DNA of 64,000 nucleotides from Chitinophagales bacterium (GTDB lineage Bacteria > Bacteroidota > Bacteroidia > Chitinophagales > LD1), in NCBI GenBank assembly GCA_016787045.1, contig JAEUVA010000019.1:1-64000 (forward strand), read 5' to 3'. The notes under the pieces were generated by a model. That model ran no database searches. It was not told the origin of the DNA and saw nothing but the letters and a program-made list of their open reading frames with translations. The position numbers were made by a program, and so were the translations under genes. This document shows, in pieces, positions 1 through 64,000 of the stretch; position 1 is the first letter of the stretch, and each line of letters starts with the position of its first letter.

Positions 1-1
1 C

Positions 2-1042
2 AATGCGGGTGTATTTAATGGCCCTGTACGGATAAACGATGGCACACAGAATGCGGGCTATGTATTTACTTCAGATGGGTCAGGCAATGGTTCATGGCAA
101 CCGGCCGGAGCTGGCCCACAAGGCCCAACAGGCCCTGCAGGCAATGACGGAGCCGATGGAGCAGACGGAGCTACCGGACCACAAGGCCCAACTGGTGCTG
201 ATGGAGCAACCGGTCCTCAAGGAGCAACCGGAGCCACTGGTCCTACAGGCCCATTGAACGATATGTTATCTGGAGTAGTAAGTTCTGCAGGAGGAGTGTT
301 AAATGGTACTGGCTTTACTACTGCTTCCATTGGAGCAGGTCAATACCAAGTTACCTTTAACACAGCTTTTGGTGCTACGCCAGCTGTAGTGGTAACGCCT
401 GAAGTTATCTTTGCACAAGCAGCCAACCCAGGTCCTTACTGCCTGCCATCCTACGATGCCTCATTTGGAGTTCCTTTTTATAGTTGTTTAGATGATGACT
501 TTACCAATGATTTGGTAACCACCGGAGGAAGCACCAACATTAGTAATTTGGGTACCGGTTGTGCGAGTGGAGGTGTGGGGTACTCTGATTACACTGGTGT
601 GGGACCGGTTACTGTTAACCCCGGTCAGGCGTTTACCGTGTTGGCGACACCACAAGGATCTTGGCCTGAAGGTTACTCTGTTTGGGTAGATTGGGATAAC
701 AACGGAACATTTGATGCTGCCGAACAGATGGCTACCTCAGGTGCTTCAACAGCAACCGCTACATTAAACGTGAACGTGCCAGGTGCACAAGGTCCGGGTA
801 CTTATAGAATGAGAGTTAGAAACAGCTACAATTGTACTCCGGCTGCTACCCAAGCGTGTGGATTTGGATGCAACATTTATTATGGTGAAGTGGAAGATTA
901 TTATGTAGTGGTAACGGGAGCTACTCCAATGACAGTAGCAGCAGTTAATACGGTTACTCCTTCCGGATTTAGAGTACTTATTACAAACTTATCATCTATC
1001 CCCACCAATACTAAATTCAATTTCCACGCAACAAACAAATAA
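2..1042 (+). CDS. Collagen-like repeat / GEVED domain surface protein (5' truncated)
   Basis: The reading frame is open from the window edge, so the true start lies upstream. The visible part begins with a short segment containing a [10 protein letters not shown]-type stretch often seen just before collagen-like regions in bacterial surface proteins. A Gly-X-Y collagen-like run follows at about nt 113-253 ([10 protein letters not shown] and similar). A GEVED-type domain comes next, recognised by [10 protein letters not shown], a YRMRVR strand and the terminal [10 protein letters not shown] motif. The protein ends soon afterwards without an obvious T9SS C-terminal domain. It is probably an exported, surface-exposed adhesive or structural protein, but its substrate is unknown. 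A small secreted-protein gene follows after 11 bases and is probably co-transcribed. An internal TTG at 254 is not a credible start because the collagen repeats run through it in frame. Confidence 0.88.
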
Positions 1043-1053
1043 AAACATACACT

Positions 1054-1365
1054 ATGAGAAAAAGTATAATATTCGCAATTGCCAGTTTTATGATGTTAGT
1101 GGCTATGGCACAGCAAACAGCGTCAAATATCATACTGGTAAAACCCACTGGAGATTGGTCTGAAACCCGTCATCAATTACAGGTATTGTTTGGTCAGCAG
1201 CTAAAAATGCAGCTTAATAGCACCACCGAAATGGTCATCATTACCAATGAATCTTTGGACGTTGCCAAGAAAAAGATTCAAAAGGTTTTGCCACAAGTGA
1301 GCATCAGACAGGTTAACACTACCGAGTTTGAAGTGCTAAAGGGTGACCAGTTAAAGGGTCGCTAA
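1054..1365 (+). CDS. Small secreted protein of unknown function
   Basis: This 103-residue protein starts with a typical signal peptide: MRKS, a hydrophobic core, then cleavage near AMAQQ at about residue 20. The mature part of about 80 residues is polar and mixed alpha/beta in character, with a lysine-rich stretch (VAKKKIQKVL) in the middle. No catalytic motif or named domain is recognised. It starts 11 bases after the collagen-like gene and is followed by a strong terminator, so the two genes form the end of one transcription unit. A role linked to the collagen/GEVED protein, for example as a periplasmic partner, is only an inference from position. Confidence 0.8.
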   Translation: MRKSIIFAIASFMMLVAMAQQTASNIILVKPTGDWSETRHQLQVLFGQQLKMQLNSTTEMVIITNESLDVAKKKIQKVLPQVSIRQVNTTEFEVLKGDQLKGR

Positions 1366-1387
1366 TCTTTACACACCTACTTAATTT

Positions 1388-1420
1388 AAAGCCGCTTGCG
1401 CTCTAGCAAGCGGCTTTTTT
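1388..1420 (+). terminator. Rho-independent terminator
   Basis: A perfect 12-bp stem (nine G/C-containing pairs flanked by AAA/TTT) with a six-base loop is followed directly by a T run. It lies 23 bases after the stop of the small secreted protein and ends that transcription unit. Confidence 0.92.
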
Positions 1421-1514
1421 ATTCTTGATATAACAACTAATATCATCTCTGCACTCTCCCCAAAATATTTCATATTCGCGGCTCAAATTTTAACTCTTAA
1501 AAAATTTATTGAGC

Positions 1515-2960
1515 ATGGCTGATAAGTACAACGCAGAATTGCAACAGTGGGTAGAAACCGAGAAAACCGCCCTTGAGCTTCAAAACACTGCCAGTAAGTT
1601 ATTGCTGGAAAAAGATGTGGAGTTGGTGCTTTTTCGCAGAAAGTTTTTTGACAAAAAACTGAGCGAAATTATTCACGACCACAACTATCTATCACAGTTT
1701 TCGGGTGTGCAGTTATCTGTGGCTTTGTCGCGCGATTTTGCTGCTGCTATCAGCAAAATGGATATTGCGCCTTCCAAAATTGACCTGGGCCGCCTGAGCC
1801 GCGAGTACAACGAAGAGGGCAAAAACTTTGGCTCTGTAGAAGAGTTTGTAAAAGCTAAGCTTAACGGCTTTGGTGGAGAGCGCAAGCCATTAGTGCCACG
1901 AGATGTGGTGTTGTACGGCTTTGGCCGTATTGGTCGCCTGGCGGCTCGTATTTTGATGGATCATGCCGGCAGCGGGCACCAGTTGCGTCTCAAAGGCATT
2001 GTAACTCGAGAGCGCTCTACCGATGATCTACCCAAACGCGCCAGCTTGCTTCGCAAAGATTCTGTGCACGGAAAGTTTGGAGGAGTAGTAACACCCGATA
2101 CAGAAAACAATGCCATTAGCATCAATGGACATACCGTAAAAATGATATCAGCCAGCTCTCCTGCAGAAATTGACTATACCGCCTACGGTATTAACGATGC
2201 CATTATCATAGACAACACAGGCGTATGGCGCGATGAAAATGCGCTTGGTGAACACCTCAAAGCTAAAGGTGCAGGCATGGTTGTTTTAACAGCTCCCGGC
2301 AAAGGTGAGGTTCCCAATATTGTTTATGGCGTAAATCACGAGCAATATAGCGGTTCATCATCCAAAATATTTACTGCTGCATCATGCACTACCAACGCCA
2401 TTGTACCGGTAATTGACGTAATTGAAAACTCTTTAGGCATAGAGCAAGGGCACATTGAGACCGTACATGCTTACACCAACGACCAAAACCTGCTGGATAA
2501 CTACCACAAAAAATCGCGCAGAGGCCGCGGAGCGCCTATTAATATGGTGATTACCGAAACCGGTGCCGGCAAAGCAGTAACCAAGGTGTTTCCGCACATG
2601 AAAGGTAAACTCACCTCTAACGCAGTGCGTGTGCCTGTGCCCAACGTGTCATTAGCGATTTTGAGTTTGTCGGTTAAAAAGCAAACTACCGTAGAGGAAG
2701 TAAACAACTTACTGCGCAATGCTTCTTTGTTTGGCAAATTGGCAGAGCAGATCGATTTTTCAGTTTCTGAAGAGATTGTAAGCAGCGATGTAATTGGTAA
2801 CTCACATGCTTGTGAAATAGATAGCAAAGCCACCATAGTAAGTGAAGATGGCAAGCGCGTAGTGGTATATGCGTGGTATGATAATGAGTATGGCTACACC
2901 TGCCAGGTGATTCGCTTAGTGAAACACTTAGCCGGAGTTCGCAGACCCACATATTACTAA
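1515..2960 (+). CDS. gap: Glyceraldehyde-3-phosphate dehydrogenase, long form
   Basis: This enzyme oxidises glyceraldehyde-3-phosphate to 1,3-bisphosphoglycerate with NAD(P) in cytosolic glycolysis or gluconeogenesis. The 481-residue protein has about 125 extra N-terminal residues, charged and helical, ahead of a complete GAPDH domain. The Rossmann motif YGFGRIGRLA opens the domain. The catalytic cysteine is Cys291 in AASCTTNAI, and HAYTNDQ and WYDNEYGY are family signatures. A usual GAPDH is about 335 residues, but long forms of about 480 residues are common in Bacteroidota and some other phyla. The ATG at 1515 is chosen over an in-frame TTG six bases upstream. The gene stands alone between a terminator and a repeat/tRNA region. 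The coenzyme preference cannot be told from the sequence alone. Confidence 0.95.
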   Translation: MADKYNAELQQWVETEKTALELQNTASKLLLEKDVELVLFRRKFFDKKLSEIIHDHNYLSQFSGVQLSVALSRDFAAAISKMDIAPSKIDLGRLSREYNEEGKNFGSVEEFVKAKLNGFGGERKPLVPRDVVLYGFGRIGRLAARILMDHAGSGHQLRLKGIVTRERSTDDLPKRASLLRKDSVHGKFGGVVTPDTENNAISINGHTVKMISASSPAEIDYTAYGINDAIIIDNTGVWRDENALGEHLKAKGAGMVVLTAPGKGEVPNIVYGVNHEQYSGSSSKIFTAASCTTNAIVPVIDVIENSLGIEQGHIETVHAYTNDQNLLDNYHKKSRRGRGAPINMVITETGAGKAVTKVFPHMKGKLTSNAVRVPVPNVSLAILSLSVKKQTTVEEVNNLLRNASLFGKLAEQIDFSVSEEIVSSDVIGNSHACEIDSKATIVSEDGKRVVVYAWYDNEYGYTCQVIRLVKHLAGVRRPTYY

Positions 2961-3008
2961 TACCATTTGCTGAGAAGTGCTTTTGTGGTTTAATGTTTGT
3001 GGTTTATA

Positions 3009-3057
3009 GTTTTGAGTTGTGGGTTGTGAGTTGTCTGTTGTGGGCTTGTTGTTTGTC
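3009..3057 (+). repeat. Degenerate heptad repeat (GTTGTGR)n
   Basis: Seven consecutive 7-base units can be read: GTTTTGA, GTTGTGG, GTTGTGA, GTTGTCT, GTTGTGG, GCTTGTT and GTTTGTC. The run is non-coding, between the GAPDH gene and the tRNA. The same heptad recurs in reverse-complement orientation at 8376-8403, on the other side of the giant T9SS cargo gene. Confidence 0.6.
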
Positions 3058-3126
3058 GCTTAACGCAAAGTCGCACATCGCCTATCGGGTATTTTTTTAC
3101 CCCTTGATATTTGAAATTGTGTGCCC

Positions 3127-3201
3127 GGCCGCGTAGTTCAATGGATAGAACGAGGGTTTCCTAAACTCTAAATACAGGTTCGATTCCTGTCGTGGCTACC
3201 A
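3127..3201 (+). tRNA. tRNA-Arg (anticodon CCT)
   Basis: A full cloverleaf can be folded by eye. It has a 7-bp acceptor stem with two G-U pairs, a GTTC/GAAC D stem, an anticodon stem AGGGT/ACTCT with loop TTCCTAA (anticodon CCT at 3160-3162), a four-base variable region, and an ACAGG/CCTGT T stem with loop TTCGATT. The discriminator A is followed by an encoded CCA (3199-3201). It reads AGG arginine codons. The arginyl-tRNA synthetase gene lies about 12.6 kb downstream. No duplicated 3' tRNA end marking an integration site was found. Confidence 0.95.
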
Positions 3202-3271
3202 CTTAGCATCCTGCGTTTGTGTTGAGGTTATTACAGCACTAAAAACAGTAACAAAAAGATAACGCTATTCT

Positions 3272-3302
3272 GTTGTATCAGGGGCTGGTTGGGTTAATTT
3301 TG
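3272..3302 (+). promoter_or_regulatory. Bacteroidota-type promoter of the giant T9SS cargo gene
   Basis: A perfect -7 element TAATTTTG (3295-3302) fits the Bacteroidota consensus TAnnTTTG. It is preceded by GTTG at 3272-3275 with a 19-base spacer, matching the usual -33 TTTG/TTG spacing. The predicted start of transcription is near 3308, 14 bases before the ATG at 3322. Confidence 0.6.
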
Positions 3303-3321
3303 CGGCACTATTACATAAAGT

Positions 3322-6300
3322 ATGAAAAACATTAATTTACTCAGCACATTTCTTATCTGCACATTAGCTATCACCCAAAGTATTGGGCAACAAGTGATAG
3401 GCAGCTATCCGGCCATGAATGGTGGCTTTGAAGGAGCTACCATTGATAACACCACTTTTACCTCAGCTCAAGCTGGTAAGTGGGTAAAAAATAACAACAC
3501 ACAAACTATAGGTGCCGAAACCACCGTAGTACGCTCTGGCTCCACTGCATTAAATGTAACCAATGGCGCTACCGGAAGAAGAGTATGGACACCATTGGTA
3601 ACAGTTAGCAGCACAACATCAAATGTAACACTCCAGTGGTACAGAAGGGTTTCAAGTACCACAAATACACAAGAAAGCCAATCTGCCATAGGTGATGGAA
3701 CAACAGTAGATGCACAATCGAGCAACTATGCAGTTCCTTCAGCAGCTAATACTTGGGAAAAAGTTACATACACTAGGGCATCTTTCACCTTTACGAATTT
3801 GGCCGGAGCAGTGATTACTCGTCAACTAGGCACGGGCGGTACCATGTACATAGATGATGTAGTTATGTATAATGGAGCAGTAGACAACACCCCCCCCGTT
3901 GCTACCAACACCGTTACCATATCTAACCCAACCACCAACTCCTTAGACGTATTTTGGGCACCCGCACCAGGCGGTGTAGATGGTGGCGGATATGTAGTAG
4001 TGCGCTACGTCACCAGCCCCAATGCCGATAACGACCCTAACCAAAACGGCATTTATGCAGTGGGCAATACCATCACAAATGGCACCGGATCGCTAACCGG
4101 CACTATTCGCTACGTAGGTAGCACCCTGTCATTTACCGATAATGTGGGTTTATCTCCTAATACACAATATTGGTATAAAGTATATACAGTGGATAAAGCG
4201 TTTAATTACTCTAGCGAAACTACAGTTACCGGCACTACTCTGAACGTATCATCTCCCGATATCAATGTGTTAGGCAACGGAGTAAGCATCGTAGATGGTG
4301 ATGTAACCCCAAGCGCTGCTGACCATACACTCTTTCCCGCCACCATTATTGGCCAAACCAGCACCCGTACATTTACTATAGAAAATAACGGCACAGGCAC
4401 AATTAACCTGACCGGCTCGCCCATTGTTGCTATTAGTGGTTCAAGTGCCTTTGCGGTTACCACTCAACCATCTTCTACCACCATCACAAGCGGCTCGCCA
4501 GTTACTTTTGTAGTAACTTTTACCCCTACCAATACCACTGCACAAACCGCCACCATCAGTATTACTAACGATGACCCTGATGCTGGCGAGCAAACCTATA
4601 CCTTTGACGTGAGCGGTACCGGCAGCTATAGTGCAACAAGCGATGTAGAAATGGATGCAGGATTTAGTTACAATACAGATATTTTATATAAAGACTACCA
4701 AGGAAACCCCATCTCTAATACCGGGCACTCAGTAGGTATGTTGCGTTTTAGAGTACGCGATGGTGCTGCCTTAACAGATGCCGATAACGCTACAACTACC
4801 CTATCGGCCATAACCTTTAGTGCAGTGGCTAACATCGGCAGCATTCGCTCCGCAGCCATTTTTAATGGCAATACATTGGTTAATGCCTCACCCGTAATAA
4901 ACGTGGGAGCCGGCACTATCAACTTTAGTGGATTATCCATTTCTGCACCGGACGATGGAAATTCAGCATATTATACATTACGAGTTTCATTTAATAACAC
5001 CCCCAGCACAATTACCGACAATGCACAACTGAGTTTTACCATCACCTCGGCAAATGTTAGTGCAGCATCGGGTGGATCTAGTTTTGCTTCGTTTAGCAGC
5101 CAAACCAGTAGCATTACAGGCAACCGAAACCGCATAGAAGTAGAAGCCACAAAGTTGCTTTTTGTTCAAAATACGAGCAACGTCAACATAAATGCCGCTA
5201 TGTCGCCTTCTCCAAGCGTAGAGGCAGCCGATGATAATAATGTGCGCGATTTGGATTATGCAGCCGTGGTATCAATCACCTCTACAGGCACCCTTAATTC
5301 AAGCCCCATAAATATTAGTGCCACAGCAGGGTTAGCTACGTTTACCAGCATTATACATACGGCCATCGCCACAGGGCGTCAACTCACTGCTGCTTCGGGC
5401 AGTTTAGCTCCAGTTAATTCCAATAACTTCAACATCCTCTTTGCCAGTAGCAATACCGATTATTTCCGCAGCAAGCAAACCGGCAACTGGACATTAGCCA
5501 GTACATGGGAAAGTTCTCCAGACAATGCAACATGGAATAATGCGACTATTGCCCCTACTCAAACAGCGAATACCGTAACCATACAAACAGGGCATACTGT
5601 AACTATCAATAGTAACATTACAAACGACCAGGTGGTGGTGTTTGGCACATTAGAATATGCCGGTAGCACAAACAATAACTGGACGATAAACGATGAAACA
5701 GGAGATGATTTAGTAGTAGAAAATGGCGGAAGAATTTTGCTTACGGCTACCAACCAATCCTTGTTTTATGTGAATGGCGCTCCATCGGTGTTGATTAAAA
5801 CCGGAGGTATGGTTGAAGCACAGCACATTGGTGCGGGCGAAGCAGACGGCTGGGCGAATGACGAATGGACCTATGACGGATTTGGCCTCTACGAAGACCT
5901 GATTCAATGGCAAGATGGCGCCACCTTCTACTGGAACGTGAATGGCATATTTTCTTCTTCCGGCTTGCGCTACTTTTTCAATCGCCCGGCTATTACCGAT
6001 AAACCGCTGTTTAAAATCAGCGGCTCAGCTTCAAACCATGGCGGCACCAACCCTACTATTATCTATGCAGTTACAGAAATAGTGTCCGGCAAAGTATTAG
6101 TTTGGGCTAACTCCGGCACCAAAACCCACGTATTTGGCATTACCGGTGCCGGTAACCTTACCCAAAACAGCAACTCCGGCCAAATCGTTATTCAGGGCGC
6201 TGCCGGAGCCACCGCAGTGCTAGGTGGATCGGGCACTATTACCCTAAGCAACACTACACTGGGGTTAAAAATTTCCTCCGGCTGTATTACCAACCTGACC

Positions 6301-8328
6301 GATAACAAAACCATCAACACCGGTCCAATAACCGTAGATGGCACACTCAACTTTGGCGATAAGGCCATCAGCGGTACCTACTCTTCGTTTACATTAAGCG
6401 CCAGCGCTACTGCACGAACCAAAAATGCTAATGGCTTAAGAAACGTTTCGGGCAGTTTGCAAAACAATGCAGCCACCTATAACTTTTCTAACACCGGGGC
6501 TACCGTAGAATACGATGGTACTTCGGTACAAAACATCACCAACACACACAATTATTTTCACTTAAATATCACCGGTGCAGGAGACAAAAATTTGGTGGGC
6601 AATACCACTGTATTAGGTGACCTAACCATCACCGATATTGGCGATGGGTTAGGCCGCATTAAAGCCGCCACCCATACTTTAAATGTAGATGGCGATTGGC
6701 TAACCGATGGAGTAAATGCTTTTGACCGAGGCACAAGTATGGTAGTGTTGGGGGGTACAAACAAAACCATAGATGGAGCTACCAACTTCTACACCCTGCA
6801 AATAAATGGCAGCAGAACCGTAGCCAACATTGCAGGCAATCAGGTGAATGTGTACAATGCGTTAACCTTGAACAGCAGCACATTTACAGCCACCACTAAT
6901 GGTAAAGTGGCACTAAAATCAGATGCTTCACGCACAGCTTATCTGGATAACTTCTCTTTTGGCGGCACATACAACGGTGAACTAACCGTAGAGCGTTATG
7001 TGAGTAACACGTTTGATGGTTATCGCAATATCAGCGCTCCGGTAAGTGCCACCGTAGCTGAGTTAGCAGATGATGTTTCAATATTTGGACAGGATGGCGT
7101 TAACTGCTGGTACTCTTACACCCCATACCCTAACGTACAGGTGTATGACGAAGCAGCCAACAATAATCTCTCTACACCAAGCGGCAATTATTACACCGGT
7201 TGGATTAGCCGCACTGGCACCGCCAATGTGATGAATGCTGCACAGGGCTTTGCGGTGCGTACATACACCGGAATGCCTTACACAATCGATTTCACCGGCA
7301 CGCCAAATAATGCTACTGTAAACCGAAACATCACTTTAACAGCAACTGCAACACCAAGCGAAGATGGCTGGAATTTTACCGGTAATCCTTATCCATCGCC
7401 AATCAGTTGGAACGGGCTTAAATCATTTAACCCGGGCGAAGTGGCGGCTGCGTACTATGTGTTTAACACCACTGGCGAATACACCGGTAATTGGGGAAGT
7501 TTTAACGGTGTTACAGGTACCCTAGGCGCTACGGATAATATCGGTATAGGCCAGGGATTTTTCGTTAAAGCCACCGGAAACCATTCTCTTAACTTTGATA
7601 ACGGTATCCGGGTAGCCAACGCAACCACTCCATTCTTTAAAACCGGATCACTAGACAATGAAATCCGTTTAGAACTTACCGGCAACGGAAATATTGATGA
7701 GGTAGTTACCTATACAGATGCCGCAGCCACATTGAGCTATGACGAAGAGCACGATGCCCTAAAAATACCTGCCGGCAGCACAGTGTATATGAGCTACAAA
7801 CTTAGCGGTAAAGAGTATGCTATCAATGTAATTGACGAAGTGGTGGAAACCACCGAATTACCTTTGGTACTTTGGGCAAAAGATACCGGTCTGTACACCT
7901 TAAGTACAACCGAACTGAATTTGAACGGATTAGTTGCCCAACTCAAAGATGCTTTAACCAACACCCTTACAGAACTAAGCACCACGGGCACAGGCATTCA
8001 GATAGCACTAAATGGAGGAGAAGCAGTTGAAGGTCGCTACAGCATTGTGTTTAAGAAAGAAGAAGTTGTGGAACCCGTTGGTATCAGCAATACAAACGCT
8101 TCGCAAAACATACGTATATACAGCTACCAAAGTAAAGCAATTATTGAGCGAGCCACCGAGCAACCCGCTACTATCATCATTACCAACCTAATAGGCCAAA
8201 CCATCAAAGAGGTAACTACTACAAGCAAACGTACAGAGATAGAACTGGGTACCGGCAACGAATGGTATGCGATAGTGAAAATGAAGGAAGCCAATCAGAC
8301 AAAAACCGGCAAAGTATTGATTAAATAA
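3322..8328 (+). CDS. Giant T9SS-secreted multidomain surface protein
   Basis: This 1668-residue exported protein has a signal peptide ending near SIGQ (residues 1-23). A carbohydrate-binding-like jelly-roll region follows (about 25-190), then a fibronectin-III-like domain (about 195-310) and a choice-of-anchor-D/ASH-like Ig domain (about 315-440; FTIENNGTGTINL and ITNDDPDAGEQTYTFDVSG). A long repetitive beta region rich in Thr, Asn and Gly extends to about 1250, and a segment common in Bacteroidota exoproteins (ERYVSNTFDGYRNIS) follows. The last 80 or so residues form a type A T9SS C-terminal domain (ITNLIGQTIKEV, ending KTGKVLIK) that directs outer-membrane export and surface attachment. No catalytic motif was recognised, so adhesion or matrix roles are likely. 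It has its own promoter and is flanked by inverted heptad repeats. Confidence 0.93.
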   Translation: MKNINLLSTFLICTLAITQSIGQQVIGSYPAMNGGFEGATIDNTTFTSAQAGKWVKNNNTQTIGAETTVVRSGSTALNVTNGATGRRVWTPLVTVSSTTSNVTLQWYRRVSSTTNTQESQSAIGDGTTVDAQSSNYAVPSAANTWEKVTYTRASFTFTNLAGAVITRQLGTGGTMYIDDVVMYNGAVDNTPPVATNTVTISNPTTNSLDVFWAPAPGGVDGGGYVVVRYVTSPNADNDPNQNGIYAVGNTITNGTGSLTGTIRYVGSTLSFTDNVGLSPNTQYWYKVYTVDKAFNYSSETTVTGTTLNVSSPDINVLGNGVSIVDGDVTPSAADHTLFPATIIGQTSTRTFTIENNGTGTINLTGSPIVAISGSSAFAVTTQPSSTTITSGSPVTFVVTFTPTNTTAQTATISITNDDPDAGEQTYTFDVSGTGSYSATSDVEMDAGFSYNTDILYKDYQGNPISNTGHSVGMLRFRVRDGAALTDADNATTTLSAITFSAVANIGSIRSAAIFNGNTLVNASPVINVGAGTINFSGLSISAPDDGNSAYYTLRVSFNNTPSTITDNAQLSFTITSANVSAASGGSSFASFSSQTSSITGNRNRIEVEATKLLFVQNTSNVNINAAMSPSPSVEAADDNNVRDLDYAAVVSITSTGTLNSSPINISATAGLATFTSIIHTAIATGRQLTAASGSLAPVNSNNFNILFASSNTDYFRSKQTGNWTLASTWESSPDNATWNNATIAPTQTANTVTIQTGHTVTINSNITNDQVVVFGTLEYAGSTNNNWTINDETGDDLVVENGGRILLTATNQSLFYVNGAPSVLIKTGGMVEAQHIGAGEADGWANDEWTYDGFGLYEDLIQWQDGATFYWNVNGIFSSSGLRYFFNRPAITDKPLFKISGSASNHGGTNPTIIYAVTEIVSGKVLVWANSGTKTHVFGITGAGNLTQNSNSGQIVIQGAAGATAVLGGSGTITLSNTTLGLKISSGCITNLTDNKTINTGPITVDGTLNFGDKAISGTYSSFTLSASATARTKNANGLRNVSGSLQNNAATYNFSNTGATVEYDGTSVQNITNTHNYFHLNITGAGDKNLVGNTTVLGDLTITDIGDGLGRIKAATHTLNVDGDWLTDGVNAFDRGTSMVVLGGTNKTIDGATNFYTLQINGSRTVANIAGNQVNVYNALTLNSSTFTATTNGKVALKSDASRTAYLDNFSFGGTYNGELTVERYVSNTFDGYRNISAPVSATVAELADDVSIFGQDGVNCWYSYTPYPNVQVYDEAANNNLSTPSGNYYTGWISRTGTANVMNAAQGFAVRTYTGMPYTIDFTGTPNNATVNRNITLTATATPSEDGWNFTGNPYPSPISWNGLKSFNPGEVAAAYYVFNTTGEYTGNWGSFNGVTGTLGATDNIGIGQGFFVKATGNHSLNFDNGIRVANATTPFFKTGSLDNEIRLELTGNGNIDEVVTYTDAAATLSYDEEHDALKIPAGSTVYMSYKLSGKEYAINVIDEVVETTELPLVLWAKDTGLYTLSTTELNLNGLVAQLKDALTNTLTELSTTGTGIQIALNGGEAVEGRYSIVFKKEEVVEPVGISNTNASQNIRIYSYQSKAIIERATEQPATIIITNLIGQTIKEVTTTSKRTEIELGTGNEWYAIVKMKEANQTKTGKVLIK

Positions 8329-8375
8329 AAAGAGAATAACGGAAGTTTATTTTCAACTAATAAACAGATAAAAAC

Positions 8376-8403
8376 TGGCAACCCACAACTCACAACTGTC
8401 AAC
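8376..8403 (-). repeat. Heptad repeat, inverted copy
   Basis: On the plus strand the units are TGGCAAC, CCACAAC, TCACAAC and TGTCAAC. These are the reverse complements of the GTTGTGR heptads at 3009-3057. The repeat fills much of the 85-base gap between the giant T9SS cargo gene and the PID-CTERM gene and ends ten bases before the latter's start codon. Confidence 0.55.
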
Positions 8404-8413
8404 TACAAAAAAC

Positions 8414-8629
8414 ATGAAACCAACTCTTCAAATACTACTAACTGCGCTTTTATTAAGCACCGCCATACTCGCCAATGCCCAACCGGGTGGTGGTGGTGGC
8501 GGACAAGGCCAGGGCGGCCCGCCCCCGGGAGGAGCCGTACCGATAGATGGCGGAGTAATACTATTGGCAGCCGGAGCAGCGCTGTATGGCCGCAAGGTGA
8601 TGAAAAGTAAAGCAGAAGAACTGGCGTAA
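8414..8629 (+). CDS. PID-CTERM protein, tiny predicted exosortase substrate
   Basis: This 71-residue protein has an N-terminal signal peptide (residues 1-23, cleavage after NAQ or nearby). A Gly/Pro/Gln-rich stretch (about 24-41) comes next, then the tripeptide PID (43-45), a hydrophobic helix GGVILLAAGAALYG (46-59) and a basic tail RKVMKSK. This tripartite motif-helix-basic tail is the hallmark of exosortase/archaeosortase sorting signals. I recall the PID variant being named PID-CTERM in Bacteroidota, but cannot check the family record. The next gene encodes an exosortase-family protein, which supports the call. If both ends are processed, only about 20 residues remain, so the product may be a peptide, an anchor for polysaccharide or a matrix unit. 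Its function is unknown. Confidence 0.82.
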   Translation: MKPTLQILLTALLLSTAILANAQPGGGGGGQGQGGPPPGGAVPIDGGVILLAAGAALYGRKVMKSKAEELA

Positions 8630-8689
8630 TCATCCTTCGGGTTTACCAAATAAAGCAGATGTGAAAACTTCCGCTTTTTTTGCAAGGAT

Positions 8690-9259
8690 ATGGCTCTGCC
8701 AGTTTTACATCAAGCCCGCGCATTTTTACGCGATAAGGGCAACCGCTTTGTGGTGCAAATTGTAGGCGTGTACTTATCTTGGAAAGTGTTGTATTGCTTT
8801 ATTGAAAACAGCAGAGGGTGGCTTGGTCAGGGGTGGAAAAAGATAGTAGATGTGCTGGGCATTGTTTATGCAGAGATTACGCACCAGCTACTGGCTATGA
8901 TGGGTGTGCAAACCATACGTATTGCCAACACACTACATCATATTGGTACAAAAGGAACCATTTCTATGGATGAGCATTGCTTGGCTATACCTGCCATGTT
9001 TATCTTTAGCGCATGCATATTTTTGTTTAGCGGTTCATTGAAAAACAAGTTGTGGTTTATTCCAATTGGTATTTTGGGAATTGCGGCAATAAATATCTCC
9101 CGCATGGTTATATTGGGGTTTGTGTATATATATTTGCCGCGTCCGTTTTTTGTGTTTCACCATTCTTTTGTGTTTATTATTGTTACGTATTCATTAGTTT
9201 TTCTTTTAATTCGGTTTTGGATGAAATATTTAAGCGACCAACAAATTTCTAACGCATGA
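8690..9259 (+). CDS. Exosortase-family transpeptidase (XrtX-like)
   Basis: This 189-residue integral membrane protein has about five hydrophobic segments and the three invariant exosortase/archaeosortase residues in order. These are a cysteine in the loop entering a helix (DEHCLAIPA, Cys97), an arginine in NISRMV (Arg138) and a histidine in FHHSF (His157 or His158). The family cleaves C-terminal sorting signals at the membrane and transfers the substrate to a new attachment. The adjacent PID-CTERM protein is the obvious substrate. The next gene overlaps this one by four bases (ATGA), so the two are translationally coupled. At 189 residues it is shorter than EpsH-type enzymes of about 290, and similar to other compact Bacteroidota exosortases. 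The subfamily name is from memory. Confidence 0.87.
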   Translation: MALPVLHQARAFLRDKGNRFVVQIVGVYLSWKVLYCFIENSRGWLGQGWKKIVDVLGIVYAEITHQLLAMMGVQTIRIANTLHHIGTKGTISMDEHCLAIPAMFIFSACIFLFSGSLKNKLWFIPIGILGIAAINISRMVILGFVYIYLPRPFFVFHHSFVFIIVTYSLVFLLIRFWMKYLSDQQISNA

Positions 9260-10125
9260 CAAAAATTGCCTATCAGTTTGGCGGACAAGGGGCAATTGTA
9301 GACCCCATACCCAGTAAATTAAAGCGGATTGTTACCTCTGCCACTTTTTTGTTGGGGGCATTTATGCTCACTCAATTGATTGTTCAGTTGTATATATATA
9401 CCTTTACCACACTCCTCGGTTACGAAACCCAGTTTGGCTACCATTGGGTGGTGGCCAAGCCATTTGCCTGGGACATGTGGGGTAATGTACGGGTTGTTAT
9501 GATATATGCCATGCCACCAATTATTTGTTTGGTGTTGGCGTACATTACACAGTTTGTGTTTATCAATTACAGTTCTGTGGCTACCCGCAGCAAGTTGTTT
9601 TTTTTATGGATGCAAACGTGTCTAATAAACCTGCTTTTAACCCAGTTGTTTATATTGCCGGTAGGGTCAAAAGGCGGCTTAACTGGCTTTTATCAAACTT
9701 TCTCCATTGTAGCTACTTGGTTTAGGGTCGAAGGAGTATATTTTTTACCGGCTACCATACTAGCCGCTGTATTAGCGGTGCTATGGGGCATATTTATTGC
9801 ACCACAGCTTCAAACCTTCTCATTTTCGGCCCGGCTTATCCAAACCAAATCCGGCAAAGATGCCATGTCCAGACAGGTATTTGTATTTCCACTTTTGTTA
9901 GCATCCCCATTTATTATACTCTTCAGCAATCAGTATTCGTTTTTTGTACACGTTATTTCTGTGGCACTAATGGGATTGATTTACGTTGGTGTGATTATTC
10001 GCCACCGCACCGATGCCAGCGTAGTGATGTGTAGCAAAGAAGACTTTTTGAATGCATTGAATTGGAAAGAAATAGTAGCAGTAATAGCGCTTTGGACAGT
10101 TATTATTGTGTTTTTTAACCGGTAA
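9256..10125 (+). CDS. Exosortase-associated multi-pass membrane protein
   Basis: This 289-residue inner-membrane protein has about seven predicted transmembrane segments, beginning near ATFLLGAFMLTQLIV and ending with a C-terminal helix VIALWTVIIVFF. No catalytic or transport motif is recognised. The start codon overlaps the stop of the exosortase gene (ATGA), which implies coupled translation and a functional link. I recall a family described as XrtX-associated membrane proteins with this genomic position, and this looks like a member, but I cannot verify it by search. It might present the substrate, supply the acceptor molecule or export the processed product. These roles are inferences. 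Confidence 0.75.
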   Translation: MTKIAYQFGGQGAIVDPIPSKLKRIVTSATFLLGAFMLTQLIVQLYIYTFTTLLGYETQFGYHWVVAKPFAWDMWGNVRVVMIYAMPPIICLVLAYITQFVFINYSSVATRSKLFFLWMQTCLINLLLTQLFILPVGSKGGLTGFYQTFSIVATWFRVEGVYFLPATILAAVLAVLWGIFIAPQLQTFSFSARLIQTKSGKDAMSRQVFVFPLLLASPFIILFSNQYSFFVHVISVALMGLIYVGVIIRHRTDASVVMCSKEDFLNALNWKEIVAVIALWTVIIVFFNR

Positions 10126-10133
10126 GCCACTGC

Positions 10134-10183
10134 TTACAATTGTCATAGAATTGTAAAAAAGCGTTTGTAAAAACGGGTTTTTT
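10134..10183 (+). terminator. Possible weak terminator after the exosortase genes
   Basis: A perfect 8-bp AT-rich inverted repeat (10134-10141 with 10149-10156) is followed by a 5-bp stem CGTTT/AAACG (10162-10175) and GGTTTTTT. The first hairpin lacks a T run and the second stem is short, so termination is likely but weak. Confidence 0.35.
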
Positions 10184-10213
10184 GATTTCATTTGCCGCCC
10201 TTATTTACATTTA
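10181..10213 (+). promoter_or_regulatory. Candidate promoter of the PKD-domain T9SS gene
   Basis: TTTG (10181-10184) and TACATTTA (10206-10213), separated by 21 bases, resemble the -33 and -7 elements, with one mismatch to TAnnTTTG in the latter. The ATG of the next gene is at 10242. Confidence 0.35.
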
Positions 10214-10241
10214 CACCATCATAAGTTTAAAAAAACAAAAC

Positions 10242-12254
10242 ATGAAACAACTCTTCACAATTGCTTTTGTGCTTTGCGCCCTCATCGGATTTGGCCAGCA
10301 AAACACAACAGACATTAGCGTGGCTGGACAGAAAATTTTGTTCAACACCGCAGGCAAAAGAACCATTGACCCGGCTTCTAAGTACAGCCGTCCGGCTCGT
10401 GCTAACAAAGGCGATAACCGCGCCCAGAACGTTAACTTCATCATTGACTATGGTTATTTGGATGAGCAGTATGCCTCTAACGTTACTTCTGGCGATTACT
10501 ATGATGACCGCATTTTTCAAGTTGGTCGCAGATTGCCCATTGACTCTTCATTTACCCTGCGTTGGGCATTCCAGTGGTATCCACAGATTGTAGATGCAGA
10601 CAATGTGAGCGCATGGCCTTTTATTGAATATCCGGCTTCTAAGATTCAAATGACCATAGACACCATTTTGGTTTCACTGGGTCATATCCGCAACTCTAAC
10701 AGCACAGATACTATTGTTGTATCAGTTTGGGATTTTGACAACCTAAACACGATCAGTTTTGCTGATTCAGGATGCACTGGTACCCTTTATGGACGTGCCA
10801 TGTTAACCGTAGATTCATCATTAACCGGTGCTGGCTCACAAGCAGGTACTATTGCTATTGGCACTTTCCCGTTTGTACCGGCAACACCAATTGTTATCCC
10901 TCAAGGAAAGCGTTTTGTGATACAGGTTGACTTTTTTGGTCAAAACAACGATGAGTTTTACTTGTTAGCCGGTCGCAGAAACGATTGCGCTAATGCTACT
11001 TGCGGCTCAAGCTTACCATACATCATGGATGACTACAACGCGCAGGTTACCGACTTTAACTCCCTAGGAGCCATCCGTTTTGGAGCTGGTACTTCACAGG
11101 CGGGTCAATACCCTACTACTTTCTTCTACAACGATTGCAACGGCAACCAAGGCGGACCAGACAGCACAGATTGCGAATTCTTTACCATGAGCGATTTGTA
11201 CATCTTCCCAAATATCAAAGCAGTTATTCCAGATTTTTACGCAGCTATTGCCTCTGATGTAACTAACGGCTGCCCTGGTGCTACAGCTACATTAACCGCA
11301 TCTGCTGGTGGTTCCTCTTCAACACCTTATACTTACGCTTGGTCAACATCAAGTGGTACACTCAGCAGCACCAGCGATCCACAAGTAAATCTTACCTTAG
11401 GTGGTACAAACGCAGTAGTTACAGTTACTGTAACTGATGCCAGCAATCAAACAGTTTCAGAAACATTTACCATTACTTCTCGCGCAGTAACCGTAAGCGT
11501 ATCAAGTGCTAACCCATTAGTAATTAACTGTGGTGGTACTGGTACCATTACCACTACAATTGGCGGAACTACTACCGGCAAAAACTACGTGTGGAGCACA
11601 GGTGCTACCGGTGCAAATACAACTACAGTAGCTGCTCAATACCCAGGTAATTACAGTGTAACTGTAACTAACAGTTTCGGCTGCTCAGCGTCTGCTACTA
11701 CTTCAGTTCAATATCCCGGAGGTTTGAACAACAACATCAACTTCACTGTACCTGGTGGTCAAAAGTGTAAAGATCAATCTATTACCTTTACCAATACTTC
11801 TGACCGTACTGCTGGTTGGGATTACACTTGGACATTTGGTGATGGTAACTTCGGCATTGGTACAAAAGATGGTTCAAACATTTACCAAAACCCTGGTTCT
11901 TACAACGTTAAGCTTGAGCAAGACAGTGCAGGTTGCAAATTTACCTCTACTACAAAGTCAGTTACTATTGCTAACTGTACTGGTTTAGATGATGTAGCTT
12001 TCAGCAACAATGTAAGTATTGTTCCAAACCCAACCAATGGCAACGTAACCATCAACATCAACGGAGCTGAAGGTAACGTAACAGTTAAGCTGTACAACAT
12101 CATCGGTTCTGAGTTAAAATCGTTTACTACTAACGATGTAAACAACAACTTTAGCCGTGTATTTGACTACAGCGACTTGCCAACCGGCACCTACTTAGTA
12201 AAAGTACAAACCGGCAACAAAACAGCTGTGAAGCGCTTAGCTATCAGCAAGTAA
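10242..12254 (+). CDS. T9SS-secreted protein with PKD-like domains
   Basis: This secreted protein of about 670 residues starts at the ATG encoding MKQLFTIAF, which opens a clean signal peptide ending near IGFGQQ. Upstream in-frame codons lack that property. The first 330 residues form a novel-looking region with strings of Asp and aromatic residues. Two PKD/Ig-like domains follow (TYAWSTSSGTL at about 370, and WDYTWTFGDGNFGIG at about 535, the classic PKD W-x-F-G-D-G motif). The C-terminus is a type A T9SS domain (IVPNPTNGNVTI, GSELKSF, DLPTGTYLVKVQ, ending KRLAISK). It is probably exported to the cell surface or medium. A good terminator follows. No enzymatic motif was seen. Confidence 0.92.
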   Translation: MKQLFTIAFVLCALIGFGQQNTTDISVAGQKILFNTAGKRTIDPASKYSRPARANKGDNRAQNVNFIIDYGYLDEQYASNVTSGDYYDDRIFQVGRRLPIDSSFTLRWAFQWYPQIVDADNVSAWPFIEYPASKIQMTIDTILVSLGHIRNSNSTDTIVVSVWDFDNLNTISFADSGCTGTLYGRAMLTVDSSLTGAGSQAGTIAIGTFPFVPATPIVIPQGKRFVIQVDFFGQNNDEFYLLAGRRNDCANATCGSSLPYIMDDYNAQVTDFNSLGAIRFGAGTSQAGQYPTTFFYNDCNGNQGGPDSTDCEFFTMSDLYIFPNIKAVIPDFYAAIASDVTNGCPGATATLTASAGGSSSTPYTYAWSTSSGTLSSTSDPQVNLTLGGTNAVVTVTVTDASNQTVSETFTITSRAVTVSVSSANPLVINCGGTGTITTTIGGTTTGKNYVWSTGATGANTTTVAAQYPGNYSVTVTNSFGCSASATTSVQYPGGLNNNINFTVPGGQKCKDQSITFTNTSDRTAGWDYTWTFGDGNFGIGTKDGSNIYQNPGSYNVKLEQDSAGCKFTSTTKSVTIANCTGLDDVAFSNNVSIVPNPTNGNVTININGAEGNVTVKLYNIIGSELKSFTTNDVNNNFSRVFDYSDLPTGTYLVKVQTGNKTAVKRLAISK

Positions 12255-12275
12255 TTAGATACCATATTTTTTAAG

Positions 12276-12305
12276 AACGCCCGCACAAAAAGCGGGCGTT
12301 TTTGT
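12276..12305 (+). terminator. Rho-independent terminator
   Basis: A 9-bp GC-rich stem (AACGCCCGC with GCGGGCGTT), a seven-base A-rich loop and a following T run lie 22 bases after the stop of the PKD-domain T9SS gene. Confidence 0.92.
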
Positions 12306-12403
12306 TTGCAATAGTGTCCTAAAAAACACTTTTCAACACACGTATAAACAGGTTTGCTGTGTATTGGTGGAGAATTACGCGAGTTACAGCGCACCACAGC
12401 AAG

Positions 12404-12411
12404 TATATTTG
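12404..12411 (+). promoter_or_regulatory. -7 promoter element close to the start codon
   Basis: TATATTTG is a perfect TAnnTTTG element and ends nine bases before the ATG at 12421. Transcription would begin within a few bases of the start codon. No convincing -33 TTTG was found at the expected distance. Confidence 0.5.
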
Positions 12412-12420
12412 ACGCGAATG

Positions 12421-13107
12421 TCACTAAAGATTACATACTTCGGCCACGCTTGTTTTAGCGTGCAGCTAGCGGGCAAAACCGTATTGTTTGACCCATTTAT
12501 TCGTCAAAATGAATTGGCAAAGCATGTTGATGTAAGTACTGTAACAGCTGACTATATATTGATTTCACACGCGCACTTTGATCACTTGGCTGATGCTTTG
12601 GAGATTGCGCAGCGTTGCAATGCAGTAATCATTTCTAACTACGAAATAGCAGAATGGTTTGCCAAACAAGGCGTTAAGGTACACCACATGAACCACGGTG
12701 GCAAATGGAAGTTTAAGTTTGGAGGGGTTAAGTATGTGGCTGCTGTGCATACCAGCAGTTTGCCCGATGGCTCTTATGGCGGAAACCCCGGTGGTTTTGT
12801 GATAGAAAGCGAGGAAGGTAATTTTTATTACAGTGGCGATACGGCTTTGACCATGGATATGCAACTGATACCGCTCACCTGCGCTCCACTAACTACTGCA
12901 CTGCTTTGTATTGGCGATAACTTTACTATGGGCATAGATGATGCCGTACATGCCGCGCAATTTGTAAAGTGCAATAAAGTGATTGGTGTACATTATGATA
13001 CGTTTGGATACATCAAAATAGACCACGAAGCAGCAGTTAAAAAGTTTGCCGCCAGCGGAATTGAATTGTTATTGCCCGCTATTGGCGAAACGATAGAAAT
13101 AGTATAA
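12421..13107 (+). CDS. UPF0173-type metal-dependent hydrolase
   Basis: This cytosolic metallo-beta-lactamase-fold hydrolase has 228 residues, the usual length for the UPF0173/YtkL group. The family N-terminus KITYFGHACF fixes the ATG at 12421; the upstream in-frame codons give non-conserved sequence. The metal-binding motif is SHAHFDHLAD (residues about 45-54), with further ligands in a YYSGDTA segment and in GVHYDTFG. The substrate of the family is not known. It is followed after 17 bases by parA and may be co-transcribed with it, though a functional link to chromosome partitioning is unproven. Confidence 0.92.
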   Translation, partial: SLKITYFGHACFSVQLAGKTVLFDPFIRQNELAKHVDVSTVTADYILISHAHFDHLADALEIAQRCNAVIISNYEIAEWFAKQGVKVHHMNHGGKWKFKFGGVKYVAAVHTSSLPDGSYGGNPGGFVIESEEGNFYYSGDTALTMDMQLIPLTCAPLTTALLCIGDNFTMGIDDAVHAAQFVKCNKVIGVHYDTFGYIKIDHEAAVKKFAASGIELLLPAIGETIEIV

Positions 13108-13124
13108 CGAATTAATTACCTACG

Positions 13125-13997
13125 ATGACGGCAAAAAAGAAAGAAGCAGCAAAAACACATCACGCCAAAGTGATAACACTGGCCAACCAAAAGGGCGGAG
13201 TAGGCAAAACCACTTCGGCTATCAATATAGCCGCCAGCTTGGCGGTGCTGGAGTTCAAAACCCTGCTCATAGATGCCGACCCGCAAGCCAATGCCACATC
13301 GGGTGTGGGCTTTGACCCCAAGAGCATTAAAACAAGCGTGTACGAGTGTTTGGTAGGCGAGGTGAAGGCGCGAGATATTATACTGGAAACAGAAACCCCC
13401 AACCTGTTTTTACTTCCATCGCATTTGGATTTGGTAGGTGCTGAGATTGAACTCATTAACCAGCCCAATCGCGAAAAAATTTTTAAAGGAATAACCGATG
13501 AATTGCGCAGCGATTATGATTACATCATTATTGATTGCTCGCCTTCGTTGGGTTTAATTACGGTGAATGCACTAACCGCAGCCGATTCGGTGTTGGTGCC
13601 AGTGCAATGCGAATACTTTGCGTTAGAAGGTTTGGGCAAATTGTTGAATACCATCAAAATTGTGCAAAGTCGGCTCAATCCGGCATTAGAGATAGAAGGC
13701 ATTGTGCTCACTATGTTTGACCCACGTTTGCGTTTGGCTAATCAGGTGGTAGAAGAAATTCGCAGACATTTTCAGGATATCGTGTTTGAAACCATTATTC
13801 ACCGCAATACGCGACTGGGCGAAGCACCCAGCTTTGGTAAACCCGCTATAGTGTATGATGCCGAGAGCAAAGGCAGCATCAACTACATGAACCTTGTTCG
13901 CGAAATTTTACAGCGAAATGACGCCACCAATATTCCTAATCGGTTGAAAGAATTTAATTTAGTGGCCGAAGACGAGAACACCACTCCGGAGGCCTAA
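13125..13997 (+). CDS. parA: Chromosome partitioning ATPase ParA/Soj
   Basis: ParA is a deviant-Walker ATPase that binds DNA non-specifically when ATP-loaded and moves ParB-parS complexes. It also modulates DnaA in some bacteria. The 290-residue protein has the Walker A box KGGVGKTTSAIN near residue 25, the switch DADPQANAT and the Walker B region IIIDCSPSLG. An N-terminal lysine-rich tail precedes the fold. parB starts 38 bases after the stop, but a hairpin with a T run overlaps the parA stop codon, so parB expression may be attenuated or independent. The chromosomal family members are the closest in appearance; nothing suggests a plasmid. Confidence 0.96.
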   Translation: MTAKKKEAAKTHHAKVITLANQKGGVGKTTSAINIAASLAVLEFKTLLIDADPQANATSGVGFDPKSIKTSVYECLVGEVKARDIILETETPNLFLLPSHLDLVGAEIELINQPNREKIFKGITDELRSDYDYIIIDCSPSLGLITVNALTAADSVLVPVQCEYFALEGLGKLLNTIKIVQSRLNPALEIEGIVLTMFDPRLRLANQVVEEIRRHFQDIVFETIIHRNTRLGEAPSFGKPAIVYDAESKGSINYMNLVREILQRNDATNIPNRLKEFNLVAEDENTTPEA

Positions 13998-14010
13998 TCC
14001 GGAGTTTTTT
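13983..14010 (+). terminator. Hairpin with T run overlapping the parA stop codon
   Basis: An 8-bp stem (ACTCCGGA with TCCGGAGT) and a seven-base loop that contains the TAA stop are followed by six Ts. It has the form of an intrinsic terminator but lies between two genes normally co-expressed, so it may work as an attenuator that sets the ParA:ParB ratio. Confidence 0.7.
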
Positions 14011-14035
14011 ATCTCAACTGCAAAAACATACTGTT

Positions 14036-14956
14036 ATGAGCGAAAAGAAGAAGAGCGTGCTGGGGCGCGGACTAAGTGCATTGCTGGAAGCCAATGATAC
14101 CACCACTACAGCCACCCGCGAAAAGCAGATAGGTGCTAATAACAACCTGCAAACTGCGGTAGTGATGCAGATTCCATTGGAGCAAATTGAGGTAAACCCT
14201 TTTCAGCCCCGCACCACATTTGAAGAAGAAAGTTTGCAAGAGCTGGCCGATTCCATCCGCATACATGGAGTGATACAGCCCATTACTGTACGCAAGGCAG
14301 ATAATAACAAGTTTCAACTGATAGCCGGAGAACGGAGATTACGCGCATCAAAGATTGCCGGAAAAAAAGAGGTGCCGGCTTATGTGCGCACAGCCACCGA
14401 CCAAGAGAGTATAGAAATAGCGTTGATAGAAAACATACAACGCGAAGATCTTAACCCATTAGAAATATCTATCAACTATAAACGCTTGCAGGATGAATGT
14501 GATTTAACACAAGAGCAACTGGCAGAGCGGTTAGGTAAAAACCGCAGTACTGTTACTAACTTTTTGCGCTTGCTCAAACTACCGCCCGATGTACAAGCCG
14601 GCTTGCGCGATGGAAAAATTACCATGGGGCATGCCAAAGCGCTGATGGCCATTGAAAACCCGGTATCGCTACTGGCTGCTTTTAAAGAAGTAGTATCAAA
14701 AGCGCTGAACGTAAGGCAGGTAGAGGATTTAGTAAAAACGTACTCAGATAAACCGCGCAAAACTATTTCAGGCAGCAAAGGCAATACATCGCCCACCGTG
14801 CCGTTTACTGTGATTAAAATGCAAGACCAGTTGATGCGGGCACTTTCTACCAAAGTGCAGATAATACGCACCAAAGAAGGCAAGGGAGAAATTATTCTAA
14901 AGTTCTACAGCGATGAAGACCTCACTCGGCTTATAGAACTGATAGTAGAAAAATGA
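14036..14956 (+). CDS. parB: Chromosome partitioning protein ParB/Spo0J
   Basis: ParB binds parS sites, hydrolyses CTP and spreads on DNA to form the segregation complex. The 306-residue protein shows the usual order. A short N-terminal ParA-interacting peptide (VLGRGLSALLEAN) comes first. The ParB/Srx CTPase domain follows, with the IEVNPFQPR, VIQPITVR and LIAGERRLRAS motifs. The central helix-turn-helix (TQEQLAERLGKNRSTVTNFL) recognises parS, and a C-terminal dimerisation region closes the protein. The start is the ATG encoding MSEKKKSVLGRG. The stop overlaps the start of the next gene (ATGA). A strong candidate parS lies at 26079-26094. Confidence 0.96.
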   Translation: MSEKKKSVLGRGLSALLEANDTTTTATREKQIGANNNLQTAVVMQIPLEQIEVNPFQPRTTFEEESLQELADSIRIHGVIQPITVRKADNNKFQLIAGERRLRASKIAGKKEVPAYVRTATDQESIEIALIENIQREDLNPLEISINYKRLQDECDLTQEQLAERLGKNRSTVTNFLRLLKLPPDVQAGLRDGKITMGHAKALMAIENPVSLLAAFKEVVSKALNVRQVEDLVKTYSDKPRKTISGSKGNTSPTVPFTVIKMQDQLMRALSTKVQIIRTKEGKGEIILKFYSDEDLTRLIELIVEK

Positions 14957-15798
14957 ACCACACAATTCATCGTACCAACGCATTAAGGTTTTTCGTGCAT
15001 ACAGAGATGAAATTTTTAGCATGGGTAGTTGATTTCTGCATGCTAAAAACTGGCGCAAGTACAAAGCCGAAGTTGTTTGTTAACATGCTGTCTTTGTATA
15101 GCGTGCTGTTTTATTTGGCAAGTGTTTTTCTTGCCACTTCCACACAAGCTCAAACTGCCAACGACAGTATTGTAGAAGTGCCACCAAAGCAGAAAATTTC
15201 TTTTGTTCAGGCAGAGCAGGACTCTGCTAAAACGTTGGGGGATAAAGTAAAATTCAGCACTTCCGATAGTGCGCAGATAAACGCAGTGCGAGCAATTGCT
15301 ACAGACACTACTCTAAAATCTAAACCCGAAAAACAAAAGCGCCACAGCCCTGCAAAGGCCGCTGTGTTTTCGGCAGTGCTGCCGGGCTTGGGGCAGGCAT
15401 ACAACAAAAAGTATTGGAAAATTCCGATTGTGTATGCCGGTCTTGGTGGGCTGGGGTTCGCGGTGTATCATACCGCAAGTAATTTTAATGCGTATCGCAA
15501 TGCATATCGCTTGCAAGTAGATGAGAACCCGTTAACTGTAGGTCAGGTAAATGGGATTAGTGATGCTTCTACACTTAAAAGCTATAGAGATTACTACAAG
15601 CGATACCTAGATATTTCTGCCATTTGCACAGCAGTATGGTACACCCTCAACATTGTAGATGCAGCAGTAGATGCTCACTTGTTTGAATGGAACATGCGTG
15701 ATGACCTGAGTGTGAGTTGGCGGCCGGTAGTGCAGCCATACGGTGGCTTGCAACAGCCGCAGGCCATGGCCGGTGTAAGTATCCGGTTAGGATTTTAA
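14953..15798 (+). CDS. DUF5683 membrane-associated protein
   Basis: The conserved part begins around PAKAAVFSAVLPGLGQAYNK (near residue 133) and continues into a tandem hydrophobic segment IPIVYAGLGGLGFAVYH, as in DUF5683 proteins that commonly follow parA-parB in Bacteroidota. The function is unknown and envelope localisation is likely. The start is uncertain. The ATG at 14953 overlaps the parB stop, which favours coupling. A convincing signal peptide (SLYSVLFYLASVFLATSTQAQ) begins only later, so starts at 15040 or 15085 would yield a normal exported protein. The longest form is given here. The C-terminus (MAGVSIRLGF) ends like a membrane beta-strand. Confidence 0.88.
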   Translation: MNHTIHRTNALRFFVHTEMKFLAWVVDFCMLKTGASTKPKLFVNMLSLYSVLFYLASVFLATSTQAQTANDSIVEVPPKQKISFVQAEQDSAKTLGDKVKFSTSDSAQINAVRAIATDTTLKSKPEKQKRHSPAKAAVFSAVLPGLGQAYNKKYWKIPIVYAGLGGLGFAVYHTASNFNAYRNAYRLQVDENPLTVGQVNGISDASTLKSYRDYYKRYLDISAICTAVWYTLNIVDAAVDAHLFEWNMRDDLSVSWRPVVQPYGGLQQPQAMAGVSIRLGF

Positions 15799-15842
15799 GT
15801 TTGTAGAATAGTATTTTTTGTAACAAGCAAATAGATAGTAAT

Positions 15843-17618
15843 ATGTTGGAGCAGCAGTTGAAGCAGTTTACCGTTAGGGCATTTAAACAAGAATTTGATG
15901 CAGCCGTAACAGAAGCAGAGGTAACCATCAATATCACTAAAAAGGAACATACCGGTGATTTTACGGTTGTAGTTTTTCCGCTTATCAAGTACTCAAAAAA
16001 AAATCCGGAGCAAACCGCACAATGGCTGGGTGATAAGCTTAAGGTAGAGAGTGGAATCGTGACGGAGTATAACGTGGTAAAAGGTTTTTTGAACCTTACG
16101 TTAGCCCATTCATACTGGCAAAATAAATTAAATGAAATTGCGCTGAACATTAACTACGGTGTGTTTACGCCTAACCACCAAAAAGTTGTGTTGGAGTATT
16201 GTGGCCCTAACACTAATAAACCTTTGCACATCGGCCACGTACGTAATATGTTACTCGGCTATGCTATGGGCGAAATTTTGAAGGCCAATGGTTTTGACCT
16301 CACAAAAGTAAATATCTACAACGATCGGGGCATCAACATCAGCAAGAGTATGGTGGCGTATCAACGCTATGGAAATGGTGCTACCCCACAGAGCACCGGT
16401 ATTAAAGGAGATCATTTTGTGGGCGATTGGTACGTGAAGTTTGGCGAAGTGGTAAAGAGCGAATTGGAGGTAATACCCAATAAGCCGGAGGATAAAGATG
16501 AAGCAGCAAAACTGACCCCCATATTCAAAGAAGCGCAGGAGATGGTACAGAAATGGGAAGCTGATGATGCTGAAACTCTTGCCTTGTGGAAGCAGATGAA
16601 TAGTTGGGTGTATGAGGGCTTTCAAGAAACTTTTAAGGTGTTGGGTATTGACTTCCAGAAAGATTACTACGAAAGCGAAACATACAAATTAGGAAAGGAC
16701 ATTATAGAAGAAGGGCTGCAAAAACAGGTATATAAAAAACGTGCCGATGGCGCAGTGATAGTTGATCTTACCCGTGATGGCTTAGACGAAAAGGTGCTGC
16801 TGCGCAGCGATGGCACATCCATATATATTACACAAGATTTGGGCACAGCCGAACTTCGCCACAAAGAGTTTGGTATGGACAAAATGATTTATGTAGTGGC
16901 CAATGAACAGGACTACCATTTTAAAGTGCTGAAACTTGCCCTGCAAAAATTAGGCAAGCAATGGGCTGATGGTATTTACCATTTGAGTTATGCACTGGTA
17001 GAGTCGCCTACCGGGCGCTTTAAAAGCCGAGAGGGGAAAACCGCAGATGCTGATGATTTAATTGCAGAAGTATTGCGTATAGCTGAAGCTAAAACAAAAG
17101 AGTTGGGTAAAATAGAAGAACTAACCGATGAAGATCTTACTGAACTTTACCGCATTATAGGCCTTGGTGCATTAAAATATTTTATACTTCGTGTTAACCC
17201 ATACAAGAAAATTATTTTTAACCCGGAAGAAAGTATAGACCTGCATGGACATACTGGTCCGTTTATTCAATACACGCATGCGCGTACTTGTGCCGTGTTG
17301 CGCAAAGCAGGTAAAGCAGAGTTTAGCAAAACCACTTACCCGCAAATACTTCAAGCTGAAGAGCGTGAACTGATTATACATATTGCAGAATATGAAAACG
17401 TTTTGCGCAGTGCAGCCGATAAATACGACCCCAGCGAAATGGCCAACTATTTGTATCAGTTAGCCAAGCTATACAACAAGTTTTATCATGAGCAGCCCAT
17501 ACTAACCGCACTAACTGAGCAGGAAAAACAATTTCGCTTACTCATTACTCAGCAAACAGGCCGCCTGATTAAACAAGGCATGAAACTGCTGGGCATTGAT
17601 GTGCCGGAAAAGATGTAG
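15843..17618 (+). CDS. argS: Arginyl-tRNA synthetase
   Basis: This class I synthetase charges tRNA-Arg with arginine in the cytosol. At 591 residues it has normal length. The N-terminal Add-1 tRNA-recognition domain is followed by the HIGH motif in NKPLHIGHVRN at about residue 123. The GRFKSREGKTADADD segment takes the place of KMSKS, as is usual for ArgRS. The all-helical anticodon-binding DALR domain occupies the end (YLYQLAKLYNKFYHE). It lies alone on the plus strand and ends three bases before the stop of a convergent gene. A tRNA-Arg(CCT) gene is also in the window. Confidence 0.97.
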   Translation: MLEQQLKQFTVRAFKQEFDAAVTEAEVTINITKKEHTGDFTVVVFPLIKYSKKNPEQTAQWLGDKLKVESGIVTEYNVVKGFLNLTLAHSYWQNKLNEIALNINYGVFTPNHQKVVLEYCGPNTNKPLHIGHVRNMLLGYAMGEILKANGFDLTKVNIYNDRGINISKSMVAYQRYGNGATPQSTGIKGDHFVGDWYVKFGEVVKSELEVIPNKPEDKDEAAKLTPIFKEAQEMVQKWEADDAETLALWKQMNSWVYEGFQETFKVLGIDFQKDYYESETYKLGKDIIEEGLQKQVYKKRADGAVIVDLTRDGLDEKVLLRSDGTSIYITQDLGTAELRHKEFGMDKMIYVVANEQDYHFKVLKLALQKLGKQWADGIYHLSYALVESPTGRFKSREGKTADADDLIAEVLRIAEAKTKELGKIEELTDEDLTELYRIIGLGALKYFILRVNPYKKIIFNPEESIDLHGHTGPFIQYTHARTCAVLRKAGKAEFSKTTYPQILQAEERELIIHIAEYENVLRSAADKYDPSEMANYLYQLAKLYNKFYHEQPILTALTEQEKQFRLLITQQTGRLIKQGMKLLGIDVPEKM

Positions 17619-17621
17619 TGT

Positions 17622-18158
17622 TTATTTTTCTCCGGCAGCTCCCTTAAACTGATCTTCGCTATACTTAAATAGCACGTTGAACGTAGTGAGTGATCCGTAG
17701 ATGCGGGTGATGTATTGCTGCATTTCTATTTTTTCCTCGTCTGTGAGTTTAGAATGAGCATTTATTTTTTGCTCCATTACCCGCAGGCGGTCGCGCAGCA
17801 TCACTATCTTATGAAAAAAAGTTTCTATGGGTATTTCCTTGGGTTGTAGGGCAGAGTCTCCGGGTTTGAGTATTAATACACCTTCGTTCCAGCGGTTGGC
17901 TAAGGTTACTTTTTCGCTAATGTCGGCTTTCTCGTCCAGCACTTCGCTTACTGCTCGTTTGATGTCGTCTAAAGAAATGGGGACTACATCGGCAGCAGTA
18001 GCTTCCAGCACTTGCATACCTTCAAAGTTGCGAGCAATGCCACGGGTACCGTTGGTATCTCTAAACCAAATGGTATAATACTCCGCGTCCATATCTACTA
18101 TTACTCCTCGTCCGTATTTGGGGTGCTCTATGCGTGATCCGGTTCCAATATTTTCCAT
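17622..18158 (-). CDS. Uncharacterised protein with N-terminal SH3/Tudor-like fold
   Basis: The start is placed at the ATG giving MENIGTGSRIEHPKYGRGVI, because the preceding in-frame codons encode an atypical Arg/Cys-rich stretch antisense to nothing conserved and overlap the neighbouring gene. The first 50 residues look like a small beta-barrel (HPKYGRGVIVDMD, YTIWFRD) of the Tudor/CarD-like kind seen in RNA-polymerase- or helicase-binding proteins. The remaining 125 residues are mainly helical and charged. No catalytic motif is seen. It lies 26 bases downstream of the DUF3089 gene on the same strand. A role in nucleic-acid transactions is a guess from the barrel alone. Confidence 0.75.
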   Translation of the reverse strand: MENIGTGSRIEHPKYGRGVIVDMDAEYYTIWFRDTNGTRGIARNFEGMQVLEATAADVVPISLDDIKRAVSEVLDEKADISEKVTLANRWNEGVLILKPGDSALQPKEIPIETFFHKIVMLRDRLRVMEQKINAHSKLTDEEKIEMQQYITRIYGSLTTFNVLFKYSEDQFKGAAGEK

Positions 18159-18184
18159 GTTGATGTGTTTATGAGAGGATAAAA

Positions 18185-19168
18185 TTACTTTTTCAAAAAT
18201 TCGTTCACCCGAGTTTTTACATTGGCACGGATGTCGTACCAAAATAAATTGTAATCGGCCACGTGCAAGTTTGTCCAACCGCTGATGACCGGCAAGTTGG
18301 CTTTAACCCATAAGTATCCATCGTGTACTTCGGCACATACTTGTTTTTCATATCGTTTATTAAAATCAAGTAAAATAGCGCCTTTGCTACAGGCCTTTTC
18401 TGCCATGGCAGTGTTGGTATTCCAAGTCAATGGATTGATGCAGATGTTACCGTACAACGCTTTGGTGGTTGGGTTTATACCGTATTTGAACGAAGCCCAC
18501 GTAATGTAACAGTTGGTTTGCGATTCGGTTTTGCATGGCGATAAAGTAACATACATAGCAGTGTCAATGCCATAGCCAATAATATATGCGGCAATCATTC
18601 GGTTTTTGAGCGCAGTTGTGTCAATCATCTCCTGCAATAGCTTGCGGGCATGGTAGGTGCCTTGCGAGTGTGAGGCAATAATGAACGGGCGATTATGGTT
18701 GTAATGTTTAAGATAATACTCAAAGGCCGTTTTTACATCTTGATAGGCAAACTCCAGGGCCTTTTTTCCTTCCTCACCATAAAATGCATTGATAATGGCT
18801 TGCCTGTAACGCGGAGCATACACCCGGCAGCTTTCATTGAACACGCTGGCTTGGTAGCGCACCGGTTTTTCATCAATACGCTTGTTTAGTTTTTTGTTTT
18901 CCAAATCAGCATTCCAGGTTTTGCCGCTCATGTAAATGGTGGGATAGATGTAAAATACATCAGCATCTTTGAGTGAATCATTTATCCATTGTTCGGTACT
19001 AGGTATTTTATCGGCTGCATCGGTACGAAACGGCAAGGCGCTCCAAAATTTTTCTTTAGCGTAATCGGGGGCAGCGGGCTGTTGCTCCGGACGAAAAACA
19101 GCTTGCTGAGCAATGGCACTGTGAATTAAAAAACACCAGAGTACCGCCAATATATTTTTCGCCAACAT
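18185..19168 (-). CDS. DUF3089 alpha/beta-hydrolase, secreted
   Basis: This 327-residue exported protein has a signal peptide ending near SAIAQQ. The body matches the DUF3089 family: an early DVFYIYPT strand, a conserved cysteine-containing CRVYAPRYRQ segment and the nucleophile elbow IASHSQGT with the predicted catalytic serine. A later FWYDIR region follows. The family is an alpha/beta-hydrolase relative of unknown substrate, often in the periplasm. The final HVADYNLFWYD probably supplies the His/Asp part of the site. Its promoter must lie in the 26-base gap shared with the divergent lipoprotein gene, or the gene is read from within that region. Confidence 0.9.
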   Translation of the reverse strand: MLAKNILAVLWCFLIHSAIAQQAVFRPEQQPAAPDYAKEKFWSALPFRTDAADKIPSTEQWINDSLKDADVFYIYPTIYMSGKTWNADLENKKLNKRIDEKPVRYQASVFNESCRVYAPRYRQAIINAFYGEEGKKALEFAYQDVKTAFEYYLKHYNHNRPFIIASHSQGTYHARKLLQEMIDTTALKNRMIAAYIIGYGIDTAMYVTLSPCKTESQTNCYITWASFKYGINPTTKALYGNICINPLTWNTNTAMAEKACSKGAILLDFNKRYEKQVCAEVHDGYLWVKANLPVISGWTNLHVADYNLFWYDIRANVKTRVNEFLKK

Positions 19169-19194
19169 GCAATTGCTATTTTAGGGCGAAGAAA

Positions 19195-19737
19195 ATGCTA
19201 ACCATGAATAGAAGAAATGTAATGATGAAAACTTTGCAAATTATTTTGGCCACTGTACTATTAACAACTATTGATAGTTGTGACCGCAATAACTGCAAAA
19301 ACGTAGTTTGCCAAGTCAACCAGCAGTGTTTAGATGGCGGCTGTTATTGTGCCGATGGATATGAGGGTACCGATTGCAACACCGAGAGTTACTTGCGCTA
19401 CACCTCTAATGGCGGTACTTTTAATGTGGTGGAAACGTGTTACAGTTCGTCTTCTAACTTTTTTAATTACACCTGCTATGTTATCCCTTCTACGCAAGTA
19501 AACCGCGTGCTTATCAATAACCTTTTTGGCATTGTGGCCAGTACTACGGCTTTCATTCGTACCGATGCCAGCACCGGCAAGGGTACTTTTATAGAAATAC
19601 CTCAGCAGCAGCAAGGCGCATTTACTTACAGCGGCACCGGTAATTACAACGATTTTACCAACCGTATGACCATCAATTTTAACTACACATACAACGGTGG
19701 AAGCTACCAATGCACACATACTTTTTACAAGCAGTAA
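19195..19737 (+). CDS. Small lipoprotein with an EGF-like module
   Basis: This 180-residue protein has a basic N-terminus, a hydrophobic stretch TLQIILATVLLTT and a candidate lipidation cysteine in TIDSC. A six-cysteine EGF-like motif follows immediately (CKNVVCQVNQQCLDGGCYC, GYEGTDC), and then a beta-rich domain of about 120 residues with few landmarks. Surface or periplasmic location is likely. The role is unknown; the family resembles numerous Bacteroidota lipoproteins that combine one EGF-like unit with a unique C-terminal domain. ATGs at 19195, 19204, 19222 and 19225 are all possible, and the lipobox is compatible with each. Confidence 0.82.
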   Translation: MLTMNRRNVMMKTLQIILATVLLTTIDSCDRNNCKNVVCQVNQQCLDGGCYCADGYEGTDCNTESYLRYTSNGGTFNVVETCYSSSSNFFNYTCYVIPSTQVNRVLINNLFGIVASTTAFIRTDASTGKGTFIEIPQQQQGAFTYSGTGNYNDFTNRMTINFNYTYNGGSYQCTHTFYKQ

Positions 19738-19772
19738 TATTTTTTACGTTTGAAGCTATAGCCCGCTGACCC

Positions 19773-20777
19773 TTGAAAATAGACATTCACACCCATATTA
19801 TACCTGAGCATTTGCCCCGTTGGAGCGATAAGTTTGGCTACGGGGGATTCATCCATTTAGACCACCACAAGCCATGTTGTGCGCGAATGATGAAAGACGA
19901 TGAGTTTTTTAGAGAGATACAGGATAACTGTTGGGATGCAGATGTGCGCATTAAAGAATGTAAGCATACAAAAGTGGATGTACAGGTGCTTTCTACTATC
20001 CCTGTTTTATTTCATTACTGGGCAAAGCCGGAACACTGTTACGATACTTCGCGTTTTTTTAACGATCACATTGCCGAAGTAGTAGAGCGATATCCTACCA
20101 AATTTATTGGCTTAGGTACAGTACCTATGCAACATGCCGATATAGCCGTAAAGGAATTAGAGCGATGCAAGAAATTGGGCTTAGTAGGTATTGAAATTGG
20201 CAGCAATGTGAATGACATTAATCTTAACGAGCCACAGTTTTTCCCCATTTATGAAGCAGCACAAGAATTGGACATGGCCATTTTTGTACATCCGTGGAAT
20301 ATGATGGGGGCCAAACAAATGAGTAAATATTGGCTGCCGTGGTTGGTAGGTATGCCCGCAGAAACCAGCCGTGCTATTTGTTCCATGATTTTTGGTGGAG
20401 TGTTTGAGCGCTTTCCGAAAGTGCGGTTTGCCTTTGCGCACGGTGGGGGCAGTTTTCCTTCTACGGTGGGGCGCGTAGAGCAGGGCTATAAAGTGCGCCC
20501 AGATTTAACGGCCATAGATAATGATGTGAATCCGCGCGATTACCTCGGTCACTTTTGGGTGGACTCACTGATACACGACACCTCGTTTTTGCAGTATGTG
20601 ATGAATTTGTTGGGTAACGATAAAGTGTGCCTTGGCAGCGATTATCCATTTCCGTTGGGCGAGCATGTGCCCGGGGAAGAGATTTTATCTATGGATGTTT
20701 CTAAAAAAATCAAAGATCAGTTGCTATATAAAAACGCGTTAGACTGGTTAAAGTTGGATAAGAAAAATTTTATATAG
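19773..20777 (+). CDS. 2-amino-3-carboxymuconate-6-semialdehyde decarboxylase (ACMSD)
   Basis: ACMSD decarboxylates the ring-opened product of 3-hydroxyanthranilate and diverts the kynurenine pathway from quinolinate/NAD. This 334-residue protein matches the family along its length: KIDIHTHIIP zinc ligands, FGYGGFIHLDHH, NCWDADVRI, STIPVLFHYWAKPE, FVHPWNM, KYWLPWLVGMPAE, FAHGGGSFP and GSDYPFPLGE with the catalytic Asp. The start codon is TTG at 19773; an in-frame TGA two codons upstream and the conserved N-terminus leave no ATG option. No other kynurenine-pathway gene is adjacent. The 3' end overlaps the convergent uvrC by 8 bases. Confidence 0.94.
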   Translation: MKIDIHTHIIPEHLPRWSDKFGYGGFIHLDHHKPCCARMMKDDEFFREIQDNCWDADVRIKECKHTKVDVQVLSTIPVLFHYWAKPEHCYDTSRFFNDHIAEVVERYPTKFIGLGTVPMQHADIAVKELERCKKLGLVGIEIGSNVNDINLNEPQFFPIYEAAQELDMAIFVHPWNMMGAKQMSKYWLPWLVGMPAETSRAICSMIFGGVFERFPKVRFAFAHGGGSFPSTVGRVEQGYKVRPDLTAIDNDVNPRDYLGHFWVDSLIHDTSFLQYVMNLLGNDKVCLGSDYPFPLGEHVPGEEILSMDVSKKIKDQLLYKNALDWLKLDKKNFI

Positions 20778-22593
20778 TTGGGGTGGAGCTTTCAGGCAAA
20801 GGTGCACGAAGACCTTCATAAACTATTTTTGCTTTTGCCTCGCCAATCATCGCGGCAATTTCTTCTAAGGTAGCTTCTTTGAGCTTGGCAACGCTCCGAA
20901 ATTTCTTGAGTAGCTTTTCAAATGTTTTTTCACCAACGCCTTTAATGTTTGTCAGTTCGCTGGTCAATGTGTTTTTGCTTCTGCGCTGGCGGTGGTGTGT
21001 AATGCCAAAGCGGTGTGCCTCATCGCGCATGCGTTGTATGAGCTTGAGCGATTCTGATTTTTTGTTGATGTACAGGGGCAATGAATCTTCCGGAAAAAAT
21101 ATCTCCTCCAGTTTTTTTGCGATACCCACAACCGGAATTTTTCCATAGAGTTCTAACTCTTTTAAGCTTTCTACCGCACTGCTCAATTGCCCTTTGCCAC
21201 CATCTACAATGATAAGTTGCGGCAGATCTTGCCCTTCCTCAGTCATTCGCTTGTACCTTCTATAAATGACCTCGCGCATGGTTGCAAAATCATCAGGGCC
21301 TTCTACCGTTTTTACATTAAAAATTCGGTAATCATTTTTGCTCGGTTTAGCATCTTTAAACACTACACACGCACTCACCGGATTAGTACCTTGAAAATTT
21401 GAGTTATCAAAACATTCAATATGTTTCGGTAACTCTGTAAGTTTCAAATCTTCTTTCAGCGTTTTCATGATGCGGAAAGAAGGGTGTTTTTCTTCGGCTG
21501 TCATGCTTTGCTTTAGCCGCTCTTCACGCAAATACAAGGCATTGCGTTGTGCTAAATCCAATAATTTCTTTTTGTCGCCAGCAAGGGGTATCGTAATCGG
21601 GCAATCGGTAACCGGCAGCTCTACCGCAAAGGGCAAAATAAATTCCTCCACCGTGTATTCATTATCAAAAGAAGTTTCGGAGATAGCCCGAGCAAGAATT
21701 TCCTCTCTGGTTTCCTCTAGCACCTTTTTTACTTCAAACATTCGCGCGCGTACAATAGTGCCATTGCCAATTTTTAGAAAGTTGATAAATGCATATTCCT
21801 CCGTTTCTGTATAGCCGAAAACATCTATGTTATTTAAGCGCGGATTTACTATGGTTGACTTGTTTTGGTAGGCCTCCAATGCTGTAATCTTTTGTTTGAA
21901 TTCGTTAGCGCGCTCAAAGTTCATTTGTTCGGCATACTCATTCATTTTTCTCTTTAAATAATTGAGGACAGAAGGAAAGTTGCTCTTTAGTAATTCACGT
22001 ATCTGCTGTATGCTCTCATCATAATCAGCTTTTGACTGTAACCCTTGGCAAGGCCCTAAACAATTTTTAAGATGGTATTCTAAGCATACTTTAAACTTAC
22101 CATCGGCAATATTTTTATCGCTGAGATTTAGCGAGCAATTGCGCAGTGGAAAAACATTGAGCAGCATTTCTAACACAGAGCGCACACTGTTTACCGAAGT
22201 ATATGGCCCTAGATACTCTGATCCATCTTTAATAATCTGACGGGTGAAAAATACCCGCGGGAAATTCTCTTTCTTAATGCAAATGAAAGGATACGTTTTA
22301 TCATCGCGCAGTTGTATGTTGTATCTTGGCCGGTAGCTTTTTATTAAAGAATTTTCTAATAAAAAGGCATCTTGCTCGGTAGCTACAATGGTAAATTCTA
22401 TTCGCGCAATCTGCCGAATCATTCGGGCTATGCGTGTGGAGTGGTCGCCTTTGGTAAAATAAGAGGTAACCCGCTTGCGCAAGTCTTTTGCTTTGCCGAT
22501 GTAAAGTATTTCATCGGCATTGTTAAAGTACCGATATACTCCCGGATTTTCGGGAATGGTGAGCCGTAATGGTTTAAACTCTTCGGGAGTCAT
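20770..22593 (-). CDS. uvrC: UvrABC excinuclease subunit C
   Basis: UvrC makes both incisions flanking a DNA lesion in nucleotide excision repair. The 607-residue protein has the N-terminal GIY-YIG nuclease (NPGVYRYF, EILYIGKAKDLRKRV), the central UvrB-binding UVR helix region (NEYAEQMNFERANEFKQKI), an RNase-H-like nuclease domain (IECFDNSNFQGTNPV, LIIVDGGKGQL) and C-terminal tandem helix-hairpin-helix motifs (ELTNIKGVGEKTFEKLL). All parts look intact. It is 12 bases downstream of murF-alr on the same strand and probably co-transcribed. Confidence 0.97.
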   Translation of the reverse strand: MTPEEFKPLRLTIPENPGVYRYFNNADEILYIGKAKDLRKRVTSYFTKGDHSTRIARMIRQIARIEFTIVATEQDAFLLENSLIKSYRPRYNIQLRDDKTYPFICIKKENFPRVFFTRQIIKDGSEYLGPYTSVNSVRSVLEMLLNVFPLRNCSLNLSDKNIADGKFKVCLEYHLKNCLGPCQGLQSKADYDESIQQIRELLKSNFPSVLNYLKRKMNEYAEQMNFERANEFKQKITALEAYQNKSTIVNPRLNNIDVFGYTETEEYAFINFLKIGNGTIVRARMFEVKKVLEETREEILARAISETSFDNEYTVEEFILPFAVELPVTDCPITIPLAGDKKKLLDLAQRNALYLREERLKQSMTAEEKHPSFRIMKTLKEDLKLTELPKHIECFDNSNFQGTNPVSACVVFKDAKPSKNDYRIFNVKTVEGPDDFATMREVIYRRYKRMTEEGQDLPQLIIVDGGKGQLSSAVESLKELELYGKIPVVGIAKKLEEIFFPEDSLPLYINKKSESLKLIQRMRDEAHRFGITHHRQRRSKNTLTSELTNIKGVGEKTFEKLLKKFRSVAKLKEATLEEIAAMIGEAKAKIVYEGLRAPLPESSTPTI

Positions 22594-22605
22594 ATTTTTA
22601 CATGG

Positions 22606-25128
22606 TTACTCCTGAAAGTAAATTCTTTTTACGCGGGCAGAAATGCCGGTGAGTATTTCGTAGGGTATAGTTTCAGCGGCTTCGGCTACTTCTTCTACTG
22701 TTGGATTATTACCAAATACTATTACCTCATCGCCTTCTGCCGCACCAATCCCAGTAATGTCCAGCATGGTCATATCCATACATACATTGCCAATGATGGG
22801 AGCTAACTTGCCATTGACCAACATACGCCCCACTTTGTTGCTAAGTCTACGGCTAAGGCCATCGGCATAGCCAATACCTACCGTAGCAATGGTTTTATCT
22901 TTGCTTACTTTACCTACACGGCCATAGCCCACGGTTTCTCCTTTTTTCACTTGTTTGATTTGCGAAATAGTGGTTTTGAGGGTAGAAACGTTCATTAATC
23001 GTGATGTCACTTTTTGCGAAGCATCTATGCCATACAAACCAATGCCCAACCGCACCATATCAAACTGCGCTTTGGGGTGGCGGGCAATGCCGTTGCTATT
23101 GAGTACATGGCGCAGTATTTTGTAATCAAATGAGCGGCAAATTTGTTCGCTCATTATTTCAAAGTGTTTAATCTGTTGTTTAGTAAAATCATCGTATGTC
23201 TTGTCTTCACTGGCAGCTAAATGTGAGAATACGGATGCGATTTTTAACTGCGCATTTTCGTTTATGCGTTGAATTAACTCCGGTAATTCATCAGCAACAA
23301 AACCCAGCCGATTCATTCCGGTTTCTAACTCTATGTGAATAGGATACGGGGGCTCTTGCAGCCCATACAGCAGCGAGAGCGTCTCTTCAAACTTTTCTAA
23401 AAGTTGTAGGGAGTAAATTTCCGGTTCTAAACGGTGCTTTATCATTTGCTCAAAACTGCTTTGCTCCGGGTTCATGACCATAATAGGGAGCGTGATTCCA
23501 TTTTTGCGCAACTCTACTCCTTCATCAGTATAGGCCACAGCCAGATAATCACAGCGGTTAAACTGCAACACATTGGCTATTTCAAAACTTCCACTACCGT
23601 AGCTAAAGGCCTTAACCATAGCCATGATTTTTGTATCGGGCTTCAATAAAGATTGATATGTTTTGAGGTTATGTGCTATAGCATTGAGGTTAATTTCTAG
23701 CACCGTTTCATGGGCTTTTTTCTCCAACAGTTTGCCAATAATTTCAAATCTAAACTTGCGAGCGCCTTTCAGTAGTATGGCCTCGTTTTGAAACAGCGTG
23801 GTATCTATCTGCTTCATAAACTCCTCCGTGCTTTCATAGCAATGCACTTCGAGGGCTTCATTTTTTTCCAGCATTTTTTTTTGCCGTACAAGCGATGTAC
23901 CAATGCCAATAAATCGGTGAATCTGATTTTGGATGAGTAACTTGGCTACATCTTCATATAACTCGGGTTCGTTTTTTCCGCTTTGTAAAATATCGGATAG
24001 TATAATGGTTTTGCGCGGGTGTTGATTTTGTTGATTCAGAAAATCAATGGCAATTCGCAGAGAATTACTATCGGAGTTATAGCTGTCATTTATCAGCGAA
24101 CACCCGTTAATGGCATCGCGCATTTCTAAACGCATGGCTATACCGGTGAGGTGTGCCATGCGTTCTTTAATCAGGTCTGTATTTTTACCTAAGTACAACA
24201 TCACACAAGCGCTGTTGATAGCGTTTTCAACACTTGCCTGATCGGTAAACGGAATCGTAAATTCAAATTCCTTTAACCCATACAAACAATGTATCATGCA
24301 TTTGCCTTCGTGTACCAGTACACTTTGCACTAGCACATCTGCCTCCCCGTTTCTGCTCCAGTTAAAGGTTTTTATTTTATCTTCAGTAGTATCTGTTCCT
24401 CTGGCCAGTGCATTGATTTCGGCAATGCTGTGGTGAATATCTGTATAGTCTTTGCAGTAAATGAGTACTTCACTGTTTACAAATAATTTTAATTTTTCTT
24501 TTGTTTTGTGACGAATGTTCAAAAATCCTTCACTATGCGCTTCGCCAATATTGGTGAATATGCCAATAGTTGGCTTGAGCATTCGCTCTAACTTCAGCAT
24601 TTCATCCGGCTCAGAAATGCCGGCCTCAAAAATAGCTAATGTGTTTTCGCTGCTCATATTCCAGATGGAAAGTGGTACGCCAATTTGAGAATTGAAACTT
24701 TTGGGGCTTCGTACAATACTCTCTTCTTCATGCAGCAACTGGTACAGCCACTCTTTTACAACTGTTTTTCCGTTGCTGCCTGTAATAGCAATAACCGGAT
24801 AGGTAAATTTGCTCCGGTGATATGCTGCCAACTTTTGTAGAGCCGTCAAGGTGTCTTTTACTACTACAATGCCCGCATCCGGCAACTGCTCCGCTACCTC
24901 TGCTTTAGATACCACAAAACTGCGCACTCCTTTTTTATACAAATCTGCGATGTACTGGTGCCCATCTAGTTTTTGTCCGCTGAGCGCAAAAAATAAAGAT
25001 ACATCGGCATGTGCCAATTTGCGCGAATCAATCACCAACTCGCGTATTGCGCTATCTTTTTTAGATTTTGAAATTAACTTACCGCCAATGGCTTTTGCTA
25101 CTTCGCTCAACTTATACTCGCTGTTCAT
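22606..25128 (-). CDS. murF-alr: Bifunctional MurF ligase-alanine racemase
   Basis: This 840-residue fusion protein makes peptidoglycan precursors. Residues 1 to about 460 form MurF, which adds D-Ala-D-Ala to UDP-MurNAc-tripeptide. They contain the ATP-binding loop TGSNGKTVVKEWL and the family region NDSYNSDSNSLR. Residues about 470-840 form a PLP-dependent alanine racemase, with the PLP lysine in AMVKAFSYGSG, the active-site region VGYGR and the DMVRLGIGLYG segment. The natural order supplies D-Ala for the partner step. Such fusions are characteristic of Bacteroidota. It has a -7 promoter element close to its start and shares a transcription unit with uvrC. Confidence 0.97.
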   Translation of the reverse strand: MNSEYKLSEVAKAIGGKLISKSKKDSAIRELVIDSRKLAHADVSLFFALSGQKLDGHQYIADLYKKGVRSFVVSKAEVAEQLPDAGIVVVKDTLTALQKLAAYHRSKFTYPVIAITGSNGKTVVKEWLYQLLHEEESIVRSPKSFNSQIGVPLSIWNMSSENTLAIFEAGISEPDEMLKLERMLKPTIGIFTNIGEAHSEGFLNIRHKTKEKLKLFVNSEVLIYCKDYTDIHHSIAEINALARGTDTTEDKIKTFNWSRNGEADVLVQSVLVHEGKCMIHCLYGLKEFEFTIPFTDQASVENAINSACVMLYLGKNTDLIKERMAHLTGIAMRLEMRDAINGCSLINDSYNSDSNSLRIAIDFLNQQNQHPRKTIILSDILQSGKNEPELYEDVAKLLIQNQIHRFIGIGTSLVRQKKMLEKNEALEVHCYESTEEFMKQIDTTLFQNEAILLKGARKFRFEIIGKLLEKKAHETVLEINLNAIAHNLKTYQSLLKPDTKIMAMVKAFSYGSGSFEIANVLQFNRCDYLAVAYTDEGVELRKNGITLPIMVMNPEQSSFEQMIKHRLEPEIYSLQLLEKFEETLSLLYGLQEPPYPIHIELETGMNRLGFVADELPELIQRINENAQLKIASVFSHLAASEDKTYDDFTKQQIKHFEIMSEQICRSFDYKILRHVLNSNGIARHPKAQFDMVRLGIGLYGIDASQKVTSRLMNVSTLKTTISQIKQVKKGETVGYGRVGKVSKDKTIATVGIGYADGLSRRLSNKVGRMLVNGKLAPIIGNVCMDMTMLDITGIGAAEGDEVIVFGNNPTVEEVAEAAETIPYEILTGISARVKRIYFQE

Positions 25129-25136
25129 AACTGGTG

Positions 25137-25144
25137 CAAATTTA
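25137..25144 (-). promoter_or_regulatory. -7 promoter element for murF-alr
   Basis: On the minus strand TAAATTTG is a perfect TAnnTTTG element and ends eight bases before the murF-alr ATG. This predicts a near-leaderless mRNA. No good -33 partner was seen. Confidence 0.5.
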
Positions 25145-25186
25145 TTGTATTAGTTGTGTTGCTTAGTATTTGTAGTTACACACAAT

Positions 25187-26155
25187 ATGGATAAAAATAA
25201 AAGCGTACTGCGCAGGATAATAGACCGTACACGCCCCGGAGAAGATATTGGCTTAGATCACGGCTCACAACAAGGCCGGCAGCGAACCATTAATGCTGAT
25301 GGCAGTTACAACATGGAGCGTATTACCGGCCGCCTGCTTGGCAATATTTACCTGTATCATTGGCTCATTACCACTTCTTGGACAAAATACTGGCTAAGCA
25401 TTGTCAGCTTTTACTTGGTAGATAACATTGTGTTCGGGTTTTTATACTACTACATGGGTGCCGAAAATTTCAATGGCGTGTTGGGTAGCTCAGAAATAGA
25501 TAAGTTTTTTAGTTGTTTCTTTTTCAGTTGCCAAACGTTTACCACGGTGGGCTATGGCAGTATAGCGCCTATTACAAAATCTGCTAGTGTGGTAGCTGCA
25601 TTAGAGGCCTTTTTGGGGCTAATGATGTTTGCGGTGGCCACTGGATCATTGTATGGCCGATTTTCAAAACCCATTTCACGCATTAAATATTCAGGTAATA
25701 TTATTATAGCACCTTTTAAAGAGGGCAGCGCCATGCAGTTTATGGTAGCTAATGAATTAAACTCAACGCTGATGGAAATGGAAGCACGGGTAAATATCAG
25801 TTGGTCAGAAACCGATGCCAACGGAAAGAGCACCAGAAAATTTCAGCAAGTAAAGTTGGAGATAGATAAAATAGCCATGTTTCCTACCAGTTGGATAGTT
25901 AACCATCCTATTGACGAGGAGAGCGTTCTATACGGTAAATCTTTACAGGAAATTAAAGAAATGGAGACCGAAGTATTTGTGTTGCTTAAAGGTTTTGACG
26001 ATGTTTTCTCGCAAACTATTTACAGCCGACAGTCATACACCACAGAGCAATTTGTGTGGGGCGTTAAGTTTTTACGCCCGTTTCACGTGAACCAAGCCGG
26101 GCGGCTAATCATGGATATTACCAAAGTAGGCCAATTTGAACCGGCTGCATCATAG
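25187..26155 (+). CDS. Inward-rectifier (KirBac-type) potassium channel
   Basis: This 322-residue protein has two transmembrane helices and a pore loop. The selectivity filter TVGYGS occupies about residues 120-125, just before the inner helix (AALEAFLGLMMFAVATGSLYG). The N-terminus contains an amphipathic slide-helix region (YLYHWLITTSWTKYW). The C-terminal half is the cytoplasmic immunoglobulin-like domain of Kir channels (ISWSETDANGKSTRKFQQVKLE). It probably conducts K+ across the inner membrane with gating by ligands or lipids. The ATG at 25187 gives MDKNKSVLRR. The coding region contains a near-perfect parS sequence at 26079-26094. Confidence 0.95.
   Translation: MDKNKSVLRRIIDRTRPGEDIGLDHGSQQGRQRTINADGSYNMERITGRLLGNIYLYHWLITTSWTKYWLSIVSFYLVDNIVFGFLYYYMGAENFNGVLGSSEIDKFFSCFFFSCQTFTTVGYGSIAPITKSASVVAALEAFLGLMMFAVATGSLYGRFSKPISRIKYSGNIIIAPFKEGSAMQFMVANELNSTLMEMEARVNISWSETDANGKSTRKFQQVKLEIDKIAMFPTSWIVNHPIDEESVLYGKSLQEIKEMETEVFVLLKGFDDVFSQTIYSRQSYTTEQFVWGVKFLRPFHVNQAGRLIMDITKVGQFEPAAS
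26079..26094. promoter_or_regulatory. Candidate parS (ParB binding site)
   Basis: The 16 bases CGTTTCACGTGAACCA match 14 of 16 positions of the canonical palindromic parS TGTTTCACGTGAAACA, including the full central TTTCACGTGAA core. It sits inside the Kir channel gene, as many chromosomal parS sites sit in genes, and about 11 kb from parB. Mismatches are at positions 1 and 14. Confidence 0.6.
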
Positions 26156-26325
26156 TTTGAAATAATGTTGAACCGGAAGTGAAAACAAGTTAAAAGCACT
26201 TTTTAATGTGGCCGCTGTTAATAAATTCGCAACCCCTTTTTTAAAAAGGTTTCTTACATTGTAGCGAAACATTCATTATCTTTTGGTTTCAGTGTTAGAA
26301 TGTATTTGTTCATTAAATCAGGATT

Positions 26326-28524
26326 ATGGCTACAAAGGAATTGAACCTCTCTGCATCGCTGCAAGAATATTTTGGGTTCAGTAAGTTCAAAGGCGACCAA
26401 GAAAAGATTATCCGTTCACTGCTGAGCGGTAAAGATACCTTCGTTATTATGCCCACCGGTGGTGGCAAATCACTCTGCTACCAGTTACCTGCCATATTAA
26501 GCGAAGGGGTGGCCATTGTTATCTCTCCGCTTATTGCATTAATGAAAAACCAGGTGGATTTGGTGCGCAACTACTCTGCCAAAGATGATATAGCGCATTT
26601 TCTTAATTCATCATTAACCAGAGCACAACGCACCACAGTTATTAAAGACACCAAGGCAGGCAAAACAAAAATGCTGTATGTAGCTCCCGAAACGCTAACT
26701 AAACAAGACACTATAGATTTGTTTAAAGAAGTGAAGGTGAGTTTTATTGCCGTGGACGAAGCACACTGTATTTCCGAATGGGGTCACGATTTTAGGCCTG
26801 AGTACAGACGCATTAAGGAAATTATCCATGAAATAAAACAAGAGTTTCCCATCATTGCGCTTACGGCCACCGCCACACCCAAAGTGCAAGGAGACATCCT
26901 AAAAACGCTCGAACTCCGCAAGCCGGATGTGTACGTATCTTCCTTTAATCGCACTAATCTTTACTACGAAATTCGCCCAAAGAAAACGCCACAACTGGCC
27001 ATTAAAAACATGGTGCAGTTTATCAAACAGCGCCCCGGCAAGAGCGGAATTGTGTATGTGATTAATCGTAAGACTGCCGATGATTTGGCCGAAGTACTTC
27101 GTGCAAATGGTATTAAAGCCGGCTCATATCACGCTGGGTTAGATGGTAAAATACGCACGCAAACACAAGACGCCTTTTTGATGGAAGATTTGGATGTGAT
27201 TGTAGCCACCATTGCCTTTGGTATGGGTATTGACAAACCGGATATCCGGTTTGTAATACACTATGATGTGCCCAAAAGTTTGGAAAACTATTATCAAGAA
27301 ACCGGTCGCAGCGGGCGCGATGGAATGGAGGGAGATTGTGTGGTTTATTTTTCGTACAAAGACATCGGAAAATTAGAAAAACTACTTCGCGATAAAACAG
27401 TGGCGGAGCGAGAGCGCAACATTCAGTTGATTAACGAAAGTGTGGCGTACATTGAAAGTGCCGAGTGCCGAAGAAAATTTCTATTGCATTATTTTGGAGA
27501 AGAATTCAACGAAAAAAATTGCGGCAAGATGTGCGATAACTGCCGCCATCCAAAAGAAAAACTGGATGTAACTAAAGAAACAAAAACAGCTATTGAATTA
27601 GTGAAAGCTGTGAAAGAAAAACACGACTTACCTTACGTAGTAAAAATACTTCTGGGTAAAAAAGTAAAAGAACTCACCGATTTCAAGTACGATAAGAGTC
27701 CGTTTTTTGGTGTAGGAGCCGATAAGGACGAGCAGTTCTGGAACTCCGTTATCCGCAATGCTATGATGCTTGGGTTGTTGGATAAAGACATAGAAAAATA
27801 CGGTACGCTAAAGTTAACTTCCAAATCAGAGGCATTTATCAAAAAGCCAACCAAAGTATTGGTGGCCGTTAACCATAATTTTGATGACGATGGTACTGAT
27901 GTTGTGGTGGAAACCGGCACCAAAGCAGTGCTTGACCCCGATTTGTATAAAATGCTGAAGGATTTGCAGCAGCGCACCGGTAAGCAAAACAACCTGCCTC
28001 CATATGTTATCTTCCAAGATTTCTCTTTAGAAGAAATGGCCATGCGATATCCTATCACTATGGATGAATTGATTGCCATAAATGGAGTAAGCAAAGGCAA
28101 GGCCGATCGTTACGGACAACCATTTTTAGATTTGATTAAGCAGTATGTTGAAGAAAACGAGATTGAGCGACCAACAGATTATCATGTAAAAACAGTAGCT
28201 GCAAAAGGCACCGAAAAAATAAGAATCATTCAAGGCATAGACAAGCGTATTTCTATTGATGAAATTGCAAAGATGCTCAGCATGAAACGCCCCGATTTGA
28301 TTACCGAAATGGAGAGCATTGTAAATAGTGGCACAAAGTTAAATATTGACTACTACCTACGCGATAGGATAGATGAAGAGTTAATGGGATACATGTACGA
28401 TTACCTTCGTGAACACACTACCGGTTCTATTGATGAAATGTTTGAAGAATTTAAGGATGATGATATAGATATTGACGATATGCGTTTGGTGCGCATCAAG
28501 TTTATCAGCGAAATGGGCAACTAA
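26326..28524 (+). CDS. recQ: ATP-dependent DNA helicase RecQ
   Basis: RecQ is a 3'-5' superfamily II helicase that acts in recombination and fork repair. The 732-residue protein has the Q motif/Walker A region (MPTGGGKSLCYQLP, about residues 45-58), the DEAH box in VDEAHCISEWGHDFRPEY, the aromatic-rich loop that follows, and the helicase C motif (YYQETGRSGRDG). Four zinc-ligand cysteines lie in the RQC subdomain (ESAECRRKFLLHYFG, CGKMCDNCRHP). An HRDC domain (EEMAMRYPITMDELIAINGVS) and a further helical tail complete it. The ATG start gives MATKELNLSASLQ. A strong terminator follows. Confidence 0.97.
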   Translation: MATKELNLSASLQEYFGFSKFKGDQEKIIRSLLSGKDTFVIMPTGGGKSLCYQLPAILSEGVAIVISPLIALMKNQVDLVRNYSAKDDIAHFLNSSLTRAQRTTVIKDTKAGKTKMLYVAPETLTKQDTIDLFKEVKVSFIAVDEAHCISEWGHDFRPEYRRIKEIIHEIKQEFPIIALTATATPKVQGDILKTLELRKPDVYVSSFNRTNLYYEIRPKKTPQLAIKNMVQFIKQRPGKSGIVYVINRKTADDLAEVLRANGIKAGSYHAGLDGKIRTQTQDAFLMEDLDVIVATIAFGMGIDKPDIRFVIHYDVPKSLENYYQETGRSGRDGMEGDCVVYFSYKDIGKLEKLLRDKTVAERERNIQLINESVAYIESAECRRKFLLHYFGEEFNEKNCGKMCDNCRHPKEKLDVTKETKTAIELVKAVKEKHDLPYVVKILLGKKVKELTDFKYDKSPFFGVGADKDEQFWNSVIRNAMMLGLLDKDIEKYGTLKLTSKSEAFIKKPTKVLVAVNHNFDDDGTDVVVETGTKAVLDPDLYKMLKDLQQRTGKQNNLPPYVIFQDFSLEEMAMRYPITMDELIAINGVSKGKADRYGQPFLDLIKQYVEENEIERPTDYHVKTVAAKGTEKIRIIQGIDKRISIDEIAKMLSMKRPDLITEMESIVNSGTKLNIDYYLRDRIDEELMGYMYDYLREHTTGSIDEMFEEFKDDDIDIDDMRLVRIKFISEMGN

Positions 28525-28548
28525 TTTTTTTTGACCTACAAAACCGTC

Positions 28549-28580
28549 AACCTCGCAACACCTAGTTGCGAGGTTTTTTT
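28549..28580 (+). terminator. Rho-independent terminator after recQ
   Basis: A perfect 11-bp stem (AACCTCGCAAC with GTTGCGAGGTT), a five-base loop and a following T run make this one of the strongest terminators in the window. Its 3' arm abuts the promoter of the next gene. Confidence 0.94.
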
Positions 28581-28594
28581 GTAAAATATATTTG
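28565..28594 (+). promoter_or_regulatory. Promoter of the NAPE-PLD-like hydrolase gene
   Basis: TATATTTG (28587-28594) matches the -7 consensus exactly. GTTG at 28565-28568, 18 bases upstream, could be the -33 element and lies inside the 3' arm of the recQ terminator. The ATG is at 28616. Confidence 0.5.
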
Positions 28595-28615
28595 CATCCA
28601 TCCCGACTTCACTAC

Positions 28616-29614
28616 ATGGCCAATATTACTTATTTGAACAATCCACAGTTAAAGACAATCTTGAACGATTGGGAAGGCAATCCGGTAATCAACGGAAAGT
28701 TTATAGACCCTCACAAAAAATTTGGCAGCACGTTTAAAAAATTTCTGCAATGGAAGCTGAACAAAAACGAGAAAGCCGAAGCTAAGCGAAATGACAAATG
28801 GCGATTACCGGTAAAATTGGGCAATAGCTTTTTGAAACACGAACACAATACAATTGTATGGTTGGGTCATGCTAGTTTCTTTATTCAGTTGAATGGAAAA
28901 CGATTGTTGATTGACCCTATGTTTGGTCGTATTTCAGGAGTAGTACCTCGGTACTCAGCTTTGCCCTGTTCGCCAGATGACTTTACAGGTATTGATTATG
29001 TGTTAATCTCTCACGCTCACCGCGATCATTGCGATAAGTCATCGCTGCAAAAAATCTTTTCCCTTAATACAAGCGCCACACTACTGACCTCGCTCAATAC
29101 CGGTAAATTGGTGAAAGGTTGGATTGGGAGTTTAAATTTTCAGGAAGCAGGGTGGTATCAGCAGTACAATTTGCCGGAAGATAAATTACGCATTACTTTT
29201 TTGCCCACCCAACATTGGAGCAACCGCTACATGACCGATATCAATAAAACACTCTATGGAAGTTTTATGATTGAAGCAGATGGGTTGAATATTTTTTTCA
29301 ATGGCGATTCGGGATATTGCAGCTATCCGAAGCAGATAGGAGAGTTGTTTCCAAACATAGATATTGCCATGATTGGCATTGGAGCGTACCACCCGCCTTT
29401 AATGATGAAGGATGTACACACTAACCCGCAAGAGGCCGTACAAATTTTCCATGATCTTAAAGCTAAAACGCTCATCCCTATGCACTACGGCACTTTTGAT
29501 TTGGCCGATGAACCGCTGGGTGAGCCACTGCAAATACTACAGCAGCTACACTCAGAAGGAAAAATTAATGGTGCGCTCAAAACATTAATACCAGGAGAAG
29601 AATTGGTTTTGTAA
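28616..29614 (+). CDS. MBL-fold hydrolase, NAPE-PLD/UlaG-like
   Basis: This 332-residue metallo-beta-lactamase-fold protein resembles N-acyl-phosphatidylethanolamine phospholipase D and UlaG-type hydrolases. The N-terminal region GSTFKKFLQWKLN is followed by the sheet VWLGHASFFIQLNGKRLLIDPMFG. The metal site is SHAHRDHCDKS, with further ligands in QHWSNR, FNGDSGY and PMHYGTFDL. These enzymes act on phospholipids or cyclic sugar esters; which applies here is unknown. The start is the ATG encoding MANITYLN. The next gene, an esterase, follows after 9 bases, so the pair probably forms a lipid- or ester-metabolism unit. Confidence 0.9.
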   Translation: MANITYLNNPQLKTILNDWEGNPVINGKFIDPHKKFGSTFKKFLQWKLNKNEKAEAKRNDKWRLPVKLGNSFLKHEHNTIVWLGHASFFIQLNGKRLLIDPMFGRISGVVPRYSALPCSPDDFTGIDYVLISHAHRDHCDKSSLQKIFSLNTSATLLTSLNTGKLVKGWIGSLNFQEAGWYQQYNLPEDKLRITFLPTQHWSNRYMTDINKTLYGSFMIEADGLNIFFNGDSGYCSYPKQIGELFPNIDIAMIGIGAYHPPLMMKDVHTNPQEAVQIFHDLKAKTLIPMHYGTFDLADEPLGEPLQILQQLHSEGKINGALKTLIPGEELVL

Positions 29615-29623
29615 ATTGCGAAG

Positions 29624-30583
29624 GTGAATCCCATCCCTTGGAAGTTGCGCTTCTTTTTATCGCTTATCCATTTATTTGCGTTTAATCCAAACGAGCCGTT
29701 GCAAAAAACTAGAGTTGTTACCAACCGGTTTATGAGTTTTGTCAATCGGTGGTTCGCTATTAAGTCAAAAAGTTTTTACAACGAAGCAGAATTGTCTTTT
29801 ACTTCAAACGGAGGCCATCGTATTCCGCTTCGCATTTTCACACCTGTAAAAACTTCCGATAAACTACCTATATGGTTATACATACATGGCGGTGGTTTTG
29901 CGCATGGCACCTATCGCTCGCGCAGCAATTTTTGCAAGCACATTGCTATGCAAGTAAACTGTATCGTGGTATCTGTAGAGTACCGCTTAGCTCCGGAGCA
30001 TCCGTTTCCGGCTGCACCTAACGATTGTTTTGAGGCACTGCAATGGATTAGCTACAATGCAGATAGTTTTGGTGGAGATGGCAGCAGAATTGCCGTAGGT
30101 GGCGAGAGTGCCGGAGGCAATCTTTCGGCAGTGCTTTGTTTGATGGCACGCGATAAAGATGGCCCAAAAATATTGCATCAAACTTTATTGTATCCGGCTA
30201 CTGATGCACGTTTGCAACATGCCTCTTTAGAGACCAATGCAACAGGATATATGTTGACCAAAGATTTAGTTAAAAATTTTCGTAATGCGTATTTGCCCGA
30301 AGTAGCGGATAGAGTAAACCCTTACGCCTCTCCCTTGTTGGGTGATTTACACGGCTTGCCACCGGCATTGGTCATTACAGCCGGCTACGACCCTTTGTGT
30401 GATGAAGGTATAGCGTACGTACAACGATTAAATAAATCGGGAGTGCAGGTTACTCACCGGCACTATCCCAATATGATTCATGATTTTACCATGCTGATGA
30501 TGCGGGTACTGCCCGAGTCAAAAGATAGTGTGGATTTAATCGTTAAAGAAATAACTAATTCGTTACACAACATCAAGTGCTGA
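29624..30583 (+). CDS. Alpha/beta-hydrolase, hormone-sensitive-lipase family
   Basis: This 319-residue esterase or lipase has the oxyanion motif YIHGGGFAHG at about residue 88, the nucleophile elbow GGESAGGNLS with the catalytic serine, an aspartate in GYDPLCDEG and a histidine in MIHDFTML. All are typical of the HSL/Aes family. The start is GTG at 29624, since an in-frame stop belonging to the preceding gene lies 12 bases upstream. A later ATG encoding MSFVNRWFAI is the alternative. The N-terminal residues are hydrophobic (LRFFLSLIHLFAF) and could hold the enzyme at the membrane. The substrate is unknown. Confidence 0.92.
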   Translation: MNPIPWKLRFFLSLIHLFAFNPNEPLQKTRVVTNRFMSFVNRWFAIKSKSFYNEAELSFTSNGGHRIPLRIFTPVKTSDKLPIWLYIHGGGFAHGTYRSRSNFCKHIAMQVNCIVVSVEYRLAPEHPFPAAPNDCFEALQWISYNADSFGGDGSRIAVGGESAGGNLSAVLCLMARDKDGPKILHQTLLYPATDARLQHASLETNATGYMLTKDLVKNFRNAYLPEVADRVNPYASPLLGDLHGLPPALVITAGYDPLCDEGIAYVQRLNKSGVQVTHRHYPNMIHDFTMLMMRVLPESKDSVDLIVKEITNSLHNIKC

Positions 30584-30624
30584 TAATTAGCCACTAAAGT
30601 TTGGTTAGTAGTGATTGAGTTTAG

Positions 30625-31845
30625 TCAATGCTTCTTTTTCTTCGTATCCAATCCGTAATCTTTTAAAATGTTCAGCGCCAGCGATTGCTTGTGTACTTCA
30701 TCGGCACCATCCCAAATACGGGCACCGCGCTCATGCCGGTATATAGCGCTGAGAATAGTATCATCACTTACGCCCAGCGCGCCATGTATTTGTATGGCTC
30801 TATCCACTACGCGCAGCATCATATTGGCTACAAAAAATTTGATGGCCGATATCTCATTGCGTGCTGCTGATGCACCAAAGTCATCAATTTTTTTTGCAGT
30901 GTTTAAGGTGAGTAATCGCGCTGCATCAATCTCAGCGCGACTTTCGGCAATAAACCCTTGTATAAATTGTTTTTCGCCCAATACAGTATTGGTATCTATT
31001 TCGCGCTGGGCAGCGTAACTGCACATCATATCAAATGCTCGCTCGGCAATGCCCACCCACCGCATACAATGATGAATTCGCCCGGGGCCCAAGCGCTCTT
31101 GCGCCAGTTTAAATCCTTCTCCTTCTTTACCTATTAGGTTAGAAACGGGTACGCGGCAGTTTTCTAATCGCACTTCGGCATGGCTCGCCCAGCCCTCACC
31201 GGCATGGCCAAACACCGACACATTACGAATTATTTTATAGCCCGGGTTACTCAGCGGCACCAAAATCATACTCGCCCGCTGATGCGGAGCGGCATCCGGA
31301 TTGGTTACACACATTACAATAGAAAATAATGCACCATCGGCACCGCTGCTAAACCATTTGTGTCCATTCAGCACGTATTCATCGCCATCGCGCAAGGCTG
31401 TGGTTGCCATGCGGGTGGGGTTGCTGCCCGCAAACTCCGGCTCAGTCATACTAAAACAACTGCGCGCTTTACCCTCTAAAAGCGGGTGAAGAAATTCACT
31501 TTTCAAGTCATCGTTAGCAAACTTGCTCAGCAATTCCATATTGCCAATGTCGGGCGCCTGACAATTAAAGGCATAATGCCCAAACAATGGAGCATAGGCC
31601 AATTGCTCACTCAGTTGTCCAAATTCGCAAAGCGTGAGGCCAAGGCCTCCTTCATTTTTAGGCAAATGCAAACCCCACAAACCAAGTTGTTTTATGTTAT
31701 CTCGCTTGGCTTTCAGCAGCATAGCAGTTTCGTTCCAAGGGCGCTCGTGATAGCCCATTTCAAGCGGGAGCAATTCGCTGACTACAAATTCTTTTACGCG
31801 AGGCAGTAATTCTCGGGTGCGGGCAGTACTGAAAATGTTTTCCAT
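30625..31845 (-). CDS. Acyl-CoA dehydrogenase family protein
   Basis: This 406-residue flavoprotein would introduce a double bond into an acyl-CoA thioester. It has the three-domain architecture: an N-terminal helical domain (LLPRVKEFVVSELLP), a middle beta domain with the substrate/FAD signatures (CFSMTEPEFAGSNPTRM, GHKWFSSGADGALF), and a C-terminal helical domain (QIHGALGVSDDTILSAIYR). The length and the IQ-HGALGVS motif agree with the family. Chain-length preference cannot be told. It is transcribed alone and diverges from the GGGP-synthase-like gene. No electron-transfer flavoprotein gene is nearby. Confidence 0.93.
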   Translation of the reverse strand: MENIFSTARTRELLPRVKEFVVSELLPLEMGYHERPWNETAMLLKAKRDNIKQLGLWGLHLPKNEGGLGLTLCEFGQLSEQLAYAPLFGHYAFNCQAPDIGNMELLSKFANDDLKSEFLHPLLEGKARSCFSMTEPEFAGSNPTRMATTALRDGDEYVLNGHKWFSSGADGALFSIVMCVTNPDAAPHQRASMILVPLSNPGYKIIRNVSVFGHAGEGWASHAEVRLENCRVPVSNLIGKEGEGFKLAQERLGPGRIHHCMRWVGIAERAFDMMCSYAAQREIDTNTVLGEKQFIQGFIAESRAEIDAARLLTLNTAKKIDDFGASAARNEISAIKFFVANMMLRVVDRAIQIHGALGVSDDTILSAIYRHERGARIWDGADEVHKQSLALNILKDYGLDTKKKKH

Positions 31846-31889
31846 AACGGTAAATATAGTTTTCCGATTACTTCAAGTTGCCGGATAAC

Positions 31890-31897
31890 TATATTTG
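31890..31897 (+). promoter_or_regulatory. -7 promoter element, near-leaderless GGGPS gene
   Basis: TATATTTG, a perfect TAnnTTTG, ends five bases before the ATG at 31903. Transcription would begin at or next to the start codon. An upstream GTG in frame overlaps this element and is therefore unlikely to be the start. Confidence 0.5.
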
Positions 31898-31902
31898 TGT
31901 GG

Positions 31903-32637
31903 ATGACCATTGAAAATTTTAGAAAAAAGAATACTGCAAAATTGGCTGTACTTATTGACCCCGATAAGCACACCAACCAAACCTTACAGCTATTGATAGG
32001 GTTATCGCTCAATGCTAAGGTTGATTTCTTTTTTGTAGGGGGCAGCTTGCTGAGCAACGATACGTTTGAACAAACGGTAGAAAGTTTAAAGCAACAGCAT
32101 CAAATACCCGTTGTTATTTTTCCCGGTAATAACTATCAGTTGAGCAGCAAAGCAGATGCGTTGCTGATGCTCAGTTTAATTTCGGGTCGCAATGCGGAGT
32201 ATCTCATTGGCCAACAGGTAGTGGCTGCTCCATACATTAAACAAATGAAATTGAAAACAATTTCTACCGGATATATATTGATAGATGGCGGAAGAACCAC
32301 TACTACATCTTACATTACCCAAACCATTCCAATCCCTAACGATAAACCCGATATTGCAGTGGCCACTGCATTGGCAGGTGAAATGCTGGGCATGCAATTG
32401 ATATACTTAGAAGCAGGCAGTGGGGCACTAACAACTGTTAGTCCAAAATTGGTACATGCCGTGAAGCAGCAGGTGCAGGTGCCAGTAATTGTTGGTGGGG
32501 GAATAAAAACCCCTGAGGCGGCTGATGCCCTCTGCCGTGCCGGAGCCGATGTATTGGTAGTGGGCAATGTGCTGGAGAAAAGCCCGGAGTTGCTAATGGA
32601 GATTTCGTTGGCGGTGCACAGTGCCAACAGGGTTTGA
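31903..32637 (+). CDS. Geranylgeranylglyceryl phosphate synthase family protein
   Basis: This 244-residue TIM-barrel prenyltransferase family member joins a polyprenyl diphosphate to sn-glycerol-1-phosphate, the first ether bond of archaeal lipids, or makes related heptaprenyl products in Bacillota. Key features are IDPDKH near residue 20, FFFVGGSLL, YLEAGSGA and the phosphate-binding loop VIVGGGIKTPEAAD. The length is normal for the bacterial group. Bacteroidota commonly carry this group II form, and the resulting lipid in them is poorly understood. No G1P dehydrogenase gene is adjacent. The start is the ATG encoding MTIENFRK. Confidence 0.93.
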   Translation: MTIENFRKKNTAKLAVLIDPDKHTNQTLQLLIGLSLNAKVDFFFVGGSLLSNDTFEQTVESLKQQHQIPVVIFPGNNYQLSSKADALLMLSLISGRNAEYLIGQQVVAAPYIKQMKLKTISTGYILIDGGRTTTTSYITQTIPIPNDKPDIAVATALAGEMLGMQLIYLEAGSGALTTVSPKLVHAVKQQVQVPVIVGGGIKTPEAADALCRAGADVLVVGNVLEKSPELLMEISLAVHSANRV

Positions 32638-32664
32638 ATTAGCAGGGCTTATTGTTATTATTGC

Positions 32665-32829
32665 ATGACCATGAAAACAAGCACATCCACCACAGTAAAA
32701 GCGCACAGAATAGTGAGCGCCTTGCGCGAAATTGCTTTGCGTAAGCAGCAAATATCTTCACATATTTCTGCTGGCAGAAAGATTGCCGAATTAAAGGTTA
32801 ATAAAAAGCGCCTTGTTAAAGCCCTATAG
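32665..32829 (+). CDS. Small basic protein (54 aa)
   Basis: This frame of 54 codons runs from ATG 32665 to TAG 32829 and encodes a strongly basic helical peptide (HRIVSALREIALRKQQISS, then AELKVNKKRLVKAL). It overlaps the TTG start of the following 160-residue gene by 17 bases, an arrangement typical of coupled gene pairs. A second ATG six bases downstream is equally possible. I recognise no family. The lysine/arginine content would suit nucleic-acid binding or an antitoxin-like partner, which is speculation. Confidence 0.55.
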   Translation: MTMKTSTSTTVKAHRIVSALREIALRKQQISSHISAGRKIAELKVNKKRLVKAL

Positions 32830-33295
32830 AATCCGTTTTGATGACGATTTGAAGGTGTATGTGTTTACCACAACAAATAGGGTTACTTACCATATTACAT
32901 TATTTGATAGAAGAGAGTTAGTGCAAGATTATCCGCATTTGAAAGTGCGCGTTTTGGAGTTTTCGTTTTATCCGTCAAAACCCCAAGTAAGAACAAATGA
33001 CCCGCGTGTAGAAGTTACGATTATTCATTTACTCAATGATATTTTCAAAAAAAATGAAAATGTGCTACTCGTAGTTTATGAATCTACAGATGGAAAACAT
33101 AAGGCACGACAAATTTTGTTTGAGAAATGGTATAAACGAAATACTACTCAACTGTTGGAGAAAGTCAATTTTGCTCTGCATATGCCCGATTTAGATATTA
33201 AGGGAATGTTCTTGTTCCGAAAGGATCATCCGCAGCGAGACGAGATATTAAAGGCAACAAAAGAAATTAAGGACGAATTGCAGTCATACAAATGA
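32813..33295 (+). CDS. Uncharacterised 160-residue protein, DUF6169-like
   Basis: The start is TTG at 32813, giving MLKPYRIRFDDDLKVYVF. No ATG lies near that beginning. The protein is alpha/beta with a beta-rich N-terminal half (TNRVTYHITLF) and a helical C-terminal half (EKWYKRNTTQLLEKVN, DEILKATKEIKDEL). It resembles Bacteroidota proteins that I recall as DUF6169, but this is not certain. Its start overlaps a small basic gene and its stop overlaps rsgA (ATGA), so the three genes are likely co-translated. A link with ribosome assembly through rsgA is possible but unsupported. Confidence 0.8.
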   Translation: MLKPYRIRFDDDLKVYVFTTTNRVTYHITLFDRRELVQDYPHLKVRVLEFSFYPSKPQVRTNDPRVEVTIIHLLNDIFKKNENVLLVVYESTDGKHKARQILFEKWYKRNTTQLLEKVNFALHMPDLDIKGMFLFRKDHPQRDEILKATKEIKDELQSYK

Positions 33296-34230
33296 AAGGT
33301 GTAGTCATTAAATCTACCGGTAGCTGGTACGATGTAAATACCGAAGCGGGTGAGGTGCTCAAGTGCCGCATGAAAGGCATTTTTCGATTAGATGATGTTA
33401 AAGACAAAGACACTAACCCGGTGGCCGTTGGCGATAAAGTAAGCTTGATAAATGAAGGAGGCCATGACGGTTGGGTGATTAGTGAAATATCTCTGCGCCA
33501 AAATTACATTGTGCGTTCATCGCCAAAGCATCGTGGGGCGCGGCAGGTATTAGCGGCAAATATTGACCAAAATGTATTGGTGGTTACCATGGCTAATCCG
33601 CGTACTTCTACCGGATTTATTGACCGTTTTTTACTCACTGCCGAGGCCTATCATATTCCAACAGTTGTTGTTTTCAATAAACAAGATATGCTGGATGTAA
33701 AAACCCAGCGCAAGCAAGATTTTGTAGCCAATATTTATGGAGACATCGGCTATAAAACGCTTTTTGTATCGGGCGTAAAGGGTGTAGCCATAGATGATTT
33801 ACGCGATGTGCTACAAAACAAAGTGTCGCTACTGGCCGGGCATTCGGGTGTAGGAAAGTCAACATTGATGAATGCCATACAACCGAATTTGAATTTGCGT
33901 ACCAATGAGGTTTCTAAATATAGTGGCAAAGGTATGCACACCACTACTTTTGCTGAAATGCACGCTTTAGATTTTGGTGGAAGCATTATTGACACTCCCG
34001 GCATCCGCGAGTTTGGCATCACCGATTTTAGACCCGAAGAAATTTCGCATTACTATGTAGAAATGCGCGAAGTGCTCAACCACTGCAAATTCAATAACTG
34101 CCTGCACGAAAATGAACCCGGTTGTGCGGTGAAGAAAGCGTATCAGGACGGAAAAATAGCTGAAGAGCGATACGTGAACTATTTAAACATTATGCTCGAT
34201 TACAAAGCGAACTATAAGCATTGGGAATAA
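33292..34230 (+). CDS. rsgA: Ribosome small subunit maturation GTPase RsgA
   Basis: RsgA is a circularly permuted GTPase that helps late 30S ribosome maturation. The 312-residue protein has an N-terminal OB-fold. The permuted order of GTPase motifs follows: G4 (VFNKQDM), then G1 (AGHSGVGKSTLMN), the TTTFAEMH switch and G3 (DTPGIREFG). The C-terminal zinc knuckle contains the CKFNNCLHENEPGC ligands. All the motifs are intact. The start overlaps the stop of the preceding gene, so translation is coupled. The 560 bases after it hold the decayed 5' part of the next gene. Confidence 0.97.
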   Translation: MKGVVIKSTGSWYDVNTEAGEVLKCRMKGIFRLDDVKDKDTNPVAVGDKVSLINEGGHDGWVISEISLRQNYIVRSSPKHRGARQVLAANIDQNVLVVTMANPRTSTGFIDRFLLTAEAYHIPTVVVFNKQDMLDVKTQRKQDFVANIYGDIGYKTLFVSGVKGVAIDDLRDVLQNKVSLLAGHSGVGKSTLMNAIQPNLNLRTNEVSKYSGKGMHTTTFAEMHALDFGGSIIDTPGIREFGITDFRPEEISHYYVEMREVLNHCKFNNCLHENEPGCAVKKAYQDGKIAEERYVNYLNIMLDYKANYKHWE

Positions 34231-34420
34231 AGCGGAATGGCGCTTGATGTTTTGTAGAATTTTGTATATGGCCCAAACGAAGGTATTAGTTTGGGGAGTA
34301 CTCAGCAAGGAAAGGGGTAAAAAATAGTTCAAAGTTAATTTGCATAATAAGAAAACTATTCGTACACTCGTGTACCTAAAACACTAAGCCAAATGTATTT
34401 CTTACAGAGGCAAAGTTATA

Positions 34421-34430
34421 CCCCCCCCCC
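34421..34430 (+). repeat. Homopolymer tract C10
   Basis: A run of ten cytosines lies in the gap after rsgA, upstream of the decayed adhesin reading frame. Runs this long are rare in the window and are classic slippage sites. Whether it lies inside the original gene or its leader cannot be decided. Confidence 0.7.
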
Positions 34431-34431
34431 T

Positions 34432-34792
34432 ATGTGCAATATTTTGTACAAGTTTTAGCTCAATAAGATACCATCAGTTTTACCGTTTACCCAGCAAGAG
34501 TTACAAAATTTTGTTTCGTGGCAGGTAGTTAACAATGCAACAGGAAACCCGGTATCCGGTGCCGATTGGTGTACCACAATTACACAAAACGGCACTTATA
34601 CCGTTACCGCCCTGATTGATGATTTTTTGTATGCCGATCCCCTATACTTATCAGTTGCGCTACTACTAAGCAGATAAATATACAACCGCTATCGGTATCA
34701 GTATCTCCTACATCATACTCGGGTTGCCATACCGGTAGCAGCTTTACACTCTCAACTACAGTTACAGGAGGGACTGCACCTTACAGTTACTC
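34432..34792 (+). pseudogene. Decayed 5' part of the T9SS adhesin gene
   Basis: The 34231-34431 stretch after rsgA shows no gene. From about 34450 on, secreted-protein-like sequence is spread over successive reading frames. One frame gives QELQNFVSWQVVNN and TQNGTYTVTA up to a stop at 34675-34677. The next gives INIQPLSVSVSP and TGGTAPYSYS, ending at a stop at 34806-34808. The third is the long open frame of the next entry. The second and third frames join as one SprB-like repeat, with TAPYSYS in one frame and the GLSANNVPNPTF continuation in the next. At least two frameshifts and a probable in-frame TAA near 34460 are needed to restore one gene. This is either real decay or local sequence error. 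Confidence 0.65.
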
Positions 34793-37732
34793 GTGTTCTC
34801 CGCAATAGGGTTATCGGCCAACAATGTACCTAACCCTACATTTAGTCCAACTACTGCAATAACTGGTACTTATGTGGTAACCGTTACCGATGCCAATGGT
34901 TGTACAGCCAGCGCAAGTTTTACGAATGATATGATTTACTGTTGTTCCGGTTACAACCGCTTTACAGCGCATAACGTTACTTACAACAATGTATCTGCCA
35001 CTTGGTTAAATGCCAATGGCTACCTAGTGAATAATTATGTACTTGATTGCCAGAACGTACCTCCAACAGATTTGCGCATAGTTTTTAATGGAACATTAAC
35101 TATTGATCATGACTTTACCATCATCAACTCCCCCGGCATAGAGTTTGGTGCGGCAGCACGAGTAGCGATAGAAAACGGAGCCACACTAGTAATATACAAC
35201 TCCATATTGGGTGCTTGTGACACCATGTTGTGGAGCGGTATAGAAGTAAGCGAAGCGGGTTCAGTTAGTATAGGAGGCACCAATCGATTCGGATTAATTG
35301 TTACTCAATCTTACATTACAGAGGCCATGATAGCTGTTAGTTGTACCAACTCAGGCAGAGTTTCTATTGACCAAACCGGATTTATCAATAACTTCGTGGG
35401 GGTGCAGCTAAATCAAGCAAACAGTTCTTTGAGCCGGATAGAACGCAGTAATTTCTATTCTATCGCGCCCCATTTGTTGGCTTCGTGGCCGGGGGCAAAT
35501 TTTGTGGTAACCCCCGGCACCAGAGGGGCTACAGGGTTGTTTATTAGTGCCTCTCAGCCGGTTAATTTAGGGGCTGTAAACTTAGGGAACCATTTTTACG
35601 ATATTAACAACGGTATATTAAACTTAAACACCACCCTTACTTCGGTGCATAGCCGCTTTAGTAATATTAGCAGTTACAATGCGGTGCCAAGCCCGTTTAG
35701 TCTCGCCAATCATTACGGAATAGCAGCTTATGACATGAATGGAGCGGGTGTGCAATCGCAGTTTACATTAACAGTACAGGGCACCGGAAAAAATGCCACC
35801 AACCTCTCGTTTAGCCAAACCTTGTTGGGTATTTATGTACGCGAAATGAATTGTAACATTTACAACAATAGGTTCCAGGTTAACAACGCGAATAGTATGG
35901 GTCTAAGCAGGGGAATTGTAACGGAGTTTTGTCAGTTTGACAATGTAACAGTAAGCAATAATACATTGACCTATTATAGGTTTGGTATAGACCTGCTGCA
36001 AAACAGGTTGGCAACGCAAGATGTTACTAGTAATAATATTGTGGTTACTGACCCTCAAGGTCAATTAGCCAACACCTACAGTGGAATTGCTTTAACGTAT
36101 GGTCAGTTGGCAGACAACTTGTTTACGCGTATTGCCTACAACAAAATATTGCACGGCAGGTATGGTATCACATGCTCAAATGTGGGTGCCGGTGGCGGGG
36201 CCTCCTTTTTAGATATTAACGACAACGAAATTGAAAAAGGGAACAGTGGTTTTTACGGTACTTCTAACCCATTTATTCCTACCGGTTCTAACCAGTTTAT
36301 GCACGGCATACACCTACACAATTGTATAGGCGATAACCAAAGCTTACGCGTGTTCAATAACACGGTTTATGGCTCTCACCCAAATAGAGCAAACTATGCC
36401 TCTTTTCGTTTACAAGCGCTTACCCTTAGCGAAAGCCGTGGTGCAAATCTATATTGTAACACTACTTACAACACCGGTGTGGGGCTTATGGCGCTGGGCG
36501 ATTGCTCCGGCACCAACTTGCAGAGCAACAGCTTTGGCATTGTAAGCAACACTGGCGCGGTGTGGCCTCACCAGTACAGCGTGGTGTACCGCAAAACCGC
36601 CATTGACAATGGCAATATTGGCCAGCAGGGCAATGCCACCAGCTGCCTACGCAACGCTTTCCAACCCACCGCTACAGGTTTTGGTACTAATGCTAAGGTG
36701 TTTCAGGTAGATAATATAGTATCTCACGACCCCATTTTTGATTTTGGTACGGGGGTATATCAAATAGCACAAAATGAATATGGGAACTACAACTCTACAA
36801 ACGCAGATGACCAATTGGCTACTCAACTGGCATCCCCTATCTGCGGGAGCGGTAGTAATATGATGCTGATGGGCGGTGGTAGCGAGAGTGGGGCAGCTTT
36901 GGCCGAAGAAAATGCGGAAACCATATTAAGTGGAGAGGTGGCTCAGGAGTTTGAGTATGAGTTTATAGATGGTGGAGTATGGTTCAGAGAGCGAGATTTG
37001 TACAGGCAATTGCTACAGGCCCCATCGCTTATAGAAGAAGGCAGCAACCGCGAAGCATTTTTTGAGGAGAAAGCCGAGGAAAGCTCCGGCAAATACGAAG
37101 GGTTAGAGAAAGACAGAGAAGGTATGCGAGCGCTTACCAACCCTGCGGATACTGCCGAAGTGTATGCCCGCATAAGCCAACTCAAAACGCTCAATGCTCA
37201 AATGCCTGCGGACAGAGCATTTGAGTACAACGAAAAGTGGATAAATGAGTTGGACTTTGAATGGACAGAAAAAGCCGATGCCTCATTTACAGCACCACAA
37301 ATAGCCATGCTGCAACAACTGGCTTATACCTGCCCCCTTATTGGCGGCAAGGCGGTATATAAAGCCCGGGCGTACTATCTACTGATAGACCGCGAAGCCG
37401 ATTTTGACGACCTTATGCTATGCCTTGGCAACAGCTACAAAGCCGAGCAGCAAGCAGCTGAGCAAAATGCTACTACAGCACCGGTATGGAAAGCGCAACC
37501 CAACCCGGCCAGCGAGGGCTTATATGTATTTTATGAGCAGCCCATAAATGGCGGCACACAGGTACTGTTGCAAGCCACCGATGGCCGCCTGATGCGGCAG
37601 CAAACCATTGCCGATGAAGGCAGCAGTATTGTGTATGTAAATACCACCGAACTGCCCGATGGCATTTATTTATTGCGAGTAACTCAAAACAGCGAGCATG
37701 TTTACCAAACCAAAGTGGTGGTTAAGCATTAA
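34793..37732 (+). CDS. T9SS-secreted beta-helix adhesin, 5' end disrupted
   Basis: This open frame of 979 codons begins at GTG 34793 in the middle of a SprB-like repeat (TGTYVVTVTDANGCTASASF), so it is probably the remainder of a longer gene. A long region with right-handed parallel beta-helix character follows (many short VxxxNxI/F strands, residues about 60-650). An acidic Glu-rich helical segment (about 690-900) precedes a type A T9SS C-terminal domain (QPNPASEGLYVF, LPDGIYLLRVTQ, ending KVVVKH). As it stands no signal peptide is encoded, so secretion would fail unless the upstream fragments are joined. It overlaps the next secreted-protein gene by 35 bases. Confidence 0.8.
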   Translation: MFSAIGLSANNVPNPTFSPTTAITGTYVVTVTDANGCTASASFTNDMIYCCSGYNRFTAHNVTYNNVSATWLNANGYLVNNYVLDCQNVPPTDLRIVFNGTLTIDHDFTIINSPGIEFGAAARVAIENGATLVIYNSILGACDTMLWSGIEVSEAGSVSIGGTNRFGLIVTQSYITEAMIAVSCTNSGRVSIDQTGFINNFVGVQLNQANSSLSRIERSNFYSIAPHLLASWPGANFVVTPGTRGATGLFISASQPVNLGAVNLGNHFYDINNGILNLNTTLTSVHSRFSNISSYNAVPSPFSLANHYGIAAYDMNGAGVQSQFTLTVQGTGKNATNLSFSQTLLGIYVREMNCNIYNNRFQVNNANSMGLSRGIVTEFCQFDNVTVSNNTLTYYRFGIDLLQNRLATQDVTSNNIVVTDPQGQLANTYSGIALTYGQLADNLFTRIAYNKILHGRYGITCSNVGAGGGASFLDINDNEIEKGNSGFYGTSNPFIPTGSNQFMHGIHLHNCIGDNQSLRVFNNTVYGSHPNRANYASFRLQALTLSESRGANLYCNTTYNTGVGLMALGDCSGTNLQSNSFGIVSNTGAVWPHQYSVVYRKTAIDNGNIGQQGNATSCLRNAFQPTATGFGTNAKVFQVDNIVSHDPIFDFGTGVYQIAQNEYGNYNSTNADDQLATQLASPICGSGSNMMLMGGGSESGAALAEENAETILSGEVAQEFEYEFIDGGVWFRERDLYRQLLQAPSLIEEGSNREAFFEEKAEESSGKYEGLEKDREGMRALTNPADTAEVYARISQLKTLNAQMPADRAFEYNEKWINELDFEWTEKADASFTAPQIAMLQQLAYTCPLIGGKAVYKARAYYLLIDREADFDDLMLCLGNSYKAEQQAAEQNATTAPVWKAQPNPASEGLYVFYEQPINGGTQVLLQATDGRLMRQQTIADEGSSIVYVNTTELPDGIYLLRVTQNSEHVYQTKVVVKH

Positions 37733-39476
37733 GTACACTCTTTTTTTACTCAACACCAGCATAGCTACCCTTGGGGTGGCCGTGTTGGTGTTTTTGTTAT
37801 CTTCTGAAGCATCTGCACAGCGGCACGATGCTAACTGGGTCATGGGTAATTTGCCAGTCGCAAAAATCGCATTTAATAGTAACGGTACTATCTTGCATGA
37901 TACCCTGCAAGTACAAAAATTTTACAGGACATTTGGGTGGGGAAGCGCAAGTATCAGCGACAGTGCCGGTAACTTACAGTTTTTTACCAATGGGTATTAT
38001 GTATTTGATAAGAATGGTGAGGTGATGCAAAACGGTGTCGGCATTAACCACAACTGGTACACTTGGGATGATTGGAAAGGATTAAACCCCATACTACAAA
38101 CTGTGCTTATACTCCCACAGCCGGGTAATGATAGTATTTACTATATATTTCATTGCAGCATAGACGATACATGCGGCTCGTTTATTCGTGAGCGTTTGTG
38201 TAAGTTCTATTACACTGTAATAGATATGCGTGCCAATGATGGCTTGGGCAGAGTGTTCAGTAAAAACAATGTTTTGAAGGAAGGCAATCTGCTAGCCGGG
38301 GGGCAGTTAACGGCATGTCGCCATGCCAATGGGCGCGATTGGTGGGTAGTTAAAAACGGATACATAGACCCGGTTTACTACAAATTTGTATTCAGCGATA
38401 CCGGAGTAACATATATTGGGCAGCAAACAATAGGCAGTGGTTTTAGCCACTATGAGTTTGGCGGCACATCGGTTTTTAGTCCAGATGGAACCAAGTTTGC
38501 GAGTGGCAGAGAATATTGCAGGGTATCACTCATGGATTTTAACCGCTGTACGGGCGAGTTTAGCAACCCCGATTCTATTTTTGCTTACAGTTCGGCACAT
38601 TCTGCACCCAGCTCCGAATTTGATTCTGCAACTTTTGCGTTTAGTGTCGCTTTTTCGGCTTCGGGTAGATATTTTTATGCCAATGCTGCTTCAGAAGTTT
38701 ATCAGTACGACTTACAAGCTACAGATGTGCAAGGTAGTGAGGTGTTGTTAGCTACTTATGATACACTTTATGTGGCTATGCAATTGACTCCCAATGGTAG
38801 AATATACATCAGTCCATCCTCTTACTTTGGGTCAAACTATTTAGCAGCTATCCACCATCCCGATTCAGCGGGTGTAAAATGCCAGTTTCAGCCGGATGGC
38901 ATAATCTTGCCCAAGTATGCCGGAGGCATGCCCAACTTTCCTAACTTTCGGCTTGGAGCCAGTCCCATCTATCAAATGGGAGATGCTGGCCCCAACCGCA
39001 CCATTTGCAAAGACAGCACCACGCAGTTGGGCAGCGTGCAAAAAGTAAACGCGCTTATCTATAACTGGCGCAGCACAGACCCCAACACCTACATTAGCGA
39101 TGTACACAGCCACAACCCCACCGTAAGTACTACAGCCGATGAGGCGTTATTTATTGTAGATGTGGTAGATACCGTAAGCCGGCTCACCTGCTTAGAGCGC
39201 AGCGATACGGTGGTGGTAAAAACCTATACCTGCTACCCTAACCAACTCAACATCCCTACCATTATCAAATCGGGCAGCCACCCGTATTTAGTAATACCCA
39301 ACCTGCCTGCCAATACAGCAGTACAAGTGTATAATGCAGCCGGGCAACTGATGCACGAGAGCAGCAACTACCAAAACAACTGGCATATAGGCAACGTAGC
39401 CGCGGGCGTATATGCACTGCACACCCGCATGAGCAACGGCACCGAGCAAAGAAGCAAAGTAGTGGTGGTAGATTAG
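37698..39476 (+). CDS. T9SS-secreted protein with beta-propeller-like body
   Basis: This protein of about 592 residues has a long N-terminal region: the basic MFTKPKWWLSIKY followed by hydrophobic ATLGVAVLVFLLSSEASAQ, acting as a signal peptide. The body, from about residue 45 to 430, has repeated FSPDG, FSASGRYFY and LTPNGRIYISP segments typical of blade repeats in secreted WD40/TolB-like propellers. It also carries GDAGPNRTICKDSTTQLGS, common in Bacteroidota exoproteins, and an Ig-like stretch. The C-terminus resembles a T9SS sorting domain (AAGVYALHTRMSNGTEQRSK). The start overlaps the preceding gene's end. No enzyme motif is seen. Confidence 0.88.
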   Translation: MFTKPKWWLSIKYTLFLLNTSIATLGVAVLVFLLSSEASAQRHDANWVMGNLPVAKIAFNSNGTILHDTLQVQKFYRTFGWGSASISDSAGNLQFFTNGYYVFDKNGEVMQNGVGINHNWYTWDDWKGLNPILQTVLILPQPGNDSIYYIFHCSIDDTCGSFIRERLCKFYYTVIDMRANDGLGRVFSKNNVLKEGNLLAGGQLTACRHANGRDWWVVKNGYIDPVYYKFVFSDTGVTYIGQQTIGSGFSHYEFGGTSVFSPDGTKFASGREYCRVSLMDFNRCTGEFSNPDSIFAYSSAHSAPSSEFDSATFAFSVAFSASGRYFYANAASEVYQYDLQATDVQGSEVLLATYDTLYVAMQLTPNGRIYISPSSYFGSNYLAAIHHPDSAGVKCQFQPDGIILPKYAGGMPNFPNFRLGASPIYQMGDAGPNRTICKDSTTQLGSVQKVNALIYNWRSTDPNTYISDVHSHNPTVSTTADEALFIVDVVDTVSRLTCLERSDTVVVKTYTCYPNQLNIPTIIKSGSHPYLVIPNLPANTAVQVYNAAGQLMHESSNYQNNWHIGNVAAGVYALHTRMSNGTEQRSKVVVVD

Positions 39477-39484
39477 CACAGCCC

Positions 39485-39554
39485 GCGGGCTTTAGCCCGC
39501 ATCCAAAAAATCATGTTCCGTTTATCAAAAAAATGCAAGCGGCTTTAGCCGTTT
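39485..39554 (+). repeat. Pair of REP-like palindromes
   Basis: GCGGGC-TTTA-GCCCGC (39485-39500) and CGGC-TTTA-GCCG extended to a 7-bp stem with one G-U pair (39537-39554) share the core GGCTTTAGCC. They lie in the short gap between a T9SS gene and dtd and are 36 bases apart. Neither has a T run, so they are not simple terminators. Their form resembles REP elements mobilised by RAYT transposases. Confidence 0.55.
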
Positions 39555-39617
39555 GTATTGGTCATGGTCTATGCATAGTTGCAAAATACCTATCATCTGT
39601 TAAGAAAGATAGAATCA

Positions 39618-39625
39618 TACATTTG
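39618..39625 (+). promoter_or_regulatory. -7 promoter element of dtd
   Basis: TACATTTG matches TAnnTTTG exactly and ends 14 bases before the ATG at 39640. It would start the dtd-pyrC-glycosyltransferase transcription unit. Confidence 0.5.
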
Positions 39626-39639
39626 CTGCTACTACAGAT

Positions 39640-40092
39640 ATGCGCACCGTCATCCAACGAGTATCCTCTGCCTACGTTACCATTGATGAAAAGGTAAAAT
39701 CATCTATTGGCAAAGGACTTTTGGTTTTAGCCGGTTTTGAAGAAGCAGACACCATAGAAGATTTAGAATGGATGAGCGCCAAGTTGATCAACATGCGTAT
39801 TTTTAGCGATGCAGCAGGATTGATGAACCTATCGGTAAAAGATGTAGATGGCGACATCATCATCGTATCCCAATTTACTTTGCATGCGTTGACTAAAAAA
39901 GGCAACCGCCCTTCTTTTATCCGTGCAGCAAAGCCAGGTGTGGCCATTCCGCTTTATGAGCGGTTTGTAAAGTTGGTGGAAACAGAGTTGGGAAAAATAG
40001 TTGGCACAGGCGAGTTTGGTGCCGATATGAAAGTATCTTTGCTGAACGATGGGCCGGTAACAATAATCATAGACAGTAAAAACCGAGAGTAA
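39640..40092 (+). CDS. dtd: D-aminoacyl-tRNA deacylase
   Basis: DTD removes D-amino acids, and glycine mischarged on tRNA-Ala, from tRNAs. The 150-residue length is exactly usual. The N-terminal MRTVIQRVSSAYVTID is diagnostic. The active-site regions are IIIVSQFTLHA, with the SQFTL motif, and NRPSFIRAAKPGVA, with the cross-subunit NxPxF-like segment; its second proline matches the Gly-cisPro loop only loosely. The enzyme is a homodimer in the cytosol. Dihydroorotase follows after 6 bases. Confidence 0.96.
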   Translation: MRTVIQRVSSAYVTIDEKVKSSIGKGLLVLAGFEEADTIEDLEWMSAKLINMRIFSDAAGLMNLSVKDVDGDIIIVSQFTLHALTKKGNRPSFIRAAKPGVAIPLYERFVKLVETELGKIVGTGEFGADMKVSLLNDGPVTIIIDSKNRE

Positions 40093-40098
40093 CACGTT

Positions 40099-41442
40099 AT
40101 GGCAGATTATCATATCAAAAACGTACAAATCATCAACGAAGGAAAGATTACAGTAGGTGATGTGCTGCTTAAAAATAAACGCATAGAGCGTGTGGATCCA
40201 TCGTTTGATGTAAAACACAAGGTGGAAGAAATCAACGGTGAAAACCTACACCTGATGCCCGGCATTATTGACGACCAGGTACACTTTCGTGAGCCGGGGC
40301 TTACGCACAAAGCCACTATTTGTACTGAAGCCAAGGCCGCTGTGGCAGGTGGAGTTACCTCGTACATGGAAATGCCCAATGTAAATCCACCCACGCTGAC
40401 TATTAATTTGCTGGAAGAAAAATACGCCATTGCGCAGCGCACTTCGTTGGCCAATTATTCTTTTTACATGGGTACCGGTCATCATAATTTTGATGAACTG
40501 CTTAGGGTAGATAAGACCAAAGTGTGCGGCATCAAAATTTTTATGGGCAGCAGCACCGGTGATATGCTGGTAGATGACCATGAGGTGTTAGAAAAAGTTT
40601 TTTGCAAACGAAACGATATACTCATAGCCACCCATTGCGAAGATGATAAGCTGGTGAATCAGCGGTTTGCTGAGTATAAAGCAAAATACGGAGAAGACAT
40701 ACCGTGGGAGTGCCATGCCGAAATTCGCAACGAAGAAGTTTGCCTAAACTCTTCAAAGTATGCCGTAGAGTTGGCAAAAAAATGCAACGGACGTTTGCAC
40801 ATTCTACACATTACTACAGCCGATGAACTATCGCTCTTTACCAACCAGATACCCTTAGAGCAAAAGAAAATTACCAGCGAAGTATGCGTGCACCATTTAT
40901 GGTTTGATAAGAATGATTATGCCCGATTGGGTTCTAAAATAAAATGCAACCCGGCCATAAAAGAAGCACACCACAAAAAAGCGCTATTTGAGGCCATGCA
41001 CAACGATACGATTGATGTAATTGCCACCGACCACGCTCCGCACACCATAGAAGAAAAAAACAACAAGTATGCTAAAGCACCTTCGGGATTGCCACTCATT
41101 CAACACACTTTAAATGTGATGCTGGAGTTTTATCATCAAGGCAAAATTTCGTTAGAGAAAGTAGTGGACAAAATGTGCCACAAGCCCGCTATTTGTTTTG
41201 ATGTGAAAGAGCGCGGCTTTATTCGCGAAGGGTATTTTGCCGATGTGGTTTTGGTAGATGTAAACCAACCCACCAAAGTAGGCGATGAAGGAACTGTTTT
41301 GTACAAATGTGGATGGAGTCCGTTTGAGGGATACACCTTTAATAGCAGTATCATCAGCACCTTTGTCAACGGGCATTTGGCGTATAACAGAGGCGTATTG
41401 GATGAAAGTATAAAAGGCGAACGCTTGTTGTTTGCAAGATAA
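40099..41442 (+). CDS. pyrC: Dihydroorotase
   Basis: This cytosolic zinc amidohydrolase interconverts carbamoyl-aspartate and dihydroorotate in pyrimidine synthesis. The 447-residue type I form shows the binuclear metal site: DDQVHFREPGLTHKA near residue 60, the lysine to be carbamylated in GIKIFMGSSTG, histidines in ATHCED and ILHITTA, and the aspartate in ATDHAPHT. Allantoinase is the nearest alternative, but the FREPG motif favours dihydroorotase. It sits in a tight unit with dtd upstream and a glycosyltransferase gene 9 bases downstream. Confidence 0.93.
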   Translation: MADYHIKNVQIINEGKITVGDVLLKNKRIERVDPSFDVKHKVEEINGENLHLMPGIIDDQVHFREPGLTHKATICTEAKAAVAGGVTSYMEMPNVNPPTLTINLLEEKYAIAQRTSLANYSFYMGTGHHNFDELLRVDKTKVCGIKIFMGSSTGDMLVDDHEVLEKVFCKRNDILIATHCEDDKLVNQRFAEYKAKYGEDIPWECHAEIRNEEVCLNSSKYAVELAKKCNGRLHILHITTADELSLFTNQIPLEQKKITSEVCVHHLWFDKNDYARLGSKIKCNPAIKEAHHKKALFEAMHNDTIDVIATDHAPHTIEEKNNKYAKAPSGLPLIQHTLNVMLEFYHQGKISLEKVVDKMCHKPAICFDVKERGFIREGYFADVVLVDVNQPTKVGDEGTVLYKCGWSPFEGYTFNSSIISTFVNGHLAYNRGVLDESIKGERLLFAR

Positions 41443-41451
41443 ATAATTACC

Positions 41452-42567
41452 ATGCGTATCTTGCTCATTGAACCGTTTTTTACCGGCTCGCACAAAAAAT
41501 GGGCAGAAGAGTTTCAGCAATTCAGCGGCCACGAAATTCAAATTTTATCACTGCCGGGCTACCATTGGAAATGGCGTATGCATGGTGCTGCCGTTACGCT
41601 GGCACAGCAAGCGTTGCAATTGGCAAAACCCGATTTGATTTTAGCCACCGATATGCTAGACGTAAGCACCTTTGCTGCACTTACACGCAAACAATGGAGC
41701 GATGTACCCATAGCAGTTTATTTTCACGAAAACCAGCTTACCTATCCTTGGTCTCCTGCAGATGCCGATGTGCAACTACAGCGCGATAATCATTATGCAT
41801 TTATCAATTATACATCGGCATTAGTAGCCGATAAAGTGTTTTTCAACTCGCAGTATCACATGCACAATTTTTTGAGTGAACTTCCACGTTTGCTCAAGCA
41901 GTTTCCCGACTACAACAATTTAGAAACCATACAACAAATTGAGGCCAAAAGCGCAGTGTTGGCTTTAGGCATGAATCTCAAAAAGTTTGATCCATACATT
42001 TTACCTGTTGACGAAAAAGCAAAACTTCGCGATAGAGCCGTAGTGCTTTGGAACCACCGTTGGGAATACGACAAAAACCCCGACACATTTTTTAAGGCAT
42101 TAATAGAAATTGCAGAGCGAGGAATTGATTTTAGGTTGGTGGTGCTAGGAGAAAAGTTGAGCAAGCAACCGCCCATTTTTGAGTTTGCTAAAGAAAAATT
42201 GTCGGATAAAATTCTTCATTTCGGCTATGCCGAAAGTTTTGAAGAATACGCCAAATGGGTGTGTAAGGCCGATGTGTTGCCGGTAACCTCTACACAAGAT
42301 TTTTTTGGCGGCAGTGTGGTGGAAGCCATGTATTGTAATGTAGTTCCCTTCTTGCCCAAACGACTTGCCTATCCGGAGCACTTGCCCGAATCTGTACACT
42401 CCACTTTCTTTTATGAAGAGGAAGATTTCGTAAACAAACTACAACGCAGAATATGGGATGTGAAGTATTTGAGAATTATGAATACACAGCAGTATGCCAC
42501 AAAGTACCACTGGAGTAATCTCATTGCCAATTACGATTACGAGATGAAGCAGATTACTGCCAAATAA
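41452..42567 (+). CDS. tRNA-queuosine alpha-mannosyltransferase-like (DUF3524/GTDC1)
   Basis: The N-terminus (LIEPFFTGSHKKWAEEF) and YFHENQLTYPW with FINYTSALVADKVFFNSQYH are the conserved signature of the DUF3524 domain, found in vertebrate GTDC1. GTDC1 was shown to mannosylate queuosine in tRNA-Asp. The C-terminal half has GT-B motifs: ALGMNLKKF, WNHRWEYDKNP for the donor side, and QDFFGGSVVEAMYC for the EX7E-like region. The 371-residue length agrees. Whether bacterial members act on queuosine tRNA, or use another acceptor, is unproven. The unit continues with a TMTC-like gene 14 bases downstream. Confidence 0.85.
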   Translation: MRILLIEPFFTGSHKKWAEEFQQFSGHEIQILSLPGYHWKWRMHGAAVTLAQQALQLAKPDLILATDMLDVSTFAALTRKQWSDVPIAVYFHENQLTYPWSPADADVQLQRDNHYAFINYTSALVADKVFFNSQYHMHNFLSELPRLLKQFPDYNNLETIQQIEAKSAVLALGMNLKKFDPYILPVDEKAKLRDRAVVLWNHRWEYDKNPDTFFKALIEIAERGIDFRLVVLGEKLSKQPPIFEFAKEKLSDKILHFGYAESFEEYAKWVCKADVLPVTSTQDFFGGSVVEAMYCNVVPFLPKRLAYPEHLPESVHSTFFYEEEDFVNKLQRRIWDVKYLRIMNTQQYATKYHWSNLIANYDYEMKQITAK

Positions 42568-42581
42568 TTTAGTTTGCAAAG

Positions 42582-44594
42582 ATGCGTAGCAAAACTCAGG
42601 ATAGTTCGTTTGCCGGCAAACCATTGCGCTTTTGGTATGGTGTGATAGTGGCTTTCTGTTTTATACTTTATGGAAATACTGTATGGAATGAGTATGGTTT
42701 AGATGATAACTTAGTAACAAACCATAATGTGTTAGTGGCTAAAGGAGTTAGTGGTTTGTATGAAATATTTACTACCAATTATGTGGTAGATGAAAAATTT
42801 CAGTTGGACTACCGGCCGCTCACCAAAGCCAGTTTTGCTTTGGAGTACGCATTATTCAAATGGAACCCGCACATTAGTCATTTCATCAATATCGCTTTAT
42901 ACGCGCTTTCTTGCGTCTTGCTTTTACAGGTTATGCTTGCGGTTTTTGGCTTTGAGAACTTTCGCTGGATATTGATTGGCACATTTTTGTATGCCGCTCA
43001 TCCTATACATACGGAGGTGGTGGCCAGTTTAAAAAATCGCGAAGAAATTTTTGTGTTGCTGTTTACACTCTTGGCTACACAACAGTTTTTGAAGTTTACG
43101 GATAAAACAAAATACACATATCTGGTATTTGGATTGCTGCTGTTTTTATTGGCATTACTATCAAAAATCAGTGCATTGCCGTTTGTAGCGAGCATACCGC
43201 TTTTGCTCTTTTATTCTCAGCAGCGCAAAAGCGTTAAAAGCATTTGGCGAAATACGGCAATAGCAGGAGTTGCTTTGGTGGTGTTATCCGGTGTTTACTA
43301 TACAGTGGTCATTAGCTCATTGCCCGGCTTTGCCCGTCCTTACGAGTATGTTGAAACGCCAATCCCCTATCTCAACAATGTTTCTGACAAATTTGGAATA
43401 GCATTTTTATCGCTGTGGTGGTACATTAAGCTGTTGTTTATTCCTTACCCGCTGAGCTATTATTACGGTATTAGCTATGTACCTATCTTACCTGCAACAA
43501 GTCTATTGCCGATTGTTTCATTGCTCATTCATGTAGGCATTTTTATGGCTGCATTGTTTTATTGGACACGTCAGCGTGTATTGAGTGTGCTATTGTTGTT
43601 TTATTTGGTGCAAATAGCCATGTACAGCAATTTGGTATTGCCCTTGGCCGGTGTAGTGGCAGAGAGGGCGTTGTTTTTTAGCTCCGTTTCATTTACCTTT
43701 TTGTTGGCATACGTTATCATGCATTTGTTGAAGTACAAAAAATCAACATCCTATGAATGGCTCATCAGATTACAACTATCACTCACCGCCTCCATCGCAT
43801 TAGCGGTTGTTTTAATTTGCTACTCTACACTCACCATAGTACGTAATTTTGATTGGAAAGACACAATAACTCTATACAAGGCAGATATCGGACACTTGCA
43901 AAATTCTGCCAAGGCCAATTTTATGATTGCCAAAGAAGTTAGGCGCTTGTACAGAAACGACAAAGCGCTGACCAAAGAAAGTTTAGACCTGCAAAGTGCA
44001 GAAGCCGCCAAGTATTATCGCCAAGCCATTTCGGCATATCCACAGTATGCTCAGGCCATGGAAGCTCTCGGCACTATTTACTTGACCGAGAGAAGTAATA
44101 TGAGTGAGGCCATTCCACTTTTTGAACAAGCGTACGGATTGGACTCTACGCTTTGGCGTTCGGCATTTAATCTTGGACGATACTACCAAATGCAAAAGCA
44201 ACCGGAAACTGCGTTGTTGTGGTATAACCGTGCGCTCATTGCCAAGCCAGGGTATCTGCGTGCATTGATAGAAGCAGCCAAGCTAAATTATTCCACAGGT
44301 AACAAAGCGCGAGCGTTGGCACTTAATGACACTATTTTGCAACATTACCCTACTTCATTTGTACCGTACTACAATTTTGGCATGTACTACATGCTGGAGG
44401 GCGATACCACCAAAGCCGTAAAACATTTTGAAGAAGACATTGCGCGAGGAGAGCCAGAAAAATTTCCGTATTCGTTTTTGATGCGCCATTATTTGCAGTT
44501 GCGCGATACAATGAATGCTGTGCGCGTGCGTAATACAGCCGCTACTAATCAGCGTAAGCAACAGCATCAACCATCTGATGTGGTTGATGAGTAA
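42582..44594 (+). CDS. TMTC-like multi-pass membrane protein with C-terminal TPRs
   Basis: The 670-residue protein has about ten transmembrane helices in residues 20-420. The first lumenal loop has the GLDDN region and RPLTKASFALEYALF, and HPIHTEVVASLKNREE follows; these are the pattern of TMTC O-mannosyltransferases and related GT-C enzymes. The C-terminal 250 residues are TPR repeats (AEAAKYYRQAISAYPQYAQAMEALG, ALLWYNRALIAKPG). Such proteins are thought to transfer sugars from polyprenyl donors to proteins in the envelope. The acceptor is unknown. It follows a predicted mannosyltransferase, but the functional link is not shown. Confidence 0.87.
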   Translation: MRSKTQDSSFAGKPLRFWYGVIVAFCFILYGNTVWNEYGLDDNLVTNHNVLVAKGVSGLYEIFTTNYVVDEKFQLDYRPLTKASFALEYALFKWNPHISHFINIALYALSCVLLLQVMLAVFGFENFRWILIGTFLYAAHPIHTEVVASLKNREEIFVLLFTLLATQQFLKFTDKTKYTYLVFGLLLFLLALLSKISALPFVASIPLLLFYSQQRKSVKSIWRNTAIAGVALVVLSGVYYTVVISSLPGFARPYEYVETPIPYLNNVSDKFGIAFLSLWWYIKLLFIPYPLSYYYGISYVPILPATSLLPIVSLLIHVGIFMAALFYWTRQRVLSVLLLFYLVQIAMYSNLVLPLAGVVAERALFFSSVSFTFLLAYVIMHLLKYKKSTSYEWLIRLQLSLTASIALAVVLICYSTLTIVRNFDWKDTITLYKADIGHLQNSAKANFMIAKEVRRLYRNDKALTKESLDLQSAEAAKYYRQAISAYPQYAQAMEALGTIYLTERSNMSEAIPLFEQAYGLDSTLWRSAFNLGRYYQMQKQPETALLWYNRALIAKPGYLRALIEAAKLNYSTGNKARALALNDTILQHYPTSFVPYYNFGMYYMLEGDTTKAVKHFEEDIARGEPEKFPYSFLMRHYLQLRDTMNAVRVRNTAATNQRKQQHQPSDVVDE

Positions 44595-44600
44595 AGATGT

Positions 44601-45257
44601 TTATCCAAAAAAGAACCCCCGATTCAAAAACGGATTAGTTTTTCGCTCTTGGCCTATAGTAGTCTCCGGACCGTGGCCGCTACATACTTTGGTGTTATCG
44701 GGTAGTATCATCAGTTTTTCAGTAATGCTGCGAAAAAGAGTTTCACCATCGGCACCCGGCAAATCGTATCGCCCCACACTGCCCTGAAAAAGCACATCGC
44801 CCGATAGCAGCACGCTGTTTTCGGCATTGTAAAACGATATACTTCCCGGAGAATGACCTGGAGTAAAAAGCACCTGCAACTTAGTTTCCCCAAAACTCAC
44901 TATATCTCCTTCTTTCAAAAATACTTTCGGCTCCGGTGATGGCTCGCAATCAAAGCCAAAAATTTCGCGGTAGTCCAAAGCGCGGTACATCACTTCTAAC
45001 TCTACCTCATGAAACTCGGGCAGTAGCCCGTAAGTATCGCATACAAATTTGTTGCCGGGGAAATGGTCTATGTGGCAATGCGTGTTGAGCAATTTCACCG
45101 GTTTTAACCCGTGCGCTTCTATGGTTTGCTGTAAAGCCCTGCGCTCGCGGTCGTTATTGCAGCCGGCATCTACAATTATACATTCGTTGGTAGCATCAGC
45201 CACTACGTATGTATTTTCTTGAAAAGGGTTAAATGTGTGTCGGAAAACGCGAAGCAT
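44601..45257 (-). CDS. MBL-fold hydrolase, glyoxalase II-like
   Basis: This 218-residue compact metallo-beta-lactamase-fold protein resembles the YcbL/glyoxalase-II-like group. The metal ligands are THCHIDHFPGNKF, with HxHxDH near residue 60, a histidine in TPGHSPGS, DVLFQGSVGRYD for the bridging aspartate, and SGHGPETT. The final residues TNPFLNRG are typical of this group. It probably hydrolyses a thioester such as S-lactoylglutathione or a related metabolite; the substrate is not proven. It is transcribed towards the TMTC-like gene and is convergent with it. Confidence 0.93.
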   Translation of the reverse strand: MLRVFRHTFNPFQENTYVVADATNECIIVDAGCNNDRERRALQQTIEAHGLKPVKLLNTHCHIDHFPGNKFVCDTYGLLPEFHEVELEVMYRALDYREIFGFDCEPSPEPKVFLKEGDIVSFGETKLQVLFTPGHSPGSISFYNAENSVLLSGDVLFQGSVGRYDLPGADGETLFRSITEKLMILPDNTKVCSGHGPETTIGQERKTNPFLNRGFFFG

Positions 45258-45337
45258 ACAGAAATTTATTATTCTTGGAAAGTGGTTTAAACGCCCCGCA
45301 AAACAAATAATCTATTGAAGCGTTAGAAGTGCTGCGC

Positions 45338-48300
45338 ATGATTTTTTTTCATTACCATTTTTTACCCTCTTTCAGAACCTTCGTGTTGCTGCTTTGTACG
45401 TTGTGTGCCGGGCAAGTGGCTCATGCGCAAATTGCTACCGAAAAGTTTGGCCAAAATCGTGTGCAATACAAGGACTTTACGTTTCAGTATTACGAGAGCG
45501 ATAATTTTGTTACCTATTTTTATCAAGGCGGGCAAGATGTAGCCAAGTATGTGATAAAAACAGCCGAAGATGTGAGCGATGAAATTTCGGCTTTGTTAGA
45601 TTTTAAGTACCGCAGACGCATTGATGTGGTGGTGTATAACAACATCAACGAACTCAACCAAACCAATATTGGCATTTACGAACAGGGGCAAAACCCCGGA
45701 GGCACCACCAAGATTCCAGACAATAAAATCTTCGTTTACTTTAATGGAGACCACCGCCACTTAGATAAGCAAATCCGCGAGGGCATAGCCCGTATCTACA
45801 TCAGTAAAATGGTGATGGGCAGCAGCTTCGCAGAAGTGATACAAAATGCTGTTTTACTTAACCTGCCCGATTGGTACCGGTTGGGTTTGGTGCAATACAT
45901 TGGCGAATCGTGGAGCAGCGATATGGAAGATAAGTTGCGCGATGGCATATTGAGTGGGCGCTACAAAAAATTGCGCAAGTTGCAGCCAGACGAGGCCATT
46001 TTTGTGGGCCATTCCATCTGGCATTTTTTAGAAGAAAAACATGGTAAGGCAGCGGTAAGCAACATCATTTACCTCACTCGCATCAATCGCAGTGTGGATA
46101 ATGGGTTTTTGTTTGTACTCGGCACTAATTTGGAGCAAACCTTGCAAGACTGGTATGGCTACTACTACAACCGCTTTAGCAAAGAGCGCGACTATACTCA
46201 ACTGCCAACGGCAAACACACGAGTAAAAACAAAAATCAGAAAATACACCAACTACTACGCACCTAAGCTAAGTGCCGATAACAAACATGTGGCCTATGCA
46301 AGTAACGATATGGGGCGCTACAAAGTGTGGCTGCTCAATACGGAAACAGGTAAACGCAAAGTTGTTTTCAAAGGCGGGTTCCGCACTAATACACAATTTA
46401 CAGATGAGAGCATACCGCTCTTAGCTTTTGATCCGCAAGGCAAAAAATTGGCCATTATCAGTGATAAGCGATCGGAGATTTTTTTGCGATTGTATGATGT
46501 AGCCACCGGTAAAATGGAAGTAAATCCGGTACGTAAGTTTCAGAAAGTACTGAGCATCAATTTTGTGGACAATAAGCAGTTAGTGCTCAGCGCCATTCAA
46601 AATGGGCAAACCGATATTTATCTCTATACCATTGCTTCCACCACCACCCGTAAACTCACCGATGATTATTTTGATGATTTGTATCCGGCATACATAGAGG
46701 CCGATAGCTTGAGGGGGATAATGTTTAGCAGTAATCGCCCGGATGACACACTGCGCCCTGGCCGCTACGAATCGCAAACCATGCTCAAGACGCATGACTT
46801 ATTTTTTTATGATTTGAATACAAACAGCAACATTCTTTCTCGCATCACTAACACACCGTTTGCCAACGAAACATATCCGCAAAACTTTACTGCTAACGAG
46901 TATTGTTTTTTGAGTGAAGCCAATGGCATCCGCAATCGGTTTGTTGGTCATTTTGATAATGTGTTTGATCATAAAGAAAAAAAGTATGTGTTCTTTAACA
47001 AAGAATATAATGAGTTGGATTCTGTAGTAGTACACGAAAGCATAGTATTTGATAGTTTGTATGGTAAAAATGAGGCGGAACTTAAACGCACCGAAACAGT
47101 GGACGTGTACAAGACTGGCGGAGTAACCCGTGCTTACACCAATTACACCCACAACATTCGTGAACAAAGTACCGTGCCCGGGCGAGATAATGTGTTAGAA
47201 ATGTTGCACATAAATGGCAAACCTGCTTTTTACAAGCATGTGATTTCTGCAACAGCTTACAATGGAAATGTACCTATTACCGAAGGCATGGTGCAAATGC
47301 AGTTAACGCAAAATGAGCAAAACAAAAAGGAAGTTAAAAAAGCCGAAAAGCCCATACCCGTTTCTATACAACAGTACGATAGTATAACAGCCGCTAAGGG
47401 CAATCGGCCATACGATTTTCAGAGTGAATTTGATTACGGCATTAAGCTGTTTGACTGGGATTCTGCTTCTGCCTCAAAAATTGCTAACGCACAGGAGGGA
47501 TACGTTTTTAGATTTTCCAGAGTGCGTCCGTACTTTGTGCGTTTTAGTATAGATAACGTGGTAACGCAGCTAGACAATAACTTGCTGATGACCCGCTATC
47601 AGCCCTTTGATCCTTCTGTACCAAACTTCAATCTCAACCCATTGAGTTTTATGCTCAAGTTTGGTATTACCGATTTGCTAGAGAACCATAAACTTTACGG
47701 AGGCATGCGATTGCCGTTTATTGGCATTGATAACAACAGCGAATATTTTATTACCTACGAAAACCTGACTAAACGATTAGATAAAAAATTTACTTTTTAT
47801 CGCAGAAGCCAGAGCGGAAGGGCGTTTGACAAGTTGCCTTTTGGCAATATAACGCTGCCACTGGATTATTCAGTGGACTATAGCATTAAAACCAATTATG
47901 CAGAAATAGAATTGAAGTATCCGTTAGATGTACTCAATCGGTTTAGCATGGGCTTTGCCTTCCGTAACGATTTAATTGTGTACAAAGCCAAAGATGAATT
48001 TTCGCTCAACCTTCCACGACTAAGCAACAATTGGTTATTCATTCGCGGAGAGTATGTGTTTGACAATTGCATAGAGATAATGACCAACATCCGCTACGGA
48101 ACTCGTTTCAAGTTTTTTGCTGAGGTACACAAGGAGTTTCCTACTCAAAACAAAACACTGTTTGATCAGGTAGATTTTCCGGTGCTGCAGTTTAATAACA
48201 AAGTGATGGGAGTGATAGGGGCAGATTTTCGGCATTATCTAAAAGTGTATAAGCAAATTATTTGGGCTAACCGCATTGCTGCAGGAGCTTCTTTTGGCAC

Positions 48301-48835
48301 GTCAAAACTCATATACTATTTGGGGGCCTTAGACAACTGGTTGACCAGCGCTACGTTTGATAAGTTTGACCGAACTACATCGGTGAATACCAACAACAAT
48401 TATGCATTTCAAACGTTGGCCACTCCACTACGTGGATTCAAACAAAACGCACGAAACGGAAACAAGTATGTGGTGATTAACTCTGAACTCCGAATACCTG
48501 TGTTTTCTGCATTATTAAATACACCTATACGTTCTGATTTTATCCGCAATTTTCAATTAGTGGCATTTGTAGATGCCGGCACTGCTTGGGAGGGGCTTTC
48601 GCCATTTAGCGATAACAACCCATTGTTTAATGAAGTAATACCCAATACCCCCAGCAACCCATCGGTAATAGTAAAAGTGAAGCGCTACAAAACACCAATC
48701 ATTATGGGCTTTGGGCCAGGTTTGCGAACATCATTTTTGGGCTACTTTGTTCGTTATGATGCTGCATGGGGGTTAGATACCGGAGAGATTTCAAAAAAAC
48801 CAATGCATTATTTTACTTTCGGATTAGATTTTTAA
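45338..48835 (+). CDS. Outer-membrane protein: degenerate peptidase MA, TolB-like propeller and beta-barrel
   Basis: The start is taken at the ATG encoding [10 protein letters not shown], because it opens a good signal peptide ending in VAHAQ. Residues about 30-290 resemble the peptidase MA fold ([24 protein letters not shown]), but the zinc motif position reads REGIARIYI and not HExxH, so it is probably not a protease. A TolB/WD40-like propeller (about 290-520) follows, with [15 protein letters not shown]. The last 450 or so residues look like a BamA/Omp85-type surface barrel ending [10 protein letters not shown]. It probably spans or sits on the outer membrane. The lptB-like gene starts 13 bases later. 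Confidence 0.88.
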
Positions 48836-48848
48836 TACATGCGATTTT

Positions 48849-49985
48849 ATGCTTCAACTTCGTTCAGAAAATTTACTAAAAGTATATAAAGGCCGTGCGG
48901 TAGTTAATGATGTATCCGTACAAGTTAGCCAGGGCGAAATTGTGGGCTTACTGGGTCCCAATGGAGCAGGTAAAACCACCTCATTTTATCAGATTGTAGG
49001 GTTAATTCCACCAGACTCCGGAAAAATATTTTTGGGAGATAGAGAGATAACCGACCAGCCCATGTATATGCGCGCGCAGTTGGGTATTGGCTATTTACCA
49101 CAAGAGGCATCAGTTTTTCGACATCTGAGTGTTGAAGATAACATTGCAGCAGTATTGGAAATGACAACGCTCAATAAAGAGCAGCAAAAAACGCGTCTGG
49201 AAAATTTATTGAGTGAATTTGGCCTCAACCGTGTGCGCAGGAGCATGGGTAATGTGCTGAGCGGTGGCGAGCGCAGGAGAACAGAAATTGCTCGCGCATT
49301 GGCCACTGATCCAAAATTTATTTTGCTGGATGAACCATTTGCAGGTATCGATCCTATTGCTGTAGAAGACATTCAACGCATTGTAATAAAGCTGAAACAG
49401 AAAAATATAGGAGTGCTTATTACCGATCATAATGTACAAGAGACACTTTCTATAACAGACCGGGCTTACCTGCTCTTTGAGGGAAAAATTTTGAAGGCAG
49501 GAACAGCTGAAGAATTAGCAGAAGACGAACAAGTGCGGAAGGTGTATTTGGGGCAAAATTTTGTGCTCCACCGCAAAGATGTGATGCTTTCTCATGGTGT
49601 TCATGAACATGAATTGAATATTGATACAGTAATGAAATACACAGCCGATTTATTGCGAATGACTGATGATATAACAGAAAAATTGAAGCATGGCACCCCC
49701 TATCACTCTATCAATGATTTTGCGCGTAGTTTGACAGATTACTCGCTCTTAGTAGGCGAGTTTGCCCGAAAAGAAAACTTGACCCCTGTTCTACAAAGAT
49801 TATCTGGCCTTAGTATTAAAAGTGCCGGCTCTGACTGGAAAATTACTGCTTTAGAACTTAGCGGTGGGTTACTTCAGAATCTACTGGGTGCCGAAAAATG
49901 GATGGATTACTTTACTGAGGTAAAAAATGAGCTTCAAAAAATGCAGAATGAACTCGGGCAGTTACTTGCCTCAAGTACAAAATAA
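48849..49985 (+). CDS. lptB: LptB-like LPS transport ATPase with C-terminal extension
   Basis: LptB powers extraction of lipopolysaccharide from the inner membrane by LptFG. Residues 1-240 carry all the ABC motifs: Walker [15 protein letters not shown], the Q loop, signature [15 protein letters not shown], Walker [16 protein letters not shown], the H loop [10 protein letters not shown] and the closing KVYLGQNF. The protein continues for about 130 residues (from about 245) with a charged helical extension absent from classic LptB of about 240 residues. The extension contains an [17 protein letters not shown] segment of unknown role. It lies directly downstream of the large outer-membrane protein. 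Confidence 0.93.
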
Positions 49986-50013
49986 CTTATATTCGTAGCA
50001 AAGCTAATTTGCT

Positions 50014-50967
50014 ATGTTCCGGTGGCTAGAAAAGTACTTTACCTTTACCGCAAATGAGCGAAGAGCGGTAATTGCTTTAATGGCAATAGCACCGTTTATA
50101 TACCTTGTTCCGGCTACATACAAATACTTATTCCCCACACCTGAAATTACTGTAGATACTGCAGCAATAGCAAACGTCAATGCATTCATTACAGCGTATA
50201 AGGCAAGAGAGGCAGAAGAGCAACTAAGAGAAGATACAATTGCTTCCGGTTCAGAATTCAATCCATATGCACATGAAAACTTTAGGAGCAAAGATGCCAA
50301 AGCACTACAGCCATGTTTTTCTTTTGATCCCAATAAAGTTAGCATAGACGAGTGGATTAAGCTTGGCTTTACAGAAAAACAAGCGCTAAGTATCGAAAAA
50401 TTTAAAGCAAAAGGAGGAAAGTTCTACAGACCCGAAGATTTGCAAAAGATACATGTTATCAGCGAAGATATGTACGCACATCTGCTGCCTTGTGTGCAAA
50501 TAGAACTTCCCAAATTTGTAAAAGACACATTTGGACATAAAGCACACACTGCATACATAGCAAAAGATTTTACTATAGATATTGCTACGGCAGATTCTGC
50601 CCTATTTGAACGGCAAAAAGGAATTGGTCCTTCTTTGGCGTCTCGTATAGTTCGGTATAGAAATCGTTTGGGTGGGTTCACCAGCATTGAGCAAATAAGC
50701 GAAGTATGGGGTATGCCGGACAGCACATATCAATTATTGAAACCCAACTTTATACTCAGTAGCAATACCGTTCAAACGCTTAATATCAACGTAGCCGATA
50801 TGGAAACTTTGCGAAAGCATCCATATATCAATTATTCACTTGCTAGAATAATATGTAGCTATCGTGAGCAACATGGAAAATATAAGAGCAAAGACGAGCT
50901 TCTAAACATCACAGTGATTACCGATAGCATCTTTAAAAAGTTAGAGCCGTACATCACTGTAAACTAG
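50014..50967 (+). CDS. Membrane-anchored helix-hairpin-helix protein (ComEA-like)
   Basis: This 317-residue protein has an N-terminal membrane anchor (AVIALMAIAPFIYLVPATYKYLF). Three helix-hairpin-helix units follow, at about residues 110-165 (KLGFTEKQALSIEKFKAKGG), 185-245 (KGIGPSLASRIVRYRNRLGG) and 250-317 (LRKHPYINYSLARIICSYRE). The second has the canonical GIGPSLA hairpin of ComEA DNA receptors. The three units and their long loops resemble Bacteroidota ComEA-family proteins. DNA binding outside the cytoplasm is the natural inference; competence has not been shown. Other com genes are absent from the window. Confidence 0.9.
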   Translation: MFRWLEKYFTFTANERRAVIALMAIAPFIYLVPATYKYLFPTPEITVDTAAIANVNAFITAYKAREAEEQLREDTIASGSEFNPYAHENFRSKDAKALQPCFSFDPNKVSIDEWIKLGFTEKQALSIEKFKAKGGKFYRPEDLQKIHVISEDMYAHLLPCVQIELPKFVKDTFGHKAHTAYIAKDFTIDIATADSALFERQKGIGPSLASRIVRYRNRLGGFTSIEQISEVWGMPDSTYQLLKPNFILSSNTVQTLNINVADMETLRKHPYINYSLARIICSYREQHGKYKSKDELLNITVITDSIFKKLEPYITVN

Positions 50968-50969
50968 TG

Positions 50970-52328
50970 CTACTCTTCTTTTTCGCTAAATAGGGCACTT
51001 TCATCTACTACTTTCACCATGTCGCCATCATTTAGTGTTTTAGAAATTAACTTAAATGGGGCTTTTACTATTTCATCGCCCAGCTGTACGCCAGCTATGA
51101 TTTCTATATGAGAAGTATTTTGAATGCCTGTACTCACTTTTTTAGCCACCGCTTTTCCGTTTACAACTACAAATACAATTTCTTCTAAATCCTTACCACC
51201 GTCTGTAGTTTTTATCTTACCAGTCTTTTTGAGGTCATCATCGCTTTTGGCTAAGTCTTTTTGCTCGCGGGTGGTAACCGACTGTATAGGCACAGTCAAC
51301 ACATCGGTACGTTGTTCGGTTTTAATATCTACCGTGGCACTCATGCCCGGACGAAACGGATACTTGCGCCCGGCTTCTACATTCACTAATTCAACATAGC
51401 TGCTGGCCAACAAATTCATTTTTACAGTAAAGTTAGTGGCTTGTGAGGTGCTCACTTGCGATAGTGAGTTTGTAGCCGAGTATGAAATCTGGCTCACCAC
51501 CGCTTTAAACTTTTTCTTGGGGTATGCATCCACTTCCACCTCTGCAGTATCGCCCACACTAATGCGCAATACATCATTTTCGTTCACATCCACTTCGGCT
51601 TGCATATTATCCAAATCGGCCACGCGGATAATTTCTGTACCGGCCATTTGCGCGGTACCTACCACACGTTCGCCCAGTTTCACATTTACTAAAGAAACTA
51701 TGCCACTAATAGGGGCATATATTTTAGTTTTTAGCAAATTATCTTGTGCTTGCTGCAATTGTGCAGCAGCACTTTTTACTGTAAAGTCAGCTGCATTTAC
51801 CTGCTCTGCTGCCGATGAATAGTTAGAGCCGGCCTGATCATACTGTAACTTAGCGGCTTCGTATTCGGCTTCAGAAATTACTTTGTCTTGATACAGTTTT
51901 TTGTTGCGCTCAAAATTTCTTTTGGCTTGGTCCCAGGCGGCCTGCATTTGTATTTCGTTGGCACGAGCCGAAGCCAAGTTGGCTTTGGTTTGATTCATGC
52001 TGGCGCTGGCTTGTATCACCACCGACTCATAAATAGCCGGATTGATCACACAAAGTAGAGTTCCCTTTTTAACAGAGTCTCCCTCTTTTACATAAAGCTG
52101 AATCACCTCTCCGGATACTTCTGAGCTCAACTTTACTTCGGTTTGTGGATTGATTTTTCCGCTGGCAGTTACGGTTTCTGTAACCGTTCGCTTTTCGGCT
52201 TTCTCTACGGCTACTTCGGGTATGTTACCCTTGCCTATCCATCCGGCTTTTTTACCAACAACAGCCACTATAATGAGTAGTGCAAACAGCCCAAGAAGGG
52301 TAAATATTAGTTTATTGTTTTTCATCAT
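50970..52328 (-). CDS. Efflux transporter periplasmic adaptor (HlyD/MacA-like)
   Basis: This 452-residue adaptor has an N-terminal membrane anchor (LIFTLLGLFALLIIVAVVG). The biotinyl-lipoyl-like hinge (EVKLSSEVSGEVIQLYVKEGDSVKKG) precedes a long alpha-hairpin (about residues 95-190). The second half of the lipoyl domain (KTKIYAPISGIVSLVNVKLGERV) and beta-barrel/membrane-proximal parts follow. It bridges an inner-membrane pump and TolC. It lies 8 bases downstream of the TolC gene and no MacB-type permease or RND pump follows, because the next gene is convergent. The pump must be encoded elsewhere. Confidence 0.94.
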   Translation of the reverse strand: MMKNNKLIFTLLGLFALLIIVAVVGKKAGWIGKGNIPEVAVEKAEKRTVTETVTASGKINPQTEVKLSSEVSGEVIQLYVKEGDSVKKGTLLCVINPAIYESVVIQASASMNQTKANLASARANEIQMQAAWDQAKRNFERNKKLYQDKVISEAEYEAAKLQYDQAGSNYSSAAEQVNAADFTVKSAAAQLQQAQDNLLKTKIYAPISGIVSLVNVKLGERVVGTAQMAGTEIIRVADLDNMQAEVDVNENDVLRISVGDTAEVEVDAYPKKKFKAVVSQISYSATNSLSQVSTSQATNFTVKMNLLASSYVELVNVEAGRKYPFRPGMSATVDIKTEQRTDVLTVPIQSVTTREQKDLAKSDDDLKKTGKIKTTDGGKDLEEIVFVVVNGKAVAKKVSTGIQNTSHIEIIAGVQLGDEIVKAPFKLISKTLNDGDMVKVVDESALFSEKEE

Positions 52329-52336
52329 TCAATAGG

Positions 52337-53701
52337 TTATTCGGAGAGAGAAATGGGTTTGCCTTCGTAAAACTCTAATACCTTTTTGCGAAATACATAG
52401 GTGTATTTGTTGCGTATCAGTTCGCTTTCTACGGTAGCTAAATTGTTTTTAGCGGTTTGGTAATCTAAGTTTGAGGCCGCACCGGTATTGTATCTTTTTT
52501 CTTGGGCATCAAAAGCCCGCTTTACCGCTTCGTAACTTTTTTGTGAGGAGTAATACGCATCGGCTGCGGCACGGGCGTTGGCATCGGCTTCAAAAATGGT
52601 TTGCAGCAATGTGTTTTTGCGGCTCTCTAATTGCACCTTGGCTTGTTGATACTGAATTTTAGAATTAGCTAAATTGATAATGCGTTGCCCGCGGCTAAAA
52701 ATGGGAATAGAGAGCGTTAACCCAACTGTTTTTCGGAATTGATCTTTGAACTGTGTGCTTAACGGTGTGGTTACAAAGTCGTTAGCAACGGTATCAAAAC
52801 TCTTTTGCTGGTTGGTGTAGTAATCATACAAACTGGCGTTGAGCGATAGCGTGGGGCTAAAAGCGCCTATGACCATTTTGTTACTGTATTCTGCGCTGCG
52901 CAGCCGAGCCATTGCCGCTTTAATGGATGGTTGCTGTAGCACAGCGGTGTTGTACACATTCAGAGCAGCAGATTCAGATATGCGCTCGCTGATGCTTTTT
53001 TGCAGCACCGGAAGTTCTACATCAAACTGTTCTTCGGGTTTCAATTGCAGAATGAGCCGCAAGCCCAGCTTGGCCAATTCAAATGCGTTTTTGGCATTGG
53101 TAACTGCCGCTTCATCACGGGCTATCTGTGCCTCAATATCCAACAAATTTACCTCTGGCAACGCGCCTGCCTGCACTCTTTTTTCAATATTTTCTTTTTG
53201 AAGTTTGGAGGTAAGCAATTGGTTCTCCGAAACATTAAGCAATTCGCGGTTGTTCATCAACTGCAAAAATGCGGTGGTTACGTTGAGCACCGTGGTGTTT
53301 CGCATATCTTCTACATCAAAATTGGCTGCCAGCAAATCTTGTTTGCTGCGCAAAATATTGTGTACTTGCTGTAACCCGGAAAACAAAGTCAAATCGGCAT
53401 TTGCTCCGGTGGCAAAAGTGGTGGTAGTGGCATTTACTACCCTAAAGGCCGCCAAGCTAAATTGCTGTCCGTTTGTCCAATCGTTGCTTACAAAAGCGCT
53501 AATGTTGGGCAACAGATTGAGATAACTTTGCGCATAGTTATTTTTGCCCAATTGTTTGTTGAGTTGTGCTTGTTGAATACCAAGATTGTTTTTTAACGCA
53601 TAGTCAATGCAGGTTTCCAACGTCCATTTTGCAGGTGACTGCGCGTTTGCAGAGAAAAAAAATGGGAACAACAGAACAACAAGAAGAGGGAGTAGGCGCA
53701 C
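52337..53701 (-). CDS. TolC-family outer-membrane efflux protein
   Basis: This 454-residue outer-membrane channel protein has a signal peptide ending FSANAQ. Two OEP repeats of long amphipathic helices and beta-strands are visible: the first from WTLETCIDYALKNNLGIQQAQ, the second from AVLQQPSIKAAMARLRSAEYS, with family segments GLTLSIPIF and NTGAASNLDYQTAKNNL. It would form the trimeric outer-membrane duct for the adaptor encoded 8 bases downstream. Exported substrates are unknown. Confidence 0.95.
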   Translation of the reverse strand: MRLLPLLVVLLFPFFFSANAQSPAKWTLETCIDYALKNNLGIQQAQLNKQLGKNNYAQSYLNLLPNISAFVSNDWTNGQQFSLAAFRVVNATTTTFATGANADLTLFSGLQQVHNILRSKQDLLAANFDVEDMRNTTVLNVTTAFLQLMNNRELLNVSENQLLTSKLQKENIEKRVQAGALPEVNLLDIEAQIARDEAAVTNAKNAFELAKLGLRLILQLKPEEQFDVELPVLQKSISERISESAALNVYNTAVLQQPSIKAAMARLRSAEYSNKMVIGAFSPTLSLNASLYDYYTNQQKSFDTVANDFVTTPLSTQFKDQFRKTVGLTLSIPIFSRGQRIINLANSKIQYQQAKVQLESRKNTLLQTIFEADANARAAADAYYSSQKSYEAVKRAFDAQEKRYNTGAASNLDYQTAKNNLATVESELIRNKYTYVFRKKVLEFYEGKPISLSE

Positions 53702-53764
53702 CGGCTTTTTTTTGACGCGCTAAAGTAGAAATTAGAACCATAGCCAAAACACGAACTCCTCTGC

Positions 53765-53772
53765 TACATTTG
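53765..53772 (+). promoter_or_regulatory. -7 promoter element of nfu
   Basis: TACATTTG is a perfect TAnnTTTG element 17 bases before the ATG at 53790. The same octamer serves dtd at 39618. A -33 partner was not recognised. Confidence 0.5.
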
Positions 53773-53789
53773 CACTCTATTTTTATGAT

Positions 53790-54374
53790 ATGAACAGCAG
53801 CAACATTATTGAAATTTATACCGAAGAAACCCCTAACCCCGAAAGCCGTAAGTTTGTAACTAACCGGCATATTTTACCCAACTTTCAATTAGACTTTCGC
53901 TCTGCCGATATGGCCGGTGGCTCTGCTTTGGCTAGTGCGATGTTTCAGATCCCTTTTGTAAATGGAGTGTTTTTGGCGAATAATTTTGTAACCATAACCA
54001 AAAAACAAGAGTACGATTGGTTTGAAATTACCCCGGAAATCAAAGAAGCCATAAAACAGTTTTTGATGAGCGGAACAAAGCCGGTGGATGATGCATTGTT
54101 ACCTAAAGATTTGACAAGTGATACCGCTGCGCCTGAAGACAACTCTCCTGAAACTAAAATCAAAGACCTGTTGGAGAAGTATGTGAAACCGGCTATACAG
54201 ATGGATGGCGGCCACATAGAGTTCAGAAATTTTGAAAACGGGATTGTTACCCTGGCACTACAGGGTTCATGCAGTGGATGCCCTTCATCAAAAATCACTC
54301 TAAAATCCGGCATTGAGGGCTTGCTTAAGCGCATGGTGCCGGAGGTGCAAGAAGTGGTGGCGGAGGAGGAATAG
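53790..54374 (+). CDS. Nfu-type iron-sulfur cluster carrier protein
   Basis: This 194-residue scaffold or carrier transfers [4Fe-4S] clusters to client proteins. The N-terminal Nfu_N domain (YTEETPNPESRKFVTNR, FVNGVFLANNFVTITKKQ) is joined by a linker rich in Asp, Pro and Glu to the C-terminal NifU domain. The latter has IQMDGGHIEFRNF and the two cluster cysteines in GSCSGCPSSKITLKSGIE. This two-domain arrangement is the eukaryotic-mitochondrial and Bacteroidota form. The gene is transcribed alone, divergently from tolC. Confidence 0.95.
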   Translation: MNSSNIIEIYTEETPNPESRKFVTNRHILPNFQLDFRSADMAGGSALASAMFQIPFVNGVFLANNFVTITKKQEYDWFEITPEIKEAIKQFLMSGTKPVDDALLPKDLTSDTAAPEDNSPETKIKDLLEKYVKPAIQMDGGHIEFRNFENGIVTLALQGSCSGCPSSKITLKSGIEGLLKRMVPEVQEVVAEEE

Positions 54375-54412
54375 TTTACACCGGAATTTTACTGTGAACT
54401 CCTATAATTTTC

Positions 54413-55429
54413 TTACAAAAAGCGAGCAACATTTATTTCCGGTAAAATAGGATTTCCTTCCAGCAAGGTATCGGTAAACGTACTGGCCAGGTATGGCGAT
54501 AGCGAAAATCCTTTAGTGCCCAATCCGTTAAAAATGGCCATGTTTTTTGATGTGTGGTGAAACCCCACCAGCGGTCTGCGGTCTTTCACAGCAGGCCGAA
54601 CAGAGGCCAGATGGTCAACCACCTTGTAGGGTACTTTTAGCGTGGCATCCAAAGCCGCCTTAAGTTCATATAGCCCGCTTTTACTCGGCTTATCATTATC
54701 AAAGCGCTGATGCATGGTAGCACCGGCATAGTAGATGTGCGGTTGTTCAGTGGGCAGCAAGGTAATTTCGCCATTAATTACGGCAGGTAAGTTAAAATCG
54801 GGTATTTCTACCATCAATATCTCTCCCTTGGTAGGTGTAAATGGTAGTGCAGCAAATGGATTTTTATTTTGGCTCACCACCCCATTGCAAAAAATAATTT
54901 TTGCATCCGGAAACTGATGTTGCAGCTCTTGCCAGGTATGGTAACCTTCAATCAGTCGGTTTTGGTTTTTGAGCCATTGGCGATAGGTGTTGAGCAGCAA
55001 GGTGCTGTTTACCCAAAAACCACCATTTATTTCAAAAGCATGTTTAGTAAAATAGAATTGTTGGTCTAACTCAACCAGCAGTTCATTACATAAATACGGT
55101 TTATACTGCGCATCGCCACACCGCGTACTCCAGTCGTTGATGGCCTCTGTAGTATAAAGAATTTTGTGAATGGGTATTGGGTGAAGAAACTTGACATTCA
55201 AAACACTTTCCATCTCGTGGTAAACAGTTTCTGCAAAAGGGAAAATCGTATCGGCCATCCAGGTTTTTACAAACCTGCGACCGGTGATCGGGTTCATCAG
55301 CCCACCGGCTATATGTGAACTTGAGTTGGGTTGATATTCATCTGCTACTGTCACATCAGCGCCTTTTTTGAGTAGATGCCAACTGAGCATGGTACCGCTA
55401 ATGCCTTGGCCAACAATTACAAATCGCAT
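54413..55429 (-). CDS. FAD-dependent oxidoreductase (DadA/glycine-oxidase-like)
   Basis: This 338-residue flavoprotein begins with the dinucleotide-binding motif IVGQGISGTMLSWHLLKKGADVTVADE. SHIAGGLMNPITGRRFVKTW is a typical active-site region of DAO/MnmC-like oxidoreductases, and the C-terminal FNGLGTKGFSLSPYLA is the second FAD-binding part. It probably oxidises an amine or amino acid, though the substrate is unknown. The MnmC C-terminal oxidase domain is another relative. The gene is the last of a minus-strand run that also holds a small membrane protein, an MmcQ/YjbR protein and a sulfatase-fold enzyme. Confidence 0.9.
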   Translation of the reverse strand: MRFVIVGQGISGTMLSWHLLKKGADVTVADEYQPNSSSHIAGGLMNPITGRRFVKTWMADTIFPFAETVYHEMESVLNVKFLHPIPIHKILYTTEAINDWSTRCGDAQYKPYLCNELLVELDQQFYFTKHAFEINGGFWVNSTLLLNTYRQWLKNQNRLIEGYHTWQELQHQFPDAKIIFCNGVVSQNKNPFAALPFTPTKGEILMVEIPDFNLPAVINGEITLLPTEQPHIYYAGATMHQRFDNDKPSKSGLYELKAALDATLKVPYKVVDHLASVRPAVKDRRPLVGFHHTSKNMAIFNGLGTKGFSLSPYLASTFTDTLLEGNPILPEINVARFL

Positions 55430-55438
55430 GCTGCGAAA

Positions 55439-55789
55439 TTATCTGAAATAGGAGAGGTCTTTTTTGGGTGCCGAGGGTGGCGGTGGAGGGGTATTGTCTT
55501 CGTCACTTTTTTGCTGCTTGCCTTCGTTGATGATTTGCTTGCGGAAGTAAAAAAACAAAAGCGTAACTAAACCTAAGGCAAGGGGCTGCATATACACAGC
55601 GGTACGCATGCCTTCTTCACTCTTCAAAATATCTTTGCCGTACATATTGATGAGTGTGTAGCCAATTAAAAATTCTATCAGCAAAAACGCAGCCAAAAAA
55701 TTAAGTAAGTACCGCAAAGGCGAAAGGCCATTTGTTTTAGCGTTTCGGTAGAGTATGCTGCTCAAAATAGTTACCAAAATTATATCCAT
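55439..55789 (-). CDS. Small membrane protein with proline-rich tail
   Basis: This 116-residue protein has about three hydrophobic segments (ILVTILSSILY, YLLNFLAAFLLIEFLIGYTLI and LALGLVTLLFFYF). A charged cytoplasmic tail with five consecutive prolines ends in KKDLSYFR. I recognise no family. The start follows the MmcQ/YjbR gene by one base, so the two are probably translated from one mRNA. The function is unknown. Confidence 0.78.
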   Translation of the reverse strand: MDIILVTILSSILYRNAKTNGLSPLRYLLNFLAAFLLIEFLIGYTLINMYGKDILKSEEGMRTAVYMQPLALGLVTLLFFYFRKQIINEGKQQKSDEDNTPPPPPSAPKKDLSYFR

Positions 55790-55790
55790 A

Positions 55791-56150
55791 TCAACTGTTC
55801 ATTATTTGTTCACGAATCTTTTTGGGCATCTTTTTTATTACTTCTTGGTAGGAGTGATCTATCATCCACAACAAATCTTTGCGGGGGATATTACCCGTGC
55901 CAAAGTAAACCGAATTCCACATTTTTTTGTTCATGTGGTAACCGGGTTTAACATCTTCATACTTTTCGCGGTACTCTTCAATTAACGTTTCATCCATCTT
56001 TAGATTGCAGTAAAGTGGCTCGTTATCTAAACCCACGAGCAAAAACATCTTACCCGCTACCTTAAACACCAGTACTTCTTCGCCAAACGGAAAGCCCTCG
56101 GTTACTTGTGGTTTGGCTAAGCAGTAGTCGCGAATTTCTTCAATGTTCAT
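55791..56150 (-). CDS. MmcQ/YjbR family protein
   Basis: This 119-residue protein matches the MmcQ/YjbR family (double-wing, CyaY-like fold): YCLAKPQVTEGFPFGEEVLVFKV at the start, KMFLLVGLDN and YCNLKMD in the middle, HMNKKMWNSVYF and MIDHSYQEVIKKMP near the end. These proteins are small and often said to bind DNA; the biochemical role is not established. It overlaps the end of the sulfatase-fold gene by four bases (ATGA on the minus strand), so the two are coupled. Confidence 0.93.
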   Translation of the reverse strand: MNIEEIRDYCLAKPQVTEGFPFGEEVLVFKVAGKMFLLVGLDNEPLYCNLKMDETLIEEYREKYEDVKPGYHMNKKMWNSVYFGTGNIPRKDLLWMIDHSYQEVIKKMPKKIREQIMNS

Positions 56151-57511
56151 TTGCCTTTGTTCATCACCTTGTCTGAAAATACATTAAATTCTTTTATTCT
56201 TTCTTCTAAATATGATTTACGCTCGGCATCTAACTTGGCTTCCACTAGCGGATTAAAATTATTCTCTACGTATTCAAACCTTGGTTCATCGCCCTGGGCA
56301 CCCACCGGAGCAGCCATCCACTTGCCGGCACGCCATACGTAGCGCATATTGCCTTCAATAAACGCCAACTGGTTGTATTTGTATTTGTCTAAGGTTTTGC
56401 CTTCGTTATCGTACCAGAAACTTTGTAAGAAGGGTAAGTTGTGCGGTGTTTCTTCCATGAGTGTTTCCGGGCTATTTGGAGTTAAGCCAACAGCTCGTAA
56501 AACATCTTGTTGCATAAACCTGGAACTAACGTTGTACGATTTTACGGCTGCCGGTTTATGCTCATGATCCATCCAAAAAAGAGGCACGCGGTTTCCGCCA
56601 TCTGTTACGTTGCTAAAGTGGTATTGCCACCCTTGGTCGCCAAAGTTATCGCCATGGTCGCTGCAAAAAATTACCAAGTTGTCTTGCCCTTCGTGCATTT
56701 CTCTGCAAAAGTCATTTACATCTTGCTGAATGAGTTTCCAAGCTAATTGTTGTTTGGTACGCAGCAGGTCAAGGTCTGCTTGGGTAAGCGTTTGCTTATC
56801 TGTTTTCAAAAAACTTTGTGATAGAAAGTGGAACAAAATTTTCCATTCGTACAATTTACCGAGCATGCTTTTGTTGAGCAGGGCAAACGTATCGGCTATA
56901 TGGTAGGGATAGTGTGTTTCCATGAGGTTGATAAACATAAACACTCCTTGGCCCTTGGCATTGTTTTCGGCAATCATCTTTTTGGCGGCACCAAATGCTT
57001 CGTGCGAAATTTTTTGTGCCCAGGCCACTCCTTGGCGTAAGTCTTCGCTGGCTTTTTCAAAAACCAAATCTTTGGGCTTAAGCAGCATTCTGCGTATGCG
57101 CGGGCGGTTGAGGGCCAAAACCGTTTTGAGGAACAAGTTGTGCTTGCTTTCTACCATTTGCCAACCCTTGTGCATTTCGTCAAACCCGCTGTTTACATTA
57201 AAAATTTCGGTAGTAACCGGATTAGAAGTGATTTGGATGGATTTGTAGCCGGCTTGTTTCATCAGCCGGGGGAGTGATGGAGTATCATCACCTAACCACC
57301 GGGTTTGCGATGTAGCGCCATGTTGATGCGGCAATAGACCAGTAAACATGCAACTGGTACCGGGCAGCGTCCAGCAGCCCGAAGAGCGGGCATTTAGAAA
57401 CTGAATGGCATTTTGCTCCAAATATGGCACTCCGGGGCTACCGTCTTTATAGGCCGAATCAAACCGCAAACTATCGGCCACTATCAATATTACATTACGT
57501 GGTTTACTCAA
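56147..57511 (-). CDS. Sulfatase-fold hydrolase without a formylglycine cysteine
   Basis: This 454-residue alkaline-phosphatase-superfamily enzyme starts with the metal-binding VILIVADSLRFDSA. The nucleophile region is GCWTLPGTSCMFTGLLPHQHGA. Aligned with the sulfatase C-x-P-S-R motif, the nucleophile position holds threonine (TLPGT), so formylglycine formation is not expected and the enzyme may be a phosphoesterase- or phosphotransferase-like relative. Later metal ligands appear in FCSDHGDNFGDQGWQYHFS. There is no signal peptide, so a cytosolic enzyme is implied. It is translationally coupled to the MmcQ/YjbR gene. The substrate is unknown. Confidence 0.88.
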   Translation of the reverse strand: MSKPRNVILIVADSLRFDSAYKDGSPGVPYLEQNAIQFLNARSSGCWTLPGTSCMFTGLLPHQHGATSQTRWLGDDTPSLPRLMKQAGYKSIQITSNPVTTEIFNVNSGFDEMHKGWQMVESKHNLFLKTVLALNRPRIRRMLLKPKDLVFEKASEDLRQGVAWAQKISHEAFGAAKKMIAENNAKGQGVFMFINLMETHYPYHIADTFALLNKSMLGKLYEWKILFHFLSQSFLKTDKQTLTQADLDLLRTKQQLAWKLIQQDVNDFCREMHEGQDNLVIFCSDHGDNFGDQGWQYHFSNVTDGGNRVPLFWMDHEHKPAAVKSYNVSSRFMQQDVLRAVGLTPNSPETLMEETPHNLPFLQSFWYDNEGKTLDKYKYNQLAFIEGNMRYVWRAGKWMAAPVGAQGDEPRFEYVENNFNPLVEAKLDAERKSYLEERIKEFNVFSDKVMNKGK

Positions 57512-57606
57512 CTTTATGGTGCATTTTGAGGGGCGAATGTAGGCGGCTATTCAGCATTACAAAGCATAGGGTAACTGATTTTGATTAGCGAAATATTCAC
57601 TATTAA

Positions 57607-58389
57607 TCAGAGATAATACTTAGCGCTAAATTCTTTCAGATGTTTTTCGGCATGCATATAGTCGGGCATTATCTGCTCTACTACTTTCCAAAACTGTGCA
57701 GAGTGGTTATGGTGTATTAAATGCGCTAACTCATGTATCAGCACATAGTCTATCACTTTTTTTGGAGCAAACATGAGCCGTACCGAAATCACAATGTTGC
57801 CATCGTGCGAGCAGTGTCCCCAAAAACTAGTGGCGTATTTTAGCCGTACGCTTTTTACCTGGCGCTTAAAAAAGCGCTCATTGAGTTCAGAAATGCGCTG
57901 TGAAATAATGGGTTGATAGTGCTTGGCTATGCACTTGGCTACCAAATATGACGAAGCATTGTCTTGCACTTCTTTGGTAAGCCCCTTAGCCAATTGAAGC
58001 ACAATATTGTTTTTGAAAATTTTGGCGGTGCTTTTGTTTTGGTCATTGTAAAATACCGAAATCACAAACTCTGTATCTCCTACACGCAGCACTTCCCCAT
58101 TAGTGTAGTGGCGCTGGGGCAATGTATCTAATAGCTGTGGCTTACCATCCAACTTTTCTTTGGCCCATTTGAGCAGTTTATCAATATTTTGGCGCTGCTC
58201 ACTTTTGTTTTGATAGCGGTTGATGCGTATCAAAATACCGTTTTTATTGATGCTTACCCGGTTATTTGGCCGTGGCTCAAACACAATACGTACAGGCACG
58301 CGGCTACCATGTGCCTCTATTTCAAAGTTGGTTTGCAACTCTGGCTCGCGCTCAATTTCAGGGGTGGTATCAAATAAATTCAACAGCAT
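57607..58389 (-). CDS. YgjP-like (DUF45/WLM) metallopeptidase
   Basis: This 260-residue protein has the zinc motif VLIHELAHLIHHNHSAQFWK (HELAH, residues around 212-216). The N-terminal beta domain (PVRIVFEPRPNNRVSINKNG) and the KSVRLKYATSFWGHCSHDG segment identify the M48-like YgjP/DUF45 group. Such proteins are predicted cytosolic metallopeptidases with unknown targets. The ATG at 58389 gives MLLNLFDTTPE. The gene is transcribed alone, with a hairpin-containing 175-base region upstream shared with the divergent lipoprotein gene. Confidence 0.92.
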   Translation of the reverse strand: MLLNLFDTTPEIEREPELQTNFEIEAHGSRVPVRIVFEPRPNNRVSINKNGILIRINRYQNKSEQRQNIDKLLKWAKEKLDGKPQLLDTLPQRHYTNGEVLRVGDTEFVISVFYNDQNKSTAKIFKNNIVLQLAKGLTKEVQDNASSYLVAKCIAKHYQPIISQRISELNERFFKRQVKSVRLKYATSFWGHCSHDGNIVISVRLMFAPKKVIDYVLIHELAHLIHHNHSAQFWKVVEQIMPDYMHAEKHLKEFSAKYYL

Positions 58390-58485
58390 TTACAGGGGGT
58401 GAAAATGTGATTTGCCGGCCAGAATTGCCGGGTATTTTTTCAACAAGCGAAAGTACAAGATGCAATTTGCAATAAATTTTTGCCC

Positions 58486-58503
58486 ATCCCCGAAAAAGGG
58501 GAT
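58486..58503. promoter_or_regulatory. Inverted repeat upstream of a small lipoprotein gene
   Basis: ATCCCC-GAAAAA-GGGGAT is a perfect 6-bp inverted repeat with a six-base centre, placed between divergent genes and 61 bases before the lipoprotein start. No T run follows. It could be an operator or a transcribed hairpin; the 175-base gap holds no gene. Confidence 0.4.
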
Positions 58504-58564
58504 TGACACACGTTGTTTAAATGTGTTCATTTACCGGCAATTATTCACCCCTAAACCCTGAGTT

Positions 58565-58900
58565 ATGAAAAAAACTTATTTGTTTTTGCTGCCAATGTTA
58601 GTTATTACGTTGGCTTTGTGTTATTTTTCTTCGTGCAATAATCGCCCGAGTGGTGGCGGTGGCGGTACCACCGAGGCACCACCGGAGGCACAGCGCCAGC
58701 GTTGCGATACGCTTAGATTACGTCAAGATTGTTTTGTGCAAGTGCGCGATACCGTGTGGGGCCGCAGAGTGAGCAACAATACTTGTGTTAAAGGATGGGG
58801 CATTTGCTATGGCCCGGTGAGCGAAGATCAAACTAACAGCATTGTAGTTGGTGTTCGCGATCAAACGCCTATTGAGGGCGGTGGTTGCCCTTGTCCGTAA
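58565..58900 (+). CDS. Small cysteine-containing lipoprotein
   Basis: This 111-residue protein has a signal peptide (MKKTYLFLLPMLVITLALCY) and a lipidation cysteine in FSSCNNRP. A glycine-rich linker follows, then about 70 residues with several cysteines (CDTLRLRQDCF, NNTCVKGWGICYGP, ending GGGCPCP). These may form disulfides or bind a metal. No family is recognised. It is convergent with the following helical-repeat gene and overlaps its end by 32 bases. Confidence 0.75.
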   Translation: MKKTYLFLLPMLVITLALCYFSSCNNRPSGGGGGTTEAPPEAQRQRCDTLRLRQDCFVQVRDTVWGRRVSNNTCVKGWGICYGPVSEDQTNSIVVGVRDQTPIEGGGCPCP

Positions 58901-60350
58901 CGGGCCATTGCTGCATGATGGCCAATAGCTGTATCCACTGCGATGTGGGGTTCATCTGCAATACTTTATCTATTGTCTTTACATCAGGCGGGCGGTTGTC
59001 TGCCTGATGTATTTTTTTTCCAATAGCTTCGGTTACATAGTCTAACAACAGCGAAGGTGATTGTTGTTGAATCAATCTGCGATAGCTGCGCCATTTCATA
59101 TCGGCCAAATCATACTCACGCAACAAAAGGTGATTGATTAACTCTAGTGTTCGCATCAGTACAGTAATAAAATTATATCGGCTACTACGACCAACATAAT
59201 CCAGCAATTGGTTAATGTACTTCTGTGATTGTATGTAATTTCTGGAGAAAAAGCACAGCAGCGAAAGGTTACAGTTTAGGGTTATTATTTTGCCTTCGGG
59301 CAACTTGTTGGCGTATTTGGCTATACCGCTATCGGTATATTTTATCAACTCATCTATGCTTTCATATTTTTTTACATTCATTAAGTAGATGATTTCATCA
59401 GTAACCACCCCATACCATCGCTCCATTTCTTCTAAGTCGGTTTGGCACTTCAACTGTTTAAGTTCGGCCAAAATAGGGGGATACAAATCAAATCGCTCTA
59501 GCATCATGGCCGCAGCAAGGTAGTTGCCATATCCGCTGATAATGCGCGAGGGGCTTTGGCTCAGAAACGCGTACTCTGGATTTTTAAGTAGCGCAACTAC
59601 TTCGGAGGCGGCCTCAAATGCCGCTTCATAGTTTCGCATGGCATCGTGGTAAGTATTGGCACAGGCAAGGTACATTAATCTGGAACGCTTGGGCAATAGT
59701 GGATGTTTGGCGCATTCTTCTAACTGCGTATATATACGTTCGGCTTCCTGCCTGCGTGGTTGCCATTCATCGTTACGATCTATTTCAAACAAATAAGAGT
59801 TGTAAATGCGTACTTGTCTCTGTAACCGTACTTTCTCTAATAGTTCGTTTTCTTTTAGCTCAAATTCAGCGGCTGTAATCTGCTTTAGTTTAGACGAGCG
59901 GATGTTCAGATTATGCATGTAATTGAGCACATTCATTTGCTCAGCAAAGAGTTCGGCATCCTCTGCCAGTTCATATAGCTTTTCCAACATTCGATAGGCC
60001 TCTATCATTCGGTTTTTGGAGAGCAAAAACTGTACGTCTATCATCATTTCATGCGCTCGTATCTCGGGGTCGGTGCCGGTACGATAGTTGCGCATAACTT
60101 TCAGAATCAATTCAAATAGTTGATTTTTTTCCCACGCAAAGTTTTTCATATAACTTCGCTTGCGAAATTTTTTTCTAAATTCTGTATCGCTGTATTTATC
60201 GGTTGCCCAGTTGTTGAGGTCATCAAACAACCGCTGATAGTTAGATTTTTGTTTATCTGATGCAAAACGGGTGGCATACACCTGAAAGTATCGTTTCTCG
60301 GTGGCATTCAGCGACTTAACTAACTCAAAAAGGGTTTCGGGGTTTTGCAT
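58869..60350 (-). CDS. Uncharacterised helical-repeat (TPR-like) protein
   Basis: This 493-residue, almost entirely helical protein lacks a signal peptide. The N-terminus NPETLFELVKSLNATEKRYFQVY is a recurring start in Bacteroidota proteins of this size. The remainder consists of paired helices (EAYRMLEKLYELAEDAELFAEQ, YEAAFEAASEVVALLK) that suggest alpha-solenoid or TPR repeats. No catalytic motif or named domain is recognised. Similar proteins often lie beside cysteine-peptidase or lipoprotein genes, but the role is unknown. It is divergent from the papain-like gene, with a 53-base gap. Confidence 0.82.
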   Translation of the reverse strand: MQNPETLFELVKSLNATEKRYFQVYATRFASDKQKSNYQRLFDDLNNWATDKYSDTEFRKKFRKRSYMKNFAWEKNQLFELILKVMRNYRTGTDPEIRAHEMMIDVQFLLSKNRMIEAYRMLEKLYELAEDAELFAEQMNVLNYMHNLNIRSSKLKQITAAEFELKENELLEKVRLQRQVRIYNSYLFEIDRNDEWQPRRQEAERIYTQLEECAKHPLLPKRSRLMYLACANTYHDAMRNYEAAFEAASEVVALLKNPEYAFLSQSPSRIISGYGNYLAAAMMLERFDLYPPILAELKQLKCQTDLEEMERWYGVVTDEIIYLMNVKKYESIDELIKYTDSGIAKYANKLPEGKIITLNCNLSLLCFFSRNYIQSQKYINQLLDYVGRSSRYNFITVLMRTLELINHLLLREYDLADMKWRSYRRLIQQQSPSLLLDYVTEAIGKKIHQADNRPPDVKTIDKVLQMNPTSQWIQLLAIMQQWPVTDKGNHRPQ

Positions 60351-60403
60351 GAATTTGTAGATGTGAATAAATGTTTTTTTACATTGTAAGCAAATTCACC
60401 CCT

Positions 60404-61714
60404 ATGATTCGCTATCTTGTTGCAGGTCTTTTGGGCATAGTTTTTTTCAACCATTCTGTTGCGCAGTTGCCCTCCGGTTTTTTTTTGGTGCCGGATAGTG
60501 CGTTTTACTCTACTGCAGTGGTTAGGTATGCTACATCGGGCTCTGCAGGTAGTTTTCCGTGTACGGTGGATTTGCGGCCTGTAATGCCACCGGTGATTAA
60601 GCAGGTAAACCATACCGATTGTGCCGCTCACATAGTGGGTTTTGCAGTGGCCGGTTACATGAAACACAAGATCATGGGAGCAACCTACACCCATGATGAT
60701 GGCCGTTGGAACAAGGACAACCTTTTTTCACCATTCTTTTTGCATAACCCCAGTGCAAGGGTTCCGGCAGAGGTGGAAACTACATGGGGAATTTGTCAAA
60801 CGCCCCCCGGCCTTGGTACCGTAATCGGCAACTATAACGCAGCCGGTTGTTGCAATTTGAATTGTTTTTTTCCGGATACTACCTCGCCTATGTTTTGTGT
60901 TCCTACACCTTCGGCAAGTTGCTATACTCAGGCCTCTGCTTATCGCCCACTTAACCATACCGTACTGGCCAGTTCCACGGACCCGGGAACCGATATGGTA
61001 ATGACAGATGCAATATTGCAGGAAATAAGAAACTTGCTAGCAGAAGGTATTCCGGTAATTGTGGGCGTACTGGTAGATAAATTTTCGGTTTTTAAAGGGC
61101 ACACCAATAAACCCAGCGGCTACGAATGGGTGCCAACCACCACGGAAAGGGATTATCATGCCATGCTGGTAGTTGGGTACGAGCACAAAAAGAAGCGCTT
61201 TATTTTGCGCAATACATTGGGCGAAAACTGGGGTGATGGGGGCTATATGCGTATTTCATACAGTAATTTTAAGGCCAGAGCGTACAGTGCATTTTACTAT
61301 CCCTTGCAGTACAGAGTAAGTGTATTGCGTGCCGATTCTTCGGCCATGGCATTTGTTCCAAGCCAAAACACGCAAGAACCGCAGCCCGCCAAATACAAGA
61401 AAAGACGGGACCTGACTAAAGGTACATTTATTGAAATTGAAAAACAGCGAATTGCTTATCTGAATAGCGAAAGTGGTAAAGGAAGTCTGTTTAGTATCAC
61501 AGAGCCGGAATCTGGTGTGGTTACGTCATTTTATGCGTTTAAACATCAACCCGTTCAATTTGCCGTAAGCGGTAAAATGTTTGAGTTTACTTTGCAAGAC
61601 CGTACAAAAAATGGCGTAGTATTTGCCTACAAGCAGTTGTCAATTTCGCAACAAGAGTTTATTAAACAACAAACCGATAAGGTTAAATCGCAACTCAAAT
61701 TGATGATAAAATAG
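60404..61714 (+). CDS. Papain-like (C1) cysteine protease, secreted
   Basis: This protein of about 436 residues has a signal peptide (MIRYLVAGLLGIVFFNHSVAQ). Papain landmarks occur in order: the oxyanion Gln and catalytic Cys in IKQVNHTDCAAH, the catalytic His in DYHAMLVVGYE, and the catalytic Asn with the Gly-rich strand in FILRNTLGENWGDGGYMRI. The motif around the cysteine deviates from the classic GxCWAF, having CAAH instead. A domain of about 120 residues follows the protease (from KKRRDLTKGTF) with no recognised match. The start is the ATG at 60404; a longer frame would precede the signal peptide. Confidence 0.85.
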   Translation: MIRYLVAGLLGIVFFNHSVAQLPSGFFLVPDSAFYSTAVVRYATSGSAGSFPCTVDLRPVMPPVIKQVNHTDCAAHIVGFAVAGYMKHKIMGATYTHDDGRWNKDNLFSPFFLHNPSARVPAEVETTWGICQTPPGLGTVIGNYNAAGCCNLNCFFPDTTSPMFCVPTPSASCYTQASAYRPLNHTVLASSTDPGTDMVMTDAILQEIRNLLAEGIPVIVGVLVDKFSVFKGHTNKPSGYEWVPTTTERDYHAMLVVGYEHKKKRFILRNTLGENWGDGGYMRISYSNFKARAYSAFYYPLQYRVSVLRADSSAMAFVPSQNTQEPQPAKYKKRRDLTKGTFIEIEKQRIAYLNSESGKGSLFSITEPESGVVTSFYAFKHQPVQFAVSGKMFEFTLQDRTKNGVVFAYKQLSISQQEFIKQQTDKVKSQLKLMIK

Positions 61715-61764
61715 GGAGGTTGTTAACTCGTTAAGCCGTTAAATCCGCCAAATAGTATAGTTTC

Positions 61765-61791
61765 TCAACCCCTTATCAGTAAAGGGTTTGA
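61765..61791. promoter_or_regulatory. Inverted repeat upstream of the beta-helix lipoprotein gene
   Basis: TCAACCCCTT and AAGGGTTTGA form a 10-bp inverted repeat with one mismatch around a seven-base centre, in the 188-base gap after the protease gene. The right half with its flank (CAGTAAAGGGTTTGA) recurs with one difference at 63158-63172. It could serve as a terminator-like hairpin or an operator. Confidence 0.4.
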
Positions 61792-61902
61792 AGGATATTT
61801 CACGGCATAAAACCAAGGATTAGAACCCCAATGCTGCTGCCTAAATTGGTTTCGGCACAGCGGGCATGGCGCATAGCATTGCATCATAAAATCTAATGTG
61901 CC

Positions 61903-63096
61903 ATGAAACCAAACATAATAATGCAACGCACTACGGTATCTGTAGCGGCAGCTTTACTTACACTTCTTTTTGCTTGTAAAAAAGAGGACAACACACTATC
62001 TAATTTGCCCGTTGAGCGCAAAAACACTGCTAACATGGTGGTGATTGATGCGCAACAAATTAACACCAATACAGTATGGAAAGACCACCAAAACGGGGTA
62101 GATTACTTAGTGAAAGGGTTACTGATAATCAGCAACGGCAATTTAACCATTACACCCGGTGTAACAGTGATGTTTGAAGAAAATGCCGGATTATTGGTAA
62201 CAGAAGAAGGGTCGCTCACAGCCATAGGCACCTCAAGCGACCCCATTTGGTTTACTTCGGTAGTGAACAAGCGTGGCTCGTGGAAGGGAATCTCCATTTT
62301 AAGCAGTAGCAGCAAAAATGTTTTGAGCCATTGCAAGGTAGAATTGGCAGGTGGCGAAAACACTTTTGGCAAAGCCAACATCATACTTGGTTCAACTCAA
62401 AATCAGGCAAGAGCAGAAATCAGTTATTGCGAGATACGTACCTCATCATCAGCCGGGCTGTTGGTACAGCATGAGAGTAGCCAACTTATCAACTTTGTGA
62501 GCAATGTATTCAACACCAATTCAGGTTATCCTCTCTCTGTGCCGGTAAATCATAGCGAAACAATTTCAACCTCTAACAAATTTATACACAACGGTAAAAC
62601 AGCTATAGAAATGAATAGCACTGGCGCGGTTACAATACCAATAGTGATAGGCGAAACCCCTCTGCCGGTGTGTTTTAATCAACCTGTTTTAGTTCAAAAC
62701 TCTATGACATTACTGCCGGGCGTGCGCATACAATTTTGCCCCGGAGGGGGTATAAGATTTGAAGAAAACGGACAGTTAATAGCTGTTGGACAGCCACAAA
62801 AACCCATTGTATTACAAGGCACTTACCAGGGTGCCGGGCAGTGGACTTCGTTAAAGTTTTATTCGCCCGGTGCTCAGAATAGGTTGGAGCATGTTTTTAT
62901 CACAGGTGGAGGGCGGCAAAGCCAAGCAATGTTTAACTTTTATGCGGGTCATGTGCAGGCACAAAATTGCACTTTCAGCAACAGTGCCTCCTCGGGGCTG
63001 TTTATAGTCAAATCAATAGTTAGCTACAATGCCGATATAGAAACCAACAATACATTTCTAAACAACGCATCGGCAGCCATTTTATGGGGCGAATAG
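61903..63096 (+). CDS. Right-handed beta-helix lipoprotein
   Basis: This 397-residue protein has a hydrophobic N-terminus and a lipobox in LLTLLFACKKEDN; the CKKED sequence resembles the Bacteroidota export signal that takes lipoproteins to the cell surface. The rest shows parallel beta-helix character, with repeated strands such as LTITPGVTVMFEENAGLLVTEEG and SLTAIGTSSDPIWFTS, and a second copy of the same theme (LLPGVRIQFCPGGGIRFEENG, LIAVGQPQKPIVLQG). This resembles right-handed beta-helix proteins that bind or degrade polysaccharide; no catalytic residues could be assigned. Confidence 0.88.
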   Translation: MKPNIIMQRTTVSVAAALLTLLFACKKEDNTLSNLPVERKNTANMVVIDAQQINTNTVWKDHQNGVDYLVKGLLIISNGNLTITPGVTVMFEENAGLLVTEEGSLTAIGTSSDPIWFTSVVNKRGSWKGISILSSSSKNVLSHCKVELAGGENTFGKANIILGSTQNQARAEISYCEIRTSSSAGLLVQHESSQLINFVSNVFNTNSGYPLSVPVNHSETISTSNKFIHNGKTAIEMNSTGAVTIPIVIGETPLPVCFNQPVLVQNSMTLLPGVRIQFCPGGGIRFEENGQLIAVGQPQKPIVLQGTYQGAGQWTSLKFYSPGAQNRLEHVFITGGGRQSQAMFNFYAGHVQAQNCTFSNSASSGLFIVKSIVSYNADIETNNTFLNNASAAILWGE

Positions 63097-63157
63097 GGCA
63101 AAATTTTGGGCATTTAGCTTCCGAAATTTCCTTTTTCAACTAACCTAAAACAGTTAC

Positions 63158-63172
63158 CAGTAAAGAGTTTGA
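63158..63172 (+). promoter_or_regulatory. Shared upstream element CAGTAAAGRGTTTGA
   Basis: CAGTAAAGAGTTTGA differs by one base from 61777-61791. Both copies end about 110 bases before a start codon (108 here, 112 there). A common regulatory element is possible but unproven. Confidence 0.3.
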
Positions 63173-63279
63173 GCCGAATGGGTTGAAAAAAAGGATGCTC
63201 AGAAAGCAAAAGTAGCACATCAAAATGGTTATAGCACAATTGAACGGTCAAGTACTATCGTTCTCACAAACAAATACCT

Positions 63280-63498
63280 ATGCCAAGTTTTAACGCAAAC
63301 ATTGCCCCATTAACCGGCCGCGAGTCCGAAATACTGGCAGAGTTCTCTAACGGACTAACCTCTAAACAAGTGTCAGGCAAATTAGGAATCAAGTTTGATA
63401 CTGTAGAAACATACCGCAAATCTATCCTCCGCAAGTTGGGCGCAACCAATACCACCATGGCGGTAGCCAACGCCCTGCGTTGGAGAATGATGATATAA
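63280..63498 (+). CDS. Stand-alone LuxR/GerE-type DNA-binding protein
   Basis: This 72-residue protein consists of little more than the LuxR-type helix-turn-helix. LTGRESEILAEFSNGLTSKQ is the conserved first helix region, and KLGIKFDTVETYRKSILRKLG is the recognition-helix part, followed by the dimer helix NTTMAVANALRW. There is no receiver domain, so it is not a normal response regulator. It would bind DNA as a dimer and may respond to a partner. The downstream tiny membrane-protein gene begins 8 bases after its stop and is probably co-transcribed. Confidence 0.9.
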   Translation: MPSFNANIAPLTGRESEILAEFSNGLTSKQVSGKLGIKFDTVETYRKSILRKLGATNTTMAVANALRWRMMI

Positions 63499-63505
63499 AC
63501 CCACC

Positions 63506-63640
63506 ATGCTCACCCATTACGGATACGTTTTACTGCTATTGGCTGGTCTAACAATAGGCATCAGCGCTATTGTGTGGATGTGTCTTCAGGATAAAAAGAA
63601 TCACCACAACAAGCGCGCTGAAAAGGATCAAGGCAGTTAA
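63506..63640 (+). CDS. Tiny single-pass membrane protein (44 aa)
   Basis: Its 44 codons begin with ATG 63506 and end at TAA 63638-63640. The first half is hydrophobic (YVLLLLAGLTIGISAIVWM) and the second half is a charged tail (QDKKNHHNKRAEKDQ). It begins 7 bases after the stop of the LuxR-type gene. The short membrane anchor with a soluble basic tail could tether or sense for the neighbouring regulator. No family is recognised and it may not be translated. Confidence 0.5.
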   Translation: MLTHYGYVLLLLAGLTIGISAIVWMCLQDKKNHHNKRAEKDQGS

Positions 63641-63771
63641 CGGCTTTTCCCTCTTCTACACAAATTTTTTAAGGGCACTTGCAACATTTAGCTGTAATTA
63701 ATTGTCTTTGCTGGCAGTATTTTAGCTCTGGCAAAACAAAATATATTTACACTTGAAATAACCCACATTAC

Positions 63772-64000
63772 ATGAAAAAGCTCTACGCTTCAATAGCTTG
63801 TTGCACGCTATTTATTTCCTCTCTTCAAACATTCGCTCAAACCCTTACAGATGGCCCCATTCAGTTGCAAGTGCGGCTAAAAGATATGCAGATTGGCTTT
63901 AACGAAACCGATGCCTCGGTTTTAGGAGTGGGTTTTGGCCCAGATGAACCAATTGTAAAAGTATGGGCGCGCGATAATGCCAACGTAAGCACATTGGGTT
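63772..64000 (+). CDS. Secreted protein (3' truncated by the window)
   Basis: The frame opens at ATG 63772 and stays open to the window edge, so only the first 76 residues are visible. It begins with a signal peptide (MKKLYASIACCTLFISSLQTFAQ) followed by a beta-rich start of a mature protein (GPIQLQVRLKDMQIGFNETD). A TATATTTA sequence at 63742-63749, one base off TAnnTTTG, could be its -7 element. The type of protein cannot be told from this part. Confidence 0.8.
   Translation, partial: MKKLYASIACCTLFISSLQTFAQTLTDGPIQLQVRLKDMQIGFNETDASVLGVGFGPDEPIVKVWARDNANVSTLG

Follow-up and report, generated by a model that had tools for sequence, protein, structure and literature searches.

An XrtX-like exosortase cassette from Chitinophagales with a probable M50-like pseudoprotease partner and a PID-CTERM miniprotein of a kind found beside type IX secretion cargo genes

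Why do genes for a tiny PID-CTERM protein, an exosortase and a seven-helix membrane protein stand side by side, and what does the third protein do there? The question is raised by a locus in the window, by which we mean the whole 64,000-nucleotide stretch of DNA analysed, corresponding to contig C21 of a Chitinophagales MAG (3.62 Mb, 51 contigs, 99.6% complete). An earlier note, made from the sequence, saw in it a self-contained unit of a PID-motif substrate, an exosortase and a dedicated membrane partner. The three genes are real and adjacent, at 8414-8629, 8690-9259 and 9256-10125, and the last two overlap by ATGA as the note had described, but the unit is not closed: the source genome has two XrtX-like exosortase genes, on separate contigs, and five PID genes, each on a contig of its own, and upstream the unit also takes in the gene for a giant surface protein of 1668 amino acids (3322..8328, + strand) that lies directly before the PID gene and carries a choice-of-anchor D domain (NF012200, E 2e-17). 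A scan for terminators and promoters gave no signal exceeding that of shuffled sequences. The exosortase and the PID-CTERM protein are of known kinds; what is new is the accessory protein, together with a link to cargo genes of the type IX secretion system (T9SS) that recurs and has apparently not been described. PID-CTERM found no mention in the literature searched, a search that lay mostly outside subscription journals.

Results

The exosortase and its miniprotein

The 189-residue product of the second gene (8690..9259, + strand) scores 42.6 bits against the exosortase superfamily model TIGR04178 (cut-off 23), in agreement with the identity proposed earlier. Its best subfamily is XrtX (NF046081, E 1.2e-23), for which it reaches 83.8 bits against a cut-off of 170; we therefore call it XrtX-like. 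Three catalytic residues, Cys97 (8978..8980, + strand), Arg138 (9101..9103, + strand) and His158 (9161..9163, + strand), are invariant in 33 of 33 aligned homologues. This settles the triad, for which the earlier note had offered His157 or His158: His157 is not the conserved histidine. Of the named relatives, the closest to the exosortase-partner pair is in the Chitinophagales MAG SKYG42 (locus L140; 58% identity for the exosortase and 66% for the partner), where the pair sits between thioredoxin reductase-like and DsbD-like genes, named from their translations, with no adjoining PID gene. A search with an alignment of the exosortase (A3) yielded 16 MAG loci.

The PID protein (71 residues; 8414..8629, + strand) matches the PID-CTERM model NF046080 at 32 bits (cut-off 26; E 7.6e-8). 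The substrate recognized in the earlier note is thus a PID-CTERM protein, and it is a miniprotein with a predicted mature part of only about 20 residues. A predicted Sec signal peptide occupies residues 1-22 (8414..8479, + strand) and ends in ANA|Q, an Ala|Gln boundary that recurs in homologues; the following 20 residues (23-42; 8480..8539, + strand) form a Gly/Pro/Gln linker that would be the entire ectodomain; and the Pro-Ile-Asp motif (residues 43-45; 8540..8548, + strand), which falls within the part aligned to NF046080 (residues 42-59), precedes the tail helix and a basic terminus. The search for further PID-CTERM proteins in the source genome that the note had suggested returned four more, and all five are tiny (64-102 residues), each with a signal peptide, a short linker and a PID tail; in four of them, linker and tail are nearly identical. 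Among 199 related genomes, all the PID matches listed lie in open frames of at most 144 residues, and in a sample of 395 genomes from the phylum, 59 of which have PID matches, all but one of about 155 matches listed fall in frames no longer than 200. In order-level candidates, the segment between the Gln and the PID motif has a median length of 21 residues, about 74% of them Gly, Pro, Gln, Ser or Asn (40 candidates, 35 with a clear Ala|Gln site; the set contains a spurious ORF and one or two whose start was mis-called).

Two observations concern PID genes elsewhere in the source genome. On contig C24, a lone PID miniprotein gene (locus L003, 1492-1686) stands beside trmB and a methylated-DNA methyltransferase gene, a neighbourhood kept in several relatives (seven loci, for example) with no exosortase nearby. 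Contigs C10 and C35 each start 61 bases ahead of a PID gene, the two genes being nearly identical, as though a repeated upstream sequence had interrupted the assembly; these are perhaps further copies of the giant-PID cassette.

The membrane partner

The 289-residue partner (9256..10125, + strand) has no match up to E 10 in NCBIfam or Pfam, and none among PDB sequence profiles. Its AlphaFold (AF2) model has a pLDDT of 87.8 and seven long helices, the number given in the earlier note, and that of a relative, L175, has a pLDDT of 90.7. Foldseek found no match in the PDB at E below 0.1 for the window partner. When the models were ranked against PDB chains with VIA-align, site-2 proteases came first for both, with Z scores of 6.7 and 5.9 for the window partner (next unrelated chain, 4.8) and of 7.0, 6.3 and 5.9 for L175 (next unrelated, 5.0); these are modest values, which alone can mean merely a common arrangement of helices.

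Sequence profiles point the same way. The profile of the partner family matches proteins with intact HELGH and HECAH motifs (L251 and L252; E 4.5e-12 and 1.8e-9, values for one genome), and after removal of its three most divergent members it still matches them, with the HExxH motif aligned on the partner's first transmembrane helix; canonical M50 proteins in the same small database were not matched by this reduced profile. In the window partner, the place of HExxH is taken by VQLYI (residues 43-47; 9382..9396, + strand), and none of 56 distinct family members has the motif. The zinc-ligand columns have diverged, and the second motif of L251 and L252, Y-G-D-x-G, is likewise lost in the partner family; the partner lacks both HExxH and the Asp by which M50 and site-2 proteases bind zinc. 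The same alignment puts an AGP motif on the helix after the first, in agreement with the structural ranges and with an earlier, non-significant profile-profile alignment. That comparison, in which the partner profile was set against canonical M50 families from relatives, gave no significant match (probability 0.8%, E 0.074; exosortase control, E 0.23), and its best alignment had already set the first helix on HExxH. Bridging through L172 in 100 relatives of genome G059 brought no further homologue, and a survey of DUF3267, present in 2 of 61 genomes, was of little use. Because site-2 proteases rank first for the models, the profile finds HExxH relatives and the motifs have been lost, we call the partner a probable M50-like pseudoprotease, a protein of predicted site-2-protease-like fold without a zinc site and not a member of M50 itself.

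The HExxH proteins deserve a remark of their own. L251 (1477-2280) and L252 (1192-1977) are small membrane proteins that match Pfam M50 families weakly (E 0.006-0.3), and L252 also weakly matches a model of daptide intramembrane metalloproteases (E 8e-5); they possibly represent an unnamed M50-like family.

The earlier note had proposed that the third protein supplies the acceptor of the exosortase reaction or exports its product. In favour of a protein that supplies or flips an acceptor, the partner spans the membrane with several helices and its gene is translationally coupled to that of the exosortase, and archaeosortase genes in Methanosarcina adjoin genes of lipid biosynthesis (PMC7157517). 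Against this, searches of Pfam, NCBIfam and PDB sequences show no likeness of the partner to a transferase or flippase, and its predicted fold and distant relatives point to M50-like peptidases. Nothing that we found suggests supply or export, and we regard such a role as improbable; the protein resembles an intramembrane metalloprotease minus its zinc site.

Distribution and gene orders

Is the partner truly tied to the exosortase? The partner family (alignments A1 and A4) was detected in 40 of 199 relatives, including every one of the 30 genomes in the family to which the window belongs and several from another family, but in only 10 of 395 phylum genomes. The exosortase gene precedes that of the partner in the window and at six other loci; the order is PID-partner-exosortase at six loci and partner-exosortase beside a gldB-like gene at six more, and in another taxonomic family (f22) partner and exosortase genes converge at four. 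At two loci, the partner adjoins a PID gene even without an adjacent exosortase. The second XrtX-like exosortase of the source genome, on contig C45, also has a relative of the partner directly upstream.

Across the 199 genomes, exosortase and PID occur together in 41, exosortase alone in 37, PID alone in 1 and neither in 120 (Fisher p 1e-19, relatedness ignored). An exosortase is found in 35 of the 40 genomes with the partner (p 2e-12, relatedness ignored), and PID and partner occur together in 27 (p 2e-13, relatedness ignored). The earlier note would have taken PID tails missing where the exosortase is kept as evidence against it, and here the result is divided: an XrtX-like gene accompanies PID in 41 of 42 genomes, yet of the 78 genomes with such a gene, 37 show no PID tail that could be detected, some of them being genomes with exosortases of other types. 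In this connection, two secreted proteins with an IPTL-CTERM-like tail, PTMTQWGLFLFGLI, are encoded less than 1 kb from other exosortase-like genes (L031:2381-3106 and L033:194-1012), which indicates that part of the XrtX hits of our survey are exosortases of other types.

A membrane gene that merely travels with the exosortase, unrelated to its function, would account for a partner kept in three genomes in which neither an XrtX-like gene nor a PID protein was detected, or found as an orphan beside gldB. We give this little credence, since the two genes are adjacent in four arrangements and two taxonomic families, are coupled by ATGA in the window, and the partner pairs with PID genes where the locus has no exosortase. 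The description of a dedicated membrane partner was, we think, right, and the genomes in which the partner occurs on its own suggest that it may have a separate function besides. In a tree of 57 exosortases, genes with an M50-like partner are scattered over at least two clades, among genes whose partner is a different one or which lack a partner.

The gldB-like site itself varies. In the source genome (L074, contig C45:99000-112500, at 5519-6955), it holds the second XrtX-like exosortase with its M50-like partner upstream, and at eight loci in relatives, it keeps the partner alone. The known XrtX partner, the XrtX-associated membrane protein NF046082, was considered as an identity for the 289-residue protein and ruled out: its model does not match the partner at E 10, and a genome-wide search did not find it. 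At three loci with XrtX proper or a close relative (L011, L012 and L222), a protein resembling NF046082, below the cut-off of that model, takes the place of the partner.

PID genes and type IX secretion

In most cassettes, the PID gene comes immediately after a gene for a large secreted protein; by reading, 23 PID genes of the order-level set, including that at L156, follow such a gene. Of 29 tails scanned for this set, six of them from neighbours deliberately chosen as non-T9SS, 19 matched the T9SS type A model TIGR04183 at E 0.1. The phylum sample served as an independent test: a script found a same-strand upstream gene at 20 of the 28 loci of the best PID matches, many of them from related genera, and 17 of these 20 genes match TIGR04183 at E 0.001; five more loci outside the scan show the same kind of tail by eye. 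As a background for this test, the source genome, which is very rich in T9SS proteins, has at least 150 type A tails, roughly 5% of its estimated 3,100 genes. The link to type IX secretion, which had no part in the earlier interpretation, suggests that PID miniproteins are coupled to this system; a role for them with T9SS cargo is what the gene order would imply.

Homologues of the window giant, 44-65% identical to it over the C-terminal 550 or so residues, stand directly before PID genes in seven related genomes and at a second locus of the source genome. The two such loci of the source genome, on C21 and C49, hold two of its four PID genes with nearly identical linkers and tails. The window giant matches no curated T9SS model, TIGR04183 included, though its C-terminal tail resembles a T9SS sorting domain, and the tails of two of its homologues match PF18962 below the cut-off. 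The next gene downstream of the partner encodes a protein with a type A tail (10242..12254, + strand; TIGR04183, E 6.1e-11), whose association with the unit is uncertain.

These neighbours bear on whether the miniprotein is anchored at all. It might instead be cut twice, freeing a signal or matrix peptide of about 20 residues that is attached to nothing, with the cargo gene sharing only its regulation. The mature part is indeed too short for a domain and mostly Gly, Pro and Gln, and near-identical PID copies occur within one genome. We nevertheless find a free peptide unlikely: archaeosortase A, which belongs to the best studied relatives of the enzyme, couples cleavage to lipid attachment at the new C terminus of its substrate (PMC7157517), and a neighbour with a T9SS tail, repeated across the phylum, suggests more than shared regulation.

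Discussion

Our results point to an XrtX-type exosortase unit in which the usual accessory protein would be replaced by a catalytically dead M50-like protein and the substrate, a miniprotein, would be tied to T9SS cargo. Gene order, family assignments, the conserved triad, the architecture of the miniprotein, the homology of the partner to HExxH proteins with loss of their motifs and the recurrent T9SS-tailed neighbour can all be read from the sequence. The mechanism that we propose goes beyond this. The miniprotein would be exported by the Sec system, and signal peptidase (SPase I) would remove residues 1-22, leaving the tail helix in the inner membrane. There, it would most plausibly be received and held by the partner, since the site-2-protease-like fold is that of enzymes that admit single helices. 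By analogy with its relatives, the XrtX-like enzyme would then cut near Pro-Ile-Asp, using Cys97, Arg138 and His158, and pass the Pro/Gly-rich peptide of about 20 residues to a lipid or glycan acceptor; to our knowledge, such transfer has been shown for no bacterial XrtX. The conjugate may finally reach the surface and help to mount or retain the giant surface protein encoded beside it. Taken as a whole, we consider this model evenly balanced between right and wrong; against it counts the nearest orthologous exosortase-partner pair (L140/L044), which has neither a PID gene nor a giant gene beside it.

A bolder and more general proposal, which we find doubtful but worth stating, is that each PID miniprotein, once processed by the exosortase, serves as a mounting peptide dedicated to one T9SS cargo protein, and that the site-2-protease-like pseudoenzyme serves in this lineage as the substrate receptor of the exosortase. 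If so, a single surface protein would be handled by two sorting systems thought to be separate. For the exosortases of Bacteroidota, the connection of PID miniproteins with T9SS cargo offers a concrete function that can be tested, and with a mature part of about 20 residues, the substrate is small enough to make mass spectrometry a good way to find the modification. Among bacterial pseudoproteases, an exosortase-coupled dead M50-like protein would be unusual, and it could help to explain how exosortases recognize tail helices.

Several known systems resemble parts of this cassette. The XrtX/PID-CTERM system (NF046081, NF046080 and NF046082) has the same triad and a short PID-CTERM gene directly upstream of the exosortase, but our enzyme scores 83.8 bits where XrtX requires 170, and the accessory is a 289-residue, seven-helix M50-like protein in place of the 147-residue NF046082 protein. 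Archaeosortase A shares the C-terminal tripartite signal and the Cys/Arg/His chemistry; for it, in contrast, a lipid acceptor has been shown, and it works without a pseudoprotease partner. The fold predicted for the first 150 or so residues of the partner resembles that of site-2 proteases and peptidase family M50, and relatives of the partner carry HExxH and GD, whereas HExxH and the Asp ligand are lost in the partner itself. The iRhoms (rhomboid pseudoproteases) retain the fold of intramembrane proteases in inactive form and bind substrates or regulate other proteins with which they associate (PMC3149277); they derive from a different protease family and have no exosortase. Finally, XrtF and Fjoh_1449 of Flavobacterium johnsoniae belong to a different exosortase subfamily and a different partner family (TIGR04127), but they too pair a Bacteroidota exosortase with a membrane partner gene, and deletion mutants of both are affected in surface colonization (PMC10936215).
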